Positions 1 through 64,000 of a stretch of 64,000 bases of DNA are shown one piece after another. Made by a program: the position numbers and the translations under genes. The stretch lies in NCBI RefSeq assembly GCF_037991315.1, contig NZ_CP150300.1, positions 3,224,001 to 3,288,000 on the forward strand. The letters are read 5' to 3'. Positions within the stretch are counted from its first letter, which is position 1, and every line of letters starts with the position of its first letter. The notes beneath the pieces were generated by a model, which worked only from the letters and a program-made list of their open reading frames with translations, had not been told where the DNA came from and ran no database searches. Source of the stretch: Paenibacillus sp. FSL H8-0079. Its GTDB lineage: Bacteria; Bacillota; Bacilli; Paenibacillales; Paenibacillaceae.

Positions 1-1220
1 AGAACGGTAAGGTGTACGGTTATCTTAGCATTCAGATGGAACAGGCCTATATACAGAATCTTACGGAAGGCATTACTGCTGGAGATGTCTATATTCTGAA
101 TGAACAAGGGGAGCAAATGACAGGTTCGGATGCGGGGGTGACATTTGCCAATTGGTCGAAGCCTGCATCAGATGAGGGACTGGATATAGACAAAGACGAT
201 AATTATATCACGCATTCCACATCACCCAGTACAGGTTGGATCACGTACATCATAACACCCAAAAAATCCGTGCTGGGCTCGATCCATTCGGTTCAGACGA
301 TGTCCATCCTGCTGATTACGGCACTGATGCTGGTTTCGTTTGTGTATATCTTCCTGTCGACGCGTAACCTGCTGTTGCCTATCCGCAAGCTACGCAGCCA
401 GATCTGGCGCATGAACTATAGCAATATGAATCTGAAAGTGGATGAAACGCCGAAGAATAATGATCTGTTATTGCTGAATGAAGCCTTTCAGGATCTGATG
501 GAGCGGCTGCAGCAATCCATTGATCGTGAAAAATCGGCATTTCATGAAGAAGTAAAAGCGCGTAATTCGGCGCTGCAAGCCCAGATTGCTCCTCATTTTA
601 TTCATAACGTTCTATATCTGATCAGTATTGCTGCGCAAGAGGGGAAGACCAAAGTCGTATCGGATATGTGTAAACATCTCTCGGACAGTCTGCGTTATAT
701 TGTCTCTTCACCATACGCACATGTGACCTTGGCTGAGGAGCTTCAACATACGAGACATTATTTGTCTCTTGTACAACAAAAGTACGAAGAGGATCTGGAG
801 TGGGACATTTGTGCGGACGAGTTAGCTAACGAAATCCGGTTGCCACGGTTGGTCATTCAGCCGTTTGTGGAAAACTGCATCGAACATGCCTTTGCGAACA
901 CCGCGCCGCCTTGGCGGATCCGGATTACCGTGAAGCAATATAACGGATTATGGGCGTTGGAGATCAAGGATAACGGGGAAGGCTTTCCTCCGGATAAGAT
1001 TCAGGAGATTTTAGCCAATATTCAGACATCGGGAACCGGAATGAACCAGACTGCCGATCGTGCCACAGCCCTTGGTAACATGGGGATTATCAACAGTGTC
1101 AATCGACTCAAACTAATGTATAACAACCGGCTCTTTATTAATATATTTAATAATCATATGGAAGAGGAACATGGAGCAACGATTCAGATCATCGGCTCAC
1201 TGACGAAGGATTTTTATTAG
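1..1220 (+). CDS. Sensor histidine kinase, YesM-type (5' end outside window)
   Basis: Membrane sensor kinase of a two-component system. The frame is open from the window edge (codons for N-G-K precede the first GTG at 12), so the N terminus is missing. In order: the end of an extracytoplasmic cache-like sensor, a membrane segment (MSILLITALMLVSFVYIFL, visible residues about 94-112), a HAMP-like linker, the His_kinase motif QIAPHFIHNVLYLI with the phospho-acceptor His, the N box QPFVENCIEHA, and the ATP-binding box DNGEGFP. The usual family motif is QINPHFLYN, so the N-to-A and Y-to-H changes are mild deviations. It lies 16 bp upstream of the cognate-looking response regulator. In this family such pairs usually sense sugars or cell-wall cues and control neighbouring transporters; the ligand here is unknown. 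Confidence 0.92.
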   Translation, partial: NGKVYGYLSIQMEQAYIQNLTEGITAGDVYILNEQGEQMTGSDAGVTFANWSKPASDEGLDIDKDDNYITHSTSPSTGWITYIITPKKSVLGSIHSVQTMSILLITALMLVSFVYIFLSTRNLLLPIRKLRSQIWRMNYSNMNLKVDETPKNNDLLLLNEAFQDLMERLQQSIDREKSAFHEEVKARNSALQAQIAPHFIHNVLYLISIAAQEGKTKVVSDMCKHLSDSLRYIVSSPYAHVTLAEELQHTRHYLSLVQQKYEEDLEWDICADELANEIRLPRLVIQPFVENCIEHAFANTAPPWRIRITVKQYNGLWALEIKDNGEGFPPDKIQEILANIQTSGTGMNQTADRATALGNMGIINSVNRLKLMYNNRLFINIFNNHMEEEHGATIQIIGSLTKDFY

Positions 1221-1236
1221 CAAGGAGGCATAGGCG

Positions 1237-2763
1237 ATGTATAACGTTATGATCGTTGAGGATAGCAAACCGATATTACGTAATATTAAAATGCTCTTGG
1301 AAACACTCAACTTTCCGATTCGTGTAGCGGCTACGGCAACCAATGGAGAGGAAGCTTTGGCAGCGATCAAACAGGAACCGATTGATCTGCTGTTGACGGA
1401 TATTCGAATGCCGAAAATGGATGGCTTATCCCTGATAGAGCAAGCCAAGCTTGCCAACCCAGAGTTGAAGGTCATTCTGATTAGCGGTTATAGCGATTTT
1501 GAATACACAAGAAAAGCGTTGAACCTGAAAGTATTTGACTATTTGCTAAAACCTGTGGAGCGAGAGGCACTGGAAGAGGTCATGGGTCGGGTAATTGACC
1601 AACTGGATCAACAGATGTCCAAGGACCTGCTGGATTTACAGGAAATCATTCATCCCCAATGTGAAACTGTACTGAAACAATGGGAGGCGTTTCCGCCTTT
1701 ATTCAGCCAGATGATGATCATTATGAACAAACAGCCCTTCACCGCAGGACATGAACGATGGGTGCAGGTGGAGCTTGAGAGTATAATGCAGGATTTTTTT
1801 ACATCCCATGCATGTCGCGTATACACAAGTCAAACTCCATATCAATTTGTCGCTTTCGTCAACAAGAGTGCACTCGACTTGTACTCTTCCGTACATGAAT
1901 GTCTTGAATCGTTGCGTCGGCATCTGCTTGCACATGACTATGATGGGATAATTGGAGGACAATTGCTGTACGCTGAGTCTGGTAATCTGCCAGAACTCTA
2001 TCACCGCATGTCGTCCATTGTGTCTGGACAGCAACGGTTGAAACAAGGATTAGCGCTGGATACCGGGAATCCGGTGTCGATGGCCAGATCCGAGACAGGC
2101 TGTCTGGATTCGGTGCTGGAATCTGCTTTTGTACAGATGATACAGGCTCGTCAGAAAGAACGATTTACGCTCAAGCTATCCGAATTGCTAAATCGATGGG
2201 CGGAGGAAAATGTACATATGACCGAGGTGGAGCGGTTTATCGGATTGATTGTAGACACGTTCGCTCATCTGTACGAGGAACAGGGATCGGGCATGAGATT
2301 AGGTCTGGAGCTTCGGGCAAGACAATTCGCTCAGGCACATTCCTACGATAATTTTTGCCGGGAACTGACGGAATGGACGGGACAGTGCTTCGATATGCTG
2401 CAATCCCACGTTCGAAAAAGTAAGGCGATCCTGTTCGAGCAGATTGACGATTATGTAAAACTGAATAAATACTCTCCGTTGTCGATCAACGACATTGCCA
2501 TGAAATTTCACGTTAGCCCGTCGTATGTCAGCAGAGTGATCAAGAATGCAACGCAAATTACGTTTGTTCAGTATTACACTCAGCTTCGCATTCAGGAAGC
2601 CTGCAGACTGATGGAATGCCAACCGGACATGAAGTTTAAGGAAGTATCCGATCTGCTATCGTTCAGTGATCAGCACTATTTCTCGAAGGTGTTCAAGGAA
2701 TATACGGGGCTAAGTCCTACGGAATATAAACAACAGATGTCTGGTAGTAAGACCCAATCATAG
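1237..2763 (+). CDS. Response regulator, YesN-type (REC + AraC HTH)
   Basis: Cytoplasmic DNA-binding partner of the kinase just upstream; 508 aa. The receiver domain spans residues 1-120, with acidic D9, phospho-acceptor D55 (LLLTDIRMP) and switch Lys K105 (DYLLKP). A poorly conserved middle region follows. The C terminus (about 405-505) is a double helix-turn-helix AraC domain with the typical end F-S-D-Q-H-Y-F-S-K-V-F-K-E-Y-T-G-L-S-P-T. The start is the ATG with AAGGAGG about 9 bp upstream. Kinase and regulator should form one operon. The target genes are not evident inside the window; the chemoreceptor downstream has its own leader and may or may not be co-transcribed. Confidence 0.94.
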   Translation: MYNVMIVEDSKPILRNIKMLLETLNFPIRVAATATNGEEALAAIKQEPIDLLLTDIRMPKMDGLSLIEQAKLANPELKVILISGYSDFEYTRKALNLKVFDYLLKPVEREALEEVMGRVIDQLDQQMSKDLLDLQEIIHPQCETVLKQWEAFPPLFSQMMIIMNKQPFTAGHERWVQVELESIMQDFFTSHACRVYTSQTPYQFVAFVNKSALDLYSSVHECLESLRRHLLAHDYDGIIGGQLLYAESGNLPELYHRMSSIVSGQQRLKQGLALDTGNPVSMARSETGCLDSVLESAFVQMIQARQKERFTLKLSELLNRWAEENVHMTEVERFIGLIVDTFAHLYEEQGSGMRLGLELRARQFAQAHSYDNFCRELTEWTGQCFDMLQSHVRKSKAILFEQIDDYVKLNKYSPLSINDIAMKFHVSPSYVSRVIKNATQITFVQYYTQLRIQEACRLMECQPDMKFKEVSDLLSFSDQHYFSKVFKEYTGLSPTEYKQQMSGSKTQS

Positions 2764-2944
2764 CTAACAAACCCTTTTTATCTATGGTATAATACAAAAC
2801 AAATACGGCTTGTTACTGAATTCATTCAGGCAATACCTATGTATGTACATGCTCAACGTTTCTTTGAGTGTGTGTATATATGGGTTTTTTTGCGTTTACT
2901 TGCTGATTGACTCTACCAAAATGAATAAAGAGAGGGCGATTCAT

Positions 2945-4990
2945 TTGAAAAAGGCAAAGAAAGAAAGTTCATTTTTGAAGAAAGGAGGAACCGTTTTACG
3001 TTTGATGAGCACCAGACTAATTGTAGCTTTCCTTGCGGTACTTATCATCCCAACTGCACTTATCGGATATTTTTCATATGATAGTGCCAAGGATCAAGTA
3101 CAACAAAAAATGACAGATCCCATCAATACCATTTTAACCATGACAGGGCAGCACATTAACAATCTGGTGGGGGAAAAAGCAGCATTATTGAATTATATCG
3201 ACAGCATGTATGGAAACACCCCTAGCCAGCCCAACAACGAAGCGGTACAAGTAGGAATCGATCAATTATCTGATACATATCCTGATATTCTGGCCATAAC
3301 TGTGGGCAACGACCAAGGTGATGTTATATCATCTCCAGCAATAGAGGATGCAACATTCGATCCGCGCAGCACAGAATGGTATGTCAATGTTGAAAATAAC
3401 AATGGATCACTCTATTTTTCGAGTATTATGAAAGATTCGGAATCCGGGAAGATTTATGTAGAGATTTCAAAAGCTCTGTCGAATGAACAAGGTGTAGCAA
3501 GTATTAAACTTGATCTGGAGCGATTAGCAAATGAAATATCGAATGTGGATGTAGGAGGCAATGGAAGTCTGATTGTGGTGGACTCTAATCGAACCATTGC
3601 GGCTTGGTCCGGTGCCATTGTAAAAGGTGGGGGAGGAGAGCTCGGCGGAGCACTCATCGAGGGAATTCCAGTCCATCCGAATACAGCTTCAAGTTCCGAT
3701 GAACCGATGGCATTCTTCCAATTTGTTAGAACGGATCTGGCGTATGATTTGGAGGTTTATAACGGTGTTAATGCTTTGACCGGTTGGAATGTCATTGCTT
3801 TGATGGGGCATGAAGACTTTATCGCCGCAGCGAAACCTATTATGGTATCGAGTCTAACCGTCATTGCTATATCTGTATTGATTGCAGCAGTAATCATATT
3901 CTTTATTCTGCGATCTTTTATCGTACCTATGCAAAAACTGCGAAAGGCCACCCGCAGCGTAAGCGAAGGGAACCTGTCTGAACGAGTGAATCTTAAAACA
4001 GAAAACGAATTTGGTATATTGGCAAATGATTTTGATCAAATGACCAGTTCTCTTCAATCGGTGGTCGCTGAACTTCATCAGACATCATCATTGTTAAGCC
4101 ATTCTTCACAAATGATTCAGGAGAGTACAGAACAAACGACTCAATCGGTTCAACATGTCGCTGAAACCATGCAACAGACTGCCGAATCATCTATCATTGG
4201 GGCTGAGAATTCGGAACAGACAGCAAATGCAGTTGAAGAGATGGCCAGAGGCATCAGTACAATCGCAGAATCTGCGAGTGCGATTGTGGATTCGGCTGAA
4301 GAGACGGAGCGCGCTGTCGCTAACGGTGGCAAAACCATAAACCAGGTTGGAGCACAAATGGAACATATTCTCGAAGCTGTTGAAGAAACCTCGGCACTGA
4401 TTAACGAGCTATCCAGTCTATCAGCCGAAGCCAATCGAATGAATGAAGCGATTGCGGATATCTCTCGGCAAACCAATCTTCTGTCACTGAATGCTTCTAT
4501 TGAAGCATCAAGAGCAGGAGAACACGGAAAAGGGTTTGCTGTTGTTGCAGGTGAGGTACGCACGTTATCCATGCAATCCAAACAAAGCGCGGATGAGATT
4601 GGCGCAACCATTGGTAAAATGCTCGAGCTGATTGCGAAATCAACGTCCCTTATGAATGATAAAGTTCGTAATCAAGTTGGTGAGGGAATGCGGATCAGCC
4701 AAGAAGCTTCTGCAACCATCTCCAACATTGAACAATATACAACGCATATCGTGGATCAAATTCAGGATATTTCCGCTGTCTCCGAACAGTTGTCAGCTAG
4801 TACGGAAGAAGTCTCGGCTACCGTTGCCGCGATGAGTCATATCTCTAAAGTGTCGGCTGACAGTGCTCAGACGACTTCAGCAGCAGCCCAAGAGCAAATG
4901 GCGGCGATGGAGGAGATATCGGCATCATCTGCACAGTTATCCAAAACAGCTGAGAACATGCAAGAATTGGTTCGCCGGTTTAAGCTTTAG
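2945..4990 (+). CDS. Methyl-accepting chemotaxis protein with dCache sensor
   Basis: Transmembrane chemoreceptor that signals to CheA/CheW. The chosen TTG start (681 aa) has AGAGAGG about 8 bp upstream. The frame opens further upstream but without a binding site, and an ATG at 3005 preceded by AAAGGAGG with a long 16-bp gap is the other candidate. TM1 is about residues 20-45. A dCache-type ligand domain follows (FDPRSTEWY motif). TM2 is about 300-328, then HAMP, then a long signalling coiled coil whose hairpin tip is ISRQTNLLSLNASIEASRAG, followed by a repeat-rich C terminus with likely methylation Glu/Gln pairs. The ligand is unknown; dCache receptors commonly bind amino acids or other small metabolites. 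Confidence 0.93.
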   Translation: MKKAKKESSFLKKGGTVLRLMSTRLIVAFLAVLIIPTALIGYFSYDSAKDQVQQKMTDPINTILTMTGQHINNLVGEKAALLNYIDSMYGNTPSQPNNEAVQVGIDQLSDTYPDILAITVGNDQGDVISSPAIEDATFDPRSTEWYVNVENNNGSLYFSSIMKDSESGKIYVEISKALSNEQGVASIKLDLERLANEISNVDVGGNGSLIVVDSNRTIAAWSGAIVKGGGGELGGALIEGIPVHPNTASSSDEPMAFFQFVRTDLAYDLEVYNGVNALTGWNVIALMGHEDFIAAAKPIMVSSLTVIAISVLIAAVIIFFILRSFIVPMQKLRKATRSVSEGNLSERVNLKTENEFGILANDFDQMTSSLQSVVAELHQTSSLLSHSSQMIQESTEQTTQSVQHVAETMQQTAESSIIGAENSEQTANAVEEMARGISTIAESASAIVDSAEETERAVANGGKTINQVGAQMEHILEAVEETSALINELSSLSAEANRMNEAIADISRQTNLLSLNASIEASRAGEHGKGFAVVAGEVRTLSMQSKQSADEIGATIGKMLELIAKSTSLMNDKVRNQVGEGMRISQEASATISNIEQYTTHIVDQIQDISAVSEQLSASTEEVSATVAAMSHISKVSADSAQTTSAAAQEQMAAMEEISASSAQLSKTAENMQELVRRFKL

Positions 4991-5034
4991 AGAGTAGATG
5001 TATGTAAGTGTGTAAGAAAACGTGTAACGCCAAG

Positions 5035-5059
5035 GCGCTCCCAAACGGAGCGCTTTTTT
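5035..5059 (+). terminator. Intrinsic terminator after the chemoreceptor
   Basis: Perfect 7-bp stem GCGCTCC/GGAGCGC with a 5-nt loop, followed by six T. It lies 45 bp after the stop of the chemoreceptor and separates it from the convergent AraC gene. Confidence 0.9.
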
Positions 5060-5072
5060 GCGCTTAGAGAGA

Positions 5073-5945
5073 TTAGTAAGAATGTGACGTCTCATCCCCG
5101 AACATATCCTTTTGATTCTTTTTTCGGAAACTTCGCGGTGATTCACCGACGGTTTTAGTAAATAGAATCGTAAAGTAATTGGGGTTATCGTAACCGACCA
5201 GTTTGGCAATTTCCCATATTTTTTTGTTAGTTGAGACCAATAATCGGGTCGCTTCACCCATTCTTCGTTGAATCAGATAGTGATAAGGTGAGGTGCCATA
5301 GTGATTTTTGTACATATGAATTAAGTAATAAAAATCGATATGAAATTGATCTGCCAATTCCTTGAGTTTAATGTTTTGCCGATAGTTGGTATCCAAGTAG
5401 TCCTTAATACTCTCAGCAAGAGAGTTGCTCTGTACACTCTCTCCATCAGGAAGCTGCTGACGGGACTGCCGATCAATGATCATAAGTATAGCTTTCAACA
5501 CATGCCCAGAGATCGACTCGTATCCATATTCCCGAATTGAAAATTCATTGAAGAGAGTCTGCATTAACGAATGGAGCTCATCGGAATATCGGTTGGCTCG
5601 AATGATCGGCTCGTTAGAGGGAGGAATGACCCAATCCTCAAGGGTGTGGGTACCTTCTGTAAAACGAAACCCACAATAAAAGGTGGATAATGGGGATTCA
5701 GGATTGGACTTCTCCTCGTGAAGGGTACCCTTGTTATAAATGAGCATATCGCCTTTTTGAGCCCAGTGTTTGGTGCCGTCAATGGTGAACAATCCTTTGC
5801 CTTCAGTTACGTAGATAATCTCGTGCAGATCGTCATGTTTGTGAGTCGGAAAGCTCCAATGGGGATTGTCGGCCAGCTTTCCTACATAAATAATGGTGCA
5901 ATCTCGATTTGCATGCAGTTGGCCGGATTCGTGGTGTGTATTCAT
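5073..5945 (-). CDS. AraC-family regulator with cupin sensor
   Basis: One-component regulator, 290 aa. The N-terminal half is an AraC_binding cupin (THKHDDLHEIIYVTEGKG, then MLIYNKGTLHE), which typically binds a sugar or small ligand. The C-terminal ~100 residues form two helix-turn-helix motifs (LKELADQFHIDFYYLIHMYK; IWEIAKLVGYDNPNYFTILF). The ATG is preceded by GAAGGGAAG. It is divergent from the MFS exporter with 244 bp between them, so it is a plausible regulator of that gene. No clear operator was found in the gap. Confidence 0.9.
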   Translation of the reverse strand: MNTHHESGQLHANRDCTIIYVGKLADNPHWSFPTHKHDDLHEIIYVTEGKGLFTIDGTKHWAQKGDMLIYNKGTLHEEKSNPESPLSTFYCGFRFTEGTHTLEDWVIPPSNEPIIRANRYSDELHSLMQTLFNEFSIREYGYESISGHVLKAILMIIDRQSRQQLPDGESVQSNSLAESIKDYLDTNYRQNIKLKELADQFHIDFYYLIHMYKNHYGTSPYHYLIQRRMGEATRLLVSTNKKIWEIAKLVGYDNPNYFTILFTKTVGESPRSFRKKNQKDMFGDETSHSY

Positions 5946-6189
5946 CTATGTCTTCCCTTCAAATTCTGTAATGAAAGTCTGTGCTGAAATGACAACATAT
6001 ATAATGTTTTGCAATAAAACCACAACAACCTTGATTGTCGTCATGGCAATCTGACAGTACAATTTCACTATCCAAAATGTACTATATATCGAAAGTGGAG
6101 GGATGGGAAAGCAGAAAATACATGAATTAATGATGGTAGACAGAATTGAAGCGCTTGCAACAATAGAAAGGATTAGTGAGTATTGATTT

Positions 6190-7389
6190 ATGACTAGAAA
6201 TAGAGAGAACCTACTTATTTTAACGCTTACGCTCGTTAGCTTTGTATTAGGAACAACTGAGTATGTCATCGTGGGTGTGTTGAAGGAAATTGAAAGTTAC
6301 ATGAAAGTATCACTTGCTGCAGCGGGCATGCTTGTCTCCGGTTTTGCGATTGCATACGCAGTGGGTACACCATTTGCCGTGGCCTTCTTAGCCAAAATAT
6401 CCAGAAGAAGTTCCATATTGATTGGATTTGGGATCGTATTAGCATTAAATCTGTTGACCGTGTTCTCAACAACGTTCTATTCTCTGATGGCCATTCGCAT
6501 CGTTTCGGCCGTTGCTTGTGGACTTACGATATCGCTTTCGATCTCGATCGTAAGCGACGCAGTGAACCGGGAGCGAAGAGGGGAAGCCATCGCCTGGATT
6601 CTGGGCGGATTTTCAATCGCGAATGTACTGGGTGTGCCGCTCGGTACATTTATCGGACAACATCTGAGTTGGTCCATGACTTTCGTTGTTACAGCATGCA
6701 TTGGTGTTGTGCCGTTGGTATTTATGTTTCGTATTTTGCCACGCCGAACAACAACGATCGCTGGTTCGTTCAGTGACCAGATGTCTCTCTTTTTAAAACC
6801 GCGAATATTGCTGGCCTGTCTAATCCCGGTACTGGGAAACAGCTGTATTTTCGTCGTTTTTACGTACATTACGCCACTTCTAAGTGAGACAATGGGTGTG
6901 CCTGTACAATGGATTAGTGCCATACTCCTGATCTATGGTGCCTGTAGCATCCTGAGTAACTGGATTGGTGCCAAAATAGCCAAGGGAGACTTCCTACCCA
7001 AGCTCAAACGGCTTTTCGTCATCCAAGCGATCCTCTTCCTGGGCATGAGTTTTGCCGTTTCCAATCTGTGGGTCGGCTTGGCATTTCTGTTCCTGATTGG
7101 CAGTGTGTCATCTTCCATGAGCGCGGCATCCCAGCTATATTTGTTTGATGTGTCTGGAGCGATCGCGCCGGGGTCCAAAGCATTCGCATCTACACTCCTG
7201 CCCGTGGCAGCCAACGTGGGTATAGCGCTAGGCTCTGGTGTCGGCGGGATTGCCGTCAATATGGGTGGTGTACACTGGGTGCCTCCAGTGGCTGTAATAC
7301 TTGCCTTGTTGGCTTTTGTCATTACCCAAATATGCCAGCGTTCCATCCAATTGAATTCAGACGAAGCAACCATTGTAAAAGCAGCCTAG
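6190..7389 (+). CDS. MFS transporter, DHA1/AraJ-type
   Basis: Twelve-helix drug:proton antiporter-like MFS protein, 399 aa, close to family length. The N terminus LVSFVLGTTEYVIVGVL and the loop between TM2 and TM3 (KISRRSSILIG, in place of the classic G-x-x-x-D-R-x-G-R) are visible, as is G-x-x-x-G-x-P-L-G in TM5 (ANVLGVPLGTFIG), the antiporter motif of DHA1 exporters. The substrate is unknown; relatives export sugars, purine ribonucleosides or drugs. The binding site before the ATG is weak (GTGAG). It is followed by a strong terminator, so it is probably monocistronic, and it is divergent from an AraC regulator. Confidence 0.9.
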   Translation: MTRNRENLLILTLTLVSFVLGTTEYVIVGVLKEIESYMKVSLAAAGMLVSGFAIAYAVGTPFAVAFLAKISRRSSILIGFGIVLALNLLTVFSTTFYSLMAIRIVSAVACGLTISLSISIVSDAVNRERRGEAIAWILGGFSIANVLGVPLGTFIGQHLSWSMTFVVTACIGVVPLVFMFRILPRRTTTIAGSFSDQMSLFLKPRILLACLIPVLGNSCIFVVFTYITPLLSETMGVPVQWISAILLIYGACSILSNWIGAKIAKGDFLPKLKRLFVIQAILFLGMSFAVSNLWVGLAFLFLIGSVSSSMSAASQLYLFDVSGAIAPGSKAFASTLLPVAANVGIALGSGVGGIAVNMGGVHWVPPVAVILALLAFVITQICQRSIQLNSDEATIVKAA

Positions 7390-7441
7390 ATAAGATGATT
7401 TTCAGACAAATCGATGAATGCATATACATGGTATTTGAACG

Positions 7442-7480
7442 ACAAACAAAGTCGCTGTTATAGCGGCTTTGTTTGTTTTT
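7442..7480 (+). terminator. Intrinsic terminator after the MFS gene
   Basis: A 15-bp stem (ACAAACAAAGTCGCT paired with AGCGGCTTTGTTTGT, one G.T) with a 5-nt loop and a run of five T. The inner part AGTCGCT/AGCGGCT is the same core seen at seven other gene ends in the window. Confidence 0.92.
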
Positions 7481-7602
7481 GGTTTTCCAGCACTCCGGAT
7501 GTAACGGGTCCGCAGATTATAAAGGTAGGAAAATGCAATAATTCAGTGAATTTGTATATGAAGAGTTCTGATAAAATGAATGAAAAGATAGGAGGGGAAC
7601 CC

Positions 7603-8358
7603 ATGAAAAAGCCGATGATCGGTGTTCTGCCTTTGTACGATACAGACAAACAAAGTTACTGGATGCTTCCGAATTATATGAACGCCATAGAGGAAGCCGG
7701 TGGGATCCCAATTATGCTGCCTTTGACAACGGATATTGAGATCATAGCAACTCTGGCTGATGAGTTCGATGGGTTCCTGTTCACAGGGGGACATGATCTC
7801 AATCCTGAGCTCTATCATGAGCATGCAGAGGTTGCTTGTGGGGAGTTGTGTATTGAACGCGATATTATGGAGTCGAATCTGTTACAAAAAGTGATTGAGC
7901 TTGATAAGCCTGCCTTTGGCATCTGCCGTGGACTGCAGCTATTTAACGTTATTATGGGTGGGACGTTGTATCAAGATATTCCAACCAGCCTTCAACTTCA
8001 AGTGAACAAGATTGTTACTCACAAGCAAAGTCCGCCCTATACGAATCTTGTACATAATGTACATATTGAGCAAAATAATCTGTTATACGATATCTTGCAA
8101 ACCGATACGATACAAGTAAACAGCTATCACCATCAAGGCATCAAGATGTTATCGGATAAGTTAACTGCCGTGGCAGTCGCTGAAGATGGACTCGTTGAAT
8201 CCGTGGTAATGCCGAACCGCTCGTTTGTTTTGGCTGTGCAGTGGCATCCAGAGTACAGCTACAAAGTAGATGACTATAGTCAGAAGTTATTTGCGGCGTT
8301 TGTTAATGCTGCTAAATCCCCACGCTATAATATCCATATTGAAGACATAACCGCATAA
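7603..8358 (+). CDS. Class I glutamine amidotransferase-like hydrolase (peptidase C26, PuuD-like)
   Basis: Cytoplasmic hydrolase of the gamma-glutamyl-gamma-aminobutyrate hydrolase type, 251 aa. The nucleophile Cys108 lies in FGICRG, and His215/Glu217 in QWHPE complete the triad. TGGHDLNP resembles the oxyanion region of PuuD. The start is the ATG at 7603, with ATAGGAGGGG 6 bp upstream; the frame is open earlier but that part overlaps the preceding terminator and is not credible. PuuD frees GABA from gamma-glutamyl-GABA in putrescine breakdown, but no other Puu gene is adjacent, so the true substrate is open. Confidence 0.9.
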   Translation: MKKPMIGVLPLYDTDKQSYWMLPNYMNAIEEAGGIPIMLPLTTDIEIIATLADEFDGFLFTGGHDLNPELYHEHAEVACGELCIERDIMESNLLQKVIELDKPAFGICRGLQLFNVIMGGTLYQDIPTSLQLQVNKIVTHKQSPPYTNLVHNVHIEQNNLLYDILQTDTIQVNSYHHQGIKMLSDKLTAVAVAEDGLVESVVMPNRSFVLAVQWHPEYSYKVDDYSQKLFAAFVNAAKSPRYNIHIEDITA

Positions 8359-8373
8359 GAAAGATTTGGACAG

Positions 8374-8413
8374 AAAAAAAGACCTCCTGTTTATAAAAAC
8401 AGAGGAGGTCTTT
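8374..8413. terminator. Bidirectional terminator between convergent genes
   Basis: Stem GACCTCC/GGAGGTC plus GTTT/AAAC with a two-base bulge and an ATAA loop. Seven A on the left give a T-run for the minus-strand exporter gene, and a short T-run on the right serves the plus-strand hydrolase. Confidence 0.85.
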
Positions 8414-8469
8414 GTATTGGTGAATATAGTCGTAATAGTAATCATGGTATTCCCACTCTATTGGCAGGA

Positions 8470-10794
8470 TTATTTTGATCCAGACTTGGTGTTGGCATGC
8501 TCTTCAGCATGAAGGGAAGCAATCAGCTTCTCGCCTTCAACATCCAGGTTCGGCAGAATGCGATCCAGCCATTTCGGAAGTGCCCAAGCTTTGTCTCCGA
8601 AAATAGCCATGATGGCAGGGACCAAGCCCATGCGGATGATGAAAGCATCAATCAGAATACCTACCGCCAAGGTGAAACCAATCTGCTTGATCATGACATC
8701 ATCGGTGAAGATGAATCCTGCGAATACAGAGACCATGATCACCGCTGCGGCAACGACCACACGACTTACCTGGTTGTACCCATGAACGACGGATTCGGTT
8801 CCGCGTTGACCATGAACATAAGATTCCCGCATGGAACTAACCAGGAAGACCTGATAGTCCATCGCGAGGCCGTACAGGATACCTGTCACGATAATCGGCA
8901 TAAAGCTCAGCAGCGGGCCACCGGTATCGAAACCAAAGAGCGAATGCAACCAGCCCCATTGGAATACAGCAGTCGTGATTCCGAATGTAGCCAGGATACT
9001 AAGCAGGAAACCAATCGTTGCTTTGATAGGAACGATGATCGAACGGAATACGAGTAACAGGATGATCAGTGACAACAGGATGATAATGCCTACATAAATT
9101 GGGAACACCTGCGCCAGTTTGGCGGACATATCGATGTTAACAGCTGTAAGTCCAGTAACCCCAAGCTTCACATCATAGGTCTGTGCGATACCGGAATCAG
9201 CCGAGCGCAGATCAGTGACCAGTGTTTTAGTGAGAGCATCGTTAGGACCCGTTTTTGGAATGAGACTAAAGATAGCCAAATCTTCTGTCATCCCAAGCGG
9301 TGTAACCTGTGCAACGTTGTTTTGACCTTGAAGCTCCATCACCAGACCACCCAAGAGTTCAGGGGTAACTTTTGCGGAAGATTGATTAGGCTCTGCGACC
9401 AGAATAAGTGGTCCGTTGAATCCTTCTCCGAAACCTTCCGAGATGGCATCATAGCTCTGTCTTGCGTCCGTATCGAGATTCGCTGAGGAAGCACCAGGGA
9501 TACCCATTTCCATTTTCGCGATCGGTGTCGCCGCAAAACCAAGAATGACGATGATGGCGATAATGGTAGCCCAACGATTCTTGATAACGAATTTCACCCA
9601 TTTATCCGCGACTCCGTTGCTAGCGGCTTTAGGCTGTTTCGCGCTCTTTTCACGAGCTTTGGCGGAACAGATGCGTTCTCCTACCAATCCCAGTAAAGCT
9701 GGCAGCAGGGTTAAAGCAACGAATACGTTAATGAGCACGGTGGCAGCTGCGACCAAAGCCATCGTAGACAAGAATGTAAGACCGATGACAAGCATACCGC
9801 ACAGTGCAATAATGACGGTTAATCCGGCAAAAAATACTGCACTGCCCGATGTGCCAATGGCTCTTGCTGTTGCTTCTTTTGCACTCAAGCCTTGATCAAT
9901 AATCATTCGACGCTGGCGATTGACAATGAAGAGCGCATAGTCGATTCCGACAGCCAATCCAACCATGAGAGCCAGTACGGAAGTGACACTAGGCATTTCA
10001 ATGAATTTGGAGATTGAGAACGCACCACCAACTCCAATAGCAACACCGAGTAGTGCTGTGATCAGAGGCAGACCTGCTGCAACGACTGATCCAAGAGTGA
10101 TCAGCAATACAATGACAGCAATGACCAGTCCGACAATCTCTGCCGAGCCGACTCCAATCGATACGGTTTTGAGTGTTTCGCCAGGCAACACCGTAATATT
10201 AGTTCCTTGCTCTACTGTCATAACGGACTGAATAACGGAATCAAATACATCTTGCGTGATGGCAGACTGTTCAATTGTAAATTGGAACTGGAACAGTGCA
10301 ATACTGCCGTCCGAAGAGATCAGCATGCCAGGTACAGGAACGCCATCCACCATCAAAGGTCCATAAGGAGGGGGCGTGGTTGTTGCGGATTGCGCCATAT
10401 CAGTAGCCTGAGCATTCTGAGCCATTTCCGCGGTAGCTCCCGAATTACCCGCTTCAGCTGCGTAGTCCGCAGGGTTAATGACTTTGTCTAATCCGTAAAC
10501 TTCATTAATACCTTTCATCATGGCTGCCAAACGTTCAGGCGTATCCAACCGCTCGTTGTCTGGTGCTTTGAAGACAACACTTCCTTGACCGCCGGAGGCG
10601 GCTGGCAGTTCTTTTGCCAATTGATCCAGAACCTTCTGTGACTCTGTGCCTTCAATCTTCATTTCAGAACTGATGTGAATACCATTGATGCTGATCATGG
10701 AGATGACAATTCCCAGAATTAAAACCCAGCCAATGATGAAGGTTACAGGTTTGCTAAAAGCGGTTTTCCCCACTCTGTATAATAATGTAGACAT
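8470..10794 (-). CDS. MMPL/RND-family exporter
   Basis: Large inner-membrane RND exporter of the MMPL (YdfJ-like) type, 774 aa. There are two copies of a fold with one N-terminal TM, an extracytoplasmic domain and a bundle of TMs. TM bundle 1 carries LMVGLAVGIDYALFIVNRQRR, and bundle 2 carries GILYGLAMDYQVFLVSSMRE; the Asp-Tyr pairs in these helices are the proton-relay positions of the family. The first extracytoplasmic loop is rich in Ala, Thr and Pro. It lies 20 bp downstream of a TetR gene in the same direction, so the regulator and pump form one operon. The substrate is unknown; relatives export lipids, surfactants or drugs. Confidence 0.93.
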   Translation of the reverse strand: MSTLLYRVGKTAFSKPVTFIIGWVLILGIVISMISINGIHISSEMKIEGTESQKVLDQLAKELPAASGGQGSVVFKAPDNERLDTPERLAAMMKGINEVYGLDKVINPADYAAEAGNSGATAEMAQNAQATDMAQSATTTPPPYGPLMVDGVPVPGMLISSDGSIALFQFQFTIEQSAITQDVFDSVIQSVMTVEQGTNITVLPGETLKTVSIGVGSAEIVGLVIAVIVLLITLGSVVAAGLPLITALLGVAIGVGGAFSISKFIEMPSVTSVLALMVGLAVGIDYALFIVNRQRRMIIDQGLSAKEATARAIGTSGSAVFFAGLTVIIALCGMLVIGLTFLSTMALVAAATVLINVFVALTLLPALLGLVGERICSAKAREKSAKQPKAASNGVADKWVKFVIKNRWATIIAIIVILGFAATPIAKMEMGIPGASSANLDTDARQSYDAISEGFGEGFNGPLILVAEPNQSSAKVTPELLGGLVMELQGQNNVAQVTPLGMTEDLAIFSLIPKTGPNDALTKTLVTDLRSADSGIAQTYDVKLGVTGLTAVNIDMSAKLAQVFPIYVGIIILLSLIILLLVFRSIIVPIKATIGFLLSILATFGITTAVFQWGWLHSLFGFDTGGPLLSFMPIIVTGILYGLAMDYQVFLVSSMRESYVHGQRGTESVVHGYNQVSRVVVAAAVIMVSVFAGFIFTDDVMIKQIGFTLAVGILIDAFIIRMGLVPAIMAIFGDKAWALPKWLDRILPNLDVEGEKLIASLHAEEHANTKSGSK

Positions 10795-10814
10795 TTCTCT
10801 ATTTTACACTCCCT

Positions 10815-11462
10815 CTAAGATGAATGTGGATGGTTAGCTTGTTCGAATCCTGTTCGCAAATGAGCAAACATGGTTTCTAAAAATTGATCGAACGTTACAG
10901 CACCGGGCTTGGTATCTTCAGTAATGACTTGTCCAGGCAGCAATACATTGAGTCTTCCATCAATTAATGGAAGTATGGTGCCGTACATTGCATTAATTAG
11001 AAGATAAGTATAAATCTCGTCATGCTTTCCGTTAGATAAGTCTAATAAAGTCTCTTGTGCCTGCGTCTGCATTCGGTGCATGGCTCCAAGGTAATGCGGT
11101 TCAAGCACGGGATAGGTCTGTGATAGCGATAGCAGCTGATGTAGTCTTCCTATTAGTTCTGTTGTAAGCTGCATCTTGATCAGGTCATACAGTACGTCAA
11201 GCAAGGAGACATTCTCGGGCATTTCGGTAAGTAAAGCTTCGAGTTCCGTTGTATTCTGAACGGATGTTGCACCTCTTGCTACGGCTTCTTCTTTACATGT
11301 GAAGTAGTTTGCAAATGTTCTACGTGAACACCCCACCTGATGCACGATATCTTCCACCGTAAAGCCATCAAGGCCATGTTCAAGGGTAAGTTCAAATGCA
11401 GCAACAGCAAGCGCTCTTTCAGTTGCTTCTTTTTTCAAATGTCGCAAGTTTCGTTTGATCAT
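10815..11462 (-). CDS. TetR-family regulator of the MMPL operon
   Basis: Repressor-type regulator, 215 aa. The N-terminal HTH is FTVEDIVHQVGCSRRTFANYF (about residues 35-55), with F-A-N-Y-F in place of the commoner F-Y-x-H-F. The C-terminal ligand domain is not specific. ATG start with GCGGAG upstream. First gene of a two-gene operon with the MMPL exporter. Its promoter carries an inverted repeat covering the -35 box, so autoregulation of the pump operon is likely. Confidence 0.9.
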   Translation of the reverse strand: MIKRNLRHLKKEATERALAVAAFELTLEHGLDGFTVEDIVHQVGCSRRTFANYFTCKEEAVARGATSVQNTTELEALLTEMPENVSLLDVLYDLIKMQLTTELIGRLHQLLSLSQTYPVLEPHYLGAMHRMQTQAQETLLDLSNGKHDEIYTYLLINAMYGTILPLIDGRLNVLLPGQVITEDTKPGAVTFDQFLETMFAHLRTGFEQANHPHSS

Positions 11463-11558
11463 TATTCTCCGCTTATGCGTTCACCTCCAGCGTCAATGAG
11501 TATGGTGTAATTATGTTTATGATGAGCATACATACTAAGCATGCACGTTGTGAGGTTT

Positions 11559-11590
11559 ATCATATCAACAATTTGCCCAATGTGCAAATT
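11559..11590 (-). promoter_or_regulatory. Promoter and TetR-type operator for the MMPL operon
   Basis: On the minus strand: -35 TTGCAC, 17-bp spacer, -10 TATGAT (plus-strand positions 11582-11587 and 11559-11564). The inverted repeat AATTTGC-N7-GCAAATT (11570-11590) covers the -35 box and half the spacer. A further half-site TGTGCAATT lies at 11598. Overlap of operator and promoter fits repression by the TetR encoded 97 bp downstream. Confidence 0.65.
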
Positions 11591-11698
11591 TACTCATTGT
11601 GCAATTATTTTAATGTGACGAACATACTTCGAATGAAAGCTTCAACTCCAAGGGAATGAATGTTAAAATCAGAGAAAAACCTGGGGCGATGACGGGAC

Positions 11699-12592
11699 AT
11701 GAGTAGTCGTAAACAAAGTTTATTGGAAACAGCACTTGCACTATTTTTAGAGTATAGCTATGCAAATACAACAATCCAGATGATTCTGGATCAATCGGGT
11801 GTATCCAAAGGCACATTCTACAAATTCTTCAGTTCGAAAGAAGACTGTTTATATTCAATTATTGATCAGCGTATGCAAGAGGATGTTTTCATTCGTAAAG
11901 AGCTTGAGCAAAATCATTACACATCGGATTATGACTTGCTCGTAGATCAGATTGCGATTCCTATGTCTGTACCTAATAAAGAGCGAGTCTGGGAATTATA
12001 TTGGACGGGCTTTTACTCCGGTGAGATCAACTCAGCGAAACTAGCTACAGTTCAGCTAAATTGGCTGTCTACACGCTTGATTCAGGTGTACGGGAAGGAC
12101 ATCAGCTTGTACGCCAACGAAGGCGCCATATTGTGCTATGGCATATTACATCAGATTGCCAACACTTCGAGAAGTCTAAATACGCAAAAACCGGTATGGA
12201 GCGAAGTGGTTCCCAAAGTATTAACGTACATTGAAGTGATATTAAGAACCATGCATCAGAGAAATGAACATATTTTTGACTTTCAGTCTCTCTATTTCCT
12301 GAATGCGGACGAGCGTAACCGTGATATGGGACGGGGTATTGATACTCTGTTGGAGGAATTGGAAGAGTTCAACAAGCGTGTTCATAAATCCAAGGAATCT
12401 GCACCATTGAAGCAACTTTCCAAAGGGCTTTTGGCGCTTTTACAGGATAAAGAGGATTTAAATATTCCCGTAATCGAAGTTGTACTTCAAGCATTTCACA
12501 AAGAGTACAAATCCAGTGCTTTTCAAGCAGAAGCCAATAGACTCACTGAAGCTTGCTGGTGGTTTTTGGAACTGGTGAAACAACGTCATTAA
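11699..12592 (+). CDS. TetR-family regulator, long C-terminal domain
   Basis: 297 aa, longer than a usual TetR protein (about 190-220). The HTH at residues 20-45 is clear (TTIQMILDQSGVSKGTFYKFF). The remaining 250 residues are helical and of no recognised ligand class. ATG start with only a weak GGGGCG/ACGGG upstream. It is divergent from the MMPL operon and upstream of the P450 gene in the same direction, separated by a terminator and a promoter region with two inverted repeats. It may control the P450, itself or the MMPL genes. Confidence 0.88.
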   Translation: MSSRKQSLLETALALFLEYSYANTTIQMILDQSGVSKGTFYKFFSSKEDCLYSIIDQRMQEDVFIRKELEQNHYTSDYDLLVDQIAIPMSVPNKERVWELYWTGFYSGEINSAKLATVQLNWLSTRLIQVYGKDISLYANEGAILCYGILHQIANTSRSLNTQKPVWSEVVPKVLTYIEVILRTMHQRNEHIFDFQSLYFLNADERNRDMGRGIDTLLEELEEFNKRVHKSKESAPLKQLSKGLLALLQDKEDLNIPVIEVVLQAFHKEYKSSAFQAEANRLTEACWWFLELVKQRH

Positions 12593-12597
12593 TATGG

Positions 12598-12627
12598 GGT
12601 TGGCTTAAATGCCGACCTCTTTTTTTA
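12598..12627 (+). terminator. Intrinsic terminator after the long TetR gene
   Basis: Stem GGTTGGC/GCCGACC (one G.T pair) with a TTAAAT loop, followed by TCT and seven T. Confidence 0.88.
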
Positions 12628-12641
12628 TGATTTTTATACTT

Positions 12642-12683
12642 GGAATTATCTTGATTATACTAATCGTATATTAGGATAATTCC
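12642..12683. promoter_or_regulatory. 42-bp interrupted palindrome upstream of P450
   Basis: Outer arms GGAATTATC/GATAATTCC are perfect 9-bp inverted repeats, and the symmetry continues imperfectly towards the centre. It lies 40 bp upstream of the -35 box of the P450 promoter. There is no T-run, so it is not a terminator; it is more likely an operator or activator site. Confidence 0.5.
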
Positions 12684-12721
12684 TGTATAACAGTTGTTTA
12701 CTGCCGTTTAATCTAGTGGAT

Positions 12722-12751
12722 TTGAAATTAAATATACGAGTAGTATATAAT
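12722..12751 (+). promoter_or_regulatory. P450 promoter with overlapping inverted repeat
   Basis: -35 TTGAAA (12722-12727), 18-bp spacer, -10 TATAAT (12746-12751). The inverted repeat ATATAC-GAGTA-GTATAT (12732-12748) fills the spacer and overlaps the -10 box, a placement typical of TetR operators. Confidence 0.6.
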
Positions 12752-12810
12752 TGGAATGAACATATATTTCCATAGATTTGAAATAACTTCACTTCGAAAG
12801 GAAGATTTTT

Positions 12811-14070
12811 ATGAATCATTCGAATAACCAGACATCAGAAAAAGCAGAATTTAATTTGTTTAGCGAAGAAAATAGTAAAGATCCATTTGCCATGTTTGCA
12901 CAGATGCGTTCCAAAGGCTCCGTTGTACCTATCCCTAATCCGATGGGTGGTGCAGGGCAAACCTGGATTGTAACTCGAATGGACATTGCCATGGAAGTGT
13001 TGAAAGATCATTCTCGATTTACAGTAGATATGAACTCTATTGATAGTGGGAATGATATTCGAAAGAATCTCTCAGGTGAGCTTGGTTCATCGGAACCCCA
13101 GACCTTTTTTACCGGAAAGTCGATGCTCTTTGTCGATGAACCGGATCACCGAAGACTGCGAAGCCTAGTGTCCAAAGCGTTCACTCCAAGATATATGGAA
13201 AGTCTGCGTCCACGCGTCCAGGAAATTGCCGATGAATTAATTGACCAATTTGAAGGAAAGGGAGAGATGGATCTTGTAAAAGACTATGCCTATCCTTTCC
13301 CAATCAACGTTATTTCCGAGATGCTGGGTATACCTCTGGAAGACCGACCTCAGATCCATGTATGGTCTGAAGCTATTGCGAAAGGTCTTGGTTTTGGTAA
13401 ACAGGACCCTGCAGTAGCGCAGCACTTGCGAGCATTCGCAGAGTACACCTCACAGCTTGTGGCGAACAAACGAGTAGAACCCTCAGATGACCTCATCAGT
13501 CAATTAATTGCCATTGAGGAGGAGGGAGATCGATTGAATGAAGATGAATTAATATCCATGATCACGTTATTGATATTTGCTGGACATGAGACAACTTCCA
13601 ATCTGATTGCAACCGGTTCTTATCTTCTTCTGACCCATCCCGAACAACTGGAACAACTGAAACAAGATCTGAATCTGGTTCCTTCTGCGGTGGAGGAGTT
13701 GTTACGTTATAATGGACCCGCCACTTCTTCTGGTCCTCGTTATGCAACACAGGACACGGAACTGGATGGACAATCGATTCAAAAGGGAGATGTTGTGATT
13801 CCTCTATTGAAATCAGCGAACAGGGACGAGCACCAATTTACTGATCCGGAAGAATTGCATATTGAACGAAAAATAAAACGGCATTTGGCCTTTGGCCATG
13901 GTATTCATATGTGTCTTGGCGCTCCACTTGCGCGTGTGGAGGGGGACGTGGCGTTTACTACGCTTTTACGTCGGCTACCCGATCTTCAGCTCCGTGTTCC
14001 TCAGGAAGAGATTCATTGGCATGCCGCTTTGTCATCACAGGGACTGGCAGCTTTGCCAGTGAAATTTTAA
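12811..14070 (+). CDS. Cytochrome P450 (CYP107-like)
   Basis: Soluble bacterial P450 monooxygenase, 419 aa. The oxygen-binding I-helix motif FAGHETTS spans residues 256-263. The ExxR motif of the K-helix is not cleanly placed by eye; EELLRY lies in the expected region (about 298). The heme loop FGHGIHMCLG has the axial Cys368. It would need ferredoxin and a reductase encoded elsewhere. AAAGGAAG lies 9 bp before the ATG. Known CYP107-type enzymes hydroxylate fatty acids, macrolides or other secondary metabolites. No biosynthetic cluster is adjacent, and the TetR upstream suggests a detoxification or inducible oxidation role. Confidence 0.93.
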   Translation: MNHSNNQTSEKAEFNLFSEENSKDPFAMFAQMRSKGSVVPIPNPMGGAGQTWIVTRMDIAMEVLKDHSRFTVDMNSIDSGNDIRKNLSGELGSSEPQTFFTGKSMLFVDEPDHRRLRSLVSKAFTPRYMESLRPRVQEIADELIDQFEGKGEMDLVKDYAYPFPINVISEMLGIPLEDRPQIHVWSEAIAKGLGFGKQDPAVAQHLRAFAEYTSQLVANKRVEPSDDLISQLIAIEEEGDRLNEDELISMITLLIFAGHETTSNLIATGSYLLLTHPEQLEQLKQDLNLVPSAVEELLRYNGPATSSGPRYATQDTELDGQSIQKGDVVIPLLKSANRDEHQFTDPEELHIERKIKRHLAFGHGIHMCLGAPLARVEGDVAFTTLLRRLPDLQLRVPQEEIHWHAALSSQGLAALPVKF

Positions 14071-14093
14071 TAGATAACTTAGTGTGACCCACT

Positions 14094-14124
14094 AGAGTAT
14101 GACGAATTTTCGTCATACTCTTTA
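14094..14124 (+). terminator. Intrinsic terminator after P450
   Basis: Perfect 12-bp stem AGAGTATGACGA/TCGTCATACTCT with a 4-nt loop, followed by TTTATT. Confidence 0.88.
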
Positions 14125-14234
14125 TTGGTAATGATGATAGAATGGAATGAACAAGAAACATGTTAATGGATTGAACACTGCTTAATGTAAAAGATAAAGT
14201 GGGGTACATAATTTTTGTTGTGGAGGTAAACCTT

Positions 14235-14723
14235 ATGAATAAAGATGAACAATTCATGCATAAAGCGATTGAAATTGCTCTACAAGCTCGCAAAGAAGGA
14301 AACGAACCATTCGGAGCCATTCTGGTGAAAAATGGAGAGGTCGTCATGATTGGGGAAAATAAAATCAATACTTTTTGTGATCCCACACATCATGCAGAAA
14401 TCGGACTTATCCGAAAGTATTGTTCCGAACACCATGTGTTTGACCTGAGCGAGTACACCCTGTATACAAGTTGTGAACCGTGTGTGATGTGTTCCGGTGC
14501 CATGGTTTGGTCGAATCTGGGGAGACTGGTGTATAGCGTATCCCATGATCAATTAGCGAAAATCGCTGGCGGCAACATCATGATCTCGTGTGAAGAAGTA
14601 TTCGATAAAAGTCCTCAAAAGCCTGAAGTAGTGGGTGAATTGCTTAACGCAGAAGGATTAAAAGTATTCGAAGGATATCAATTTCATTCCGAGTCCTCAT
14701 CTGAACAAAAAATATATTTTTAA
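14235..14723 (+). CDS. Nucleoside deaminase (cytidine/guanine deaminase superfamily)
   Basis: Zinc hydrolase, 162 aa. The zinc and catalytic signature is complete: H53-A-E55 (THHAEIGLI) and P82-C83-x-x-C86 (TSCEPCVMCSGAM). The start is the ATG at 14235 with GTGGAGGT 7 bp upstream; the frame is open 36 bp earlier without support. Length and motif fit guanine deaminase or a generic nucleoside deaminase better than TadA, and no tRNA-binding C-terminal helix can be judged by eye. The substrate is uncertain. It stands alone between the P450 and a long leader region. Confidence 0.9.
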   Translation: MNKDEQFMHKAIEIALQARKEGNEPFGAILVKNGEVVMIGENKINTFCDPTHHAEIGLIRKYCSEHHVFDLSEYTLYTSCEPCVMCSGAMVWSNLGRLVYSVSHDQLAKIAGGNIMISCEEVFDKSPQKPEVVGELLNAEGLKVFEGYQFHSESSSEQKIYF

Positions 14724-15002
14724 TTATTGCTTGATTTTTTTTTCAACGTCTGATAGTGTAAGACCTGTGATTTTGGGAAGTTGATTTATCAATATTAATT
14801 AGAGCTTTCCAGCAGATAATTTTGACCACTTCTTCAAGAAGTTAAGGCCATACGGACAGCCGGGTCAAACGCCGATTGGCAACTTATGTTGCTTTATTGA
14901 TTGAGTTCAAAGCTCAAATTTTATAAGTTGGTTACTTTACAACCAGTGCAATTGCACATCAACTTGTGAAACGGTCAATAAGAGTGGTAAAGGCGAATTA
15001 TT
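14724..15002. other. Gene-free stretch with several hairpins, possible remnant
   Basis: No credible gene. Visible structure: ACTTC/GAAGT around 14827-14841 (a 15-bp near-perfect palindrome), TTGAG/CTCAA at 14901-14917, and a branched fold AAGTTG (14925-14930) closing to CAACTT (14960-14965) that contains the palindrome GTGCAATTGCAC (14946-14957). A 33-codon stretch without stops (14803-14901, plus strand) may be a decayed coding remnant, but I do not recognise it. There is no clear terminator for the deaminase. Confidence 0.4.
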
Positions 15003-15117
15003 TGCTATATAGACTCTGATCCAGTATTGATATACATGAAGGAGCTTTCCGCCAAAGGAATTCTTATGAATTTTATTTGGTCATGGAGACTTCACGTCTT
15101 TTTATGATGTATATCAA
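15003..15117 (+). promoter_or_regulatory. Riboswitch-like structured leader of the polyamine genes
   Basis: An extended -10 element TG-C-TATATA lies at 15003-15011. About 10 nt downstream of the implied start, an 11-bp perfect stem TTGATATACAT (15027-15037) / ATGTATATCAA (15107-15117) closes a 69-nt domain. Inside are AATTC-TTAT-GAATT (15059-15072), or alternatively TTCC/GGAA (15047-15060), and a long arm from 15082 to 15106 (CAT/ATG plus GGAGAC/GTCTTT, loop TTCAC) that stacks directly on the closing stem. A strong terminator begins 3 nt later and the first start codon lies 117 nt after the domain. The layout is that of a transcription-attenuating aptamer. It does not match a riboswitch class I can recall. 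The ligand is unknown; a polyamine or precursor is a guess from the genes. Confidence 0.5.
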
Positions 15118-15120
15118 CAA

Positions 15121-15169
15121 GCAAGTGTGATGATGCGCGATTGCGGGCATTTTTCACCTTGCTTTTTTT
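15121..15169 (+). terminator. Strong terminator inside the polyamine-gene leader
   Basis: Nested stem: GCAAG/CTTGC, GTGA/TCAC, ATGC/GCAT and CG/CG, with a bulged T, a G.G mismatch and an ATTG loop, followed by seven T (15163-15169). It lies 66 bp before the dehydrogenase start with no clear promoter in between, so readthrough control is likely. Confidence 0.75.
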
Positions 15170-15234
15170 GTTGTCTTGTTGTCACCGTATTAATCCAATT
15201 AAAAAAAATACATATTGGGATAGGAGAATGTAAA

Positions 15235-16473
15235 ATGGGAAAAGCACTAATCATCGGCGCCGGCGGCGTTGCTTCCGTGGCAGTACACAAATGCGTTCAA
15301 AACAGCGAAGTTTTTGAGGAAATCTGCATCGCGAGTCGTACGAAATCGAAATGTGATGAACTCAAAGCCAAGCTGGACGGCGGAAAAACTAAAATTACAA
15401 CAGCACAAGTAGATGCTGATAATGTTGACGAACTGATCGCTTTGATCAACGAAGTTAAACCGGATATCGTTATGAACCTGGCTTTGCCGTATCAAGATCT
15501 GACAATCATGGATGCTTGCCTTGCAACTAAAACAAATTACATGGACACAGCGAACTATGAGCCACATGATACAGCGAAGTTCGAATACAGCTGGCAATGG
15601 GATTACAAAGAGCGTTTTGAAAAAGCAGGCATCACTGCATTGCTCGGTAGTGGATTTGACCCAGGCGTGACTGGCGTATTCTCCGCTTATGCCCTGAAGC
15701 ACTACTTTGACGAAATTGAGTACATCGACATTCTGGACTGCAATGGCGGCGACCATGGCTATCCGTTCGCAACCAACTTCAACCCTGAGATCAACATTCG
15801 CGAAGTATCTGCAAACGGAAGATACTGGGAAAATGGTGAATGGATCGAAACGAAACCGATGGAAATCAAACGTGTCTACGACTTCAAAGAAGTTGGCGAG
15901 AAAGACATGTACCTGTTGTACCATGAGGAACTGGAATCTTTGGCTAAAAACATGCCAGGTCTGAAACGCATTCGTTTCTTCATGACATTTGGTCAAAGCT
16001 ACCTGACTCACTTGAAAGCACTTGAAAATGTAGGCATGACTTCAATCGAGCCTATCGAATATGAAGGAAAACAAATTATTCCATTGCAATTCCTGAAAGC
16101 AGTACTGCCAGATCCTGCATCCCTTGGACCACGTACTGTAGGTAAAACGAACATCGGTTGTATTTTCAAAGGTAAAAAAGATGGTCAAGACAAAACATAT
16201 TATGTTTACAATATCTGTGATCACCAAGAGTGCTACAAAGAAGTTGGTTCCCAAGCGATCTCGTACACCACAGGCGTTCCAGCTATGATTGGTGCGGCAA
16301 TGGTCATGACAGGCAAATGGAACAAACCAGGCGTATACAATGTAGAAGAGTTCAACCCAGATCCATTCATGGAAGAGTTGAACAAATGGGGCCTCCCATG
16401 GGTAGAAGACTTCAACCCGGTACTCGTTGATGAGCTGCCAGAAGAAGTTAAAGAATCGGAGCTTGTTCGTTAA
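15235..16473 (+). CDS. Carboxynorspermidine/carboxyspermidine dehydrogenase
   Basis: NADPH-dependent enzyme of the saccharopine dehydrogenase superfamily, 412 aa. It condenses a diamine (putrescine or diaminopropane) with aspartate semialdehyde and reduces the product to carboxyspermidine or carboxynorspermidine. The Rossmann motif GAGGVA is at residues 8-13, and the family signature GSGFDPGVTGVFSAYAL is intact. The start is the ATG at 15235 with ATAGGAG 8 bp upstream; the open frame before it runs through the leader terminator and is not coding. nspC follows one base after its stop, so the two are translationally coupled. This route replaces the SpeE spermidine synthase route of Bacillus subtilis. 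Confidence 0.93.
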   Translation: MGKALIIGAGGVASVAVHKCVQNSEVFEEICIASRTKSKCDELKAKLDGGKTKITTAQVDADNVDELIALINEVKPDIVMNLALPYQDLTIMDACLATKTNYMDTANYEPHDTAKFEYSWQWDYKERFEKAGITALLGSGFDPGVTGVFSAYALKHYFDEIEYIDILDCNGGDHGYPFATNFNPEINIREVSANGRYWENGEWIETKPMEIKRVYDFKEVGEKDMYLLYHEELESLAKNMPGLKRIRFFMTFGQSYLTHLKALENVGMTSIEPIEYEGKQIIPLQFLKAVLPDPASLGPRTVGKTNIGCIFKGKKDGQDKTYYVYNICDHQECYKEVGSQAISYTTGVPAMIGAAMVMTGKWNKPGVYNVEEFNPDPFMEELNKWGLPWVEDFNPVLVDELPEEVKESELVR

Positions 16474-16474
16474 A

Positions 16475-17602
16475 ATGCGGTTCGAGCAATTACCGACACC
16501 ATGTTTTGTTGTTGACGAGGCGCTTATCGAGAAAAACCTGAAAATCCTGAACGGTGTTATGCAGCGTACAGGTGCCAAAATCGTGCTGGCTCAAAAAGCA
16601 TTCTCCATGACTGCGATGTATCCGCTGATTGGAGAATACCTGAGCGGTGCAACGGCGAGCGGTTTGTATGAAGCGCGTCTGGGCCATGAGGAAATGGGCA
16701 AAGAGAATCATGTCTTTGCTCCGGCATACCGCGCAGAAGAGATCGACGAGATTATCTCCATCTGCGATCACATTATTTTCAACTCATTTTCGCAGCTTGC
16801 GAAATTCAAGGATAAGGCGCTTCAAGCTGGCCGTAAGGTCGGGTTGCGCGTCAACCCTGAATGCTCTACCCAGGAAGGACACGAGATCTACGATCCGTGT
16901 TCTCCGGGTTCGCGTTTTGGCGCGAAACTGGAGGATTTCGATGCAGACCTGTTGGAAGGCGTCTCCGGATTACACTTCCACACGCTGTGTCAGCAAAACT
17001 CCGACGATCTGGAAACTACGCTGAATGCAGTGGTCGAGAAATTCGGACAATGGTTGCCGCAAATGGAATGGATCAACTTCGGCGGTGGACACCATATCAC
17101 ACGTGAAGATTATGATATTCCAAGGTTGGAAGCTTGCATCAAGCGTATGCAGAACGACTATGGCCTGGAAGTATATCTGGAGCCGGGAGAAGCTGTTGCG
17201 CTGAACGCGGGTTATCTCGTGACTTCGGTGCTGGACTTCCATAAAAATGGCATGGACATTGCCATTCTGGATACTTCAGCTACATGCCATATGCCGGATG
17301 TGCTGGAAATGCCATATCGCCCGCCGCTGATCGGTTCGGGAGAAGTGGGCGAGAAGGCGCATTTGTATCGCCTTGGTGGACAAACCTGTCTGTCCGGTGA
17401 CGTGATTGGGGATTATTCATTCGATCAGCCTTTGCAAGAAGGCGACCGTCTGGTATTCGAGGACATGGCGATCTACTCCATGGTAAAAACCAACACGTTC
17501 AACGGCATGCCGCTTCCAGCGATTGCTGTTAAACGAAAAGATGGCGATTGCGAAGTTGTTCGCGAATTCGGGTATCAGGATTTCAAAATGAGGCTGGCAT
17601 AA
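16475..17602 (+). CDS. nspC: Carboxynorspermidine decarboxylase
   Basis: PLP enzyme of the alanine racemase/group IV decarboxylase fold, 375 aa. It removes the carboxyl group from carboxy(nor)spermidine to give (nor)spermidine, the last step of the pathway. The PLP lysine is K41 in LAQKAFS. The glycine-rich phosphate loop GGGHH, the EPGEA motif and the C-terminal ATCHMPDVLEMPY segment are all present. The ATG at 16475 starts one base after the upstream stop; the frame is open 48 bp earlier only because it overlaps the dehydrogenase. A strong terminator follows, so the operon has two genes. Confidence 0.94.
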   Translation: MRFEQLPTPCFVVDEALIEKNLKILNGVMQRTGAKIVLAQKAFSMTAMYPLIGEYLSGATASGLYEARLGHEEMGKENHVFAPAYRAEEIDEIISICDHIIFNSFSQLAKFKDKALQAGRKVGLRVNPECSTQEGHEIYDPCSPGSRFGAKLEDFDADLLEGVSGLHFHTLCQQNSDDLETTLNAVVEKFGQWLPQMEWINFGGGHHITREDYDIPRLEACIKRMQNDYGLEVYLEPGEAVALNAGYLVTSVLDFHKNGMDIAILDTSATCHMPDVLEMPYRPPLIGSGEVGEKAHLYRLGGQTCLSGDVIGDYSFDQPLQEGDRLVFEDMAIYSMVKTNTFNGMPLPAIAVKRKDGDCEVVREFGYQDFKMRLA

Positions 17603-17654
17603 TTACTTCATTATATAGTAAGCATTAATATAGAATTGAAAATAAATACAAAGA

Positions 17655-17683
17655 AGGGAACCTGGAGACAGGTTCCCTTTTTA
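17655..17683 (+). terminator. Intrinsic terminator after nspC
   Basis: Perfect 10-bp stem AAGGGAACCT/AGGTTCCCTT with a GGAGAC loop and five T. Confidence 0.92.
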
Positions 17684-17788
17684 ACGTTAACTGATGTTTA
17701 ACGATTAGATTAGAAGATGTTTATCGGTGAGTTAGATGATGTCTAACCGTATCCGGGCTACTTGGCTTAGACTTCAGTTTCGGGTTGA

Positions 17789-18562
17789 TTAATTTTGTGG
17801 TTTAGAGGCTGCTCTCGCAGCGTACGGAAAAATGGGTTCTCTTAGTTCAAAGTCATACGTCAATCCATCCACAATGCCAACCACGCTCTCACTGTCATAC
17901 AACTCAAGCAAAAATCCAGCCATTTGTTCCGCCGTATGGAACTTCGGAACTCTGCCTTCATATTCAAACTCGTCTACATTAAAGGAATGTTTCGCAAATT
18001 CCGTTTCGGTTGCAGCCGGAACGAGAACTTTGGCTTGCATCGCTGCGTTCTTGCCTTTTAACTCTTGCGCAAGTCCTTCGGTAAAGGCACTTACATAGAA
18101 CTTGGTTGCGCAGTAGGTTACTGCATCGGCTACAATTGTATATCCTCCACCAGACGAGATATTAATGATCTGTGTGCCATCGACATCTGCATAATCACGT
18201 ACATACAGGGAAGAAAGAATCGTAAGAGCTTCTATATTAAGATGAAGCATCTGCTCAATCTTGGGCAGATGTTGTTCGCCAACGGAAGCGAAATTCCCGA
18301 ATCCTGCGTTGTTAATCCACGTCTCAATGGAATAAGCCTGGAGACTTTCATAGAATTCATGCACATTAGCGGCAATGGACAGATCTACTGTACGGATGAA
18401 AACATCCAGATCAGGATTGATTTCAGCTACTTTTGCTTTTAACTTGTCCAATTCATCGGTTCTGCGAGCTGCCAGGATCATATTTTTGCCACGAGCTGCA
18501 AAAGCTAAAGCCGCTTCATATCCAATGCCCGAACTGGCACCGGTAATCACTGTGTATTTCAT
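17789..18562 (-). CDS. Short-chain dehydrogenase/reductase (SDR)
   Basis: NAD(P)-dependent oxidoreductase, 257 aa. Motifs: TGASSGIG (nucleotide binding, residues 7-14), NNAG, catalytic Ser in NISSGGGYT and Y-x-x-x-K in YCATKFY. The start is the ATG at 18562 with AGGAGG 7 bp upstream; a longer start nine codons earlier lacks one. Divergent from a MerR regulator. Its promoter has the 19-bp spacer diagnostic of MerR activation, so the enzyme is probably induced by a reactive compound such as an aldehyde. The exact substrate cannot be told from sequence. Confidence 0.93.
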   Translation of the reverse strand: MKYTVITGASSGIGYEAALAFAARGKNMILAARRTDELDKLKAKVAEINPDLDVFIRTVDLSIAANVHEFYESLQAYSIETWINNAGFGNFASVGEQHLPKIEQMLHLNIEALTILSSLYVRDYADVDGTQIINISSGGGYTIVADAVTYCATKFYVSAFTEGLAQELKGKNAAMQAKVLVPAATETEFAKHSFNVDEFEYEGRVPKFHTAEQMAGFLLELYDSESVVGIVDGLTYDFELREPIFPYAARAASKPQN

Positions 18563-18616
18563 GGAAATTCCTCCTGGATCTGATTTCATTATTTATTGTG
18601 ATAAGACCACGAGTTG

Positions 18617-18647
18617 ATTATACTGATTAGAGCTTACTCTAAGTCAA
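18617..18647 (-). promoter_or_regulatory. MerR-type promoter of the SDR gene
   Basis: On the minus strand: -35 TTGACT, a 19-bp spacer, and a perfect -10 TATAAT. The inverted repeat TTAGAG-CTTA-CTCTAA (18627-18642) fills the spacer. Overlong spacer plus centred palindrome is the classic target of MerR activators, which untwist the DNA to align the two boxes. Confidence 0.8.
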
Positions 18648-18673
18648 GCGGGAAAATGGAGAGGAGGTTAACC

Positions 18674-19030
18674 ATGCATACCATTGGTGAAGTGGCAGAA
18701 TTGCTTCATATTAGTGCACATACGTTGCGTTATTATGAGAAGGAACAGATTGTGATTCCTCTCCGGGATGCCAGTGGAGACAGGCGATACAACGAATCAC
18801 ACCTGAAATGGCTGCAATTTGTGATCAAATTAAAAGAGACTCAAATGCCCATTGCTATTATTAAGAAGTATGCATCCTTGTTTCAGGAAGGAGAGCATAC
18901 GGCGGCAGATCGTTTGAAGCTGCTGGAGGAGCATAAAGAGTCGATCCAAAAACAGATGCACATCCTTAACACAGCCGATGAGATGCTTGAGCATAAAATT
19001 TCGTCGTATCGAACGCTCATTGGACAATGA
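18674..19030 (+). CDS. MerR-family regulator of the divergent SDR
   Basis: 118 aa. The winged HTH MHTIGEVAELLHISAHTLRYY occupies the N terminus and a dimerisation coiled coil the rest (about residues 80-112). There are no metal-binding cysteines, which fits the aldehyde/electrophile branch (AdhR/YraB-like) rather than metal sensors, though a cysteine sensor is also absent. The ATG at 18674 has GAGAGGAGG 7 bp upstream. It shares its promoter region with the SDR, whose 19-bp-spacer promoter it should activate. Confidence 0.9.
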   Translation: MHTIGEVAELLHISAHTLRYYEKEQIVIPLRDASGDRRYNESHLKWLQFVIKLKETQMPIAIIKKYASLFQEGEHTAADRLKLLEEHKESIQKQMHILNTADEMLEHKISSYRTLIGQ

Positions 19031-19130
19031 AGTAACTTGAAGTAACACACACAAATGACGATCTATTGCCAAAACAGTGATTTTTATTATAGACTGTTTT
19101 TTATCGGTTGTTCATCAAGGGGGAAATGGA

Positions 19131-20003
19131 ATGCATCAAAACAGAAAACAAAAGTCAAACAAGTTAAAGATCCTCTCCAAAGTATTATTGATTATCATTG
19201 GGGGATTTATAACGGCATATGGCCTCGAAGCCATATTGATCCCGAATAATGTCTCAGATGGTGGTGTCACAGGTCTGAGTATCGTAGGATCCCAGCTGTT
19301 TGGATTACCACTGGGGATGCTCATCGGGATTATTAACATTCCATTTGTGTGGCTCGGATACAAGCAAATCGGTAAAAGCTTCGCGTTATATTCGATCATC
19401 GGTATTGCTTCACTGGCAATCAGCACCAGTCTGATGCACCATGTACCAACTATCATTCAAGGCGATACCTTGCTCGTTACGGTTGTCGGCGGGATAATCA
19501 TCGGTTTCGGTATGGGACTTGCACTACGTAATGGCGGGGCATTAGATGGAATAGATATGCTGGCTGTACTTCTTTCGCGAAAAGTACCTTTTGGAACCAG
19601 TGATCTCATCCTGTTCCTCAACATGTTTGTCTTTATTGTCGTTTCTACCGTATTCGGTCTACAAGGAGCGATCTTGTCAGGACTTGCGTATTTTATTGCT
19701 TCTAAAGTAATACATATTGTTGAAGAGGGCTTGAGCGGCTCCAAAACGTTTAAAATTATTACGAATCAACCAGAAATTATGGTTGAAACCATTCGTGACC
19801 GACTAGGTCGTGGAGCAACGTATACCGAGGCTTACGGTGGTTACTCGAATGAGCAATTCAAGGAAATTACTTGTGTCATCAACCGGATGGAAGAGAGTAA
19901 AATTAAAGATATCATTCACGAAATTGACCCGACTGCTTTTGTAGTTGTATACGATGTAGCTGAAGTGAGAGGCGGCAATTTCAAAAAGAAAGATATTCAC
20001 TAA
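19131..20003 (+). CDS. YitT-family membrane protein
   Basis: 290 aa. About five to six TM helices (DUF161 repeats: LLIIIGGFITAYGLEAILIPN, GGVTGLS), then a cytoplasmic C-terminal DUF2179 domain from about residue 205 (TYTEAYGGYSNEQFKEITCVI). The start is the ATG at 19131 with AAGGGGG about 8 bp upstream; the frame is open earlier without support. Family function is not settled; several copies are common in Firmicutes. It ends in a strong terminator and appears monocistronic. Confidence 0.9.
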   Translation: MHQNRKQKSNKLKILSKVLLIIIGGFITAYGLEAILIPNNVSDGGVTGLSIVGSQLFGLPLGMLIGIINIPFVWLGYKQIGKSFALYSIIGIASLAISTSLMHHVPTIIQGDTLLVTVVGGIIIGFGMGLALRNGGALDGIDMLAVLLSRKVPFGTSDLILFLNMFVFIVVSTVFGLQGAILSGLAYFIASKVIHIVEEGLSGSKTFKIITNQPEIMVETIRDRLGRGATYTEAYGGYSNEQFKEITCVINRMEESKIKDIIHEIDPTAFVVVYDVAEVRGGNFKKKDIH

Positions 20004-20041
20004 TGCTGAAAAGAAAAACATAATTAATATAAACTTACTTG

Positions 20042-20072
20042 GTCAACCAGTAACTACTGGTTGGCTTTTTTT
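20042..20072 (+). terminator. Intrinsic terminator after the YitT gene
   Basis: Stem GTCAACCAGT/ACTGGTTGGC (one T.G) with a 4-nt loop, followed by seven T. Confidence 0.92.
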
Positions 20073-20147
20073 GTCTGTTGATAGCGCAACTTCAAGGAGT
20101 AACAGACGGATTCACGCGAACATGAATGCAGAAGAGGAGAATTTTTT

Positions 20148-20489
20148 ATGGCATGGTTATTTCTTATTCTTGGAGGAATCTTAGAGGTAGGTTGGGCATT
20201 AGGTTTGTCGTTCTCCGATGGTTTCTCAAAAATTGAAATCGTAATCCCCACGGTGATCTTAATGATTGGCAGCTTCTATTTTTTTGCAAAATCCACTAAA
20301 GTGCTTCCTGTATCAACCGCATATGCGGTGTTTACCGGACTTGGTTCATTTGGAACCGCAATTGTGGGAATGATTTTTTTGGGGGATTCCGTAAGTGCAC
20401 TCAAAATCGTGCTGGTCATGATATTAATTAGCTGCATTATCGGTCTGAAATTTGTATCCAATGAACCTAAACCAAAGGCAGGTGTATAG
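20148..20489 (+). CDS. SMR efflux protein, subunit 1 (Gdx/SugE-like)
   Basis: Small multidrug resistance protein with four TM helices, 113 aa. The essential Glu13 lies in LEVGWALGL, with W16 as in Gdx/SugE guanidinium exporters. TAYAVFTGLGSFG (TM3) is the family signature. AGAGGAG lies 8 bp before the ATG. The second SMR gene starts 3 bp after its stop, so the two probably form a heterodimer like YkkCD or YvdRS. A guanidine riboswitch (ykkC motif) is not visible upstream. Confidence 0.93.
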   Translation: MAWLFLILGGILEVGWALGLSFSDGFSKIEIVIPTVILMIGSFYFFAKSTKVLPVSTAYAVFTGLGSFGTAIVGMIFLGDSVSALKIVLVMILISCIIGLKFVSNEPKPKAGV

Positions 20490-20491
20490 AT

Positions 20492-20806
20492 ATGAGTTGG
20501 TTTTTCTTGATATTAGCTGGTTTATTTGAAGTCGGTGGTGTAATATTCCTGAAACTTTCAGATGGATTTACCAAATTGAAAAATACATTTACGTTCGCTC
20601 TGTTTTTGGGATTAAGTTTCATTTTCCTTTCCCTGTCGTTGAGAGAGATTCCAATCAGCATTGGTTACGGAATCTGGACAGGTATTGGTGCATCGGGCAG
20701 TGTATTATTAGGGATGTATGTTTTCAAAGAGCCCAAAAACGCAAAGAAATTAGCGATCGTTAGTGGGATTATCGTCAGTATTGTGGGATTGAAACTGGTC
20801 TCTTAA
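20492..20806 (+). CDS. SMR efflux protein, subunit 2
   Basis: 104 aa with four TM helices. Glu13 is kept (LFEVGGVIFL), but the Trp three residues later in the partner is Gly here, as expected for the diverged half of a paired SMR transporter. GYGIWTGIGASGS is the TM3 signature. It is coupled to the preceding SMR gene. Confidence 0.93.
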   Translation: MSWFFLILAGLFEVGGVIFLKLSDGFTKLKNTFTFALFLGLSFIFLSLSLREIPISIGYGIWTGIGASGSVLLGMYVFKEPKNAKKLAIVSGIIVSIVGLKLVS

Positions 20807-20907
20807 CCCATATCTGTACTTCATGCATAAGGCTAGCTCACTTATGGAAAACTTCTGTAGTGCGAGTTAAATTGCATGACTTCATGTATGTATGGGAGGT
20901 AAGCCTA

Positions 20908-21102
20908 GTGACAAATCAAGATCCGCAAGAGCTTTTGAAGCAAAAGCACGAGCTGGATGAGCAAAAAAGACAGTTCACCAATTTTTCCCGAAATATTTCT
21001 GGTCATGGCGAGGTTGAAGCTGGCCAAGAGTTCAGTGTTGACCGAGTGCCGGATGACCAAAACCGGATGAAATCGGTTGAGAACAAACGCGGCGGAGTCT
21101 AA
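20908..21102 (+). CDS. Small hydrophilic protein of unknown function
   Basis: 64 aa, highly charged with no cysteine, no signal peptide and no membrane segment. The N half is Gln/Lys/Glu rich and probably helical; the C half contains SGHGEVEAGQEFSVDRVPDD. I do not recognise a family. The start is a GTG with GGGAGG about 8 bp upstream; the frame is open 48 bp earlier without a binding site. It is followed directly by a strong terminator and sits alone, so it seems to be a real small gene. Confidence 0.75.
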   Translation: MTNQDPQELLKQKHELDEQKRQFTNFSRNISGHGEVEAGQEFSVDRVPDDQNRMKSVENKRGGV

Positions 21103-21115
21103 AAAGGTAGAACGT

Positions 21116-21144
21116 AAGCCGATCCTTTCATGGATCGGCTTTTT
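21116..21144 (+). terminator. Intrinsic terminator after the small protein gene
   Basis: Perfect 10-bp stem AAGCCGATCC/GGATCGGCTT with a 6-nt loop and five T. Confidence 0.92.
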
Positions 21145-21186
21145 CGTGCGTAGCATTTTATCGAATAGGAAGATATATGTTGTAGT

Positions 21187-21201
21187 TGAGAATGATTATC
21201 G
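21187..21201. promoter_or_regulatory. Fur box upstream of the AraC-lipoprotein gene
   Basis: TGAGAAT-G-ATTATCG matches the Bacillus 7-1-7 Fur box (TGATAAT-N-ATTATCA) at all but two positions. It lies about 80 bp before the start codon, so iron repression of the regulator is likely. Confidence 0.65.
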
Positions 21202-21282
21202 ATAGAATGGAGAAAAGTGAAAATATCCGCTGATTTGCTGATTTTTTGCTAACTTAATGGGTTGTGGAAGGTGAAGGAAGAG

Positions 21283-23253
21283 ATGCACGTAGAAGAGCAT
21301 GTGAAGTTATGGAATTTGGCCTCAATTAAAATATGGGATGTGCGTCACGTCGTCGTGCGCGCTGGCGACCCCATCCATGCCTATCGATTTCCAATTAGCG
21401 GTTTTATATATACAGTTCGCGGCAATGCAACGATTACGCTGGATGACACGATGTACGCGATCGATCAGATGCAAGTCTTACATGGAGGCAAGGGGGTATG
21501 GATGAATATCTCCCTGAACGAGGATTCATTCGAATTTTATTTGATGTTTTATCGGGCTAATTTGTCTTTATCCAATACTCGTGAGAATCAAGCTCTGCTC
21601 AGGCAACATGTCCCGTTTCATGTGCAATATGCTTTTGCCCCAAGCTATCCCATTGACTTATATGATAAAGTCCAAAGAATAGAGCAACATTGGGAACGGA
21701 CGGATGCGTTCTCGAAATTTCAGGTGAAGACGTTATTTTATCAATTTATTAATGAATTAATGAGGCAGTTAAGTGAACAAGGGATTGAGACTGCCAAACC
21801 CGATCTGGTAGCTCAAGCCGTTCGTTATCTTCACGAGAACTACATGTTGCCCGTTATGGTCGATCCGCTCGCAGAACTTCTGGATTGCAGTGCAGGGCAT
21901 CTGTCGAGAACGTTCAAGAAAGAGACAGGCAGCAGTCTGATTACCTATTTAACTCGGATACGGATGTACAAAGCCAAGGAGCTGCTGTTGCACACAGATG
22001 CATCTCTTCAGAAAATTGCCGAGGCAATCGGCATTCCAGATGTGATCTATTTTAATCGTTTATTTAAAAAGCATGTTGGCCTTTCACCAGGTCGTTTCAA
22101 ACAAAAATGTATCGCCCTGCCAACCGGTCAGAATAATGCTATCCGAGAATCAGAATTGTCCATTGTCAGTCCCATGCATCGCGGTTATGATCCTATTGAT
22201 GATGATAATTATTATCAATACAAACCCAAAGGAGAATCACTTACATCTATGAGATCGAGAAAACCCGTTGCATTGCTTTTGATGCTCAGCCTTACATTAT
22301 TAATATCAGCCTGTTCCCCTTCTCAGGGCAGTTCAGCAACAAGCAGTAATGGATCAAGCGGTAACAATGCTCCAACCACCGAAGTCGCGCAATCCACCGA
22401 ATCAGCAGTACAGGAACGTGTTGTTAAACATCCTTGGGGAGAAACGGTCATCAAAGGTGATCCTCAGCATATTATTTCGTTGTTCCCGGCTGCAACGGAC
22501 TATTTGTTAGCACTCGGTATTGTACCCCAGGCAGCATCCAGTAATGAGGAGGGAAGTGATCAGTTTCCTACCTACCTGTCCGATCAACTACAAGGAAAAG
22601 AAAATCTGGGCTGGCAGGTTGATCCCAATTATGAAAGCATACTGGCGGCAGAGCCAGACCTGATTATCGGTCAGGATTTCATGAGTGATGCCTATGACAG
22701 CCTCAGCAAAATTGCGCCTACCTTGCTGGCAGAGAAGCTGCAGGACGAGCAAGGTATTATTCGTATGAAGACCAGCCTGTTACATATGGGAGATATGTTA
22801 GGGAAGACGGATCAGGCCAAACAGGTCATTGAAGAATACGAGAAGAAGGCTGCAGAAGCCCGCGAGAAAATCAAGCAATCCATCGGAGACGAGACCGTAA
22901 TGTTCCTGCGTTTATCCGATAAAGAAGTGCGTTATTACAGTAAAAGAAACTATGAGGTTCTGTACGACGATCTCGGCCTGACATCTCCTGTATCCATACC
23001 TGACCCGACAGATTCAATGAAAGTAATCTCCATGGAGTCGTTACCATCGATTAATCCGGATCATATTTTCCTGTTGTCATCAGACGAGAATGAAACGACA
23101 GAATTGCAAAAAACAGCAGTGTGGAAGAGCCTGAATGCTGTTAAAAACAACAATGTCTACATCGTTGACTACGGCTTGTGGTTCCAAGGCCCCGGAGGAC
23201 CTATCGGACAGACCAAGATTATTGACGAAGCGGTAAATTTCCTTACCCAATAA
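21283..23253 (+). CDS. AraC regulator fused to a siderophore-binding lipoprotein
   Basis: A single open frame of 656 aa. Residues 1-290 are an AraC-type regulator: an N-terminal cupin-like sensor, then two HTH motifs ending VIYFNRLFKKHVGLSPGRF. After a 30-residue linker comes a complete lipoprotein signal (MRSRKPVALLLMLSLTLL, then ISAC with the lipobox Cys at residue 344), a Ser/Asn-rich spacer, and a Peripla_BP_2 domain of the iron-siderophore type to the end. Bacillus Btr also joins AraC and Peripla_BP_2, but its binding domain is cytoplasmic and has no signal. Here an internal promoter and a perfect Fur box lie inside the frame before the lipoprotein, so the second half (from about 22249, 334 aa) may also be made alone. 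The start codon is uncertain (GTG 21271 and TTG 21262 are alternatives). Confidence 0.85.
   Translation: MHVEEHVKLWNLASIKIWDVRHVVVRAGDPIHAYRFPISGFIYTVRGNATITLDDTMYAIDQMQVLHGGKGVWMNISLNEDSFEFYLMFYRANLSLSNTRENQALLRQHVPFHVQYAFAPSYPIDLYDKVQRIEQHWERTDAFSKFQVKTLFYQFINELMRQLSEQGIETAKPDLVAQAVRYLHENYMLPVMVDPLAELLDCSAGHLSRTFKKETGSSLITYLTRIRMYKAKELLLHTDASLQKIAEAIGIPDVIYFNRLFKKHVGLSPGRFKQKCIALPTGQNNAIRESELSIVSPMHRGYDPIDDDNYYQYKPKGESLTSMRSRKPVALLLMLSLTLLISACSPSQGSSATSSNGSSGNNAPTTEVAQSTESAVQERVVKHPWGETVIKGDPQHIISLFPAATDYLLALGIVPQAASSNEEGSDQFPTYLSDQLQGKENLGWQVDPNYESILAAEPDLIIGQDFMSDAYDSLSKIAPTLLAEKLQDEQGIIRMKTSLLHMGDMLGKTDQAKQVIEEYEKKAAEAREKIKQSIGDETVMFLRLSDKEVRYYSKRNYEVLYDDLGLTSPVSIPDPTDSMKVISMESLPSINPDHIFLLSSDENETTELQKTAVWKSLNAVKNNNVYIVDYGLWFQGPGGPIGQTKIIDEAVNFLTQ
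22163..22217 (+). promoter_or_regulatory. Internal promoter with perfect Fur box
   Basis: -35 TTGTCA (22163-22168), exact 17-bp spacer, -10 TATGAT (22186-22191). Then TGATAAT-T-ATTATCA at 22203-22217, a 15/15 match to the 7-1-7 Fur box, covering the start of transcription. AAAGGAG (22228-22234) and an ATG at 22249 open the lipoprotein signal peptide. All of this is inside the AraC-lipoprotein frame. Confidence 0.7.
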
Positions 23254-23284
23254 ATAAGGAAACGAGACAGGAGGATTAACACAT

Positions 23285-23875
23285 ATGGAAACGTCCGTCG
23301 TGGAGAAGTTCATTCGTGAACGAAGAACTATTCGTCAGTTCAATGGCAAACCGCTGGCGAAAGAAACGATCATGCACTTGCTCGAAGCTGCTGTGTGGGC
23401 ACCCGTGCATTCCCGTAAAGAGCCTTGGCGCTTCATTTTATTTGTAGAAGAAGGTCGGAAGCAATTTGCTGATGCCGTACTGCATACGTTCTCCAAGGGT
23501 GAGCGAGAGCGCTGGGGAGAGAAGCTGCAAAAAGACTATTGTGAGTCCATCCAAGCTCATCTGCTTGTTGTGATCGAGGCCGATCCGAGACAACGGGTGT
23601 GGGAAGATGCTGTGGGCGCAAGTGCTGCACTTATTCAGAATATACAACTTCTGGCATGGGAGCAGGATATCGGCGTTGTGTGGAAGACAAATGAATATAA
23701 TTTCGATCCTGATTTCTACTCCAAGACCGGTGTGAGACCAGGGGAGAGAATTGTTGGCACACTTCATCTGGGGTACTTTGATCTGGATAAGATTCCCAAG
23801 CCTCGTCCTCGTACTCCAGTAGAAGAGTTATTGACCTGTGTCTCGGTGGCAGGAGAAGACGCGCAACAGCATTAG
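23285..23875 (+). CDS. Nitroreductase-family flavoprotein
   Basis: FMN-dependent oxidoreductase of about 196 aa (nitroreductase fold). The N-terminal FMN-phosphate motif RERRTIRQFNGKPL and the A-P-x-H-S/R-x-x-P-W-R-F segment (AAVWAPVHSRKEPWRF) are present; the middle DAVGASAALIQNIQLLAWEQ helix is typical. ACAGGAGG lies 8 bp before the ATG. It starts 31 bp after the siderophore lipoprotein, so it may share that Fur-controlled transcript; a role in reducing ferric siderophores or quinones is possible but not shown. Confidence 0.92.
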   Translation: METSVVEKFIRERRTIRQFNGKPLAKETIMHLLEAAVWAPVHSRKEPWRFILFVEEGRKQFADAVLHTFSKGERERWGEKLQKDYCESIQAHLLVVIEADPRQRVWEDAVGASAALIQNIQLLAWEQDIGVVWKTNEYNFDPDFYSKTGVRPGERIVGTLHLGYFDLDKIPKPRPRTPVEELLTCVSVAGEDAQQH

Positions 23876-23929
23876 TTGTCATTAGTAGCGTACTATCAGA
23901 TGTTCAAAATTCTTAAAATATTTCTCACC

Positions 23930-23955
23930 AAGCCGCTAAATTAGCGGCTTTTTTG
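23930..23955 (+). terminator. Intrinsic terminator after the nitroreductase gene
   Basis: Stem AAGCCGCT/AGCGGCTT with an AAATT loop and a T-run; one of the recurring terminators with this core. Confidence 0.92.
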
Positions 23956-23980
23956 GCGATCTTTGAATTTGAAGTAACAG

Positions 23981-24388
23981 TCAGGCTTTCATTTTGTTCC
24001 AATGTCCCGGATTGGTATCATCTGGGACGATTAAGTTAATAATATCTTGATAATGGTCTGCTTTATTGATCATATATTGTACTCTTTGTTGGGCTTCTTC
24101 CAACTGAGCAAGGGCGGCTTCCTTCTGCCGTAAAATGATCTCATAACGCGCTTGTATGGTGGAGTTGCCCTCCAGGCAGAGATCCACATATGCTTTAATA
24201 TTTTCAACAGACATACCGCATTGTTTCAGATATTTTACCCCCGTAAGCCAGTTTACGGATTCTTCGTCAAAAAGACGGTTGTTGTTTTTGTCGCGTTGCA
24301 GATTTGGAACGAGTCCTTTATCCGTATAGAAACGAACCGTATGTTCGGACAGATCGAGCAGTTTGGCGACTTGTTTGACATTATACAT
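23981..24388 (-). CDS. MerR-family regulator of the divergent aldo-keto reductase
   Basis: 135 aa. N-terminal winged HTH (YNVKQVAKLLDLSEHTVRFYTDKGLVPN), then a long coiled coil (about 75-115). There are two cysteines, one in the CGMSVENIKAYV segment and one in VDLCLEG; the position around 52-60 matches the conserved Cys of AdhR-like thiol sensors in the aldehyde branch. It is divergent from the aldo-keto reductase, whose promoter carries a perfect 8-1-8 palindrome in a 19-bp spacer. Likely an activator responding to electrophiles. Confidence 0.92.
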   Translation of the reverse strand: MYNVKQVAKLLDLSEHTVRFYTDKGLVPNLQRDKNNNRLFDEESVNWLTGVKYLKQCGMSVENIKAYVDLCLEGNSTIQARYEIILRQKEAALAQLEEAQQRVQYMINKADHYQDIINLIVPDDTNPGHWNKMKA

Positions 24389-24441
24389 GACGAAACTCCT
24401 TATGTTTTCAAGTATGAAATAAAAAAATGATAGAAAAAAGA

Positions 24442-24472
24442 TTGACTTCGAGTTACTCGAAGGTGATAGCCT
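24442..24472 (+). promoter_or_regulatory. MerR-type promoter of the aldo-keto reductase gene
   Basis: -35 TTGACT (24442-24447), 19-bp spacer, -10 TAGCCT (weak). The perfect palindrome CTTCGAGT-T-ACTCGAAG (24446-24462) starts within the -35 box and fills the spacer. The weak -10 and long spacer imply that activation by the divergent MerR protein is needed. Confidence 0.75.
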
Positions 24473-24540
24473 AAGTATAGTTTAAGGTTATTAGACTGTA
24501 AATCTCAAGAAAAAATATAACTAACAAGGAGTGTCACTCG

Positions 24541-25395
24541 ATGGAATATGTAACGTTGAATAACGGAGTTAAGATGCCTATTTTGGGATATGGTGTGTAC
24601 CAGATTGCTGATCAGGAAGAATGTGAGAAATGTGTGCTTGATGCAATCAGCGTGGGGTATCGTTCTATTGATACAGCGCAAGCATACCGTAATGAAGAAG
24701 CCGTAGGCCGCGCAATCCAAAAAAGCGGAGTGCCTCGAGATGAATTTTTCATCACGACCAAGGTATGGATTTCAAATGCAGGATATGAAAAAGCCAAAGC
24801 TTCCATTGAAGAGTCACTGCGGAAACTCCAACTGGAATATCTGGACCTGGTCCTGATCCATCAACCATTTAATGATTATTATGGAACATATCGGGCAATG
24901 GAAGAGTTATATAAAACGGGGAAAATCAAAGCCATCGGAGTAAGCAATTTCTATCCGGACCGATATATCGATCTTGTTCAGTTCAGCGAAGTTGTACCGG
25001 CGATTAATCAAGTTGAAACCCATGTGTTCAATCAGCAGACAGAGGCACATGAGATCATGAAGAAATATAATACGCAGATTGAATCCTGGGGACCATTTGC
25101 GGAAGGAAAAAATGACTTATTTACGAATGCGACGTTGCAAGAAGTAGGTCAAAAATACAACAAATCGACGGCCCAAGTCGCTCTGCGCTTCTTGCTTCAA
25201 AGAGGAGTGGTTGTTATTCCGAAAACGGTCAACAAAAATAGAATGGAAGAGAACTTCAATGTGTTTGATTTTGAATTGACCTTGGAGGATATGCAAAAGG
25301 TAGCAGCTCTGGATACAGGAACAAGCTCCTTCTTTTCGCACTATGATCCTCAAACCGTAGAATTTTTGACTGACTACGGCAAGAAAGGACTTTAA
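24541..25395 (+). CDS. Aldo/keto reductase
   Basis: NADPH-dependent (beta/alpha)8 barrel enzyme, 284 aa. The catalytic tetrad is complete: D44, Y49 (DTAQAYRNE), K74 (TTKVW) and H107 (LIHQP). The NADP-binding segment IPKTVNKNRMEENF is at the C-terminal end. AAGGAGTG lies upstream of the ATG. Resembles Bacillus YtbE/YvgN-type reductases of methylglyoxal and other aldehydes. Under control of the divergent MerR regulator, which fits detoxification of reactive carbonyls. Confidence 0.94.
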   Translation: MEYVTLNNGVKMPILGYGVYQIADQEECEKCVLDAISVGYRSIDTAQAYRNEEAVGRAIQKSGVPRDEFFITTKVWISNAGYEKAKASIEESLRKLQLEYLDLVLIHQPFNDYYGTYRAMEELYKTGKIKAIGVSNFYPDRYIDLVQFSEVVPAINQVETHVFNQQTEAHEIMKKYNTQIESWGPFAEGKNDLFTNATLQEVGQKYNKSTAQVALRFLLQRGVVVIPKTVNKNRMEENFNVFDFELTLEDMQKVAALDTGTSSFFSHYDPQTVEFLTDYGKKGL

Positions 25396-25447
25396 TCCGA
25401 CTTATCCAATATCCCGCTCATCGGAGACGAACCTGTGAAATTGCCAC

Positions 25448-25477
25448 AAACCAGACAGATCATCTGTCTGGTTTGTT
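25448..25477 (+). terminator. Terminator after the aldo-keto reductase gene
   Basis: AAACCAGACAGAT / ATCTGTCTGGTTT, a perfect 13-bp palindrome around one base, followed by GTT. The T-run is short (TTTGTT). Its position just after a gene favours a terminator over an operator. Confidence 0.75.
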
Positions 25478-25654
25478 GTATTACAGGAAGAGAATCTCAA
25501 TTAACCAGCTGTTCCTGATTACGATCATAGAACCAATATAGATAGTGGTCAATCGTTGTAAAAGGTCGTATATTATTAATATGTGGATTGTGGGAGTGAA
25601 GATGGACCACATCGCAAAATGATAAACGATTTTACATAGAAGGACGGGAGAACA

Positions 25655-26788
25655 TTGGACTTTAAACCGCTTGCTTCATTTATTGACCGTATTACATCTT
25701 GGCGCATTCCGTGGGCAGAGGTGCTGGTAATGCATCAAAATGATATCGTTTTCCATTACCGTAATGGTTACGCTAATCTGGAAGAGAAAACACCTATCGG
25801 TGATGGAGCGATCTTCAATCTATACTCCATGACCAAAATTATGACTTGCGTGGCAGGGCTGCAACTGGTGGAGAAAGGGGAGATGCTGTTAAGCGATCCG
25901 CTGTCCGATTATCTGCCAGAGTATGCTGAGATGACGGTAAAGAAAGCGATGGCGAACGGCGAGATCCGACTGGAAAAAGCGACAAGAGCCATTACAGTAC
26001 GTGATTTGTTCACCATGACCGCCGGGTTCTCCTATGACGTGGGTTGTCCAAGCATTCAGGAAGCCGTGAAAAGCACCGATGGAACATTGTCGACCCGTGA
26101 TTTCGCGAAAGCGCTTGCGAAGGAACCGTTGCTGTTTGAACCAGGTACGCATTGGAACTACAGCATGTGTCATGATGTCCTGGGAGCCTTGGTGGAGGTT
26201 GTAAGTGGCAAACGCTTTGGTGCGTATCTGCGGGACGAAATCACCGGACCACTTGGTATGAACGACACAGCGTTCAATCTGAACGATGAACAGCAGACGC
26301 GTCTGATTCCACAGTATGCTTACAATGATGAGCTTGAAAAGGCTGTCCGTATGGATGGCAATGGGTTTCGTGTGGGTACAGAGCTGGAAAGTGGCGGTGC
26401 AGGCTTATTGTCAACCGTTAGCGATTATGCACGGTTTCTAAACGCGCTTACTGGGCGTGGTACGAGTCCTGAAGGCGTACGCATTCTGTCACAAGCTTCA
26501 GTGGAACTGATGCGAACGGATCACCTGAACGAGATGACTCGGGGTGATTATTCGTGGGATCATATGTATGGATACGGCTATGGACTAGGTGTTCGCACCC
26601 ATATCTCCAAAGCAGGAAGTGGCTCACTGAGCCCAATTGGCGAATTTGGATGGAGCGGCGCTGCTGGTTGTATGGCTATTATTGATCCAGATTCAGAGCT
26701 TACAGTCATGTATGCACAGCACCTGCTGAACAGTCAGGAGCCGTACGTTCAACGACGCTTACGTAATGTAGTGTATTCCTGCCTGTAA
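25655..26788 (+). CDS. Beta-lactamase-family serine hydrolase (esterase-like)
   Basis: 377 aa, cytoplasmic (no signal peptide). Class C beta-lactamase/EstB fold: the S-x-x-K motif is S58-M-T-K61 (NLYSMTKIMTCVAGLQ), and the second motif Tyr is Y169 in WNYSMCHDVLG, where the usual Y-S/A-N has become Y-S-M. The GWSG-type C-terminal motif appears as EFGWSGAAG. Most such proteins are esterases or peptidases rather than true lactamases. TTG start with GGACGGGAG 6 bp upstream. Stands alone between two terminators. Confidence 0.9.
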   Translation: MDFKPLASFIDRITSWRIPWAEVLVMHQNDIVFHYRNGYANLEEKTPIGDGAIFNLYSMTKIMTCVAGLQLVEKGEMLLSDPLSDYLPEYAEMTVKKAMANGEIRLEKATRAITVRDLFTMTAGFSYDVGCPSIQEAVKSTDGTLSTRDFAKALAKEPLLFEPGTHWNYSMCHDVLGALVEVVSGKRFGAYLRDEITGPLGMNDTAFNLNDEQQTRLIPQYAYNDELEKAVRMDGNGFRVGTELESGGAGLLSTVSDYARFLNALTGRGTSPEGVRILSQASVELMRTDHLNEMTRGDYSWDHMYGYGYGLGVRTHISKAGSGSLSPIGEFGWSGAAGCMAIIDPDSELTVMYAQHLLNSQEPYVQRRLRNVVYSCL

Positions 26789-26815
26789 ATCATATCGTAT
26801 TCGAAGTTACTTTAA

Positions 26816-26839
26816 GAGCCGCTAAATAGCGGCTTTTTT
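26816..26839 (+). terminator. Intrinsic terminator after the serine hydrolase gene
   Basis: Stem AGCCGCT/AGCGGCT with an AAAT loop and six T. Same core as other terminators in the window. The 245 bp that follow contain no gene, only an isolated TAGGAGG at 26929 followed by an 11-codon frame. Confidence 0.9.
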
Positions 26840-27083
26840 ATGTTATATGAGTCGAAATCTATTAATTAGATTGTTATTTCTTTATTAGAAAGGGTATGTT
26901 ATCATTCTTAGGAAAATAGTACTAGTAGGAGGATATGCTTATTGAACATGAACTTAAATTAATTACATAGTTTGATCAAGTTTACACGCTAGCAAGTACC
27001 TGTTTGAATGTTGAGATTGTGAACGATTCATAATTAGAAAAGAGCTGTTAGATTTTTATTTTTTACTCAAAGGAGAGTCATCG

Positions 27084-28226
27084 ATGATACACCTCAAACA
27101 CAATGCAAAATGGGCTTCTCTGGCCGTACTTACCTTAATCGCCTATGTTCTGAGCGCATTGCTTCTGCTTCCACCAAATGCTGCTGCCAAAGGAGAGCAA
27201 ATCTCCGCCAAACAGCTCAAAAGTATGAGCCGCCTTTCATTTACGCTTCGTGATGCCAAGCAAACGGCTTACACCGTTTATATTTTTGCTTATGATGAAC
27301 AGAAGAGCACGCTGACCGAACAAAATGGTTGGACCAACAATAAAAAAGGCGACAAGAGTTATTCAGGCACGTATCGTGCAGCTTTGTTGAAAAAAGGTGC
27401 AGCATACGGAACTGTTCAGGCGGCAAAACTGGATCTGAATACGATTATTTTGCCTCAAACCTGGAACTTCGTTGTGAAAAGCAAAGAGGCTAGTACACCA
27501 GACATGCTGATGATCACCGATTGGGGAACTTCTAACTTCAATGATGTGAAAACGTATATTGTTCGTTCCGGGGAATTGCGCCGTGTAACATTTGTCGATA
27601 ACAAAGGTAAAAAAATCGACGATTACTACTCTGCAATCAGAGATGGTGGAATCCGTACTCTTTCAGGTGCCCGAGTGCAGTTCAAAAATTACAACAACCT
27701 TCAATTCGTCTATGGAGTTACTACGTTTAAGCTGAATGTGAACAAATTGGAATTACGGTTGGAAGATACGCGTAACCTTCGTTCAGAAGCTTGGCCGAAC
27801 TCGGGTGTTGGCGATCGCGCTTACCTGAAAAGCCTAAAGGAAGCTGCTTTAAAGGGTGTGTTGCCAGGCCGGACGGACATCAAGATTGGCATGACGCTTC
27901 AAAATGCGCAAAAAAAGCTGGGGAAACCCAATTCTCGTTCAAACGGGGAATGGGGAGCTTACTATTATTATTCTAAATTCGGCATCGGGTTTGATTCATA
28001 CATGCACGAGCTTAGCAAGAAATCACGTATTGCGGTTATCCAGCTGTACAATGAAAAGCAGTATCTCTCACCATGGAATGTGAAACGATGGTTGGGAAAA
28101 CCCACCTCGGAATATTATAATGAAGTTGTGGGTGGTTATGAGATGGAATACGAGCTGGGTAAGCACACTATAGTTTTTAATTATTTGGAAGAAGAAGACT
28201 TAATTGACTTTACGAATATATATTAA
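27084..28226 (+). CDS. Secreted protein with C-terminal DUF4309-like domain
   Basis: 380 aa. A signal peptide is clear (positive N terminus, hydrophobic stretch LAVLTLIAYVLSALLLL, cleavage likely after NAAA near residue 36). Residues 45-235 are a beta-rich region I cannot assign. From about 250 on, AALKGVLPGRTDIKIGMTLQ...KKLGKPNS resembles the DUF4309/YjgB domain of Bacillus exported proteins, repeated in shorter form near the end (VKRWLGKPTSEYYNEV). CAAAGGAG lies upstream of the ATG. Probably cell-wall or extracellular; function unknown. Confidence 0.85.
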   Translation: MIHLKHNAKWASLAVLTLIAYVLSALLLLPPNAAAKGEQISAKQLKSMSRLSFTLRDAKQTAYTVYIFAYDEQKSTLTEQNGWTNNKKGDKSYSGTYRAALLKKGAAYGTVQAAKLDLNTIILPQTWNFVVKSKEASTPDMLMITDWGTSNFNDVKTYIVRSGELRRVTFVDNKGKKIDDYYSAIRDGGIRTLSGARVQFKNYNNLQFVYGVTTFKLNVNKLELRLEDTRNLRSEAWPNSGVGDRAYLKSLKEAALKGVLPGRTDIKIGMTLQNAQKKLGKPNSRSNGEWGAYYYYSKFGIGFDSYMHELSKKSRIAVIQLYNEKQYLSPWNVKRWLGKPTSEYYNEVVGGYEMEYELGKHTIVFNYLEEEDLIDFTNIY

Positions 28227-28275
28227 GGTATAACATAGCGAGAACTGAACGTATTCGTATACGAACTTACAAAAA

Positions 28276-28300
28276 AAGCCGCTAATTAGCGGCTTTTTTT
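28276..28300. terminator. Bidirectional terminator between convergent genes
   Basis: AAGCCGCTAA/TTAGCGGCTT, a perfect 20-bp palindrome with seven A on the left and seven T on the right, so it can stop transcription from both the secreted-protein gene and the EamA gene. Contains the recurring core. Confidence 0.93.
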
Positions 28301-28326
28301 GTTATCCATGGAAGTGGACGCGTAGT

Positions 28327-29295
28327 CTATTTCATTGGATTGTTATTAGAACGTTGCACAGAACGCACACGATTGACTAAGTAAATGCCAACCGACACGA
28401 ACAGTAATGCAGCCAGATTTTTCAGTTCCAGAATCGTTTCCCCCAGGAATAACGCTGATAATAAAGCTCCAAATACAGGGATTAGGAAGTTATAGACAGA
28501 CACTCTTCCGACCTTGTTATACTTGAGAAGCATATTCCATAGACAAAATGCGACGGATGATAGCAATGCCAGGTAGATCAAGTTACTGGTGGATTCCAAG
28601 GTGAAATGGGTGACACGACCGCCGAGTGATAGACCTAACAGCGTAAGTACCAGTCCCCCGACGAATAAGCTGACACCTGTTATGATCAAAACATCGATGG
28701 TGGCGGTGAGACGTTTTGCGTAAAGGGCTGTAACGGAAAAAACAAGTGCCGCTATAATCACGAACCCTTCGCCTGTGAATGAAAAGGAAAAAGCAAGCAG
28801 ATCCGTATGGAAGTTTACGATGATTACGCCAACGAATCCAAGCAAGCAACCAACGATTTTATTTCTGCTTAATTTGTCGTTCTTATAGATGAAATGCGCC
28901 AGAACAACACTGAAAAAGGTTGTAGTAGCATTCATAATGGAGCCTTTGACACCCGTCGTATTGGCTACACCGACGTAGAAAAACATATATTGCAAACCCG
29001 TTTGCAATATACCAAGCATGATAAGGCCTGTCCACTGAGGCTTGGTTAATTGGAGCTTCTGTTTTCTAACGATACGAGACAGGAGCAAGAGCAGCATGCC
29101 CGCCAGTGTAAACCGGTATCCGGCAAATACATACTTGGAAGCAATATCTTCCGGCAGAATGTTAAACGCGATATATCCAAGTTTGATGGATGGGTACGCA
29201 CTTCCCCATAACAAGCAACACAGGCTTGCCACGAGCATAACAAAAATGGGATCACTAAACCTACTCGGTTTCTCAAGGGTATTTCTCTCTATCAC
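28327..29295 (-). CDS. EamA/DMT-family transporter
   Basis: 322 aa with ten TM helices in two EamA repeats (LLWGSAYPSIKLGYIAFN near the N terminus; the second repeat starts about residue 175). The W-G-S-A-Y-P motif in TM1 is typical. GTG start with GAGGAG about 12 bp upstream. Substrates of this family are small metabolites or amino acids; not predictable here. It is divergent from the ABC importer operon with about 230 bp between them. Confidence 0.9.
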   Translation of the reverse strand: MIERNTLEKPSRFSDPIFVMLVASLCCLLWGSAYPSIKLGYIAFNILPEDIASKYVFAGYRFTLAGMLLLLLSRIVRKQKLQLTKPQWTGLIMLGILQTGLQYMFFYVGVANTTGVKGSIMNATTTFFSVVLAHFIYKNDKLSRNKIVGCLLGFVGVIIVNFHTDLLAFSFSFTGEGFVIIAALVFSVTALYAKRLTATIDVLIITGVSLFVGGLVLTLLGLSLGGRVTHFTLESTSNLIYLALLSSVAFCLWNMLLKYNKVGRVSVYNFLIPVFGALLSALFLGETILELKNLAALLFVSVGIYLVNRVRSVQRSNNNPMK

Positions 29296-29524
29296 TTTCG
29301 ATCTTCTCCTCGCATTTCATGCACATATGTATGTACGTATCTAATATCCTCTGACCATATCACATAATGCCAATGTTTGTATCAAAAATTAATAAAGTGA
29401 ATAAAGAGACATGATTTTGTCACAAGAACCGCACCTGACTAGCTCTTAGGGGCCATACCTCTACAACAAAACGCCTGATAGTATGATAAAGATCATAAAT
29501 GGATAGACGTTGGAGGGAAAGTCA

Positions 29525-31081
29525 TTGTCTAAGCGAAAAATGGTTAAATCACTTTTGGCAAGCTGCCTGCTTATTGTAATATCTGCTTGTTCTACCGCGC
29601 CAGCAGATCCAGGCGGCAATGCTGCAAAATCATCAAAAGAAGCGGTCTCGCAATCGAAGGAATTGACGTTCCTGTTTAATTTCGCCAGCCAGACGATCGA
29701 TCCACACCTGGATTATACGCCACTGCGTGCAGGAGTTACGGAGACACTGGTGAAACTGGACGAGGATTTAAACATCAAGCCTTGGCTTGCAGACCGTTGG
29801 GAGAGTGCGGATGGACAACACTGGGTCTTTCATATTCGGGAAGGTGTTACTTTTCAAAATGGAAATCCGTTAACGGCAGAGGCCGTTGAGCAATCTTTGA
29901 AGCGTTCCATGGAGGTTAACCCTGGTGTGCAACAGGTTCTCGGCATCGACCAAATGGAAGCCACTGGTCAGGAACTGAAAATAACGACTACACAACCATT
30001 TCCACAGTTCCCATCTGAACTGGTTCACCCGAACACAGCTGTGCTCGACGTTAGCGCGACAGATGTAGGCAAAGCTCCCGTAGGAACCGGACCGTTTCGT
30101 GTTGCTTCGTTCGTCGCTGGAAGCTCGCTGGAAGTCGTACGTTACGACGAATATTGGGATGGGATTGCCAAGTTGAATCGCGCTCATTTCAATTTTAATG
30201 AAGACGGCAACGCAAGGTTATCTGCATTAATGTCTGGCGGAGCTGACGTTGTCTATCGTCCACCAGTGGAGAGTCTTTCTACGCTGGAACAAGACAATCA
30301 ATACCACTTGGATTCCGTCGTGAGTTTGAGAACACATGAATTGATTTTTAACAATCAGCATGGGCCGTTCCAGAATGAATATGTGCGTAAGGCTTTTGAT
30401 GCTTTGGTTAACAGGGAAGAGCTAATGAACGATATTATGGGTTCGCAAGCCACGCTGGCGGATGGACCGTTCCTGTCAGAATTTCCGTTCGTTCCTGCGT
30501 ACACGAGTAAGCAGACGGGAACCGCGGCAGCAATGGAATGGTTCAAGAAAGCCGGTTACACCGTCACAGATGGCAAAGTCATGCAGGATGGAAAAGCATT
30601 AAACCTGAAGCTGGTAACGTACAGCTCACGTGCAGAATTTCCCATTTTCGCTCAGGCGCTACAATCACAAGCCAAGGAACTGGGCATTAACATATCCATT
30701 GAACTGCTGAATAGTTACGAAGATTATTTACTTGAACAAGACGATTGGGATCTGGGGACCTACAGTCCGTTGATCGCACCAAGGGGTGACGCCAGTTATT
30801 TCCTGAACGTGGCCTTCAAACCGGACGGATCGCTGAATTTCGGCAAGGTGAATGATCCCGAACTAACATCAATCATTAACCAACTGGATCAAACCGTGGA
30901 CATCGAACAACGAACTACTCTCATTAAAGAAGCACTTGAACGTATTGATGACCAAACATACTATTCATACCTGGTACATCCCAACACGTTAGTAGCTTAC
31001 AACGATCGTGTGGAAAATTGGGAGACAAGTAAGAGCGAGTACTACATGTTGACCAATCAGTTAGACATACAAGCAAAATGA
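29525..31081 (+). CDS. Nickel/peptide-type ABC importer, binding lipoprotein
   Basis: SBP_bac_5 (OppA/DppA/NikA type) binding protein, 518 aa. Lipoprotein signal with lipobox ISAC (LLASCLLIVISACSTA). The family signature is recognisable: VTETLVKLDEDLNIKPWLADRW and WVFHIREGVTFQNGNPLTAEAV. The start is a TTG with TTGGAGGG 8 bp upstream; an ATG five codons later is an alternative. It captures a ligand outside the membrane for the two permeases that follow. Ligand not certain: the NikA/DppA branch takes nickel chelates, metallophores, heme or dipeptides. Its stop overlaps the next start by four bases. Confidence 0.9.
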   Translation: MSKRKMVKSLLASCLLIVISACSTAPADPGGNAAKSSKEAVSQSKELTFLFNFASQTIDPHLDYTPLRAGVTETLVKLDEDLNIKPWLADRWESADGQHWVFHIREGVTFQNGNPLTAEAVEQSLKRSMEVNPGVQQVLGIDQMEATGQELKITTTQPFPQFPSELVHPNTAVLDVSATDVGKAPVGTGPFRVASFVAGSSLEVVRYDEYWDGIAKLNRAHFNFNEDGNARLSALMSGGADVVYRPPVESLSTLEQDNQYHLDSVVSLRTHELIFNNQHGPFQNEYVRKAFDALVNREELMNDIMGSQATLADGPFLSEFPFVPAYTSKQTGTAAAMEWFKKAGYTVTDGKVMQDGKALNLKLVTYSSRAEFPIFAQALQSQAKELGINISIELLNSYEDYLLEQDDWDLGTYSPLIAPRGDASYFLNVAFKPDGSLNFGKVNDPELTSIINQLDQTVDIEQRTTLIKEALERIDDQTYYSYLVHPNTLVAYNDRVENWETSKSEYYMLTNQLDIQAK

Positions 31082-32016
31082 AGAAGCTCGTGCAACGCTC
31101 TCTGGAGCTTTTGCTGTTCATCCTGCTCTTGTCTTTCATCAGTTTTGTTGTCATGAAGCTGGCTCCCGGAGATGCTGTGAGAGAAATAATGCGCTCCGAT
31201 GACGTGGCTCTGGATCATGCGGCCATTGAAAAGCAACGAGAAGCGATGGGACTTAACCAGCCGCTGTGGCAGCAGTACGGGAACTGGCTCACTGGACTTG
31301 TGCGACTGGATCTCGGCGAATCATACATGACTCGCCGTCCTGTTCTTAGTGAACTTCTCGGAAGGCTGCCAGCCACAATGATGTTGACCGGAGCATCACT
31401 CGTAATCATGCTGATCATTGCTCTTCCTCTGGGCATGCTATCTGCCCTCTATTCCGGGAGAGCCATCGACCGTTGGAGCCGTGTGATTGCGGTACTGGGT
31501 ACATCTGTCCCTAGCTTTTGGCTAGGGATTCTTCTCATTGACTGGTTTTCAGTCAAAGCCGGATGGTTACCTTCGATGGGAATTGGTAGTCCGAAGCATT
31601 TGATTCTTCCTTCGATAACATTAGGCATGACCATGGCTGCCGTGTATCTCAGACTGATTCGCTCCAGTATGCTTGCGAGTCTGCAACAAGATTTTGTACA
31701 AGGGGCAAGAGCTCGAGGGATTCGGTCCGGAAGAGTTGTCTTTCGTTATGCGCTTCGGCATGCATTGTCTCCTGTACTTGGCATGTTTGGCGTAAGTATT
31801 GGCAGTCTTCTTGGCGGTACTGTCGTTGTAGAGGTGCTGTTTGCGTATCCGGGCATGGGTAAGCTTGTAATGGACGCCATCCAGCACAGGGATTATCCCG
31901 TTATACAAGGTTATATGGTCTTGATGACGCTCCTTATTACATTAGCCAATCTCGTGGTAGATGGAATTCAAGCATGGCTCAATCCGGAGATGCGTTTGCG
32001 AGGTGAGAAACAATGA
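31078..32016 (+). CDS. ABC importer permease 1 (NikB/DppB-like)
   Basis: 312 aa, six TM helices, BPD_transp_1 domain with the N-terminal TPR-like helix typical of DppB/NikB. The EAA loop GARARGIRSGRVVFRYALRHAL is intact. Starts with an ATGA overlap on the binding-protein gene and ends with another ATGA overlap, so translation of the operon is coupled throughout. Confidence 0.92.
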   Translation: MKKLVQRSLELLLFILLLSFISFVVMKLAPGDAVREIMRSDDVALDHAAIEKQREAMGLNQPLWQQYGNWLTGLVRLDLGESYMTRRPVLSELLGRLPATMMLTGASLVIMLIIALPLGMLSALYSGRAIDRWSRVIAVLGTSVPSFWLGILLIDWFSVKAGWLPSMGIGSPKHLILPSITLGMTMAAVYLRLIRSSMLASLQQDFVQGARARGIRSGRVVFRYALRHALSPVLGMFGVSIGSLLGGTVVVEVLFAYPGMGKLVMDAIQHRDYPVIQGYMVLMTLLITLANLVVDGIQAWLNPEMRLRGEKQ

Positions 32017-32858
32017 AGTGTATCCCGATTCTTCTAGGCAAGATCTATTACTGGATCGGAGCAGCAGGTATCGGCTTTGCAGGCTTAATCGTGCTGGCAC
32101 TGCTTGCTCCCTCGTTCATTACACAAGATCCTTATCGCGTTGAGATGGGAATGAGGCTACAATCGCCCTCCATGTCGCATTGGCTCGGTACAGATGGTTT
32201 GGGCAGGGACTTATTTACACGTCTGCTTGTAGGCGGCAGGAATACATTGGGTACGAGTGTGGCCGTATTGTGCACAGCACTGGCGATTGGCATTCCCATT
32301 GGACTGATTTCCGGTTATTTTGGTGGCATAATGGACCGAATATTTATGCGGATCGCTGACGCTTTCTTGGCATTTCCCGATTTCCTAGTGGCGATTGTTC
32401 TGAGTGGGTTGCTCGGTCCTCACATCGTGAACTTGATGATTGCCATTGCTGCTGTGAAGTGGATCGCCTATGCCAGGGTCGTGCGTAATACAGTACGTGC
32501 TGAGAGAAACAAAGAATATGTAGCAATTGCTCGCATGAATGGCGTAGGGCCACTCCGGTTAATACAGAAGCATATGTTGCCACATGTTATTCGTCATGTC
32601 ATCGTACTGGCATCGCTCGATATTGGAAAAATCATACTGATCATCGCGTCGCTATCATATGTGGGTCTAGGCATTCAACCGCCAGGAGCCGAATGGGGAG
32701 CCATGCTTAATGAAGGCAAAACATATTTTCTCCAATCTCCCTATCTGATGATCTGGCCTGGAGCTGCAATTATGTTTACGGTCGCATTGGCTAACCTGAC
32801 GGGAGACCGTATACAGGATCGGCTTGGCAGAGCATCCAGAGAAGGGGGACACACATGA
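32013..32858 (+). CDS. ABC importer permease 2 (NikC/DppC-like)
   Basis: 281 aa. Typical DppC/NikC permease: HWLGTDGLGRDLFTRLLVGGRNTL near residue 55-75, and the EAA loop VAIARMNGVGPLRLIQKHMLP. Five to six TM helices. ATGA overlaps with both neighbours. Works with permease 1 as the membrane channel. Confidence 0.92.
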   Translation: MKCIPILLGKIYYWIGAAGIGFAGLIVLALLAPSFITQDPYRVEMGMRLQSPSMSHWLGTDGLGRDLFTRLLVGGRNTLGTSVAVLCTALAIGIPIGLISGYFGGIMDRIFMRIADAFLAFPDFLVAIVLSGLLGPHIVNLMIAIAAVKWIAYARVVRNTVRAERNKEYVAIARMNGVGPLRLIQKHMLPHVIRHVIVLASLDIGKIILIIASLSYVGLGIQPPGAEWGAMLNEGKTYFLQSPYLMIWPGAAIMFTVALANLTGDRIQDRLGRASREGGHT

Positions 32859-34393
32859 ATGACGGATTATTAATACAGAATTTGTACATCGGTACCAATC
32901 AGCAAACGCTCGTTCATGACGTGAACATCCTGCTTGGTCAGTCACGTTGTCTAGCCTTGATCGGAGAAAGTGGTAGTGGCAAAACGCTAACGGGATTGGC
33001 CATTGGTGGTCTGTTGCCACAGGACATTCATATTCAGCAGGGCGTGATGAAGATAAACGGCACGTCGCTGGAGAGTGTTTCCCGGAAAATGATGCAAACC
33101 ATCAGAGGACGACGCATCGCTTACGTGTTCCAAAATTACACAGGTGCATTCAGCCCGCTCCTGCCACTGGGCAAACAATTGGATGAAACACTGAAAACTC
33201 ATACCGAATTGAATGCACAGCAACGCCAAACGATGATAAGAAAGGTGCTGGAAGAGGTAGGTTTATCTGGCGAGCGTGTACAGAAGAGTTATTCGTTCGA
33301 ACTGAGCGGCGGGCAATTGCAGCGTGTATCCATTGCAGCAGCCATGATGCTTGAACCAGAGTTGATCATTGCGGACGAACCTACAACTGCACTCGATTCG
33401 GACACTGGCCAACACGTTCTGTCACTATTGCACAAACTGAAGGAGCAAAGTGGCTGCTCTATCTTGCTGATTACACATGATCTCCGTATTGCACGGCAAT
33501 ATGGAGATGATATCGCCGTGATGCAACATGGACGAGTCGTGGAAAATGGGCAGGCAGCAGATGTGCTGAAACATCCAACACATCCGTATACACAAAAGCT
33601 GATAGAGGCTGAACGTCTGCTGGGCAACCGTGAACCTGAAGTGAATAGAGACGTTCAAGAAGAAATCTTCGGAGCTTCAGATGCGGCAAAGGATATACAA
33701 GAGATCGGAAGCTCAATGTTGTCGGTCAAGGAAGTTCATAAAACGTACGCTTCAGGATTACAGGTTCTGAACAACGTTTCTATGGAGATTCGAGAAGGGG
33801 AGTGCCTGGCGCTGATTGGTGCAAGTGGAAGTGGTAAAAGTACGCTGGCACGTTGCATTTTGCAAATCGAACCCTACGATAGAGGCGATATTTATTTTCT
33901 TAATCAACGGTTGCAACCAAAGAAAAAGGGCATTTCCCTACAAGGCAACGTTCAGGCTGTCTTTCAGCATCCTGCCTTGAGCCTGAACAGTCAACTACGC
34001 ATCCTGGATTCATTAATGGAACCGCTGGATAGGGTGAAACGAAGCTTCACCCAAGCTAGAATGTACCGCAAAACTCGGTTTAACGTAGCAGAGGAGTGGA
34101 TGGAACGCGTGGGTTTATCTCCGGAATTATTGTTACGCTATCCATACCAGCTCAGTGGTGGGCAGAAGCAACGCGTGTGCATTGCTCGTTCGATCAGCAC
34201 GGAACCGCGATTTCTGATATTGGATGAACCGACTGCCAGCTTGGACATGATCGTACAAGCACAAGTACTGCAACTACTGAAAGAGCTTCAACAAAAACTC
34301 GGATACAGCTCATTATTTATCTCTCACAATTACAGTGCAGTGGAATACCTGGCAGATCGGGTGGTAAGAATAAAAGATGGAATGATTTCATGA
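32855..34393 (+). CDS. ABC importer ATPase, two nucleotide-binding domains fused
   Basis: 512 aa, equal to NikD plus NikE or DppD plus DppF joined in one chain. Domain 1: Walker A GESGSGKT, signature LSGGQLQRV, Walker [13 protein letters not shown]. Domain 2: Walker A GASGSGKS, signature LSGGQKQRV, Walker [12 protein letters not shown]. The usual oligopeptide C-terminal extension between them is short ([13 protein letters not shown]). Fused forms occur in this family. It is the last gene of the four-gene importer operon; no clear terminator is seen before the convergent TetR gene. Confidence 0.92.
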
Positions 34394-34403
34394 GGGGCCT
34401 CGG

Positions 34404-34973
34404 TTATAGATTCCTTTCTAATAAAATCCCAACTTGTTCTGCCACAATATGCGGTTGCCGGGGTAAGCCATTCGTGAAATAGGATTCCACTATACCAACG
34501 ATCGCTGTACCAAAGAACATAAGAATAACTTCTTTCGTTAGTCCTTTATTTTTCCCCTCCGTTATATTCACCTCATCTTCCAGTTCTTCGATGACGAGAG
34601 CGAGGAAGCGACTGCGGAAAAAAGGGGCTCCTTTACTCCGTAACATAGCCGAGAAAAATGAAAAGTGAATTTCAAAATAATCGAACCACAGCACATTGCT
34701 TTCTATAAAATCAAGATCGGATGCTTCCTTGCACAATCTTCTTAGTTCATCGATATGTTCTTCGATTAATTTATCCAGCAAGTCGAATTTGTCAGAATAA
34801 TGATGGTATATCGTTCTGCGGCCGACATTCGCATGATCAGAGATATCCTGCATCGTAATGGTATCGAAAGGTTTTTCGTTCATGAGTTTGATAAAAGCGG
34901 ATTTGATCGCTTCCTGAGACTTAAGTATTCTTCGATCTGTGATAGAAACGATAGTAATCACCATTCTTTCCAT
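34404..34973 (-). CDS. TetR-family regulator of the divergent cupin gene
   Basis: About 189 aa. HTH ITMQDISDHANVGRRTIYHHYSDKFDLL. The C-terminal domain (FGTAIVGIVESYFTNGLPRQP) resembles TetR_C_8, and the whole protein is a clear paralogue of the regulators ending at 41755 and, less closely, starting at 36784. The start is uncertain: ATG codons at 34973 and 34964 both have weak sites; the frame is open further upstream without support. Divergent from the cupin gene across a 30-bp inverted repeat. Confidence 0.88.
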   Translation of the reverse strand: MERMVITIVSITDRRILKSQEAIKSAFIKLMNEKPFDTITMQDISDHANVGRRTIYHHYSDKFDLLDKLIEEHIDELRRLCKEASDLDFIESNVLWFDYFEIHFSFFSAMLRSKGAPFFRSRFLALVIEELEDEVNITEGKNKGLTKEVILMFFGTAIVGIVESYFTNGLPRQPHIVAEQVGILLERNL

Positions 34974-35035
34974 AAAGTAATTGCACAAATGTTGTCCTAT
35001 TGCGCCATAAGGCACAGATCGGGTTCAATTGATCC

Positions 35036-35096
35036 TTGCAGAGGCAGTCCAATTATTTTATATTATACACAAATGCGCGATATCGCACGTATGTGT
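35036..35096 (+). promoter_or_regulatory. Cupin promoter and TetR-type operator
   Basis: -35 TTGCAG (35036-35041), 17-bp spacer, -10 TATATT (35059-35064). An interrupted palindrome at 35067-35096 (core GCGATATCGC; outer ACACA/TGTGT; about 14 of 17 positions symmetric) sits on the start of transcription. Confidence 0.6.
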
Positions 35097-35152
35097 TTTG
35101 AACAACAATGGTGAACACAATTCGATATATTAATTCATTGGAGGTACTCGAA

Positions 35153-35566
35153 ATGGCTAAACATGAAGAAGTTAAAGATGGAGTTATCTTCCCAGTAGGA
35201 GAAAAAAACGAAGCATATGCACAATATTTTATAGGACAAAGTTATCTCCAATCCTTGGTTGCTGATCCCAAAGTGAATGTGGGTGTTGGGAATGTAACGT
35301 TTGAACCGGGATGCAGAAATAACTGGCATATCCATCGTGGTGGATTTCAGTTGTTGTTAGTGACGGGTGGGGAAGGTTGGTATCAGGAAGAAGGAAAACC
35401 CGCTCAATTCCTAAAAGCCGGCGATGTTATTGTGACACATGATGGTGTGAAACACTGGCATGGGGCCGCTAAAGATAGTTGGTTTGAACACATTGCGATC
35501 ACTGCAGGTACACCGGAGTGGTTGGAACCTGTGACAGATGAAGTGTACGGAAATGCTACAAAGTAA
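35153..35566 (+). CDS. Cupin-domain protein
   Basis: Single-domain cupin, 137 aa. Motif 1 is GCRNNWHIHRGG...LLLVTGGEGWYQEEG and motif 2 GDVIVTHDGVKHWHGA, giving the His/Glu metal-site residues. Proteins of this size often accompany carboxymuconolactone decarboxylases or quinone/aldehyde detoxification. The ATG has TTGGAGG 8 bp upstream; the open frame before it is non-coding promoter DNA. Under the divergent TetR regulator. Reaction unknown. Confidence 0.9.
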   Translation: MAKHEEVKDGVIFPVGEKNEAYAQYFIGQSYLQSLVADPKVNVGVGNVTFEPGCRNNWHIHRGGFQLLLVTGGEGWYQEEGKPAQFLKAGDVIVTHDGVKHWHGAAKDSWFEHIAITAGTPEWLEPVTDEVYGNATK

Positions 35567-35651
35567 TCATTGAATAATGTGATTAGTAATATGGCAAAAG
35601 GTGACTGAATGTCATCTGGTAAGCCTTCTGTAATGATAATGAGATTAAGAA

Positions 35652-35680
35652 AAGCCTTACCGAAGTCGGTAGGGCTTTTT
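35652..35680 (+). terminator. Intrinsic terminator after the cupin gene
   Basis: 11-bp stem AAGCCTTACCG/CGGTAGGGCTT (one T.G) with an AAGT loop and five T. Confidence 0.9.
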
Positions 35681-35734
35681 CTGCTTACACTTATAAAAGA
35701 ATGATGAGTAATACTATAGATAGAATCCCAAGTA

Positions 35735-36598
35735 TTAACTCAATAATTGGTGCAACGCTTCTTTGACGGAAGTTGGTTTGCGACCTAGGAGCATCTCCAA
35801 ATCGGAATGAGCGTTCTCCAGTCCTCCCTCGCGAATTCCCTTTTGAACCATTACCAGTAATGCGGCAACGTCATCGGGTAAATTCGCATCTTTTAACATA
35901 TCACCATAAGAAGCATCATCCACAGCTAGTAGAGCAATACGTTTACCCGTAACTTCGTTAATCGTATCCACGAATTGCTGCTGTGTTAAGTTTTCACCGG
36001 ACAATTCATAAACTTTATTATCGTGATTTTCTCCCGTGAGTATGTTTGCTGTAACTTCAGCCAGATCAAGGCGGTATACCCAACCAACTTTTCCTTCACC
36101 CGCAGTGGTAACCCAAGGAGCACCTTCTAAGCATTGTTGAATTGTCGCTAATTCATTCTCAACATACCAGTTATTACGGACAAATACGTACGGAATACCC
36201 GATTCTTTAATGATCTCTTCACGTACACGGTGAATTCCCGCCAAGAAGAAATCACTCACATCCGCACGTGGGGCACTCGAATATACGATTTGTGCAACAC
36301 CAGTTTCTTTTGCTGCCTCAACAGCATGGGTCTGTTGACGAATGGAAGATTCAATATCACCGAATGTTGAAACGATAAATACACGATCTATGCCTTGGAA
36401 TGCTTGGACTAACGTATCTTTCTTTTCGAAGTCCGTTTCCCGAACCTCAATGCCTTGGGCTGCAAAACGTTGTGCTTTCTCCGATTGAATGTCACGTACA
36501 CCTGCAATAATATCTGAAGTCGGAATGTTCTCCGCTAAATATTCTACAATCTTTGATCCCAAATGCCCGGATGCACCCGTTACTAAAATTTTCATCAT
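35735..36598 (-). CDS. NmrA-like NAD(P)-binding oxidoreductase (quinone reductase type)
   Basis: Atypical SDR, 287 aa. The Rossmann motif TGASGHLG at residues 8-15 lacks the classical Y-x-x-x-K and resembles NAD(P)H:quinone oxidoreductase 2 (QOR2/YtfG). FIVSTFGD and YSSAPRADVS follow the family pattern. GGAGGAAAAATG overlaps the start. Divergent from a TetR regulator with a perfect 9-2-9 palindrome between them, so likely induced by quinones or other electrophiles. Confidence 0.9.
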   Translation of the reverse strand: MMKILVTGASGHLGSKIVEYLAENIPTSDIIAGVRDIQSEKAQRFAAQGIEVRETDFEKKDTLVQAFQGIDRVFIVSTFGDIESSIRQQTHAVEAAKETGVAQIVYSSAPRADVSDFFLAGIHRVREEIIKESGIPYVFVRNNWYVENELATIQQCLEGAPWVTTAGEGKVGWVYRLDLAEVTANILTGENHDNKVYELSGENLTQQQFVDTINEVTGKRIALLAVDDASYGDMLKDANLPDDVAALLVMVQKGIREGGLENAHSDLEMLLGRKPTSVKEALHQLLS

Positions 36599-36658
36599 TT
36601 TTCCTCCAATGTGGACTTGATTACCCTTGATTTACTGTCGATATTTTCGACTTTCTGG

Positions 36659-36680
36659 TATACAACACTTGTTGTATAAT
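36659..36680. promoter_or_regulatory. TetR-type operator between NmrA-like and TetR genes
   Basis: TATACAACA-CT-TGTTGTATA (36659-36678), a perfect 9-2-9 palindrome. The right arm runs into a -10 TATAAT (36675-36680) for the TetR gene; the left arm overlaps GGTATA, a -10-like TATACC for the minus-strand gene. Confidence 0.75.
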
Positions 36681-36783
36681 CAAAGTCTATACGGCTTGTT
36701 AGCATTGAACAATCATCAATAACTGCGAATGATCGTATATACGACATTTCATCACAACTGTTGAAAAAATAGGAGGGGATTAC

Positions 36784-37347
36784 GTGGAAAAAACGTTAGA
36801 CCCACGGTTCATCAGAACACGAAAACTGATTATGGATGCATTTATGGCATTGGTTATAGAGAAGGATTTCAAGGATATTACGATCAAGGATATCACGCAA
36901 AAAGCGACCATTAATCGAGCGACATTTTACTACCATTTCTTTGATAAATATGATCTGATGGAAACCGTGTTAAGTGAAGATATATTGCGGGAAGTTTTAA
37001 AAGATGTGACTTCGCATGAAGCTTTAACACCAAAGGTCTTACATGATATATTCATTAGTTTAATCACTTTTCAAAGTGGGCTGGCTAATCAGTGTTCACG
37101 AAGTTACGAGGCATTTACACCTAAGATTGAAACTGTTGTAAAGGAAGCGATGGGCAGGGCATTTAAAAAATTGCTGAAGCAACAGTATTCAACATGGCCA
37201 ACGGAAAAGTTAGAATTGCATAGTATTATGCTTAGTTGGAGCTTATATGGCATGTCAATGAAGTTTGTGAAGAATGGTGATCTGCCATCGGAAGATCTAA
37301 TGAAAGATACGTTTAATACGCTTTTGAATGTAGAACAATATGCTTGA
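36784..37347 (+). CDS. TetR-family regulator
   Basis: 187 aa. HTH ITIKDITQKATINRATFYYHFFDKYDLM. Related to the TetR proteins at 34404 and 41755 (shared D-K-[YF]-D-L after the HTH). GTG start with ATAGGAGGGG about 7 bp upstream. Divergent from the quinone-reductase-like gene and probably represses both through the 20-bp palindrome. Followed by a 14-bp-stem terminator. Confidence 0.9.
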   Translation: MEKTLDPRFIRTRKLIMDAFMALVIEKDFKDITIKDITQKATINRATFYYHFFDKYDLMETVLSEDILREVLKDVTSHEALTPKVLHDIFISLITFQSGLANQCSRSYEAFTPKIETVVKEAMGRAFKKLLKQQYSTWPTEKLELHSIMLSWSLYGMSMKFVKNGDLPSEDLMKDTFNTLLNVEQYA

Positions 37348-37391
37348 ATTCTCCCAGCTGAAGAACGATATAGGTACTGAGAATACAAGTT

Positions 37392-37428
37392 AACAGGCTG
37401 TTGAGATGTCCTCAACAGCCTGTTTTTT
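37392..37428 (+). terminator. Intrinsic terminator after the TetR gene
   Basis: Perfect 14-bp stem AACAGGCTGTTGAG/CTCAACAGCCTGTT, ATGTC loop, six T. Separates convergent genes. Confidence 0.93.
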
Positions 37429-37443
37429 ATCTGTATTCGTACT

Positions 37444-38316
37444 TTATTGAACAGATTCTATACGCAAAGCTTCCCTACATTTCTTCCGATAGTTCGATGG
37501 GGAAATTCCAAAGTGGCTTGAGAATTGCCGGGAGAAATAGTCAGGTGAATGGAATCCAACTGCCAGAGCAATCTCGGTAATCGGCCGCAGGGTATATTGA
37601 AGCAATGGTTCGGCTTGTTTCAAGCGATGTTTCATTAATGTTTCCATTATGGAATCTCCCACTTGTTCCTTGAACAAATGAGACAGACGGGAAGGGGATA
37701 AGCACACCCTCTTGCCCAAATCTTCGATAAGAATCTGATCCATGTAATCCCGAGAAATAATGTTCAGTACTTCCTGAACGCGTGAATCCAATTCCTTCTT
37801 CGATTGATTCTGACTGGCGACCAACAAGATGACCTCTTCCAGTGCATTCAATGTCAGTTCATCCCTCAACATGGAATCCTCGTATAATCTGTAGGAGATC
37901 ACTCTGCTAAAAGCAGATTCAATGGCTCTCCGGGAGCTTTCCTTATCGATATGGAGTTGAAAGATCGGACCATCTGTATTGCTGGAGGGTATCCAATCCA
38001 TCCAAGGTAGACGTGGAATGAAGTGAGCCCACATTTTATCCCATACATGTCCTTGCTCGGTGAAATAGTCTTGCGCGGTTCCAGGAGAGACAAGGGTCAA
38101 CATTCCAGCTGTACAGCTCAGGTATCCACTAGCTCCATTATGAATACGTCCTTTCCCCGATAAAGTATATATGATTAGCCAATCCTTGGTTCCCTGTGCA
38201 CGATAACAGGAGTAACCGTAGGGCTGAATATAGTGGTCGGACACCAGAATCCCCGGAGGATGTGTGTATTGTTGTCTTGCTGCAAACATAGCAGGATCGT
38301 CTGGTTTGTTAGCCAT
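37444..38316 (-). CDS. AraC-family regulator, divergent from the GH2 gene
   Basis: 290 aa. N-terminal AraC_binding domain (RAQGTKDWLIIYTLSGKGRIH, typical of sugar-responsive members), C-terminal double HTH (IEDLGKRVCLSPSRLSHLFK; ITEIALAVGFHSPDYFSRQF). Divergent from the GH2 gene with 99 bp between, so it probably activates that gene in response to a sugar released from its substrate. Confidence 0.92.
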   Translation of the reverse strand: MANKPDDPAMFAARQQYTHPPGILVSDHYIQPYGYSCYRAQGTKDWLIIYTLSGKGRIHNGASGYLSCTAGMLTLVSPGTAQDYFTEQGHVWDKMWAHFIPRLPWMDWIPSSNTDGPIFQLHIDKESSRRAIESAFSRVISYRLYEDSMLRDELTLNALEEVILLVASQNQSKKELDSRVQEVLNIISRDYMDQILIEDLGKRVCLSPSRLSHLFKEQVGDSIMETLMKHRLKQAEPLLQYTLRPITEIALAVGFHSPDYFSRQFSSHFGISPSNYRKKCREALRIESVQ

Positions 38317-38375
38317 ATCCTCATTCCTTTCGCTTCACTACATATTCTAAAATAATATACGAGAATAACTCAAAA

Positions 38376-38389
38376 TGAAAGCGTTCTAT
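38376..38389 (+). promoter_or_regulatory. Possible cre site before the GH2 gene
   Basis: TGAAAGCGTTCTAT agrees with the CcpA cre consensus TGWAARCGNTNWCA at 12 of 14 positions. It lies 27 bp before the GH2 start, which would fit carbon catabolite repression. The last two bases differ, so the call is tentative. Confidence 0.4.
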
Positions 38390-38415
38390 TTTAGTGAAGG
38401 TAAGAGGTGAACCTT

Positions 38416-41400
38416 ATGTCATATCAACAACATGACAAGAGAATACTTCAACTTGCGGGGAAGTGGAAATGCGTACTTGATCCCCAGGATATCGGTGCAA
38501 CCGAACAATGGTACGAGTCGCTCGTTTCCCAATCGAAGAGTCTGGTAACACTCCCTGGTACGCTGACAGTCAACGGCATTGGAGACGTAACGGAATGGGG
38601 CGATGAGATGGATCGAGAGTCGGTCCGTTCTCTGCGGCAGCGTCATTCTTATATTGGATCAGCATGGTACGGATACGAAATCGATGTCCCTGCTGAATGG
38701 GTTGAAAAGCGGTTTGTCATATATCTTGAGCGGATTATGTTTCAATCTACCTTATGGGTGAACGGTCAACTTGCCGGACAGCAAGATCGTTTATCCGTTG
38801 CTCATGAATATGACGTGAGTACATTCATTCAACCTGGAAAGGTTAACCGGCTCACCCTTCGGATTGATAATCGGGATGTTCAGAATCTGGGCAATCATTC
38901 GAGCGCTTATACAGAAGAGACGCAGACGATCTGGAATGGGATTATAGGCCGGATGGAGCTACATATTTCAGAGCCGTTCTGGGTCAATAATATACAGGTC
39001 TTCCCTGAGCCGGATCTGCGCTCCGTTGTAGTGAAGGGTACATGTCATAATAAAACCGATACTGAAGCTCATGCCAATTTGCAAATATCCGCACATATCA
39101 AACAGGGCGTAGCACCGCATGCGGTTCCTGAGATAGAAAAAAGTATCCATGTCTCCGCCTCATCCTCCGAGAACTTTGAATGGAAAGTAGATATGGGTGA
39201 AAATCCCTTGTTATGGGACGAATTCAACCCCAATATCTATGAGTTGAGGATAGAAGCACAAGTAGTATTGGATGCACGCGAACCGATTCGTATCTCGGAA
39301 AATAGGACATTTGGGTTGCGATACTTTCAACGCAAGGACAGAGAATTGCAGATGAATGGGAGGCCTGTCTTTTTGCGAGGAACCTTAGAGTGTTGCATCT
39401 TTCCGCATACAGGTCATCCGCCGATGGACATTGAATCTTGGCTCAAGTTGTTTCGGGCAGCTAAGAACTATGGATTGAACCATATCCGTTTTCACTCCTG
39501 GTGTCCACCTGAAGCTGCATTCGAAGCTGCTGATCTATTGGGGGTTTACCTGCAAGTCGAGTCCCCCATGTGGATGGATACGTGGAATATGGCAGTAGGG
39601 ACGCATTCAGAGCACTACACGTACTTGCCTCAGGAGGCTCGCCGAATTGCTCATGTCTACGGGAATCATCCTTCTTTTTGTATCTACAGTAACGGCAATG
39701 AATTGAATGGTGACTTCAACCTGTTGCACCGGATGGTAGACGACTTGAAATCGTTCGATGACAGGCGTTTATACACGATCACCACCAATTGGGATCGGGA
39801 GCTTGATCCAGCAGATGATCTGTTTATTGCCCAATCGGTTGATGGTATTGGTGTTCGCGGACAATATTTCCCGGAAGAATTAGCGTTGTCCACTCAGCTA
39901 GACTTCCGAGACGCCGTAGCCAATCGACCAGTACCTGTTATTTCACATGAAGTGGGGCAGTATGCTGTCTACCCGGATGTACAAGAGATGGAGAAGTATA
40001 GCGGAGCGTTACGTCCCGTTAATCTGGAGGTCATCCATTCAGATATGAAGAAAAGAGGTTTACTTGGTGACCTTCGTTCATTCGTCCACGGTTCAGGCAT
40101 GTTGGCGCTACAATTATATCGCGATGAGATCGAAGCTGCCCTGCGCACGCCGAGTCTTGGAGGATTTCAGTTGCTGGATTTGCATGATTTCCCTGGTCAG
40201 AGCACCGCAACCGTGGGTCTCCTTAATGCATTTTGGGAATCCAAGGGTTTGATCGAACCTCAACAATTCCGAGAGTTTTGCGGGCCAACGGTACTGTTGC
40301 TTCGCATGCCGAAACGGATCTATACGAATACAGAGCTGTACGTGGCTGAGATCAACATTGCCCATTTTGGAGTAAAAGAACTTCCGCCATCCTCCATCCA
40401 GTGGACAATTGCAGATGGGCAGGGCCGCACGCTCGATTCAGGTTCTCTGCTTACAGATACGATTCCTCTTGGATCAGGTCAACCGTTAGGTCGCTTGGTT
40501 TCAGACGCGCCACATCGAATACAGAAAAGCGACAGACTGACGATATCTTTGAAACTGGAGGGTAGCGAAATACGAAATGAATGGCCGTTCTGGGTATACG
40601 AATGCAGCGGGAAGGATCAGGAAGTCCCTCAGGGCATAATGGTAAAACATAGTCTGGACGAAGGAATGGAGCAGACGCTTGAAGAGGGAGGAACCGTTTT
40701 ATTTCTGGCGAAGGATAGTGACTTAAGAAATACGACCCCAGGGAAGTTCTATCCGGTATTCTGGAGTCCGGCACATTTTGCAACTGAAGCTCCGTGTGGC
40801 ATTATGGTTGATTCTGAGCATCGGGCCTTGAGAGACTTCCCAACCAAAGAGTACGCAGAATATCCATGGAAGGACTTGCTGGAGCGATCCGTATCTATTG
40901 TGGTGAACGATGATATTGCATTTAACCCGATTGTTCAGGTCATACCCAACTTTATTCATAACCGAAAACTGATGAATCTTGCGGAATATACCGTTGGAAA
41001 AGGAAAACTGATCATCTGTGGAATTGATATCGAGAATGATATGAACAGTCGACCTGTCGCAGCGCAGCTCCGTAGAAGCTTAATCGACTATATGTCCTCA
41101 GATTCTTTTGCCCCCAAAGTATCGATGGAGTTGAATGAGCTTCGCCAATTGCTTGAGAAGAATGAGCAGCCTGCCATGACAGGAACTGCTGATCGATGCA
41201 CTTCGGAGCATGAGCTTGCCAGAGGGAAGTTCGCATCAAGCGATAGCATGAACGAGGGCAATGATGCCACGTATGGAAACGATGGTGTCGATGAGACGTA
41301 CTGGCAGGCACAAGACGATCATCCAGGCCACTGGTGGCAGGTAGATTTGTTACAGGAACGTTCCATCACAGGAAGCAAAGTAAGATTTCACCAGCAAGGT

Positions 41401-41598
41401 AACTTCCTATATGTGATTCAGGTTTCAAGCGATGCAATCGAATGGCGTGTGGTCGTTAACCAGACGGGGCAGACGTCACATGAACAGATACGGATGGATC
41501 ATTTTGAAGCAAAGGGCAGGTATATAAGAATTGTATACAATGGGTTACCGCAGGGAGTTAGGGCAGGACATCGTGCATTTGAAGTGTACGGTAGCTGA
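38416..41598 (+). CDS. Glycoside hydrolase family 2 enzyme with C-terminal F5/8 (CBM32-like) domain
   Basis: 1060 aa, no signal peptide, so intracellular. GH2 N-terminal sugar-binding jelly roll (about 20-190), immunoglobulin-like middle, then the TIM barrel with acid/base E429 in SNGNELNGDF and nucleophile E512 in ISHEVGQY. A long linker region and a discoidin/F5-8 type C domain (about 925-1060: ...HWWQVDLLQERSITG...) end the protein. This layout is known in beta-galactosidase, beta-glucuronidase and beta-mannosidase-like GH2 members; substrate not assignable. The ATG at 38416 has AAGAGGTGA 5 bp upstream. Single gene, probably under the divergent AraC regulator, with a possible cre site. Confidence 0.9.
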   Translation: MSYQQHDKRILQLAGKWKCVLDPQDIGATEQWYESLVSQSKSLVTLPGTLTVNGIGDVTEWGDEMDRESVRSLRQRHSYIGSAWYGYEIDVPAEWVEKRFVIYLERIMFQSTLWVNGQLAGQQDRLSVAHEYDVSTFIQPGKVNRLTLRIDNRDVQNLGNHSSAYTEETQTIWNGIIGRMELHISEPFWVNNIQVFPEPDLRSVVVKGTCHNKTDTEAHANLQISAHIKQGVAPHAVPEIEKSIHVSASSSENFEWKVDMGENPLLWDEFNPNIYELRIEAQVVLDAREPIRISENRTFGLRYFQRKDRELQMNGRPVFLRGTLECCIFPHTGHPPMDIESWLKLFRAAKNYGLNHIRFHSWCPPEAAFEAADLLGVYLQVESPMWMDTWNMAVGTHSEHYTYLPQEARRIAHVYGNHPSFCIYSNGNELNGDFNLLHRMVDDLKSFDDRRLYTITTNWDRELDPADDLFIAQSVDGIGVRGQYFPEELALSTQLDFRDAVANRPVPVISHEVGQYAVYPDVQEMEKYSGALRPVNLEVIHSDMKKRGLLGDLRSFVHGSGMLALQLYRDEIEAALRTPSLGGFQLLDLHDFPGQSTATVGLLNAFWESKGLIEPQQFREFCGPTVLLLRMPKRIYTNTELYVAEINIAHFGVKELPPSSIQWTIADGQGRTLDSGSLLTDTIPLGSGQPLGRLVSDAPHRIQKSDRLTISLKLEGSEIRNEWPFWVYECSGKDQEVPQGIMVKHSLDEGMEQTLEEGGTVLFLAKDSDLRNTTPGKFYPVFWSPAHFATEAPCGIMVDSEHRALRDFPTKEYAEYPWKDLLERSVSIVVNDDIAFNPIVQVIPNFIHNRKLMNLAEYTVGKGKLIICGIDIENDMNSRPVAAQLRRSLIDYMSSDSFAPKVSMELNELRQLLEKNEQPAMTGTADRCTSEHELARGKFASSDSMNEGNDATYGNDGVDETYWQAQDDHPGHWWQVDLLQERSITGSKVRFHQQGNFLYVIQVSSDAIEWRVVVNQTGQTSHEQIRMDHFEAKGRYIRIVYNGLPQGVRAGHRAFEVYGS

Positions 41599-41620
41599 TC
41601 CAAGCAAAATGGATTGAAGG

Positions 41621-41655
41621 AAAAATAACGTTACTCTCAAGTGACGTTATTTTTT
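41621..41655 (+). terminator. Intrinsic terminator after the GH2 gene
   Basis: 12-bp stem AAATAACGTTAC/GTGACGTTATTT (one T.G), TCTCAA loop, flanked by A-run and T-run. Confidence 0.9.
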
Positions 41656-41754
41656 CATGAAACAGTAAGAGATACGAATTTTTTGACTAACATAAAGCTA
41701 ATTATTCTAGGGCGCATCTCAAAAACTGTTTCCTTCGAAGTTTTCAGTCACGAC

Positions 41755-42324
41755 CTAGTTAATAACTTGATTTCTTTTGAGAAGTCCCCATAATTGTTCA
41801 GCTACCTCTTCCGAGGATTGAGGCATATCATTCATAATCCACCATTCAATGATACCGACAAAGGCAGACGCCATAAACTGAGTAATAAATTCTTTATTAT
41901 AGCCGCTATTGTCACCATCCATATTAATATTCATCCGGATATGTGTTGTCACGAGTTCCAACATCTGTTCACGAAACGCAGGTATTCCTTTGTTAGAGAG
42001 CATTGAAGCGTAAAAACGATGGTGCTCTTCGAAATATCGAATTACAGGTAGAAAAGAGGATTGAATGAGATCAATCGTTTCGCCATTTGCATTCGTGGTC
42101 GTTGTTGCGAGTATCATTTTGTTTAAGTTTTCTTCAATGCACTTGTTCAACAGATCATACTTATCACTGTAATGAAAGTATACCGTTCCCCGATTGATGT
42201 TAGCTCGATCAGCAATCTCGTTGATTGTAATGTCCTCAAAATTTTTCTCAGCAATGAGAGAAAGAAAGGACTGCAAGATCGCTTGCTTCGTTTTGACTAC
42301 TCTTCGATCGATTTTAATGTGCAC
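41755..42324 (-). CDS. TetR-family regulator of the divergent SnoaL-like gene
   Basis: 189 aa. HTH ITINEIADRANINRGTVYFHYSDKYDLL; C-terminal MASAFVGIIEWWIMNDMPQSSEEVAEQL aligns with the TetR ending at 34404, so the two are paralogues. GTG start with GGAGG 7 bp upstream. Divergent from a SnoaL-like gene; inverted repeats with a TTGGAT/ATCCAA core lie between them. Confidence 0.92.
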   Translation of the reverse strand: MHIKIDRRVVKTKQAILQSFLSLIAEKNFEDITINEIADRANINRGTVYFHYSDKYDLLNKCIEENLNKMILATTTTNANGETIDLIQSSFLPVIRYFEEHHRFYASMLSNKGIPAFREQMLELVTTHIRMNINMDGDNSGYNKEFITQFMASAFVGIIEWWIMNDMPQSSEEVAEQLWGLLKRNQVIN

Positions 42325-42368
42325 TTGGTAACCTCCACCCCGAGATATCTAACACTTTGTGATTGAAC

Positions 42369-42463
42369 GTTGGATATCCAACAAAAAGCGCCAGATTAAC
42401 GATTGTAGTTATTTTTGTACTCCTTATAATAATCAATAAGTCATACTTATTCAACAAATGTTG
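42369..42463. promoter_or_regulatory. Divergent promoter with two inverted repeats
   Basis: Perfect palindrome GTTGGATATCCAAC (42369-42382), a promoter -35 TTGTAG (42403-42408), 16-bp spacer, -10 TATAAT (42425-42430), and CAACA-AA-TGTTG (42452-42463) downstream of the start of transcription. The repeats share CAAC/GTTG ends and are likely TetR operators. Confidence 0.6.
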
Positions 42464-42511
42464 GATTACAAAATGTTATGGCTCAGACGATACATCAAGG
42501 AGGACAATTAT

Positions 42512-42946
42512 ATGTCACTGGAAATTTTACAAGCAAAATCCGAATTGAGAGATTTGGTGGACTCGTATGCTACGTTAACTGATGCCAAAAGAATTGCAGA
42601 TCAGATGCTCTTATTTACACCGGATACACGATTCAAAGTATACTTTGGTGATCAACTGATGTCTGAAGTAACCGGAACCAAGCAGCTGGAAGAAGAGTTT
42701 AATGGTCATGTGGCGCTGGTAAAACGCTATTTCACCACGAACGCACAGCATGTAGTGAACGTGGAAGGTGATACTGCAACAGGCGTTGTATTTTCTCAGA
42801 TCAAAATGGTTAGGGACGAAGAAGGCAAAGAAGTTCTCACGGATTATAGTGTTCAATATCATGATGTTTATGTCCGCCAGGGGGCAAAGTGGTTGATACA
42901 GGAACGTACTTCACAATATATCATCATCGAAGTAAGAGCACTGTAA
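42512..42946 (+). CDS. SnoaL-like (NTF2 fold) protein
   Basis: 144 aa, one SnoaL_4-type domain: N-terminal helices (LRDLVDSYATLTDAKRIADQMLLFTPD), then the curved sheet (FNGHVALVKRYFTTNAQHVVNVEGDTATG and YHDVYVRQGAKWLIQERTSQYI). Such proteins act as isomerases, hydratases or binding proteins; the function here is unknown. AAGGAGGA lies 8 bp before the ATG at 42512. Regulated by the divergent TetR. Confidence 0.9.
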   Translation: MSLEILQAKSELRDLVDSYATLTDAKRIADQMLLFTPDTRFKVYFGDQLMSEVTGTKQLEEEFNGHVALVKRYFTTNAQHVVNVEGDTATGVVFSQIKMVRDEEGKEVLTDYSVQYHDVYVRQGAKWLIQERTSQYIIIEVRAL

Positions 42947-42978
42947 GCACAATAATTTAAGCAAAATAATGGTTAAAG

Positions 42979-43020
42979 AAATGACGAGGGCGTTATCTGA
43001 TGCTCTTGTCATTTCTTTAT
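42979..43020 (+). terminator. Intrinsic terminator after the SnoaL gene
   Basis: Stem AAATGACGAGGGC/GCTCTTGTCATTT (two G.T pairs) with a 10-nt loop, followed by CTTTA and more T. Confidence 0.82.
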
Positions 43021-43118
43021 TTTTTAGAACCTGCTATTTCGGTCCTCGAACAGGCGGTGTGGCTTGGATTTGCATGTATTGCAGTGTGTTCTCCAATGGA
43101 CTTGGAGAAATTTCCAGA

Positions 43119-43178
43119 ATGAAAACGCTTGTCAAACGGAAAAGAATATGATAATTTAATGTCTGTAACCGGTTACAC
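43119..43178 (+). promoter_or_regulatory. Ribose operon promoter, RbsR operator and possible cre
   Basis: -35 TTGTCA (43129-43134) and -10 GATAAT or TAATTT (43151-43158). The perfect palindrome TGTAACCGGTTACA (43165-43178) lies at the start of transcription and is a typical LacI-family (RbsR) operator. TGAAAACGCTTGTC (from 43120) overlaps the -35 box and agrees with cre at 11-12 of 14 positions. Confidence 0.72.
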
Positions 43179-43195
43179 ATAGAGGAGAGCAACTT

Positions 43196-44173
43196 ATGAC
43201 AACAATTAAAGACGTAGCTCAACTGGCTGGCGTATCTGTAGCCACCGTATCCAGGGTCATTAATGATAGAGGTTATGTTCATGCGGACACACGCAAGAAA
43301 GTGGAAGAAGCTGTGAAGGCGCTTAACTTTTCACCAAATGAAGTGGCCCGCTCATTATATAAGCGCAAGTCCAAACTGATTGGCCTGTTGTTGCCGGATA
43401 TTACCAACCCTTACTTCCCGCAGTTGGCTCGCGGTGTAGAGGACCGGATGCAAGAGCAGGATTACAGACTGATATTCGGAAATAGTGATGAGGATGAACG
43501 GAAGGAGCAGGATTACATCCAGACGTTTATCCAGAACAACGTGGTCGGTGTGATCTCTTCAACGAACTACCCTCATTCTTCAATATATGAAAAACTGAAG
43601 ATTCCTGTTGTGTTTCTGGACAGAACTTCACTTGATCGTCCATCCGTGTATGCGGATGGCAGGGAAGGTGGAAGACTAGCTGCAAGGGAGATCATTAACC
43701 GCGGCAGTCGCCGGATCACGGTTATGCAAGGACCGTCACAGATCAGACCTGCGCAGGATCGCTTCGAAGGAGCGATTGAAATCATCCGTGATGCAGGGCT
43801 AGACTATCACGTCATTCAGACGACCTCATTTTCGTTTAACGAGGCAGGGGTATGGGCTGAAGAGTTATTCAGGAAATATGCTGACACAGACGGAGTTATT
43901 GCCAGCAATGACATCGCAGCCATGGCGGTACTACATGAGGCATCACGAATCGGAAGGAAGGTTCCTGATGATGTACAAGTGATTGGTTTCGATGATATTC
44001 CGATGAGCAGCCTGTTATCGCCAGCATTATCCACCATTCGTCAGCCAGCATACGAAATGGGAAGAGAAGCGGCGGGATTACTTATCCAGCTTGTGGAACA
44101 AGCTGCAGTAGAGAACAAGAACATACAGTTGCCCGTCAGCTTCATCGAACGGGGCACAACGAGAAAGGTGTGA
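43196..44173 (+). CDS. rbsR: Ribose operon repressor
   Basis: LacI-family repressor, 325 aa. N-terminal HTH TTIKDVAQLAGVSVATVSRVIN, hinge helix ...PNEVARSLYKRKSKLIG, and a periplasmic-binding-protein-like sugar domain. First gene of rbsRKDACB, as in Bacillus. Autoregulation through the palindrome 18 bp upstream. GAGGAGAG lies about 7 bp before the ATG. Confidence 0.95.
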   Translation: MTTIKDVAQLAGVSVATVSRVINDRGYVHADTRKKVEEAVKALNFSPNEVARSLYKRKSKLIGLLLPDITNPYFPQLARGVEDRMQEQDYRLIFGNSDEDERKEQDYIQTFIQNNVVGVISSTNYPHSSIYEKLKIPVVFLDRTSLDRPSVYADGREGGRLAAREIINRGSRRITVMQGPSQIRPAQDRFEGAIEIIRDAGLDYHVIQTTSFSFNEAGVWAEELFRKYADTDGVIASNDIAAMAVLHEASRIGRKVPDDVQVIGFDDIPMSSLLSPALSTIRQPAYEMGREAAGLLIQLVEQAAVENKNIQLPVSFIERGTTRKV

Positions 44174-44177
44174 TCAG

Positions 44178-45056
44178 ATGGCTAAAATATGCGTAATTGG
44201 AAGCAGTTCGATGGATCTGGTTGTTACTTCTGCAAGACGGCCGGGAGCGGGTGAAACCGTTCTTGGCGATAGCTTCAAAACAGTTCCTGGTGGCAAAGGA
44301 GCCAATCAGGCTGTTGCCGCTGCACGACTGGGTGCCGAGGTTGCGATGATCGGGCGGGTAGGCGACGATGCTTTTGGCAAAGATATTGTAGAGAACTTTA
44401 GAGCAAATGCTGTAAATACGCAAAATGTGAAACCGGTTACACATTTAGAAAGCGGAACGGCTCATATCATTCTGGCTGAAGGTGATAATAGTATCGTAGT
44501 GGTTGAAGCGGCAAATCGCGAAGTCACTCCTGCATATGTCGATGAAGCGGCTGAAGTAATCCGCGGGGCAGATATCGTATTAATTCAGCAGGAAATTCCG
44601 GAGGAAACGGTTGTGCATGTGAGTACATTGTGTGCAGAATTCGGAACACCTCTACTGCTTAATCCGGCTCCGGCGAGAACGTTGCCGCAAGAAGTGATCG
44701 ACAACGCCGCATATATCACGCCGAACGAGCATGAAGCCGAAATTTTGTTTCAGGGCATGAGTCCGGCACAGGCATTGCGTCAATATCCGAACAAGTTATT
44801 TATTACGGAGGGCAGTAAAGGTGTACGTTACTTCGATGGTACAGAAGAAATTCTAGTCCCAACTTATAAAGTGGAGGCTGTCGATACTACTGGGGCAGGG
44901 GATACGTTCAACGCCGCATTTGCAGTTGCTTTGGCTGAAGGCAAACCGTTGCAAGAGAGCATACGCTTCGCCAATCGGGCTGCATCGTTGTCCGTCACCA
45001 AGTTCGGAGCGCAGGGCGGTATGCCGACGCGTGATGAAGTAGAGGAGAGCTTGTAA
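44178..45056 (+). CDS. rbsK: Ribokinase
   Basis: PfkB-family kinase, 292 aa; phosphorylates D-ribose to ribose 5-phosphate with ATP. N-terminal substrate motif [17 protein letters not shown]-terminal anion-hole and catalytic base motif [13 protein letters not shown]. Four bases after rbsR, and its stop overlaps the rbsD start. Confidence 0.96.
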
Positions 45057-45457
45057 TGAAAAGAAATGGCATACTGAATAGTCACATTTCCAAGATTCTG
45101 TCTGATCTGGGTCACACAGACATGATTGCGATTGCAGATGCGGGTCTACCCGTACCAGAAGGGGTGCTCAAAATCGATCTGGCCCTCAAACTGGGAACAC
45201 CGAGTTTTCGGGAAGTAGTGGAAGTGATCGCAGAAGATATGGTCATTGAGAAAGTCATTGTGGCCGAAGAGATTCAAGAAGGTAATCCCGTAGCCATGCA
45301 ATTCATCACGGAGAAATTCGGGGTAGAAGCAATCGATGCTTCCGTCAGCCACGAACAATTCAAAGCGTTAACCCGGCAGGTGAAGGCGGTCATCCGCACA
45401 GGTGAAGCCACACCTTATGCCAATTGCATTTTACAATCGGGAGTCCATTTCGGTTAA
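45056..45457 (+). CDS. rbsD: D-ribose pyranase
   Basis: 133 aa; interconverts pyranose and furanose forms of ribose so that ribokinase can use it. The family start [22 protein letters not shown] carries the catalytic His in LGHTD, and ADAGLPVP follows. The ATG overlaps the last base of the rbsK stop. Confidence 0.96.
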
Positions 45458-45471
45458 AAGGAGGTTGCGTA

Positions 45472-46953
45472 ATGCACATTCAGATGCAAGACATTCATAA
45501 AGCGTTCGGCACCAATCAGGTGCTGAGCGGAGTGGATTTTGAACTAAAAGATGGTGAAGTTCATGCCCTGATGGGGGAGAATGGAGCCGGCAAATCTACA
45601 CTGATGAACATTCTGATTGGTCTTCATCAGCGTGATCAGGGAACCATCAGCATAGACGGAGAAGAAAACTATTTTGCAAGTCCGAAGGAAGCCGAGAAAC
45701 TGGGTATCACATTCATACATCAGGAGCTGAATGTATGGCCTGAAATGACGGTGCTGGATAATCTCTTCATCGGTAAGGAACTGACATCATCGTTCGGATT
45801 GCTCAATACAAGACAAATGAAAGCGCTTGCCAAAGAACAGTTCGCCAAGCTTTCCGTAGACATACCGCTGGAACGTCCTGCGGGAGAGTGCTCCGTCGGA
45901 CAACAACAGATGATCGAGATCGCCAAAGCACTAATGACAGATGCCAAGGTCATCATTATGGACGAGCCAACAGCAGCACTTACGGAGCGTGAGATACAGA
46001 AGCTCTTCGGTGTAATCAGCTCGCTGAAGAAGGATGGCGTATCCATCGTGTATATTTCTCACCGAATGGAGGAGATATTCACGATCTGTGACCGGATTAC
46101 AATTATGCGTGACGGAAGAACAGTAGATACGCAGGCTATTCCACAGACAAGCTTTGATGAAGTGGTTCGGAAAATGGTAGGTCGGGAACTTACGGAGCGT
46201 TATCCTGCCCGGAAACCTTCGTATGGTGAAGTCGTTTTGGAAGTAAGGAATGCAAGCAGCAAAGGCTTGTTCGAGAATATCAACTTCACTGTGAGAGCGG
46301 GGGAAATCCTCGGTTTCTCAGGACTCATGGGTTCTGGACGGACAGAGATCATGAGAACCATCTTTGGTTTGGATACGTTGGATAGTGGTGAAATCTTCAT
46401 CCGCGGCAAAAAAGCGAACATTCGTAAACCGGCCGATGCTGTGAAACATGGAATTGGGTTCATTACAGAAGACCGCAAGGATGAGGGGCTGGTATTAGAC
46501 TTCTCTATTCGCGAGAATATGGCGTTGCCAAATCTGTTCAGTTTCTCAAGCAAAGGTTTTATCTCAACTTCGAAAGAACAAGACTTCGTAGATACATTGA
46601 TCAAACGTCTACAGATCAAAACGCAGTCCTCCGAGACGGCGGCAAGGAATCTATCCGGGGGTAACCAGCAGAAGGTGGTTATCGCGAAATGGGTTGGGAT
46701 CGGACCAAGCGTACTTATCCTGGATGAACCCACACGCGGAGTGGATGTCGGAGCGAAGCGCGAAATCTATGAATTGATGAATGAACTGACAGACCGCGGC
46801 GTTGCAATCATCATGGTATCGTCAGAGCTGCCTGAAGTGCTTGGTATGAGTGACCGGATCGCGGTTGTGCATGAGGGACACATCAGTGGTGAGGTTGCAA
46901 GGGAAGTAGCAACGCAAGAACACATTATGACATTGGCCACAGGGGGACAGTGA
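45472..46953 (+). CDS. rbsA: Ribose ABC importer ATPase
   Basis: 493 aa with two ATPase domains, as usual for monosaccharide importers. Domain 1: Walker [10 protein letters not shown], signature SVGQQQM, Walker [11 protein letters not shown]. Domain 2: degenerate Walker A-like GLMGSGRTE and signature LSGGNQQKV, typical of RbsA. The ATG at 45472 has AAAAGGAGG 8 bp upstream; the frame is open earlier only because it overlaps rbsD. Confidence 0.96.
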
Positions 46954-46954
46954 T

Positions 46955-47926
46955 ATGACAACAATGCAGGAAAACAAAACGGCCAAAAGCGGCTTCCGTT
47001 TCTCAAATGTTATACAAAAATTGGGGCCGCTGCTCGGCTTAATCATTCTTATTCTCATCGTATCGGTGATGAATCCAAGTTTCTTGGAACCGCTTAATAT
47101 TTTGAATTTATTGCGTCAAGTCTCGATTAATGCGCTGATTGCTTTCGGTATGACATTTGTTATTCTGACGGGCGGAATCGATCTGTCGGTCGGCTCGATT
47201 CTGGCTTTATCCAGTGCTTTTGTTGCGAATATGATGTTGTCTGGCTTGGATCCGATCTTGTCGATCATTATCGGTGTAGCGCTTGGTGGTGTCATGGGTA
47301 TGGTGAATGGACTGATGATTACCAAAGGCAGAATGGCTCCATTTATCGCTACATTGGCAACCATGACGATATTCAGAGGATTGACGTTGGTGTACACGAA
47401 TGGTAATCCAATTACAGGACTCGGGGATAACTTGTTGTTCCAACTGTTTGGCCGCGGTTACCTGCTGGGCATTCCGGTACCTGCAATTACGATGCTGATT
47501 ACCTTCATGATTCTGTGGATTGTTTTGCATAAAACTGCTTTTGGCCGCAAAACGTACGCTATTGGTGGTAATGAAAAAGCTTCCATTATCTCGGGGATCA
47601 AAGTCAATCGCGTAAAAATTATGATCTATTCCCTGACAGGTATGCTCGCTGCTTTGGCAGGTGCAATTCTGACATCGCGCTTGAACTCAGCACAACCAAC
47701 AGCAGGTACATCCTATGAGCTGGATGCAATCGCAGCCGTTGTATTGGGTGGTACAAGTCTTGCTGGAGGACGCGGACGCATCGTTGGTACACTGATCGGT
47801 GTTCTGATTATCGGCGTGTTGAATAATGGATTGAACTTGCTTGAAGTAAACTCATTTTATCAAATGGTTGTAAAAGGCATCGTCATTGCCATTGCCGTCC
47901 TACTGGACCGCAAGAAAACAGCATAA
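46955..47926 (+). CDS. rbsC: Ribose ABC importer permease
   Basis: 323 aa, BPD_transp_2 family with eight to ten TM helices. Typical LTGGIDLSVGSILALSSA and AIGGNEKAS...SGI segments, and VVLGGTSLAGGRG near the C terminus. Begins one base after the rbsA stop. Confidence 0.96.
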   Translation: MTTMQENKTAKSGFRFSNVIQKLGPLLGLIILILIVSVMNPSFLEPLNILNLLRQVSINALIAFGMTFVILTGGIDLSVGSILALSSAFVANMMLSGLDPILSIIIGVALGGVMGMVNGLMITKGRMAPFIATLATMTIFRGLTLVYTNGNPITGLGDNLLFQLFGRGYLLGIPVPAITMLITFMILWIVLHKTAFGRKTYAIGGNEKASIISGIKVNRVKIMIYSLTGMLAALAGAILTSRLNSAQPTAGTSYELDAIAAVVLGGTSLAGGRGRIVGTLIGVLIIGVLNNGLNLLEVNSFYQMVVKGIVIAIAVLLDRKKTA

Positions 47927-47940
47927 GGAGAGAAGCGAAT

Positions 47941-48873
47941 ATGAAAAAGTGGACTTTAACACTCGTAAGTATGCTGATGATCATCGTTCTGGCCGGGTGC
48001 TCTCTGGAGCCACCGGAATGGGCGAAACCTAACCCTAACAAAAGTAACGGACAGAAGAAAATAGGTTTGTCGATATCTACGTTAAACAATCCATTCTTTG
48101 TATCACTGAAGGACGGGGTCATGGCTGAAGCCAAAAAACAGGGAATACAGGTCATCGTGGTTGATGCACAGAATGATTCGGCCAAACAAACCAATGACGT
48201 GGATGATCTCATTCAGCAAGGCGTTAGTGCACTTCTGATTAACCCTGCGGACTCTGCAGCAATCTCCACAGCGGTTCAATCGGCCAATAGTGTGGGCATT
48301 CCCGTGATCACGCTGGATCGCTCCGCAGATAAAGGCGAAGTGGCGGCACTAGTAGCATCGGATAACGTAAAAGGCGGACGCATGGCAGCTGAATACTTTG
48401 TGGAACAACTGGGTGAGGGAGCAAAAGTTATTGAACTGGAGGGTGTGCCGGGCGCTTCTGCAACAAGAGAACGGGGTAAAGGCTTCCACGAAGTGGCTGA
48501 CAAGCAACTCGATGTAGTTTCCAAGCAATCTGCGGATTTCGATCGGTCCAAAGGATTGAATGTCATGGAGAACCTGCTTCAAGGTAATCCTGACGTGCAA
48601 GCGGTATTTGCCCATAATGATGAGATGGCGCTTGGTGCAATTGAAGCCATCCAAAGCTCGGGTAAAGACATTCCGGTCATCGGATTCGATGGTAATGATG
48701 ATGCAATCAAATCCATTCAGGATGGGAAATTGACGGCAACAGTCGCTCAGCAGCCTATACTGATTGGCCAACTGGCGCTGCAAGCAGCTCTGGATGTGCT
48801 CAGTGGCAAGCAGGTGGAGTCTTCGATTCCCGCTGAATTGAAGCTGGTAACGAAGGAAAATGTGAATGAGTAA
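47941..48873 (+). CDS. rbsB: Ribose-binding lipoprotein
   Basis: 310 aa. Lipoprotein signal MKKWTLTLVSMLMIIVLAGC with lipobox LAGC. Periplasmic-binding fold: IGLSISTLNNPFFVSLKDG, and AHNDEMALGAIEAIQSSGKDIPVIGFDGNDDA. Delivers ribose to RbsAC. Last gene of the operon, followed by a terminator. Confidence 0.96.
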   Translation: MKKWTLTLVSMLMIIVLAGCSLEPPEWAKPNPNKSNGQKKIGLSISTLNNPFFVSLKDGVMAEAKKQGIQVIVVDAQNDSAKQTNDVDDLIQQGVSALLINPADSAAISTAVQSANSVGIPVITLDRSADKGEVAALVASDNVKGGRMAAEYFVEQLGEGAKVIELEGVPGASATRERGKGFHEVADKQLDVVSKQSADFDRSKGLNVMENLLQGNPDVQAVFAHNDEMALGAIEAIQSSGKDIPVIGFDGNDDAIKSIQDGKLTATVAQQPILIGQLALQAALDVLSGKQVESSIPAELKLVTKENVNE

Positions 48874-48924
48874 ATCATCATAAAACATGTTTCTCTGTTT
48901 GAGACATGAACATAGGATTAAACC

Positions 48925-48949
48925 AAGCCGCTAATTTTAGCGGCTTTTT
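48925..48949 (+). terminator. Intrinsic terminator after the ribose operon
   Basis: AAGCCGCTA/TAGCGGCTT stem with a 4-nt ATTT loop and five T; the recurring terminator core again. Confidence 0.93.
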
Positions 48950-49204
48950 CACATTTTGGAAGTATGCGGGCAGCACATTAAACAGATTATTGGCTTTTAG
49001 AGCACACAAATGGTAACCCAATTTCCATCAAAGTCTTTTTTATAGTTTTGGATTGCTCCAAAATAGTGTTTTTGGATATGTATAACCAATCCAACTGTTG
49101 ATACACTAGCATGATATTCCACATAGTCTCAGTCTTCACAATACATAAGGAGGAGCTAATCTTATTGATTCATTCCTGTTCGAAATAGAAAGAAGGTGGC
49201 TGAC
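48950..49204. other. Gene-free leader before the PLP-homeostasis gene
   Basis: No gene seen. It contains TTGGATTG (49048-49055) and its inverted copy CAATCCAA (49087-49094), with a third TTGGAT at 49072, around a TATGTATAA that could be a -10. A strong isolated AAGGAGGAG (49147-49155) is followed after 9 bases by a TTG that opens only a seven-codon frame, upstream of the real start at 49205. Confidence 0.5.
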
Positions 49205-49948
49205 ATGAAACATCTAGTAGAAGAAAATCTTCAAGCTGTAAGACAGCAAATGGCACTGGCCTGCCAGGCTTCAGGTCGCAACATAGAGGACATCAAGTTG
49301 TTGCTCGCGACCAAAACGGTACCGCTTGAGAAATTACAAATAGCTATTCAAGCAGGTGAGGTCCTGTTTGGAGAAAACAAAGCTCAAGAACTCCGAGACA
49401 AATTCCCACTCATGGAACAAAGCAAGCAGGTGGAATGGCATTTTATCGGACATCTGCAAACAAATAAAGTAAAGGACGTTGTTAAATATGTGACTCTCAT
49501 CCATTCCGTAGATCGTCTGAAACTGGGTCAAGCGTTACATCATCAACTAGTCAAAGAGAACAAGAGCTTAGACATTCTTGTGCAAATTAATACGTCCTAC
49601 GAAGAAAGTAAATTTGGTGCCTCTCCAGAAACAGCCGTTGAGCTTGTAGAACAGTTGTCCCAATTCGAGACGTTGAATGTGAAAGGGTTAATGACCATTG
49701 GAAAACTGAATGCAACAAATGAAGAAACACGACATTGCTTTCGATTGTTAAACCGTATTCACAATCAGATCAAAGAGAAAAACATCCCACGTGTTGAAAT
49801 GGATATTCTATCGATGGGTATGTCTGGTGACTTCCAAGTTGCTATTGAAGAGGGCGCTACAATAATCCGTGTAGGAACAAGTGTATTTGGTCCACGGTAT
49901 TTACCGGACGAGTATTACTGGAATGAAAACACACGCATCGATGATTGA
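49205..49948 (+). CDS. YggS-family pyridoxal phosphate homeostasis protein (PLPBP)
   Basis: 247 aa, alanine-racemase-like barrel that carries PLP without known enzyme activity and balances B6 vitamers. The PLP lysine is K37 in LLLATKTVP. FGENKAQELRDK, WHFIGHLQTNKVK and LSMGMSGDFQVAIEEGATIIRVGTSVFG are the family signatures. The usual copy in Firmicutes lies in the division cluster (ylmE); this one stands next to a BenE transporter and a glyA remnant, so it may be a second, specialised copy. ATG start with GAAGGTGG 5 bp upstream. Confidence 0.93.
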   Translation: MKHLVEENLQAVRQQMALACQASGRNIEDIKLLLATKTVPLEKLQIAIQAGEVLFGENKAQELRDKFPLMEQSKQVEWHFIGHLQTNKVKDVVKYVTLIHSVDRLKLGQALHHQLVKENKSLDILVQINTSYEESKFGASPETAVELVEQLSQFETLNVKGLMTIGKLNATNEETRHCFRLLNRIHNQIKEKNIPRVEMDILSMGMSGDFQVAIEEGATIIRVGTSVFGPRYLPDEYYWNENTRIDD

Positions 49949-49967
49949 GTGAGAGGTAGTGTTAAAT

Positions 49968-51173
49968 ATGAAGACAGCATCCCCTTCGTTACGTGGTCAC
50001 GATCTGATATCACCGGTGATCGCCGCTTTAATATCCGTAATTGTTAATTACGGGGGTACATTTATTCTTGTGTTTCAAGCTGCAAAAGTGGCTGGTTTAA
50101 GCCCGGAAATGACCGCTTCCTGGATTTGGTCCATCTCGATTGGGGTAGGCGTAACGGGAATTTGGCTCAGTTATCGATATAAGGAACCGATTATTACAGC
50201 CTGGTCTACACCGGGTGTGGCGTTTCTCGTTTCAGCATTAGCGGTAACCCCTTATCCAGAAGCTATTGGCGCTTACATGATTTCAGCAGTCGGATTTATT
50301 ATTTTAGGTTTGTCAGGCATGTTTGAACGTTTCGTTCGACTTATTCCCCCAGGCATCGCTTCCGGATTGTTAGCCGGTATTTTACTACAGTTTGGTATTT
50401 CGGCCTTTGGAGGGGCGAAGGTAGATCCTTTGCTTGTGATTGTACTGTTTGCAGGCTATATCGTGCTAAGAAGGTTTACTTCCCGTTACGCCATTGTTGG
50501 CATATTGGCAATCGGTTTGATTTATTTGATATGCATGGGGAAAACAGACTTCAGTACAATCCAATTGACTGTAGCATCGCCTGTATTTGTTGTTCCAGCA
50601 TTTTCGTTAAATGCTTTACTTGGCGTTGCGCTACCGCTGTTCATTATTACCTTGACAGGGCAGTATATGCCCGGAATGCTTGTTCTGCGTAATGATGGAT
50701 TCAAGACAAGTGCCAATCCTATTTTAGCTGTAACAGGTTTGGGTTCGCTTCTTGCAGCCCCATTCGGATCACATGCTTTTAATGTGGCAGCTATTACAGC
50801 AGCGATTTGTACAGGAAAGGATGCACATGAGGATTCAACCAAACGTTATATTGCAGGTATTGCTTGTGGTGTTTTTTATATTTTTGTCGGCATTTTTGGC
50901 GTAACTTTGGCTGCTCTGTTTTTGATTCTTCCTGCTACCTTTATTGCAACATTAGCGGGATTAGCCTTACTTGGAACGATCGGTGGCAGTCTTGCCAATG
51001 CATTAACGGACCCTAAGGGACGTGAAACTGCATTGATTACGTTTTTGGCGACAGCAGCGAATGTGACTTTGCTTGGTGTGGGTGGTGCATTTTGGGGACT
51101 GTTTGCAGGAATGATGGCACATCTACTGATGAATAGTAAATTTCCAAAAATACAATTTGGATCGAATAGATAA
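49968..51173 (+). CDS. BenE-family membrane transporter
   Basis: 401 aa, about 12 TM helices, benzoate/H+ symporter (BenE) family, related to NCS2 purine permeases. TAWSTPGVAFLVSALAVTPYPEAIGAYMISA and FGSHAFNVAAITAAICTG are the conserved blocks. It starts 20 bp after the PLPBP gene, so they are co-transcribed. Benzoate is only the founding substrate; linkage with a PLP protein makes a B6 vitamer or amino acid possible, which is inference. Confidence 0.9.
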   Translation: MKTASPSLRGHDLISPVIAALISVIVNYGGTFILVFQAAKVAGLSPEMTASWIWSISIGVGVTGIWLSYRYKEPIITAWSTPGVAFLVSALAVTPYPEAIGAYMISAVGFIILGLSGMFERFVRLIPPGIASGLLAGILLQFGISAFGGAKVDPLLVIVLFAGYIVLRRFTSRYAIVGILAIGLIYLICMGKTDFSTIQLTVASPVFVVPAFSLNALLGVALPLFIITLTGQYMPGMLVLRNDGFKTSANPILAVTGLGSLLAAPFGSHAFNVAAITAAICTGKDAHEDSTKRYIAGIACGVFYIFVGIFGVTLAALFLILPATFIATLAGLALLGTIGGSLANALTDPKGRETALITFLATAANVTLLGVGGAFWGLFAGMMAHLLMNSKFPKIQFGSNR

Positions 51174-51197
51174 CCGTAATATAGAGAGGAAGCCCAA

Positions 51198-51560
51198 GGT
51201 GATTATCTAACACACGGAAGTCTCGTTAATTTTTCATTGAAGGTGTTCTGAGTAACGCCAACGCATTGGCAGAAACTTTAATGAATGAAGGACTCACCCT
51301 TGTATCGGGAGGAACAGATAATCATAAGCGAATAAAATGCAATCCCTCACGATACGGCAAGTCCTTTGGTTACGAGCGGTATTCGTTTTGGAACTCCGGC
51401 TATGACGTCCAGAGGACTTGGAACCAGGGAAATGAAAGAAATTGCTCAGCTGATAGGGCTTGCTTTTAAAAATCCAAAGAACTCGGATGTGAAAAATCAA
51501 ATATTAGGTAGTGTCCGTGAAATCACTTCGCAATTTCCTCTATATGAAGGACTTAAATAG
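51198..51560 (+). pseudogene. glyA: Decayed serine hydroxymethyltransferase (glyA) remnant
   Basis: Three collinear pieces of SHMT in two reading frames. Piece 1 (51198-51239): GDYLTHGSLVNFSL, matching the LTHGSPVNFSG block near residue 120-130 of SHMT. Piece 2 (51242-51324): VLSNANALAETLMNEGL, then TLVSGGTDNH, matching the block near 310-335. Piece 3 (51336-51560): NAIPHDTASPLVTSGIRFGT, then PAMTSRGLGTREMKEIAQLI to the natural C terminus LYEGLK and a stop. About 175 codons are missing between pieces 1 and 2 and about 20 between 2 and 3. The PLP lysine block is lost, so it cannot be active. Confidence 0.88.
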
Positions 51561-51580
51561 CTCAACAGCAGACACAAATA

Positions 51581-51620
51581 GAGCCTGTAATTGTTCCTAA
51601 TGGATAACAATTGCAGGCTC
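51581..51620. other. Long hairpin after the glyA remnant
   Basis: 15-base arms GAGCCTGTAATTGTT/AACAATTGCAGGCTC (one T.G) with a 10-nt loop. No T-run on either side, so it is a poor intrinsic terminator; possibly the decayed terminator of the former glyA gene. Confidence 0.5.
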
Positions 51621-51694
51621 GTAATTTGCGTGTTTATATTGAAACTTACTTTTTTGAACGAAGAGATATACTAAATTGAGATATAGGAGACGCC

Positions 51695-52315
51695 CTAGTA
51701 GGCTATACCTACACGAGACTGTACATACTCATCAGACATTAATTGCTGATAAGCAAACTCCGCAGTATCGATTACAGATATAGAAGTTCCACCGTCAGGC
51801 AAATAGTCGCGCTCAACCCGGTACTTACCGAGAGATTCTCCATCAAATAAGTAGGTAGGACACACGATGGTCCATTCTAACTCTGAAGCTTTGAGAATGT
51901 TGTACATTTCCAGATGCTCTTCAGCTGCTCGCGTGGACTTACGTTTGGATTCAGGGGATTGAAAACGAAGCAAGCCAGGATCCGTTCGACTTTCCAATAT
52001 TCCTGCGGTACCAATGGTAATGATTCTTTTGATACGCTCCTGAGCCATAACCTCAACAATATGTCCCATGGATTGCGTTAATGTAGTCGTTCCATCGGTA
52101 CTTAAGGAACTAACAATGAGATCCACACCCTGTATAGCGTGATGAATATCCTCTTTGACTAAAGCGTTTCCTTGATGCAGAACGAAATTGTCATCGTTGA
52201 TTTGTACCTTTTCCGGGCTTCTAACCAGTGCAGTTACATGATGATTGGAACGTAGGGCATTAGAGACGAAATGACTTCCAACCCGTCCGGTGGCTCCTAA
52301 CACTAAAATTTTCAT
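51695..52315 (-). CDS. NAD(P)-binding protein, NmrA/SDR-a5-like
   Basis: 206 aa. N-terminal Rossmann motif LGATGRVGSHFV (residues 6-17); GVDLIVSSLSTDG, IITIGTAGIL and WTIVCPTYLFDGE follow the YwnB/BVR-B-like atypical SDR pattern. The start is uncertain (ATG 52315 or 52327). It lies 46 bp downstream of the MocR gene on the same strand and may be in its operon. Likely a flavin or quinone-type reductase; substrate unknown. Confidence 0.88.
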   Translation of the reverse strand: MKILVLGATGRVGSHFVSNALRSNHHVTALVRSPEKVQINDDNFVLHQGNALVKEDIHHAIQGVDLIVSSLSTDGTTTLTQSMGHIVEVMAQERIKRIITIGTAGILESRTDPGLLRFQSPESKRKSTRAAEEHLEMYNILKASELEWTIVCPTYLFDGESLGKYRVERDYLPDGGTSISVIDTAEFAYQQLMSDEYVQSRVGIAY

Positions 52316-52360
52316 TACAAAAAACATCCTTTCGAATCCGATTGCAGAGCATGTTCTCCA

Positions 52361-53791
52361 TCATAAAACAATCTTTGCAAGTCGTTGTATTCCTTCCTCA
52401 ATCTGATCTTCATCCACTTTCGCAAAACCTAATATCCATCCTTTACGATGACTCTCCAGACAATATTTACTCAGCGGATACACACGCACGCCTTGATTAA
52501 GGGCCGCATTTGTCATCGCTTCTTCGTCAAATGAGGTTTCAGATTCAAGCAACATATGCAATCCCGTTTCCACACCACTTAAAGTAAAACGTGAGCTTAG
52601 CCCAGAAGCAACAATGGCTTTGGTCATGACTTCGTGTCTGCGTCGATATATGTTCCGAACTCTTCTCATATGGCGCATAAAATGACCACGCTCAATAAAA
52701 TGAGTTAGCGTTAATTGTTCCATAATCGGCAGATGACGATAGGTTAATTCATGAACTTGGGTAAGGCGATCAATGGCTATTTTGGGGCCGATGATAGCGG
52801 ATAGTCGAATGCCAGGTGCAACCATTTTGGAAAAACTCATCATATAAAGCGTATTCTGAGGTTGCTGACTAAATATAGTTGGAAGTGGATCTCCACGGTA
52901 CCTAAATTCGCTATCGTAGTCATCCTCAACAATCCAATATCGATGATGAGCTGCCATGTGCATTAATTGTTGCCTGCGTGGCTCCGACATAATAACACCA
53001 ACGGCGCATTGATGAGAAGGTGTGACAAATACGAGTTTTGTCTGTGGGTGAATATGATCTACACATAATCCATACTCATCGACTGGAACAGATTCGACTT
53101 GCATCCGGCGGTATTTCATCGCCATCCAAGCAGCAGGGAAGCCGGGATCCTCTACCGAAACTCTGTCTCCCTCACTTAATAGAGCCTGGGCAATTAAATC
53201 GATACTGTGTTGTGCACCTGAGGTTAACAAGATTTGATCAACATCGATATGAATGCCTCGTTCAAGTGACAAATAACGTTGAATCTGCTCTCTTAACGCC
53301 AGTAACCCTCTGGCATCGCCATAAGCCCAAATATCCAAATTAGGTTCAGTGGAAGCTTGTAAAAAAGATTGCCTCCAGGCTTTTGTGAAACTTTCATCCA
53401 GATAAGGCTCGTGGGGATTAAAATCAATTTCTATTTTGCGATTGTCTCTATTGCCAAACCAACTATGCAGATGACCAATCGATTCGTTTAGTGTAGGCAG
53501 TTCGGGCGGAATAGGCCCTTGCATCGTGACGTCTTCTGATGAACGAGGTGCATATGTCCAATCACTAACTCTTGTCCCGGCTCGTCGGGAGGTGACCGTA
53601 TACCCTCGGCTGAATAATTCCTCGTACACAATCTGTATGGTTGACCGTGAAACACCAATTAATTGAGCAAGTTCGCGTGAGGGGAGTAGCAATTCGCCGG
53701 GTTGCCATTTCCCCGTTGTAATATTATGAATCGCTTGATCCAGAAGTTGCTGCCAGATAGGGCGATGGTCATTCCGATTAACTTTTAGCAT
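52361..53791 (-). CDS. MocR/GabR-family PLP-dependent regulator
   Basis: About 476 aa: N-terminal GntR winged HTH (PIWQQLLDQAIHNITTGKW; ELLLPSRELAQLIGVSRSTI), then a type I aminotransferase domain with LTSGAQHSIDLIAQ, VEDDYDSEFRY and the PLP lysine in MMSFSKMVAPG. Members control GABA, taurine or vitamin B6 genes and sense PLP or its aldimines. The start is a likely ATG at 53791 with TGGAG upstream; the frame is open 15 codons further. The PLPBP-BenE genes 1.4 kb away make a PdxR-like role conceivable. Confidence 0.9.
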   Translation of the reverse strand: MLKVNRNDHRPIWQQLLDQAIHNITTGKWQPGELLLPSRELAQLIGVSRSTIQIVYEELFSRGYTVTSRRAGTRVSDWTYAPRSSEDVTMQGPIPPELPTLNESIGHLHSWFGNRDNRKIEIDFNPHEPYLDESFTKAWRQSFLQASTEPNLDIWAYGDARGLLALREQIQRYLSLERGIHIDVDQILLTSGAQHSIDLIAQALLSEGDRVSVEDPGFPAAWMAMKYRRMQVESVPVDEYGLCVDHIHPQTKLVFVTPSHQCAVGVIMSEPRRQQLMHMAAHHRYWIVEDDYDSEFRYRGDPLPTIFSQQPQNTLYMMSFSKMVAPGIRLSAIIGPKIAIDRLTQVHELTYRHLPIMEQLTLTHFIERGHFMRHMRRVRNIYRRRHEVMTKAIVASGLSSRFTLSGVETGLHMLLESETSFDEEAMTNAALNQGVRVYPLSKYCLESHRKGWILGFAKVDEDQIEEGIQRLAKIVL

Positions 53792-54062
53792 TGATTCAAC
53801 TCCAGTGCTCATGCTGACATTATGGGTTGCAGTCACTTATGTAGTTATGGATGTTTTTGGCACTCCATTGATTGATATATCATTATAGCAAAAGTTCAAT
53901 TTTCAAACAAAACAAAGCTAGACTAAAGTGATGTTTCCCGTGTGTCCAACCTATTCTGCTTGGTTCTGCCTGGTTCATACTCGATTCATATTCAAGCCAC
54001 AGATAGTTCATCTTCTTCGGTTACACTACTGGAGTACGAACACAGAGATTCCTAATTCATAG

Positions 54063-56183
<2,121 letters not shown>

Positions 56184-56210
56184 TAGATGATAAAAAAACT
56201 ACACAACAAA

Positions 56211-56235
56211 AAGTCGCGTAAATCGCGGCTTTTTT
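56211..56235 (+). terminator. Intrinsic terminator after the secreted hydrolase gene
   Basis: AAGTCGCG/CGCGGCTT (one T.G) with a TAAAT loop and six T; a variant of the recurring terminator. Confidence 0.92.
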
Positions 56236-56526
56236 GAGTTTTTAATTTTAAATACTACGTTTCAAAGTAAATGTACCTTTTTCAGATTCAAGATGTAAAA
56301 TTGGGTTTCGTAAAGCTTACTTGAAGGGTAAGTATAAGAGGACATTTACTGGTTGGCCAAAAAATGACGGAGGAAAATGTTGCAAGTGGAAAGGCAAAGC
56401 ATTGATTGTTAATATACAGTAAATAATAACAATCAAGTGGGCAAAAGATCGACAAAAAGCATAACAGTAATACCGATTCCAAAGAAAATAATGATTATTC
56501 GGACAACACCGAGACGGGGAGGACAC
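56236..56526. other. Leader of the amino acid transporter operon
   Basis: No gene seen; an open frame from 56437 is continuous with the transporter but has no binding site. It contains a perfect 10-bp inverted repeat TTGATTGTTA (56402-56411) / TAACAATCAA (56427-56436) with a 15-nt AT-rich centre, and GGTAAGTATAA (from 56329), an 11-base match to half of the TetR operator at 62203-62228. Confidence 0.5.
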
Positions 56527-57972
56527 ATGAAAACAACGAAGATCTCATTTTTTATACTTTCACTGATGCTGCTCCTGGTGAGCGGTCTATCAGGTTGGGT
56601 GGGGAACGCCGCCGCAGCATCCGATTCCGGTAAAACCTATATTATTGGAACCGATATCACATTCGCACCATTTGAATATGAAGATGAGAATGGTGATTTT
56701 GTGGGTATCGATATGGATTTGCTGGATGCCATCGCCAAAGACCAAAATTTTAAGTATCAAATCAAAGCTCTGGGATTTAACGCAGCTGTGCAGGCACTTG
56801 AAGCCAATCAGGTCGATGGTGTGATCGCAGGCATGAGTATTACGGATGAGAGAAAAGCAAAATTTGACTTCTCAGAGCCATATTATGATTCAGGCGTTGT
56901 CATGGGAATTAGTGCCAATAATGATACCATTAAAAGTTACGAAGATCTTCGTGGTAAAAAGGTCGCTGTAAAAACGGGAACAGAAGGGTACAGCTTTGCT
57001 GAGTCCATCGCCTCAGAATACGGGTTTACCATTGTTCCATTCGATGAATCATATCAAATGTATGATGATGTAAAGACCGGTAATTCGGTGGCCTGTTTTG
57101 AAGATGAACCCGTTCTAAGATATGGGGTAAAACAAAATAATGGGTTAAAAATCGTTACCGACAAAGAGGACGGGGCTTCCTACGGTTTTGCGGTAAGTAA
57201 GGGTAAAAATCAGGAATTGCTGGAGATGTTCAATGCTGGTCTTGTGAATATCAAAGCTAACGGTGAATACAAGCGCATTATTGAAGAGTATGTTGGAGAG
57301 AACGCCCAAGTCGCAAATCAAGGTCGTTGGGAGCTCATTCAGAAATCTCTTCCTGCCCTGTTTAAAGGGCTGGGAAATACGCTTTTATACACGATAGTGT
57401 CCCTGTTCTTCGCGTTTATCATCGGTCTGATTTTCGGATTTATGAAGGTAGGACAGAACAAATTCCTTCGTGGTGTTGCCACCGTATTTGTAGATATCTT
57501 CCGCGGCATTCCGCTGATTGTCCTGGCATTCTTTATTTATTTCGGGATACCACAGGCTTTGGGCTTCACGATGCCATTGTTCTTGGCAGCCATTCTGACA
57601 CTTAGTCTGAATGCAGGAGCGTACGTCACCGAGATTATTCGTGGCGGTATTCAATCGATTGATCGTGGACAGATGGAGGCTGCCCGTTCATTGGGACTTC
57701 CTTATCGCAAAGCGATGATTAAGATCGTCATTCCACAGGCAGTGCGGGTTATGATTCCTTCCTTCATTAACCAGATGGTTATTACGTTGAAGGATACGTC
57801 AATCTTATCCGTCATTGGTCTCGTAGAGTTGACACAATCGGGTAAAATTGTTATTGCAAGAACGTTCTCCTCTTTCGACATTTGGTTAACGGTTGCGATT
57901 ATGTACCTGATTGTTATCATCACATTGACCAAAATCGCTGATTATCTGGAGGTGAAGGTTCGTCGTGGCTAA
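56527..57972 (+). CDS. Polar amino acid ABC importer, fused binding protein and permease
   Basis: 481 aa. Signal peptide about 1-34, SBP_bac_3 domain about 40-265 ([34 protein letters not shown]), then a HisM/GlnP-type permease domain about 285-475 with five TM helices and the EAA loop [21 protein letters not shown]. The joined form keeps the binding domain tethered outside next to its channel, as in GlnPQ of lactic acid bacteria. Likely substrate glutamine or another polar amino acid. ATG with GGGGAGG 4 bp upstream. Overlaps glnQ-like gene by 8 bp. Confidence 0.92.
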
Positions 57973-58693
57973 AATTAAAGTTGAAGGTTTGAAGAAAAGT
58001 TTCGGCTCGAATCAGGTTCTCAAGGGAATTGATGTGGCGGTCAACGAAGGTGAAGTCGTCTGTGTCATCGGGCCTTCCGGTTCAGGAAAAAGTACTTTCT
58101 TGCGCTGTATCAACCAATTAGATGATATTACGGCAGGACGAGTAATCGTGGACGATCAGGATCTGAATGACCCTAAAACGAACTTGAACAAGGCACGTGA
58201 AAATATTGGGATGGTATTTCAACATTTTAACTTGTTCCCTCATTTTAGCGTACTCAAAAACATCATGTTTGCGCCCAGAGAACTCGGGATATTAAATGCA
58301 CAGCAGGCGCGTGATACAGCACTTCAATTACTTGAGCGTGTTGGCTTGTCTGATAAAGCAGATAGCTTCCCAACTCAACTTTCAGGTGGACAAAAGCAAC
58401 GTGTAGCGATCGCTCGTGCACTTGCCATGAATCCGGACGTCATGTTATTTGATGAACCGACTTCAGCACTGGACCCTGAGATGGTAGGAGAAGTACTTGG
58501 CGTAATGAAAGACCTCGCGAGCGAAGGAATGACGATGATGATCGTTACCCATGAAATGGGTTTTGCCCGCGAAGTAGCTGATCGCGTGATCTTCATGGAC
58601 GGTGGTTACATTGTCGAGCAGGGAACTCCCGCAGAAATATTTGGAAATCCGAAGAATGAGCGGACGATCAGCTTTTTGGAAAAGGTACTCTAG
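57965..58693 (+). CDS. Polar amino acid ABC importer ATPase (GlnQ-like)
   Basis: 242 aa. Walker A GPSGSGKS, signature LSGGQKQRV, Walker [15 protein letters not shown], switch His in [11 protein letters not shown] start with GGAGGTGA about 9 bp upstream, inside the end of the fused permease gene. Completes a two-gene transporter; a strong terminator follows. Confidence 0.94.
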
Positions 58694-58727
58694 CACTGAA
58701 TCAATAATCTATGCATTTATCACATTG

Positions 58728-58754
58728 AAAGTCGCTATATAAGCGGCTTTTTTT
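58728..58754 (+). terminator. Intrinsic terminator after the amino acid importer
   Basis: AAAGTCGCT/AGCGGCTTT (one T.G), ATATA loop, seven T; recurring core. Confidence 0.92.
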
Positions 58755-58821
58755 GTTATATTTATGAGGTGAATGAATAGAAAGACCGATTGAACTAAGC
58801 GAAAAGAGAGGTCTGTACTCC

Positions 58822-59184
58822 ATGGAAAACGTGACACACGAAGAACAACAGGAATCTATCAAAGCCTTTCAATCAACCATCCGCAAATCGGAAAATGCCT
58901 TAGTGAATATGACTCAGAAAAGGAATAACACGACATTGTTACAGAAACGTCTCCAAGCTTTATACATCGGTCTAGCACTGTTGGAAAAGGTATGGAATCA
59001 GAAATCTCATCCCTACATGGAGGAAGATATCGCAGAAGCTCGTCTTGTCTTGATGGGATTGTTTCCATCCCTTGAGAACATGTATGACAAGTCCAAAGAA
59101 GGTAGCCCGCAAAAGACTCTTCTGGAAAGAAGAATTAAAGCATTTCGTCTAGCAGTTCAGGCCATGGATGATTTTATACAATGA
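58822..59184 (+). CDS. Small helical protein of unknown function
   Basis: 120 aa, soluble, almost entirely helical and charged (Lys/Glu/Gln rich), no signal peptide, no cysteine. Segments LQKRLQALYIGLALLEKVW and KTLLERRIKAFRLAVQAM look like amphipathic helices. No family recognised. AGAGAGGT lies about 10 bp before the ATG and a terminator follows immediately, so it is a real single gene. Confidence 0.8.
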   Translation: MENVTHEEQQESIKAFQSTIRKSENALVNMTQKRNNTTLLQKRLQALYIGLALLEKVWNQKSHPYMEEDIAEARLVLMGLFPSLENMYDKSKEGSPQKTLLERRIKAFRLAVQAMDDFIQ

Positions 59185-59187
59185 ACA

Positions 59188-59223
59188 AGAGGTCTGTCTA
59201 ATAAGCGACAGACCTCTCTTTTT
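59188..59223 (+). terminator. Intrinsic terminator after the small helical protein gene
   Basis: Perfect 11-bp stem AGAGGTCTGTC/GACAGACCTCT with an 8-nt loop and five T. Separates convergent genes. Confidence 0.92.
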
Positions 59224-59234
59224 CTTTTGCAAGC

Positions 59235-60515
59235 TTAGGAAAACCGATAGAGACGCGCACCGTGCGCAGGTACAGTAGCAACTAAGGAATTCTCTGTAAA
59301 TTCAGCTGCTTCTCCGCTCCACAATTCGGTACCTTTCGTAATACCCGAGAGGCCGATTTCCTCTATAGCCAGATCCACAGGGAGAGCATCTTCACCTATG
59401 TTGAATACAGCGACGTAAGAGAAACCATCCGCATGTTGAGCAGTCCATATAATAAGATCTTCTTTGCGTAAAGCTTCTCTGGCTCCGTAACTCTCGCGAT
59501 GCATTCTCAGAACCTCACGATTGGTTAACAGGGACAATGTCCAGTCATCGTTATCTCGCAGTTCACCACCAAAAATGAGCGGAGAACGGAAGATGCTCCA
59601 CAGCGACATCATCGTCAACTGTTCGTCAGGCGTGAACCGAGTCCAGCGATCCGCTCCACCACCATCTACAGAACGGATACCGATATGACCCAAAGGCAGC
59701 ATATCACAGTCTGGCCAGCAGCCTGCTTGGGGAACGCCCTGCCACGTCCGGCAGCGGTCGAACATATCCAATAACAATGGCCAGAGGTCCCAGAAATCGT
59801 CCGTGACACGCCACATGTTGGCATGTTCAGCCAAGAATTCGGAGTATTCCACCGGAGCAGGGCCAGGAGAGAGACTCAGTACCATGGGCCGACCAGAGCG
59901 CTCAATCGCTTTGGATATCATTTCAATCTCTGGCTGATGGGTGTCATAGAGTCTTGAAGCAGCAATATCGTCTACTTTCACCAAGTCAACGCCCCATTGT
60001 GCATACAGTTCAAAAAGCGAATCGTAATAGGCCTGTGCGCCTTCTTTTGAGCTATCAACACCGTACATATCCGTATTCCAGGGACAGATGGAGTTCGGAT
60101 GAGCAATATCACGCGCAGTGGCGGTTGTACCCAGAATCGGAGTAGCCGCATGTGCAGCTTGACGTGGAATACCGCGCATGATGTGAATGCCGAATTGCAG
60201 TCCAAGACTATGAACGTAATCGGCTAATGGCTTAAATCCCTGTCCACTTGCAGCGGAGGGAAACCGATTCTCAGCAGGCATAAGCCGTGAATATTCATCC
60301 ATGATTAGTGGAACGAACGGACGATATTGCGAAGAATTGGCCAAAGGCTCATACCATTGAATATCGACCGTAATGTAACTCCAGCCGAAGTCTTTAAGAT
60401 GTTCTGCCATGTACTCGGCGTTGCCACGAATTTCGTCTTCCGTAACGGCTGCGCCGTAACAATCCCAGCTGTTCCAGCCAAGCGGTGGAGTTGATGCTGC
60501 AAGCGTATGGTTCAT
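59235..60515 (-). CDS. Glycoside hydrolase family 27 (alpha-galactosidase-like)
   Basis: 426 aa, no signal peptide, so intracellular. (beta/alpha)8 barrel starting PPLGWNSWDCYG, the family hallmark. Nucleophile D182 in DLVKVDDI (the family usually has K-Y-D) and acid/base D240 in WRVTDDFWD. C-terminal all-beta domain ends in VPAHGARLYRF. GH27 contains alpha-galactosidases, alpha-N-acetylgalactosaminidases, beta-L-arabinopyranosidases and isomaltodextranase; the substrate cannot be fixed here. AGGAGCA lies before the ATG. Downstream of an AraC regulator in the same direction. Confidence 0.92.
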   Translation of the reverse strand: MNHTLAASTPPLGWNSWDCYGAAVTEDEIRGNAEYMAEHLKDFGWSYITVDIQWYEPLANSSQYRPFVPLIMDEYSRLMPAENRFPSAASGQGFKPLADYVHSLGLQFGIHIMRGIPRQAAHAATPILGTTATARDIAHPNSICPWNTDMYGVDSSKEGAQAYYDSLFELYAQWGVDLVKVDDIAASRLYDTHQPEIEMISKAIERSGRPMVLSLSPGPAPVEYSEFLAEHANMWRVTDDFWDLWPLLLDMFDRCRTWQGVPQAGCWPDCDMLPLGHIGIRSVDGGGADRWTRFTPDEQLTMMSLWSIFRSPLIFGGELRDNDDWTLSLLTNREVLRMHRESYGAREALRKEDLIIWTAQHADGFSYVAVFNIGEDALPVDLAIEEIGLSGITKGTELWSGEAAEFTENSLVATVPAHGARLYRFS

Positions 60516-60623
60516 GGGAATGCTCCTTTATGAATTAATTATTGCTCTCGCTCAATTCATCATAATAAAGGATTTTATTAATATCTACAGTAATGTTGAG
60601 TGTGAAATAGCAAAATATTGCGG

Positions 60624-61505
60624 TTAGTCGAAGAACAATTTACGGTACACAAGACTTTCTCCGCCACTACGAAATTCACCTGGCGTAACGCCGGTTATGC
60701 TACGAAAGGCTTTGATAAAATAACTTCCACTGGAATAGCCGACTTGTTCGGCGATGACTTCAACACTAAGGGTAGTTCCGCGCAACAGTTCCATCGCCTT
60801 CTCAGTGCGTACACGGGTCAGATAAACACCTGGCGTCAAGCCTGTACTGGTGGAAAAGCGACGTATAAAGTGATATTTGGAAAGGGAAACCTGTTCGGCA
60901 AGGTGATCTATACTGATCATCTTGGAGTAATTGTTTTCTATGTATTCAACAGCTATTTGAATGTTCTCAGACCAATTCTCCTTGTTGTGCAATGTTGTTT
61001 TCTGTAATCGAGTCAATTCTGTCATGAACTGATATACGCTGGATGATGCGATCAGAGGATCAGTGATTCTGCCTGCCGCCGCATCAGTCACGATCATTCG
61101 CAACAGTCGGATGGGTGTACAATCAGCGGGAAGATAGGGAACTTCTCCCGCTTCACGAAGAAATTTTCGCCAATGGGGCAAAATAAGAGTGGGCCTGAAC
61201 AGCAGAAACAGAAACTCCCAAGGTTCTTTTGATGCTGAATGGTAGTAATAGCGATGTGGCCCTGGAATTTCCACTAAAAAAGCTTGTCCTGCGCTAACAT
61301 GATGAATGCGATTATTCGACTCAAATACACCCTCACCCGAAATTGTATATTGGAACAACAGGAGAGGCCCGTCCGAACGTTCGAGTCCATCCCAATGATA
61401 AGAAGGATCGGTTATTGAATCACATCCAGCCGCATACAGTACACACAGTTGGAGCTCCTTGTCTTCCGCGAATCGAAACCCATAGGTTCCTCTAGGGATA
61501 TTCAT
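60624..61505 (-). CDS. AraC-family regulator upstream of the GH27 gene
   Basis: 293 aa. N-terminal cupin-like sensor (LLLFQYTISGEGVFE, AGQAFLVEIPGPHRYYY), C-terminal double HTH (IDHLAEQVSLSKYHFIRRFS; VEVIAEQVGYSSGSYFIKAF). AAGGAGAG lies 6 bp before the ATG. It lies 108 bp upstream of the GH27 gene and 27 bp after a TetR gene, all on one strand. Likely activates the glycosidase in response to its sugar product. Confidence 0.92.
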   Translation of the reverse strand: MNIPRGTYGFRFAEDKELQLCVLYAAGCDSITDPSYHWDGLERSDGPLLLFQYTISGEGVFESNNRIHHVSAGQAFLVEIPGPHRYYYHSASKEPWEFLFLLFRPTLILPHWRKFLREAGEVPYLPADCTPIRLLRMIVTDAAAGRITDPLIASSSVYQFMTELTRLQKTTLHNKENWSENIQIAVEYIENNYSKMISIDHLAEQVSLSKYHFIRRFSTSTGLTPGVYLTRVRTEKAMELLRGTTLSVEVIAEQVGYSSGSYFIKAFRSITGVTPGEFRSGGESLVYRKLFFD

Positions 61506-61532
61506 GTCAGCTCTCCTTGTTGCCCTGAATTT

Positions 61533-62144
61533 TTACTGCGCTCCGCGAATGAAAATATCTACTAGCTTCTGGCCTAGAGAAAAGTTGGAACCATATTTAT
61601 GCAGGTTATCTTCCCGATTGCCCATGAGCATCAAAGTCGAGAAGGTCTCTGCCAGGAAAAACGGATCGTCCGTCCGCAGTCTATTTTCATCCATTGCCCG
61701 TTGGAAATGGGAGGCTAACACTTCGTGAATCTGATGCTCCGCGTTGCGTATATCCTGAATTTGAGCATGGTCAAGAAAAGGCTCAGCTTCTCTGAGCATC
61801 GTTTCAATCTCCGCATGTGGATTGCCCAATCTGGCCTCTGCCAAACGCACAAGCCCCGACTTCAGATTCTCGGCCTGATCAAGCATATGCGAGGTTAACC
61901 GGCTCACATTGTGTAGCATCGTTGTAAAGGCAACTTTAAAAAGCTCTGGTTTGCTGGTGAAATGATAATAAATGGTTGGCTTTGACACGCTACATGCTTT
62001 GCCAATTTGCTGAAGCGTGACCGTTTCGTAGCCATACTCCATGAATAGTTTTGAAGCGGTTTGAATAATAGTTTGCTGAATCGAGATATCGTCGTTGCCA
62101 TGTTTCGGTCTTCCAGGCAAACGTTTGGGTGATTTTTCTGTCAT
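61533..62144 (-). CDS. TetR-family regulator of the divergent membrane hydrolase
   Basis: 203 aa. Basic N terminus KRLPGRPKHG, then HTH VTLQQIGKACSVSKPTIYYHF, then an all-helical C domain. The ATG at 62144 has GGAGGGA 6 bp upstream; the frame is open earlier without support. Divergent from the hydrolase gene; a perfect 26-bp palindrome covers that promoter. The 27-bp gap to the AraC gene suggests partial co-transcription. Confidence 0.92.
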   Translation of the reverse strand: MTEKSPKRLPGRPKHGNDDISIQQTIIQTASKLFMEYGYETVTLQQIGKACSVSKPTIYYHFTSKPELFKVAFTTMLHNVSRLTSHMLDQAENLKSGLVRLAEARLGNPHAEIETMLREAEPFLDHAQIQDIRNAEHQIHEVLASHFQRAMDENRLRTDDPFFLAETFSTLMLMGNREDNLHKYGSNFSLGQKLVDIFIRGAQ

Positions 62145-62198
62145 TGGACTTCCCTCCATGAATATTTTATGACAAATAACGATAGTTAGCAAAAGCAC

Positions 62199-62228
62199 TT
62201 GTAATTATACTTACCGGTAAGTATAATT
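62199..62228 (+). promoter_or_regulatory. Promoter of the hydrolase gene inside a 26-bp palindrome
   Basis: -35 TTGTAA (62199-62204), exact 17-bp spacer, -10 TATAAT (62222-62227). The palindrome at 62203-62228 has two perfect 13-bp arms (AATTATACTTACC and its complement), so TATAAT also occurs on the minus strand (62204-62209) facing the TetR gene. A strong TetR operator that would close both promoters. Confidence 0.8.
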
Positions 62229-62282
62229 TATGAAGAGTAAAAAATGACATAACAATATCCTCATGACAAGGTGGTTTTAGGG

Positions 62283-63044
62283 TTGAAGACAGCAAAAGGT
62301 ACAACCAAATGGAAAAAGATAATCATGTGGACAATCTTGTCCATCGTTATCATCGTGGCCGGCGTTTTCGTATATCTCAATTCGGTAACGTATAGTCCTT
62401 CTGAACGAGCTGAAGCGGCAATGACAAGCGATGCTCAGGTTAATGTCACCAAGCTTAAGGACGGTTACCGGTTTGAACCCTTGAGTACAGAGGTAACCGA
62501 ACCGAATATTATTTTTTATCCGGGCGGTCTGGTTAAACCTGAAAGTTATTCTCCACTTGCCAGAGAAATGGCAGAACAGGGTCACCGTGTATACATCGCG
62601 AACATGCCGATAAACTTGGCGATTTTCGGTCAAAATAAGGCTGATTCCTTTATCGAGGAACATCCTAACGAAGCGTTTGTTATTGGCGGCCATTCATTGG
62701 GAGGGTCATTCGCAGCAAGGTATGCTGCGGAGCACAATGAGAAGTTGGAAGGCGTCTTTTTCTTGGCTTCTTATGCAGATGAAGGAGGTAGCTTGAAGAA
62801 TACGGACTTGTCTATCTTACAGATTACAGGCTCGGATGACGGAGTGCTTAACTGGGAAGACTGGGAGAACTCCAAAGCAAATCTTCCGGAAGACACGAAA
62901 TATGTGAGTATTGAGGGTGGAAATCATGGTCAATTTGGCTCATACGGCATGCAAAAAGGAGATAATCAGCCTGCCATTACGGAAGATAAGCAGTTGGAAG
63001 AGGTTGTTGTAGCACTGGAGAACTGGATGGATACATTCAATTAA
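62283..63044 (+). CDS. Membrane-anchored alpha/beta hydrolase
   Basis: 253 aa. One N-terminal TM anchor (IIMWTILSIVIIVAGVFVYL), then an extracytoplasmic alpha/beta hydrolase_5 domain: oxyanion region FYPGGLVKPESY, nucleophile elbow GGHSLGGS, acid D in TGSDDGV, and catalytic His in GGNHGQFG. The start is a TTG with AAGGTGG 9 bp upstream; GTG at 62271 is an alternative. Controlled by the divergent TetR through the long palindrome. Related proteins are lipases/esterases; substrate unknown. Confidence 0.9.
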   Translation: MKTAKGTTKWKKIIMWTILSIVIIVAGVFVYLNSVTYSPSERAEAAMTSDAQVNVTKLKDGYRFEPLSTEVTEPNIIFYPGGLVKPESYSPLAREMAEQGHRVYIANMPINLAIFGQNKADSFIEEHPNEAFVIGGHSLGGSFAARYAAEHNEKLEGVFFLASYADEGGSLKNTDLSILQITGSDDGVLNWEDWENSKANLPEDTKYVSIEGGNHGQFGSYGMQKGDNQPAITEDKQLEEVVVALENWMDTFN

Positions 63045-63088
63045 ACTATTAAATGAGTGTATTGAATGGATAATTACCTGGTACGATT

Positions 63089-63115
63089 AAAGTCGCTATT
63101 TTAGCGGCTTTTTTT
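63089..63115 (+). terminator. Intrinsic terminator after the hydrolase gene
   Basis: AAAGTCGCTA/TAGCGGCTTT (one T.G) with a TTT loop and seven T; recurring core. The 185 bp between it and the barnase-like gene show no other gene. Confidence 0.92.
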
Positions 63116-63300
63116 GTTGAAGGATAAACATATGCATCAATGGAGCAGGCTTAACTGTTGTTATCGATTGAATTTAACTCAATGATAGGTTTTCATAATT
63201 GCTTTAATTACCACAAGTCGTTAACATTAGAAGCATTGTCATCGAAGCAGCAGCAAAACGAAGGGCAGCAAGAGCAAGAACATCAAAAGGAGAAAAGATT

Positions 63301-63735
63301 ATGTTTTTCAGAAAATTTGCTTACACATTATTGATCATCACCGCTGCATTATTGTTCTCGGGTTGTACTTCACAGTCACTGCTTGATCTCGGATCGCCTC
63401 AAGTTTCGGAGGATATGGGATTTGATGAGGTTGCCGACTATATCTCGGAGCACAATGAACTCCCACCAAATTACATTACCAAGAAAGAGGCAAGGGATCT
63501 GGGATGGGAACCAAGTGAAGGGAACTTACGTGAAGTAGCTCCAGGCAAAAGCATCGGCGGCGACGTGTTCAGGAACCGGGAAGGATTACTCCCCCACAAA
63601 AAAGGCCGGATCTGGTACGAAGCCGATATAAATTACGCAGGAGGACGGCGCGGAAGCGACCGAATCCTATACTCGAATGATGGTTTAATTTACCAAACGA
63701 CAGATCATTATAAGTCATTTGAACAGTTAAAATAA
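63301..63735 (+). CDS. Barnase-family guanyl-preferring ribonuclease with lipobox
   Basis: 144 aa, a full-length barnase homologue. Residues equivalent to barnase K27, R59, E73, R83, R87 and H102 are all kept: K61 (ITKKEA), R93 (RNREG), E107 (YEADINY), R117, R121 (GSDRIL) and H136 (TTDHY). The N terminus is a signal peptide ending LLFSGC, a lipobox with Cys22, whereas barnase itself is fully secreted with a propeptide. If lipidated, the enzyme would be anchored outside the membrane. AAAAGGAG lies 8 bp before the ATG. The barstar gene follows after 14 bp, so toxin and inhibitor are co-transcribed. Confidence 0.95.
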   Translation: MFFRKFAYTLLIITAALLFSGCTSQSLLDLGSPQVSEDMGFDEVADYISEHNELPPNYITKKEARDLGWEPSEGNLREVAPGKSIGGDVFRNREGLLPHKKGRIWYEADINYAGGRRGSDRILYSNDGLIYQTTDHYKSFEQLK

Positions 63736-63749
63736 ACGGAGGGAATGCT

Positions 63750-64000
63750 ATGAGCATCATACAGATTAACGGAAACGATTTTCACAGCAAGGAAGAGCTC
63801 CATCAAAGTCTTCAAAACCAGCTTGAGTTAGATGAGAGCTATGGAGGCAATTTGGACGCACTATGGGATGTCTTGACTGGGGCTGTAAGCATGCCGCTTA
63901 CTTTTCAATGGATCGGATTCGAGAAGAGCAAAGAGATTCTTGGAGATTACGCTGACCAAGTCATGGAATTGTTGCGGGAAGTTGAAGCAGAAATCCAAGG
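63750..64000 (+). CDS. Barstar-family ribonuclease inhibitor (3' end outside window)
   Basis: The first 83 codons run off the window. The start MSIIQINGNDFHSKEELHQS, the YGGNLDALWDVLTG block with the Asp equivalents of barstar D35 and D39, and FEKSKEILGDYADQVMELLR match barstar along the whole visible length. Cytoplasmic inhibitor that protects the producer from its RNase before export. GGAGGG lies 6 bp before the ATG. Confidence 0.95.
   Translation, partial: MSIIQINGNDFHSKEELHQSLQNQLELDESYGGNLDALWDVLTGAVSMPLTFQWIGFEKSKEILGDYADQVMELLREVEAEIQ

Follow-up and report, generated by a model that had tools for sequence, protein, structure and literature searches.

Spermidine riboswitches have been described as a variant of the SAM-I family built on a four-stem junction, 13 examples of which are given in the accessible part of the original report, where further classes are expected (Salvail et al., 2023, PMC10853860). 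According to the same part of this source, they control polyamine genes including ldcC and speD, and act as transcription-terminating OFF switches with an antiterminator. Other RNA motifs located near polyamine genes, speF, potE and odc1, have been reported in alphaproteobacteria or Veillonella (PMC8632094, PMC11477304). A speF-like motif has also been reported for C. difficile.

Another related system has been catalogued among the small RNAs of the pneumococcus. SN20 was listed as a tiling-array transcript of 318 nt, with a promoter and a terminator, in the SP0915/SP0916 interval, and a motif led to the speculation that it is an FMN switch (PMC2887815, in part). It lies at 869478-869791, 5' of SP0916, and is the same RNA as F59 and srn235 (PMC3395615, PMC2887815, PMC12323649, available sections). 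Under these names and that of Spd_sr49 (M7), it is catalogued as an sRNA of unassigned function in the sections available, with a Tn-seq lung fitness of 0.05 for SN20/srn235, and it was still a candidate sRNA in 2025 (PMC3395615, PMC2887815, PMC12323649, PMC4387999). By its name, F59 is probably the member behind the Rfam family RF02440 (SpF59 sRNA, 'ldcC RNA'), a model of 54 positions with the gene type sRNA. In the open literature on polyamine riboswitches, on ldcC RNA/SpF59/RF02440 and on carboxynorspermidine, including three surveys covered by term search (PMC8632094, PMC11109978, PMC6429828), no source seems to present the RNA analyzed below as a riboswitch, although the label 'ldcC RNA' may rest on a further source.

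Here, an RNA of this kind was analyzed in a window, the whole 64,000-nt stretch of DNA from Paenibacillus sp. FSL H8-0079, in which it precedes two plus-strand genes. The first (15235-16473) resembles carboxynorspermidine synthase/dehydrogenase (NF043000, 418.9 bits, E 2.6e-125, under the cut-off of 800) and the second, nspC (16475-17602, start approximate), encodes a carboxynorspermidine decarboxylase (TIGR01047, 486 bits, above cut-off). Since a SpeE spermidine synthase scoring above cut-off is also encoded elsewhere in this genome (G000:C1:121965-122762), the organism may make spermidine by two routes, with the leader on one of them only; a search of the genome with R1, a covariance model of the whole RNA built in the present analysis, found no copy at the SpeE locus. 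Elsewhere in the window, two adjacent small membrane proteins (20148-20806) have the look of a paired SMR transporter, judging by eye from their translations.

Searched against Rfam, the window as a whole gave a single match, RF02440 at 14823-14875, with 70.8 bits for a gathering score of 37.2. This family models one arm of the window's RNA, which measures about 220-245 nt in full, and as a piece of the same RNA it does not, in our view, represent an unrelated family. No SAM family matched within 14700-15300 at E values up to 10, which separates this locus from the SAM-I variant, and no FMN match, as guessed for SN20, was returned by Rfam in the window. The pneumococcal RNA is likened to it here by name and position.

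Architecture and covariation of the upstream RNA

The original prediction placed a sensor at 15027-15117, just 5' of a terminator, and proposed to look for covariation in the leaders of related genes. A conserved, covarying core was indeed found, but further upstream: the sensor-like RNA appears to occupy about 14774-15020, while at 15027-15117 the stem is kept and the sequence varies. Alignment of 39 distinct leaders from the window's family (a taxonomic family, defined by kinship in the genome search) shows conservation from about 14774 (P0/P1) to 15020, a variable stretch at 15027-15117, and then a conserved terminator.

The RNA can be drawn as helices P0 to P9, names coined in the present analysis, all on the plus strand. 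P0 (14774-14811) pairs UGGGAAG (14774-14780) with CUUUCCA (14805-14811) in an alignment made by eye; its support is comparative, since the fold of 14769-14818 reaches a z score of -1.7, equalled by 11 of 200 shuffles. The closing helix P1 (14811-15006) joins 14811-14820 to 14997-15006, with 87.5% of its cells paired and two-sided changes at 6 of 8 pairs. The RF02440 arm (14823-14875) is formed by P2 (14822-14827/14863-14868) and P3 (14828-14833/14837-14842), and is followed by the hairpin P4 (14878-14893; 14878-14883/14888-14893), in which all six pairs show two-sided changes. P5 (14894-14981; 14894-14902/14973-14981), with no two-sided pair, encloses P6 (14903-14907/14911-14915), P7 (14919-14971; 14919-14929/14961-14971), P8 (14930-14933/14941-14944) and P9 (14946-14950/14953-14957). 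An almost invariant tail, UGCUAUAUAGACUCUGAU (15003-15020), ends the domain. Folded alone, 14806-15019 has a z score of -3.4, with P1 in the centroid and not in the minimum-energy fold.

Two further pairings may complete this architecture. The CUCUGAU of the tail (15014-15020) is complementary to AUUAGAG in P0 (14798-14804), a weakly supported pairing that scores -9.9 with its own partner versus -8.7 with swapped partners (own better in 63 of 100). Across 159 loci, the word CGG(A/T)CAG of the RF02440 arm and the word GCCG were both present in 118, both absent in 26 and discordant in 10, the other five being P5-less, and this co-occurrence suggests a pseudoknot between the P2 arm and GCCG. Because some loci do without the arm, it looks optional, leaving P1, P4-P9 and the tail as the core. 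At gathering scores, Rfam finds nothing at the RNA in any of 13 loci chosen for missing the arm word [TC]GACC, a few of which keep a divergent arm, while R1 scores each of them at E <= 3.5e-18. Two variants were also observed. At L052, the 5' strand of P7 is lost together with P8 and P9, while ACUUGUG, the tail and a terminator are retained; this RNA may have degenerated or been rewired. Six loci (L228-L232, L234) carry a divergent form 5' of an Orn/Lys/Arg decarboxylase-like gene, followed by a terminator-like hairpin; the tail AUAUAGACUCUGA is replaced in all six, and the P2 arm reads AACCC/GGGUU in L230-L232 and L234.

Covariation was counted on a structure P1-P9 drawn by hand on the window's RNA, since RNAalifold performed poorly on the raw MAFFT alignment (93 sequences, 683 columns). 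In a MAFFT alignment of 28 of the 33 non-redundant sequences (from 94 of 185-225 nt, with L107, L133, L146, L151 and L172 excluded for their divergence), two-sided changes occur at 27 of 62 pairs, versus 17.0 after shuffling, and 87.6% of the cells are paired, versus 37-48% in slid controls. An alignment fitted to the model, and hence biased towards the structure (101 matches in 100 chosen loci), gave two-sided changes at 45 of 61 pairs for a shuffled mean of 25.4, and 92.2% of cells paired for 34-45% in slid controls; the shuffle controls are themselves inflated by kinship among the sequences. Compensatory changes are numerous in P2, P3, P4, P6 and P9. P5 and P7 are nearly invariant, partly by construction, as many sequences were gathered with one core word. 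Covariation is strong, and the domain that shows it, conserved and aptamer-like, precedes the gene.

This architecture also bears on the promoter. The extended -10 element that the original prediction read in TGCTATAT (15003-15010) is the 3' end of P1 together with the almost invariant tail: GACTCT was found in 165 of 173 loci, and the octamer preceding it is GCTATATA in 139 of these. Its role as leader promoter is ruled out by this membership of P1 (14811-14820 with 14997-15006) and of the tail. A consensus scan of 14600-15400 found no plus-strand promoter. A likely leader promoter was read by eye at 14731-14759 (plus strand), in the alignable stretch flanking 40 leaders from the window's family, with a -35 TTGATT (14731-14736), a 17-nt spacer and an extended -10 TGaTAGTGT (14751-14759). 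The preceding gene, which has the same orientation, encodes a TadA-like deaminase (14232-14720; PRK10860.1 of NCBIfam, 93.6 bits, under the cut-off of 150), and its reading frame closes at 14723, a few nucleotides 5' of the proposed promoter.

Distribution and downstream genes

Of 148 genomes sampled in the window's family, 40 carry RF02440, and each of the 40 loci precedes a gene closely related to the window's dehydrogenase gene. In the phylum, 18 of 398 genomes carry it. The full model R1 recovered all of these 18 among 24 of the 398 phylum genomes, and 38 of 378 genomes of the window's class, with one copy in the window's own genome; most genomes are thus devoid of the RNA. It also occurs in 4 of 20 genomes of the family of G436 and in 6 of 46 of the class of G469. 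A core-word pattern scan of named genomes gave at least 119 loci; the 80 matches listed are mostly from Clostridia, including Faecalibacterium, Blautia, Mediterraneibacter and Acetobacterium, and these names point to the Bacillota. One locus, with the RNA and a decarboxylase, stands on a contig titled Salinivirgaceae, a Bacteroidota name, through either transfer or mis-binning. One exact 19-nt pattern was absent from viral contigs.

Downstream genes were assigned at 173 loci (one genomic place being present twice), as the longest open frame starting within 900 nt. This frame is an Orn/Lys/Arg decarboxylase-like gene in 55, the dehydrogenase in 49, SpeD in 38 and none of these in 25, with no frame in six. 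According to tblastn, 13 of the 55 have SpeD ahead of the decarboxylase, and PotA accounts for 20 of the 25 otherwise unassigned. Overall, 165 of the 173 loci have polyamine genes downstream (decarboxylase-like, SpeD, carboxynorspermidine dehydrogenase, PotA), with SpeD, decarboxylase, dehydrogenase and NspC often consecutive. No polyamine gene was found at L112, L138, L155 and L172, nor at four contig ends or short frames, and NCBIfam has no family for the genes of L112, L138 and L172. The same library confirmed PotA in four of four cases (three above the NF043075 cut-off, that of L094 above the TIGR01187 cut-off) and placed a SpeD (L046) above cut-off and a decarboxylase (L041) under every cut-off.

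Interdomain stem-loop, terminator and proposed antiterminator

Between the conserved RNA and the gene, the stem, the branched domain and the terminator lie exactly as predicted. TTGATATACAT (15027-15037) is the exact reverse complement of ATGTATATCAA (15107-15117), giving the 11-bp closing stem, and the 91-nt domain 15027-15117 is stable on its own (-28.1 kcal/mol, z -4.5, no shuffle of 200 equal). The same holds for the predicted terminator: 15119-15170 folds at -22.5 kcal/mol (z -5.0, none of 200 shuffles equal), as a hairpin (15119-15164) whose run of seven T finishes at 15169. The predicted order of domain, terminator and gene is correct, an intrinsic terminator (15119-15169, plus strand) standing before the coding region of the dehydrogenase, which opens with the ATG at 15235. 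When 15003-15234 is folded as a whole (z -3.9), the 11-bp stem is in the centroid and absent from the minimum-energy structure.

The interdomain stem-loop (15027-15117, plus strand) retains its structure within the window's family, while its sequence and size change (61-143 nt among the unique segments), and 26 of 32 unique segments have z scores below -2. Outside the family, the mean z score is -1.4 (n=93; 31 below -2), and the segment is shorter than 40 nt in 7 of 102 leaders; in L044 it measures 26 nt. Of 162 leaders, 160 yielded a terminator-like hairpin. Some of these picks are erroneous, either falling within genes or, in L025, L027, L030, L032 and L040, taking the interdomain hairpin for the terminator.

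The 3' strand of P7 contributes to a putative antiterminator. The strand GCACAUCAACUUGU (14954-14967, plus strand) can form 14 pairs with the terminator 5' arm (15121-15126, 15128-15132 and 15134-15136, with 15127 and 15133 bulged) at -15.9 kcal/mol, the best segment of the leader, the inner 11 pairs alone reaching -10.0 kcal/mol. P7 and P9 are closed by this very strand, so that the antiterminator and these aptamer helices are, by complementarity, mutually exclusive. When every 14-nt segment of the RNA was paired with the terminator arm in the 114 of 162 leaders that passed the filter (one per distinct arm, terminator misreads that passed being kept), the best segment belonged to the 3' zone of P7 in 72, for an expectation of 22.7 with shuffled arms. 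On these sequence data, the complementarity of the P7 zone to the terminator arm can be considered strongly supported.

The evidence that the two strands covary appears modest. Own arms pair at -12.0 kcal/mol and swapped arms at -10.3 kcal/mol, the own arm surpassing the average of the swapped arms in 69 of 102 leaders (CASDH 21/25, LDC 25/34, SpeD 16/27, unassigned 7/15); in the 15 leaders with no LDC, SpeD or CASDH call, the gain is nearly nil (-9.6 vs -9.0). One antiterminator position is mismatched in 16 of the 72 leaders (14 A.C, then A.A and A.G) and shows a G-C change in two. The CAAG/CAGG arm word or the CUUGU word of P7 is missing in 42 of the 114; these include five terminator misreads and at least four leaders of PotA type whose pairing is shifted upstream by one step. 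The four PotA leaders L062, L085, L125 and L149 have an arm GUAUGC complementary to a GCAUAC just 5' of the P7 strand, which suggests a shifted antiterminator ahead of these uptake genes.

Proposed mechanism and competing explanations

Four features of this leader emerge from computation: a conserved fold with covariation, an association with polyamine genes, a terminator, and an unusual complementarity of the P7 zone to the terminator arm. From them, we infer that the leader of the carboxyspermidine operon is probably a transcription-attenuating OFF riboswitch, most likely for spermidine, in which GCACAUCAACUUGU would switch between P7/P9 and the terminator arm. Transcription would start near 14766 and yield a domain of about 245 nt, made of P0, P1-P9 and a possible pseudoknot with the P2/P3 arm. 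At high levels of the polyamine end product, most likely spermidine, its direct binding would close the domain, so that P7 and P9 hold GCACAUCAACUUGU, the terminator 15119-15169 forms and transcription stops, releasing an RNA of about 400 nt. At low levels, GCACAUCAACUUGU would pair with the terminator 5' arm and allow readthrough into the dehydrogenase gene and nspC. The stem-loop 15027-15117 could act as a compacting spacer between the antiterminator partners. The OFF direction follows from the assumption that a closed sensor accompanies terminator formation. The gene kinds found downstream share the supply of spermidine: as two biosynthetic routes, precursor synthesis and uptake all have it in common, it would be the likeliest ligand, other polyamines being possible. 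The originally predicted scheme of an attenuating sensor-terminator-gene leader is well supported, its sensor being relocated to 14774-15020.

Considered across loci, the RNA has a clear expression platform and stands as a strong candidate for a structurally new class of polyamine riboswitch. With rather less assurance than for the operon leader itself, we favor a second class of polyamine/spermidine riboswitch, widespread in Bacillota, of about 220-245 nt, with a fold unrelated to the SAM-I variant and controlling both synthesis and uptake. RF02440 would be one optional arm of it, and F59/SN20/srn235 may be its terminated product.

Among the alternatives, a cis-acting attenuator responding to a protein or to a non-polyamine metabolite, such as a precursor or a SAM derivative, is unlikely, even though the size and ornate fold of the RNA would also suit a protein-binding leader. 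The dehydrogenase and decarboxylase steps are SAM-free, and the presence of these steps and of uptake (PotA) among the controlled genes makes SAM derivatives improbable ligands. Less probable again is an independent, trans-acting sRNA of about 400 nt ending at the terminator, with the downstream gene under its own promoter. The cataloguing of the pneumococcal RNA as sRNA F59, SN20, srn235 and M7 agrees with this explanation, and so does the lung fitness of 0.05 for SN20/srn235 insertions, for which a polar effect is equally possible (PMC3395615, PMC2887815, PMC12323649, PMC4387999, available sections). Against it, the RNA precedes polyamine genes on the same strand in 165 of 173 loci, remaining while the gene kinds change, and its P7 zone finds a complement in the terminator arms; a trans-acting RNA would require neither feature. 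That the aptamer is 15027-15117 itself, as originally predicted, is highly improbable and was rejected, since despite its stable fold (z -4.5) and that of most family segments, its sequence, size and branching vary (61-143 nt), no conserved core was seen in the alignments and stability fades outside the window's family.

The OFF riboswitch reading has consequences beyond this operon. As a large and highly conserved RNA ahead of four kinds of polyamine genes, it is a strong candidate for the further class expected in the accessible part of Salvail et al. (PMC10853860), and the clarity of its expression platform makes it testable at once. Its range covers the window's family and Clostridia of gut and other samples. 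If the proposal is true, RF02440 would cover only part of a larger RNA, and the pneumococcal 'sRNA' tied to lung fitness would become a cis element.
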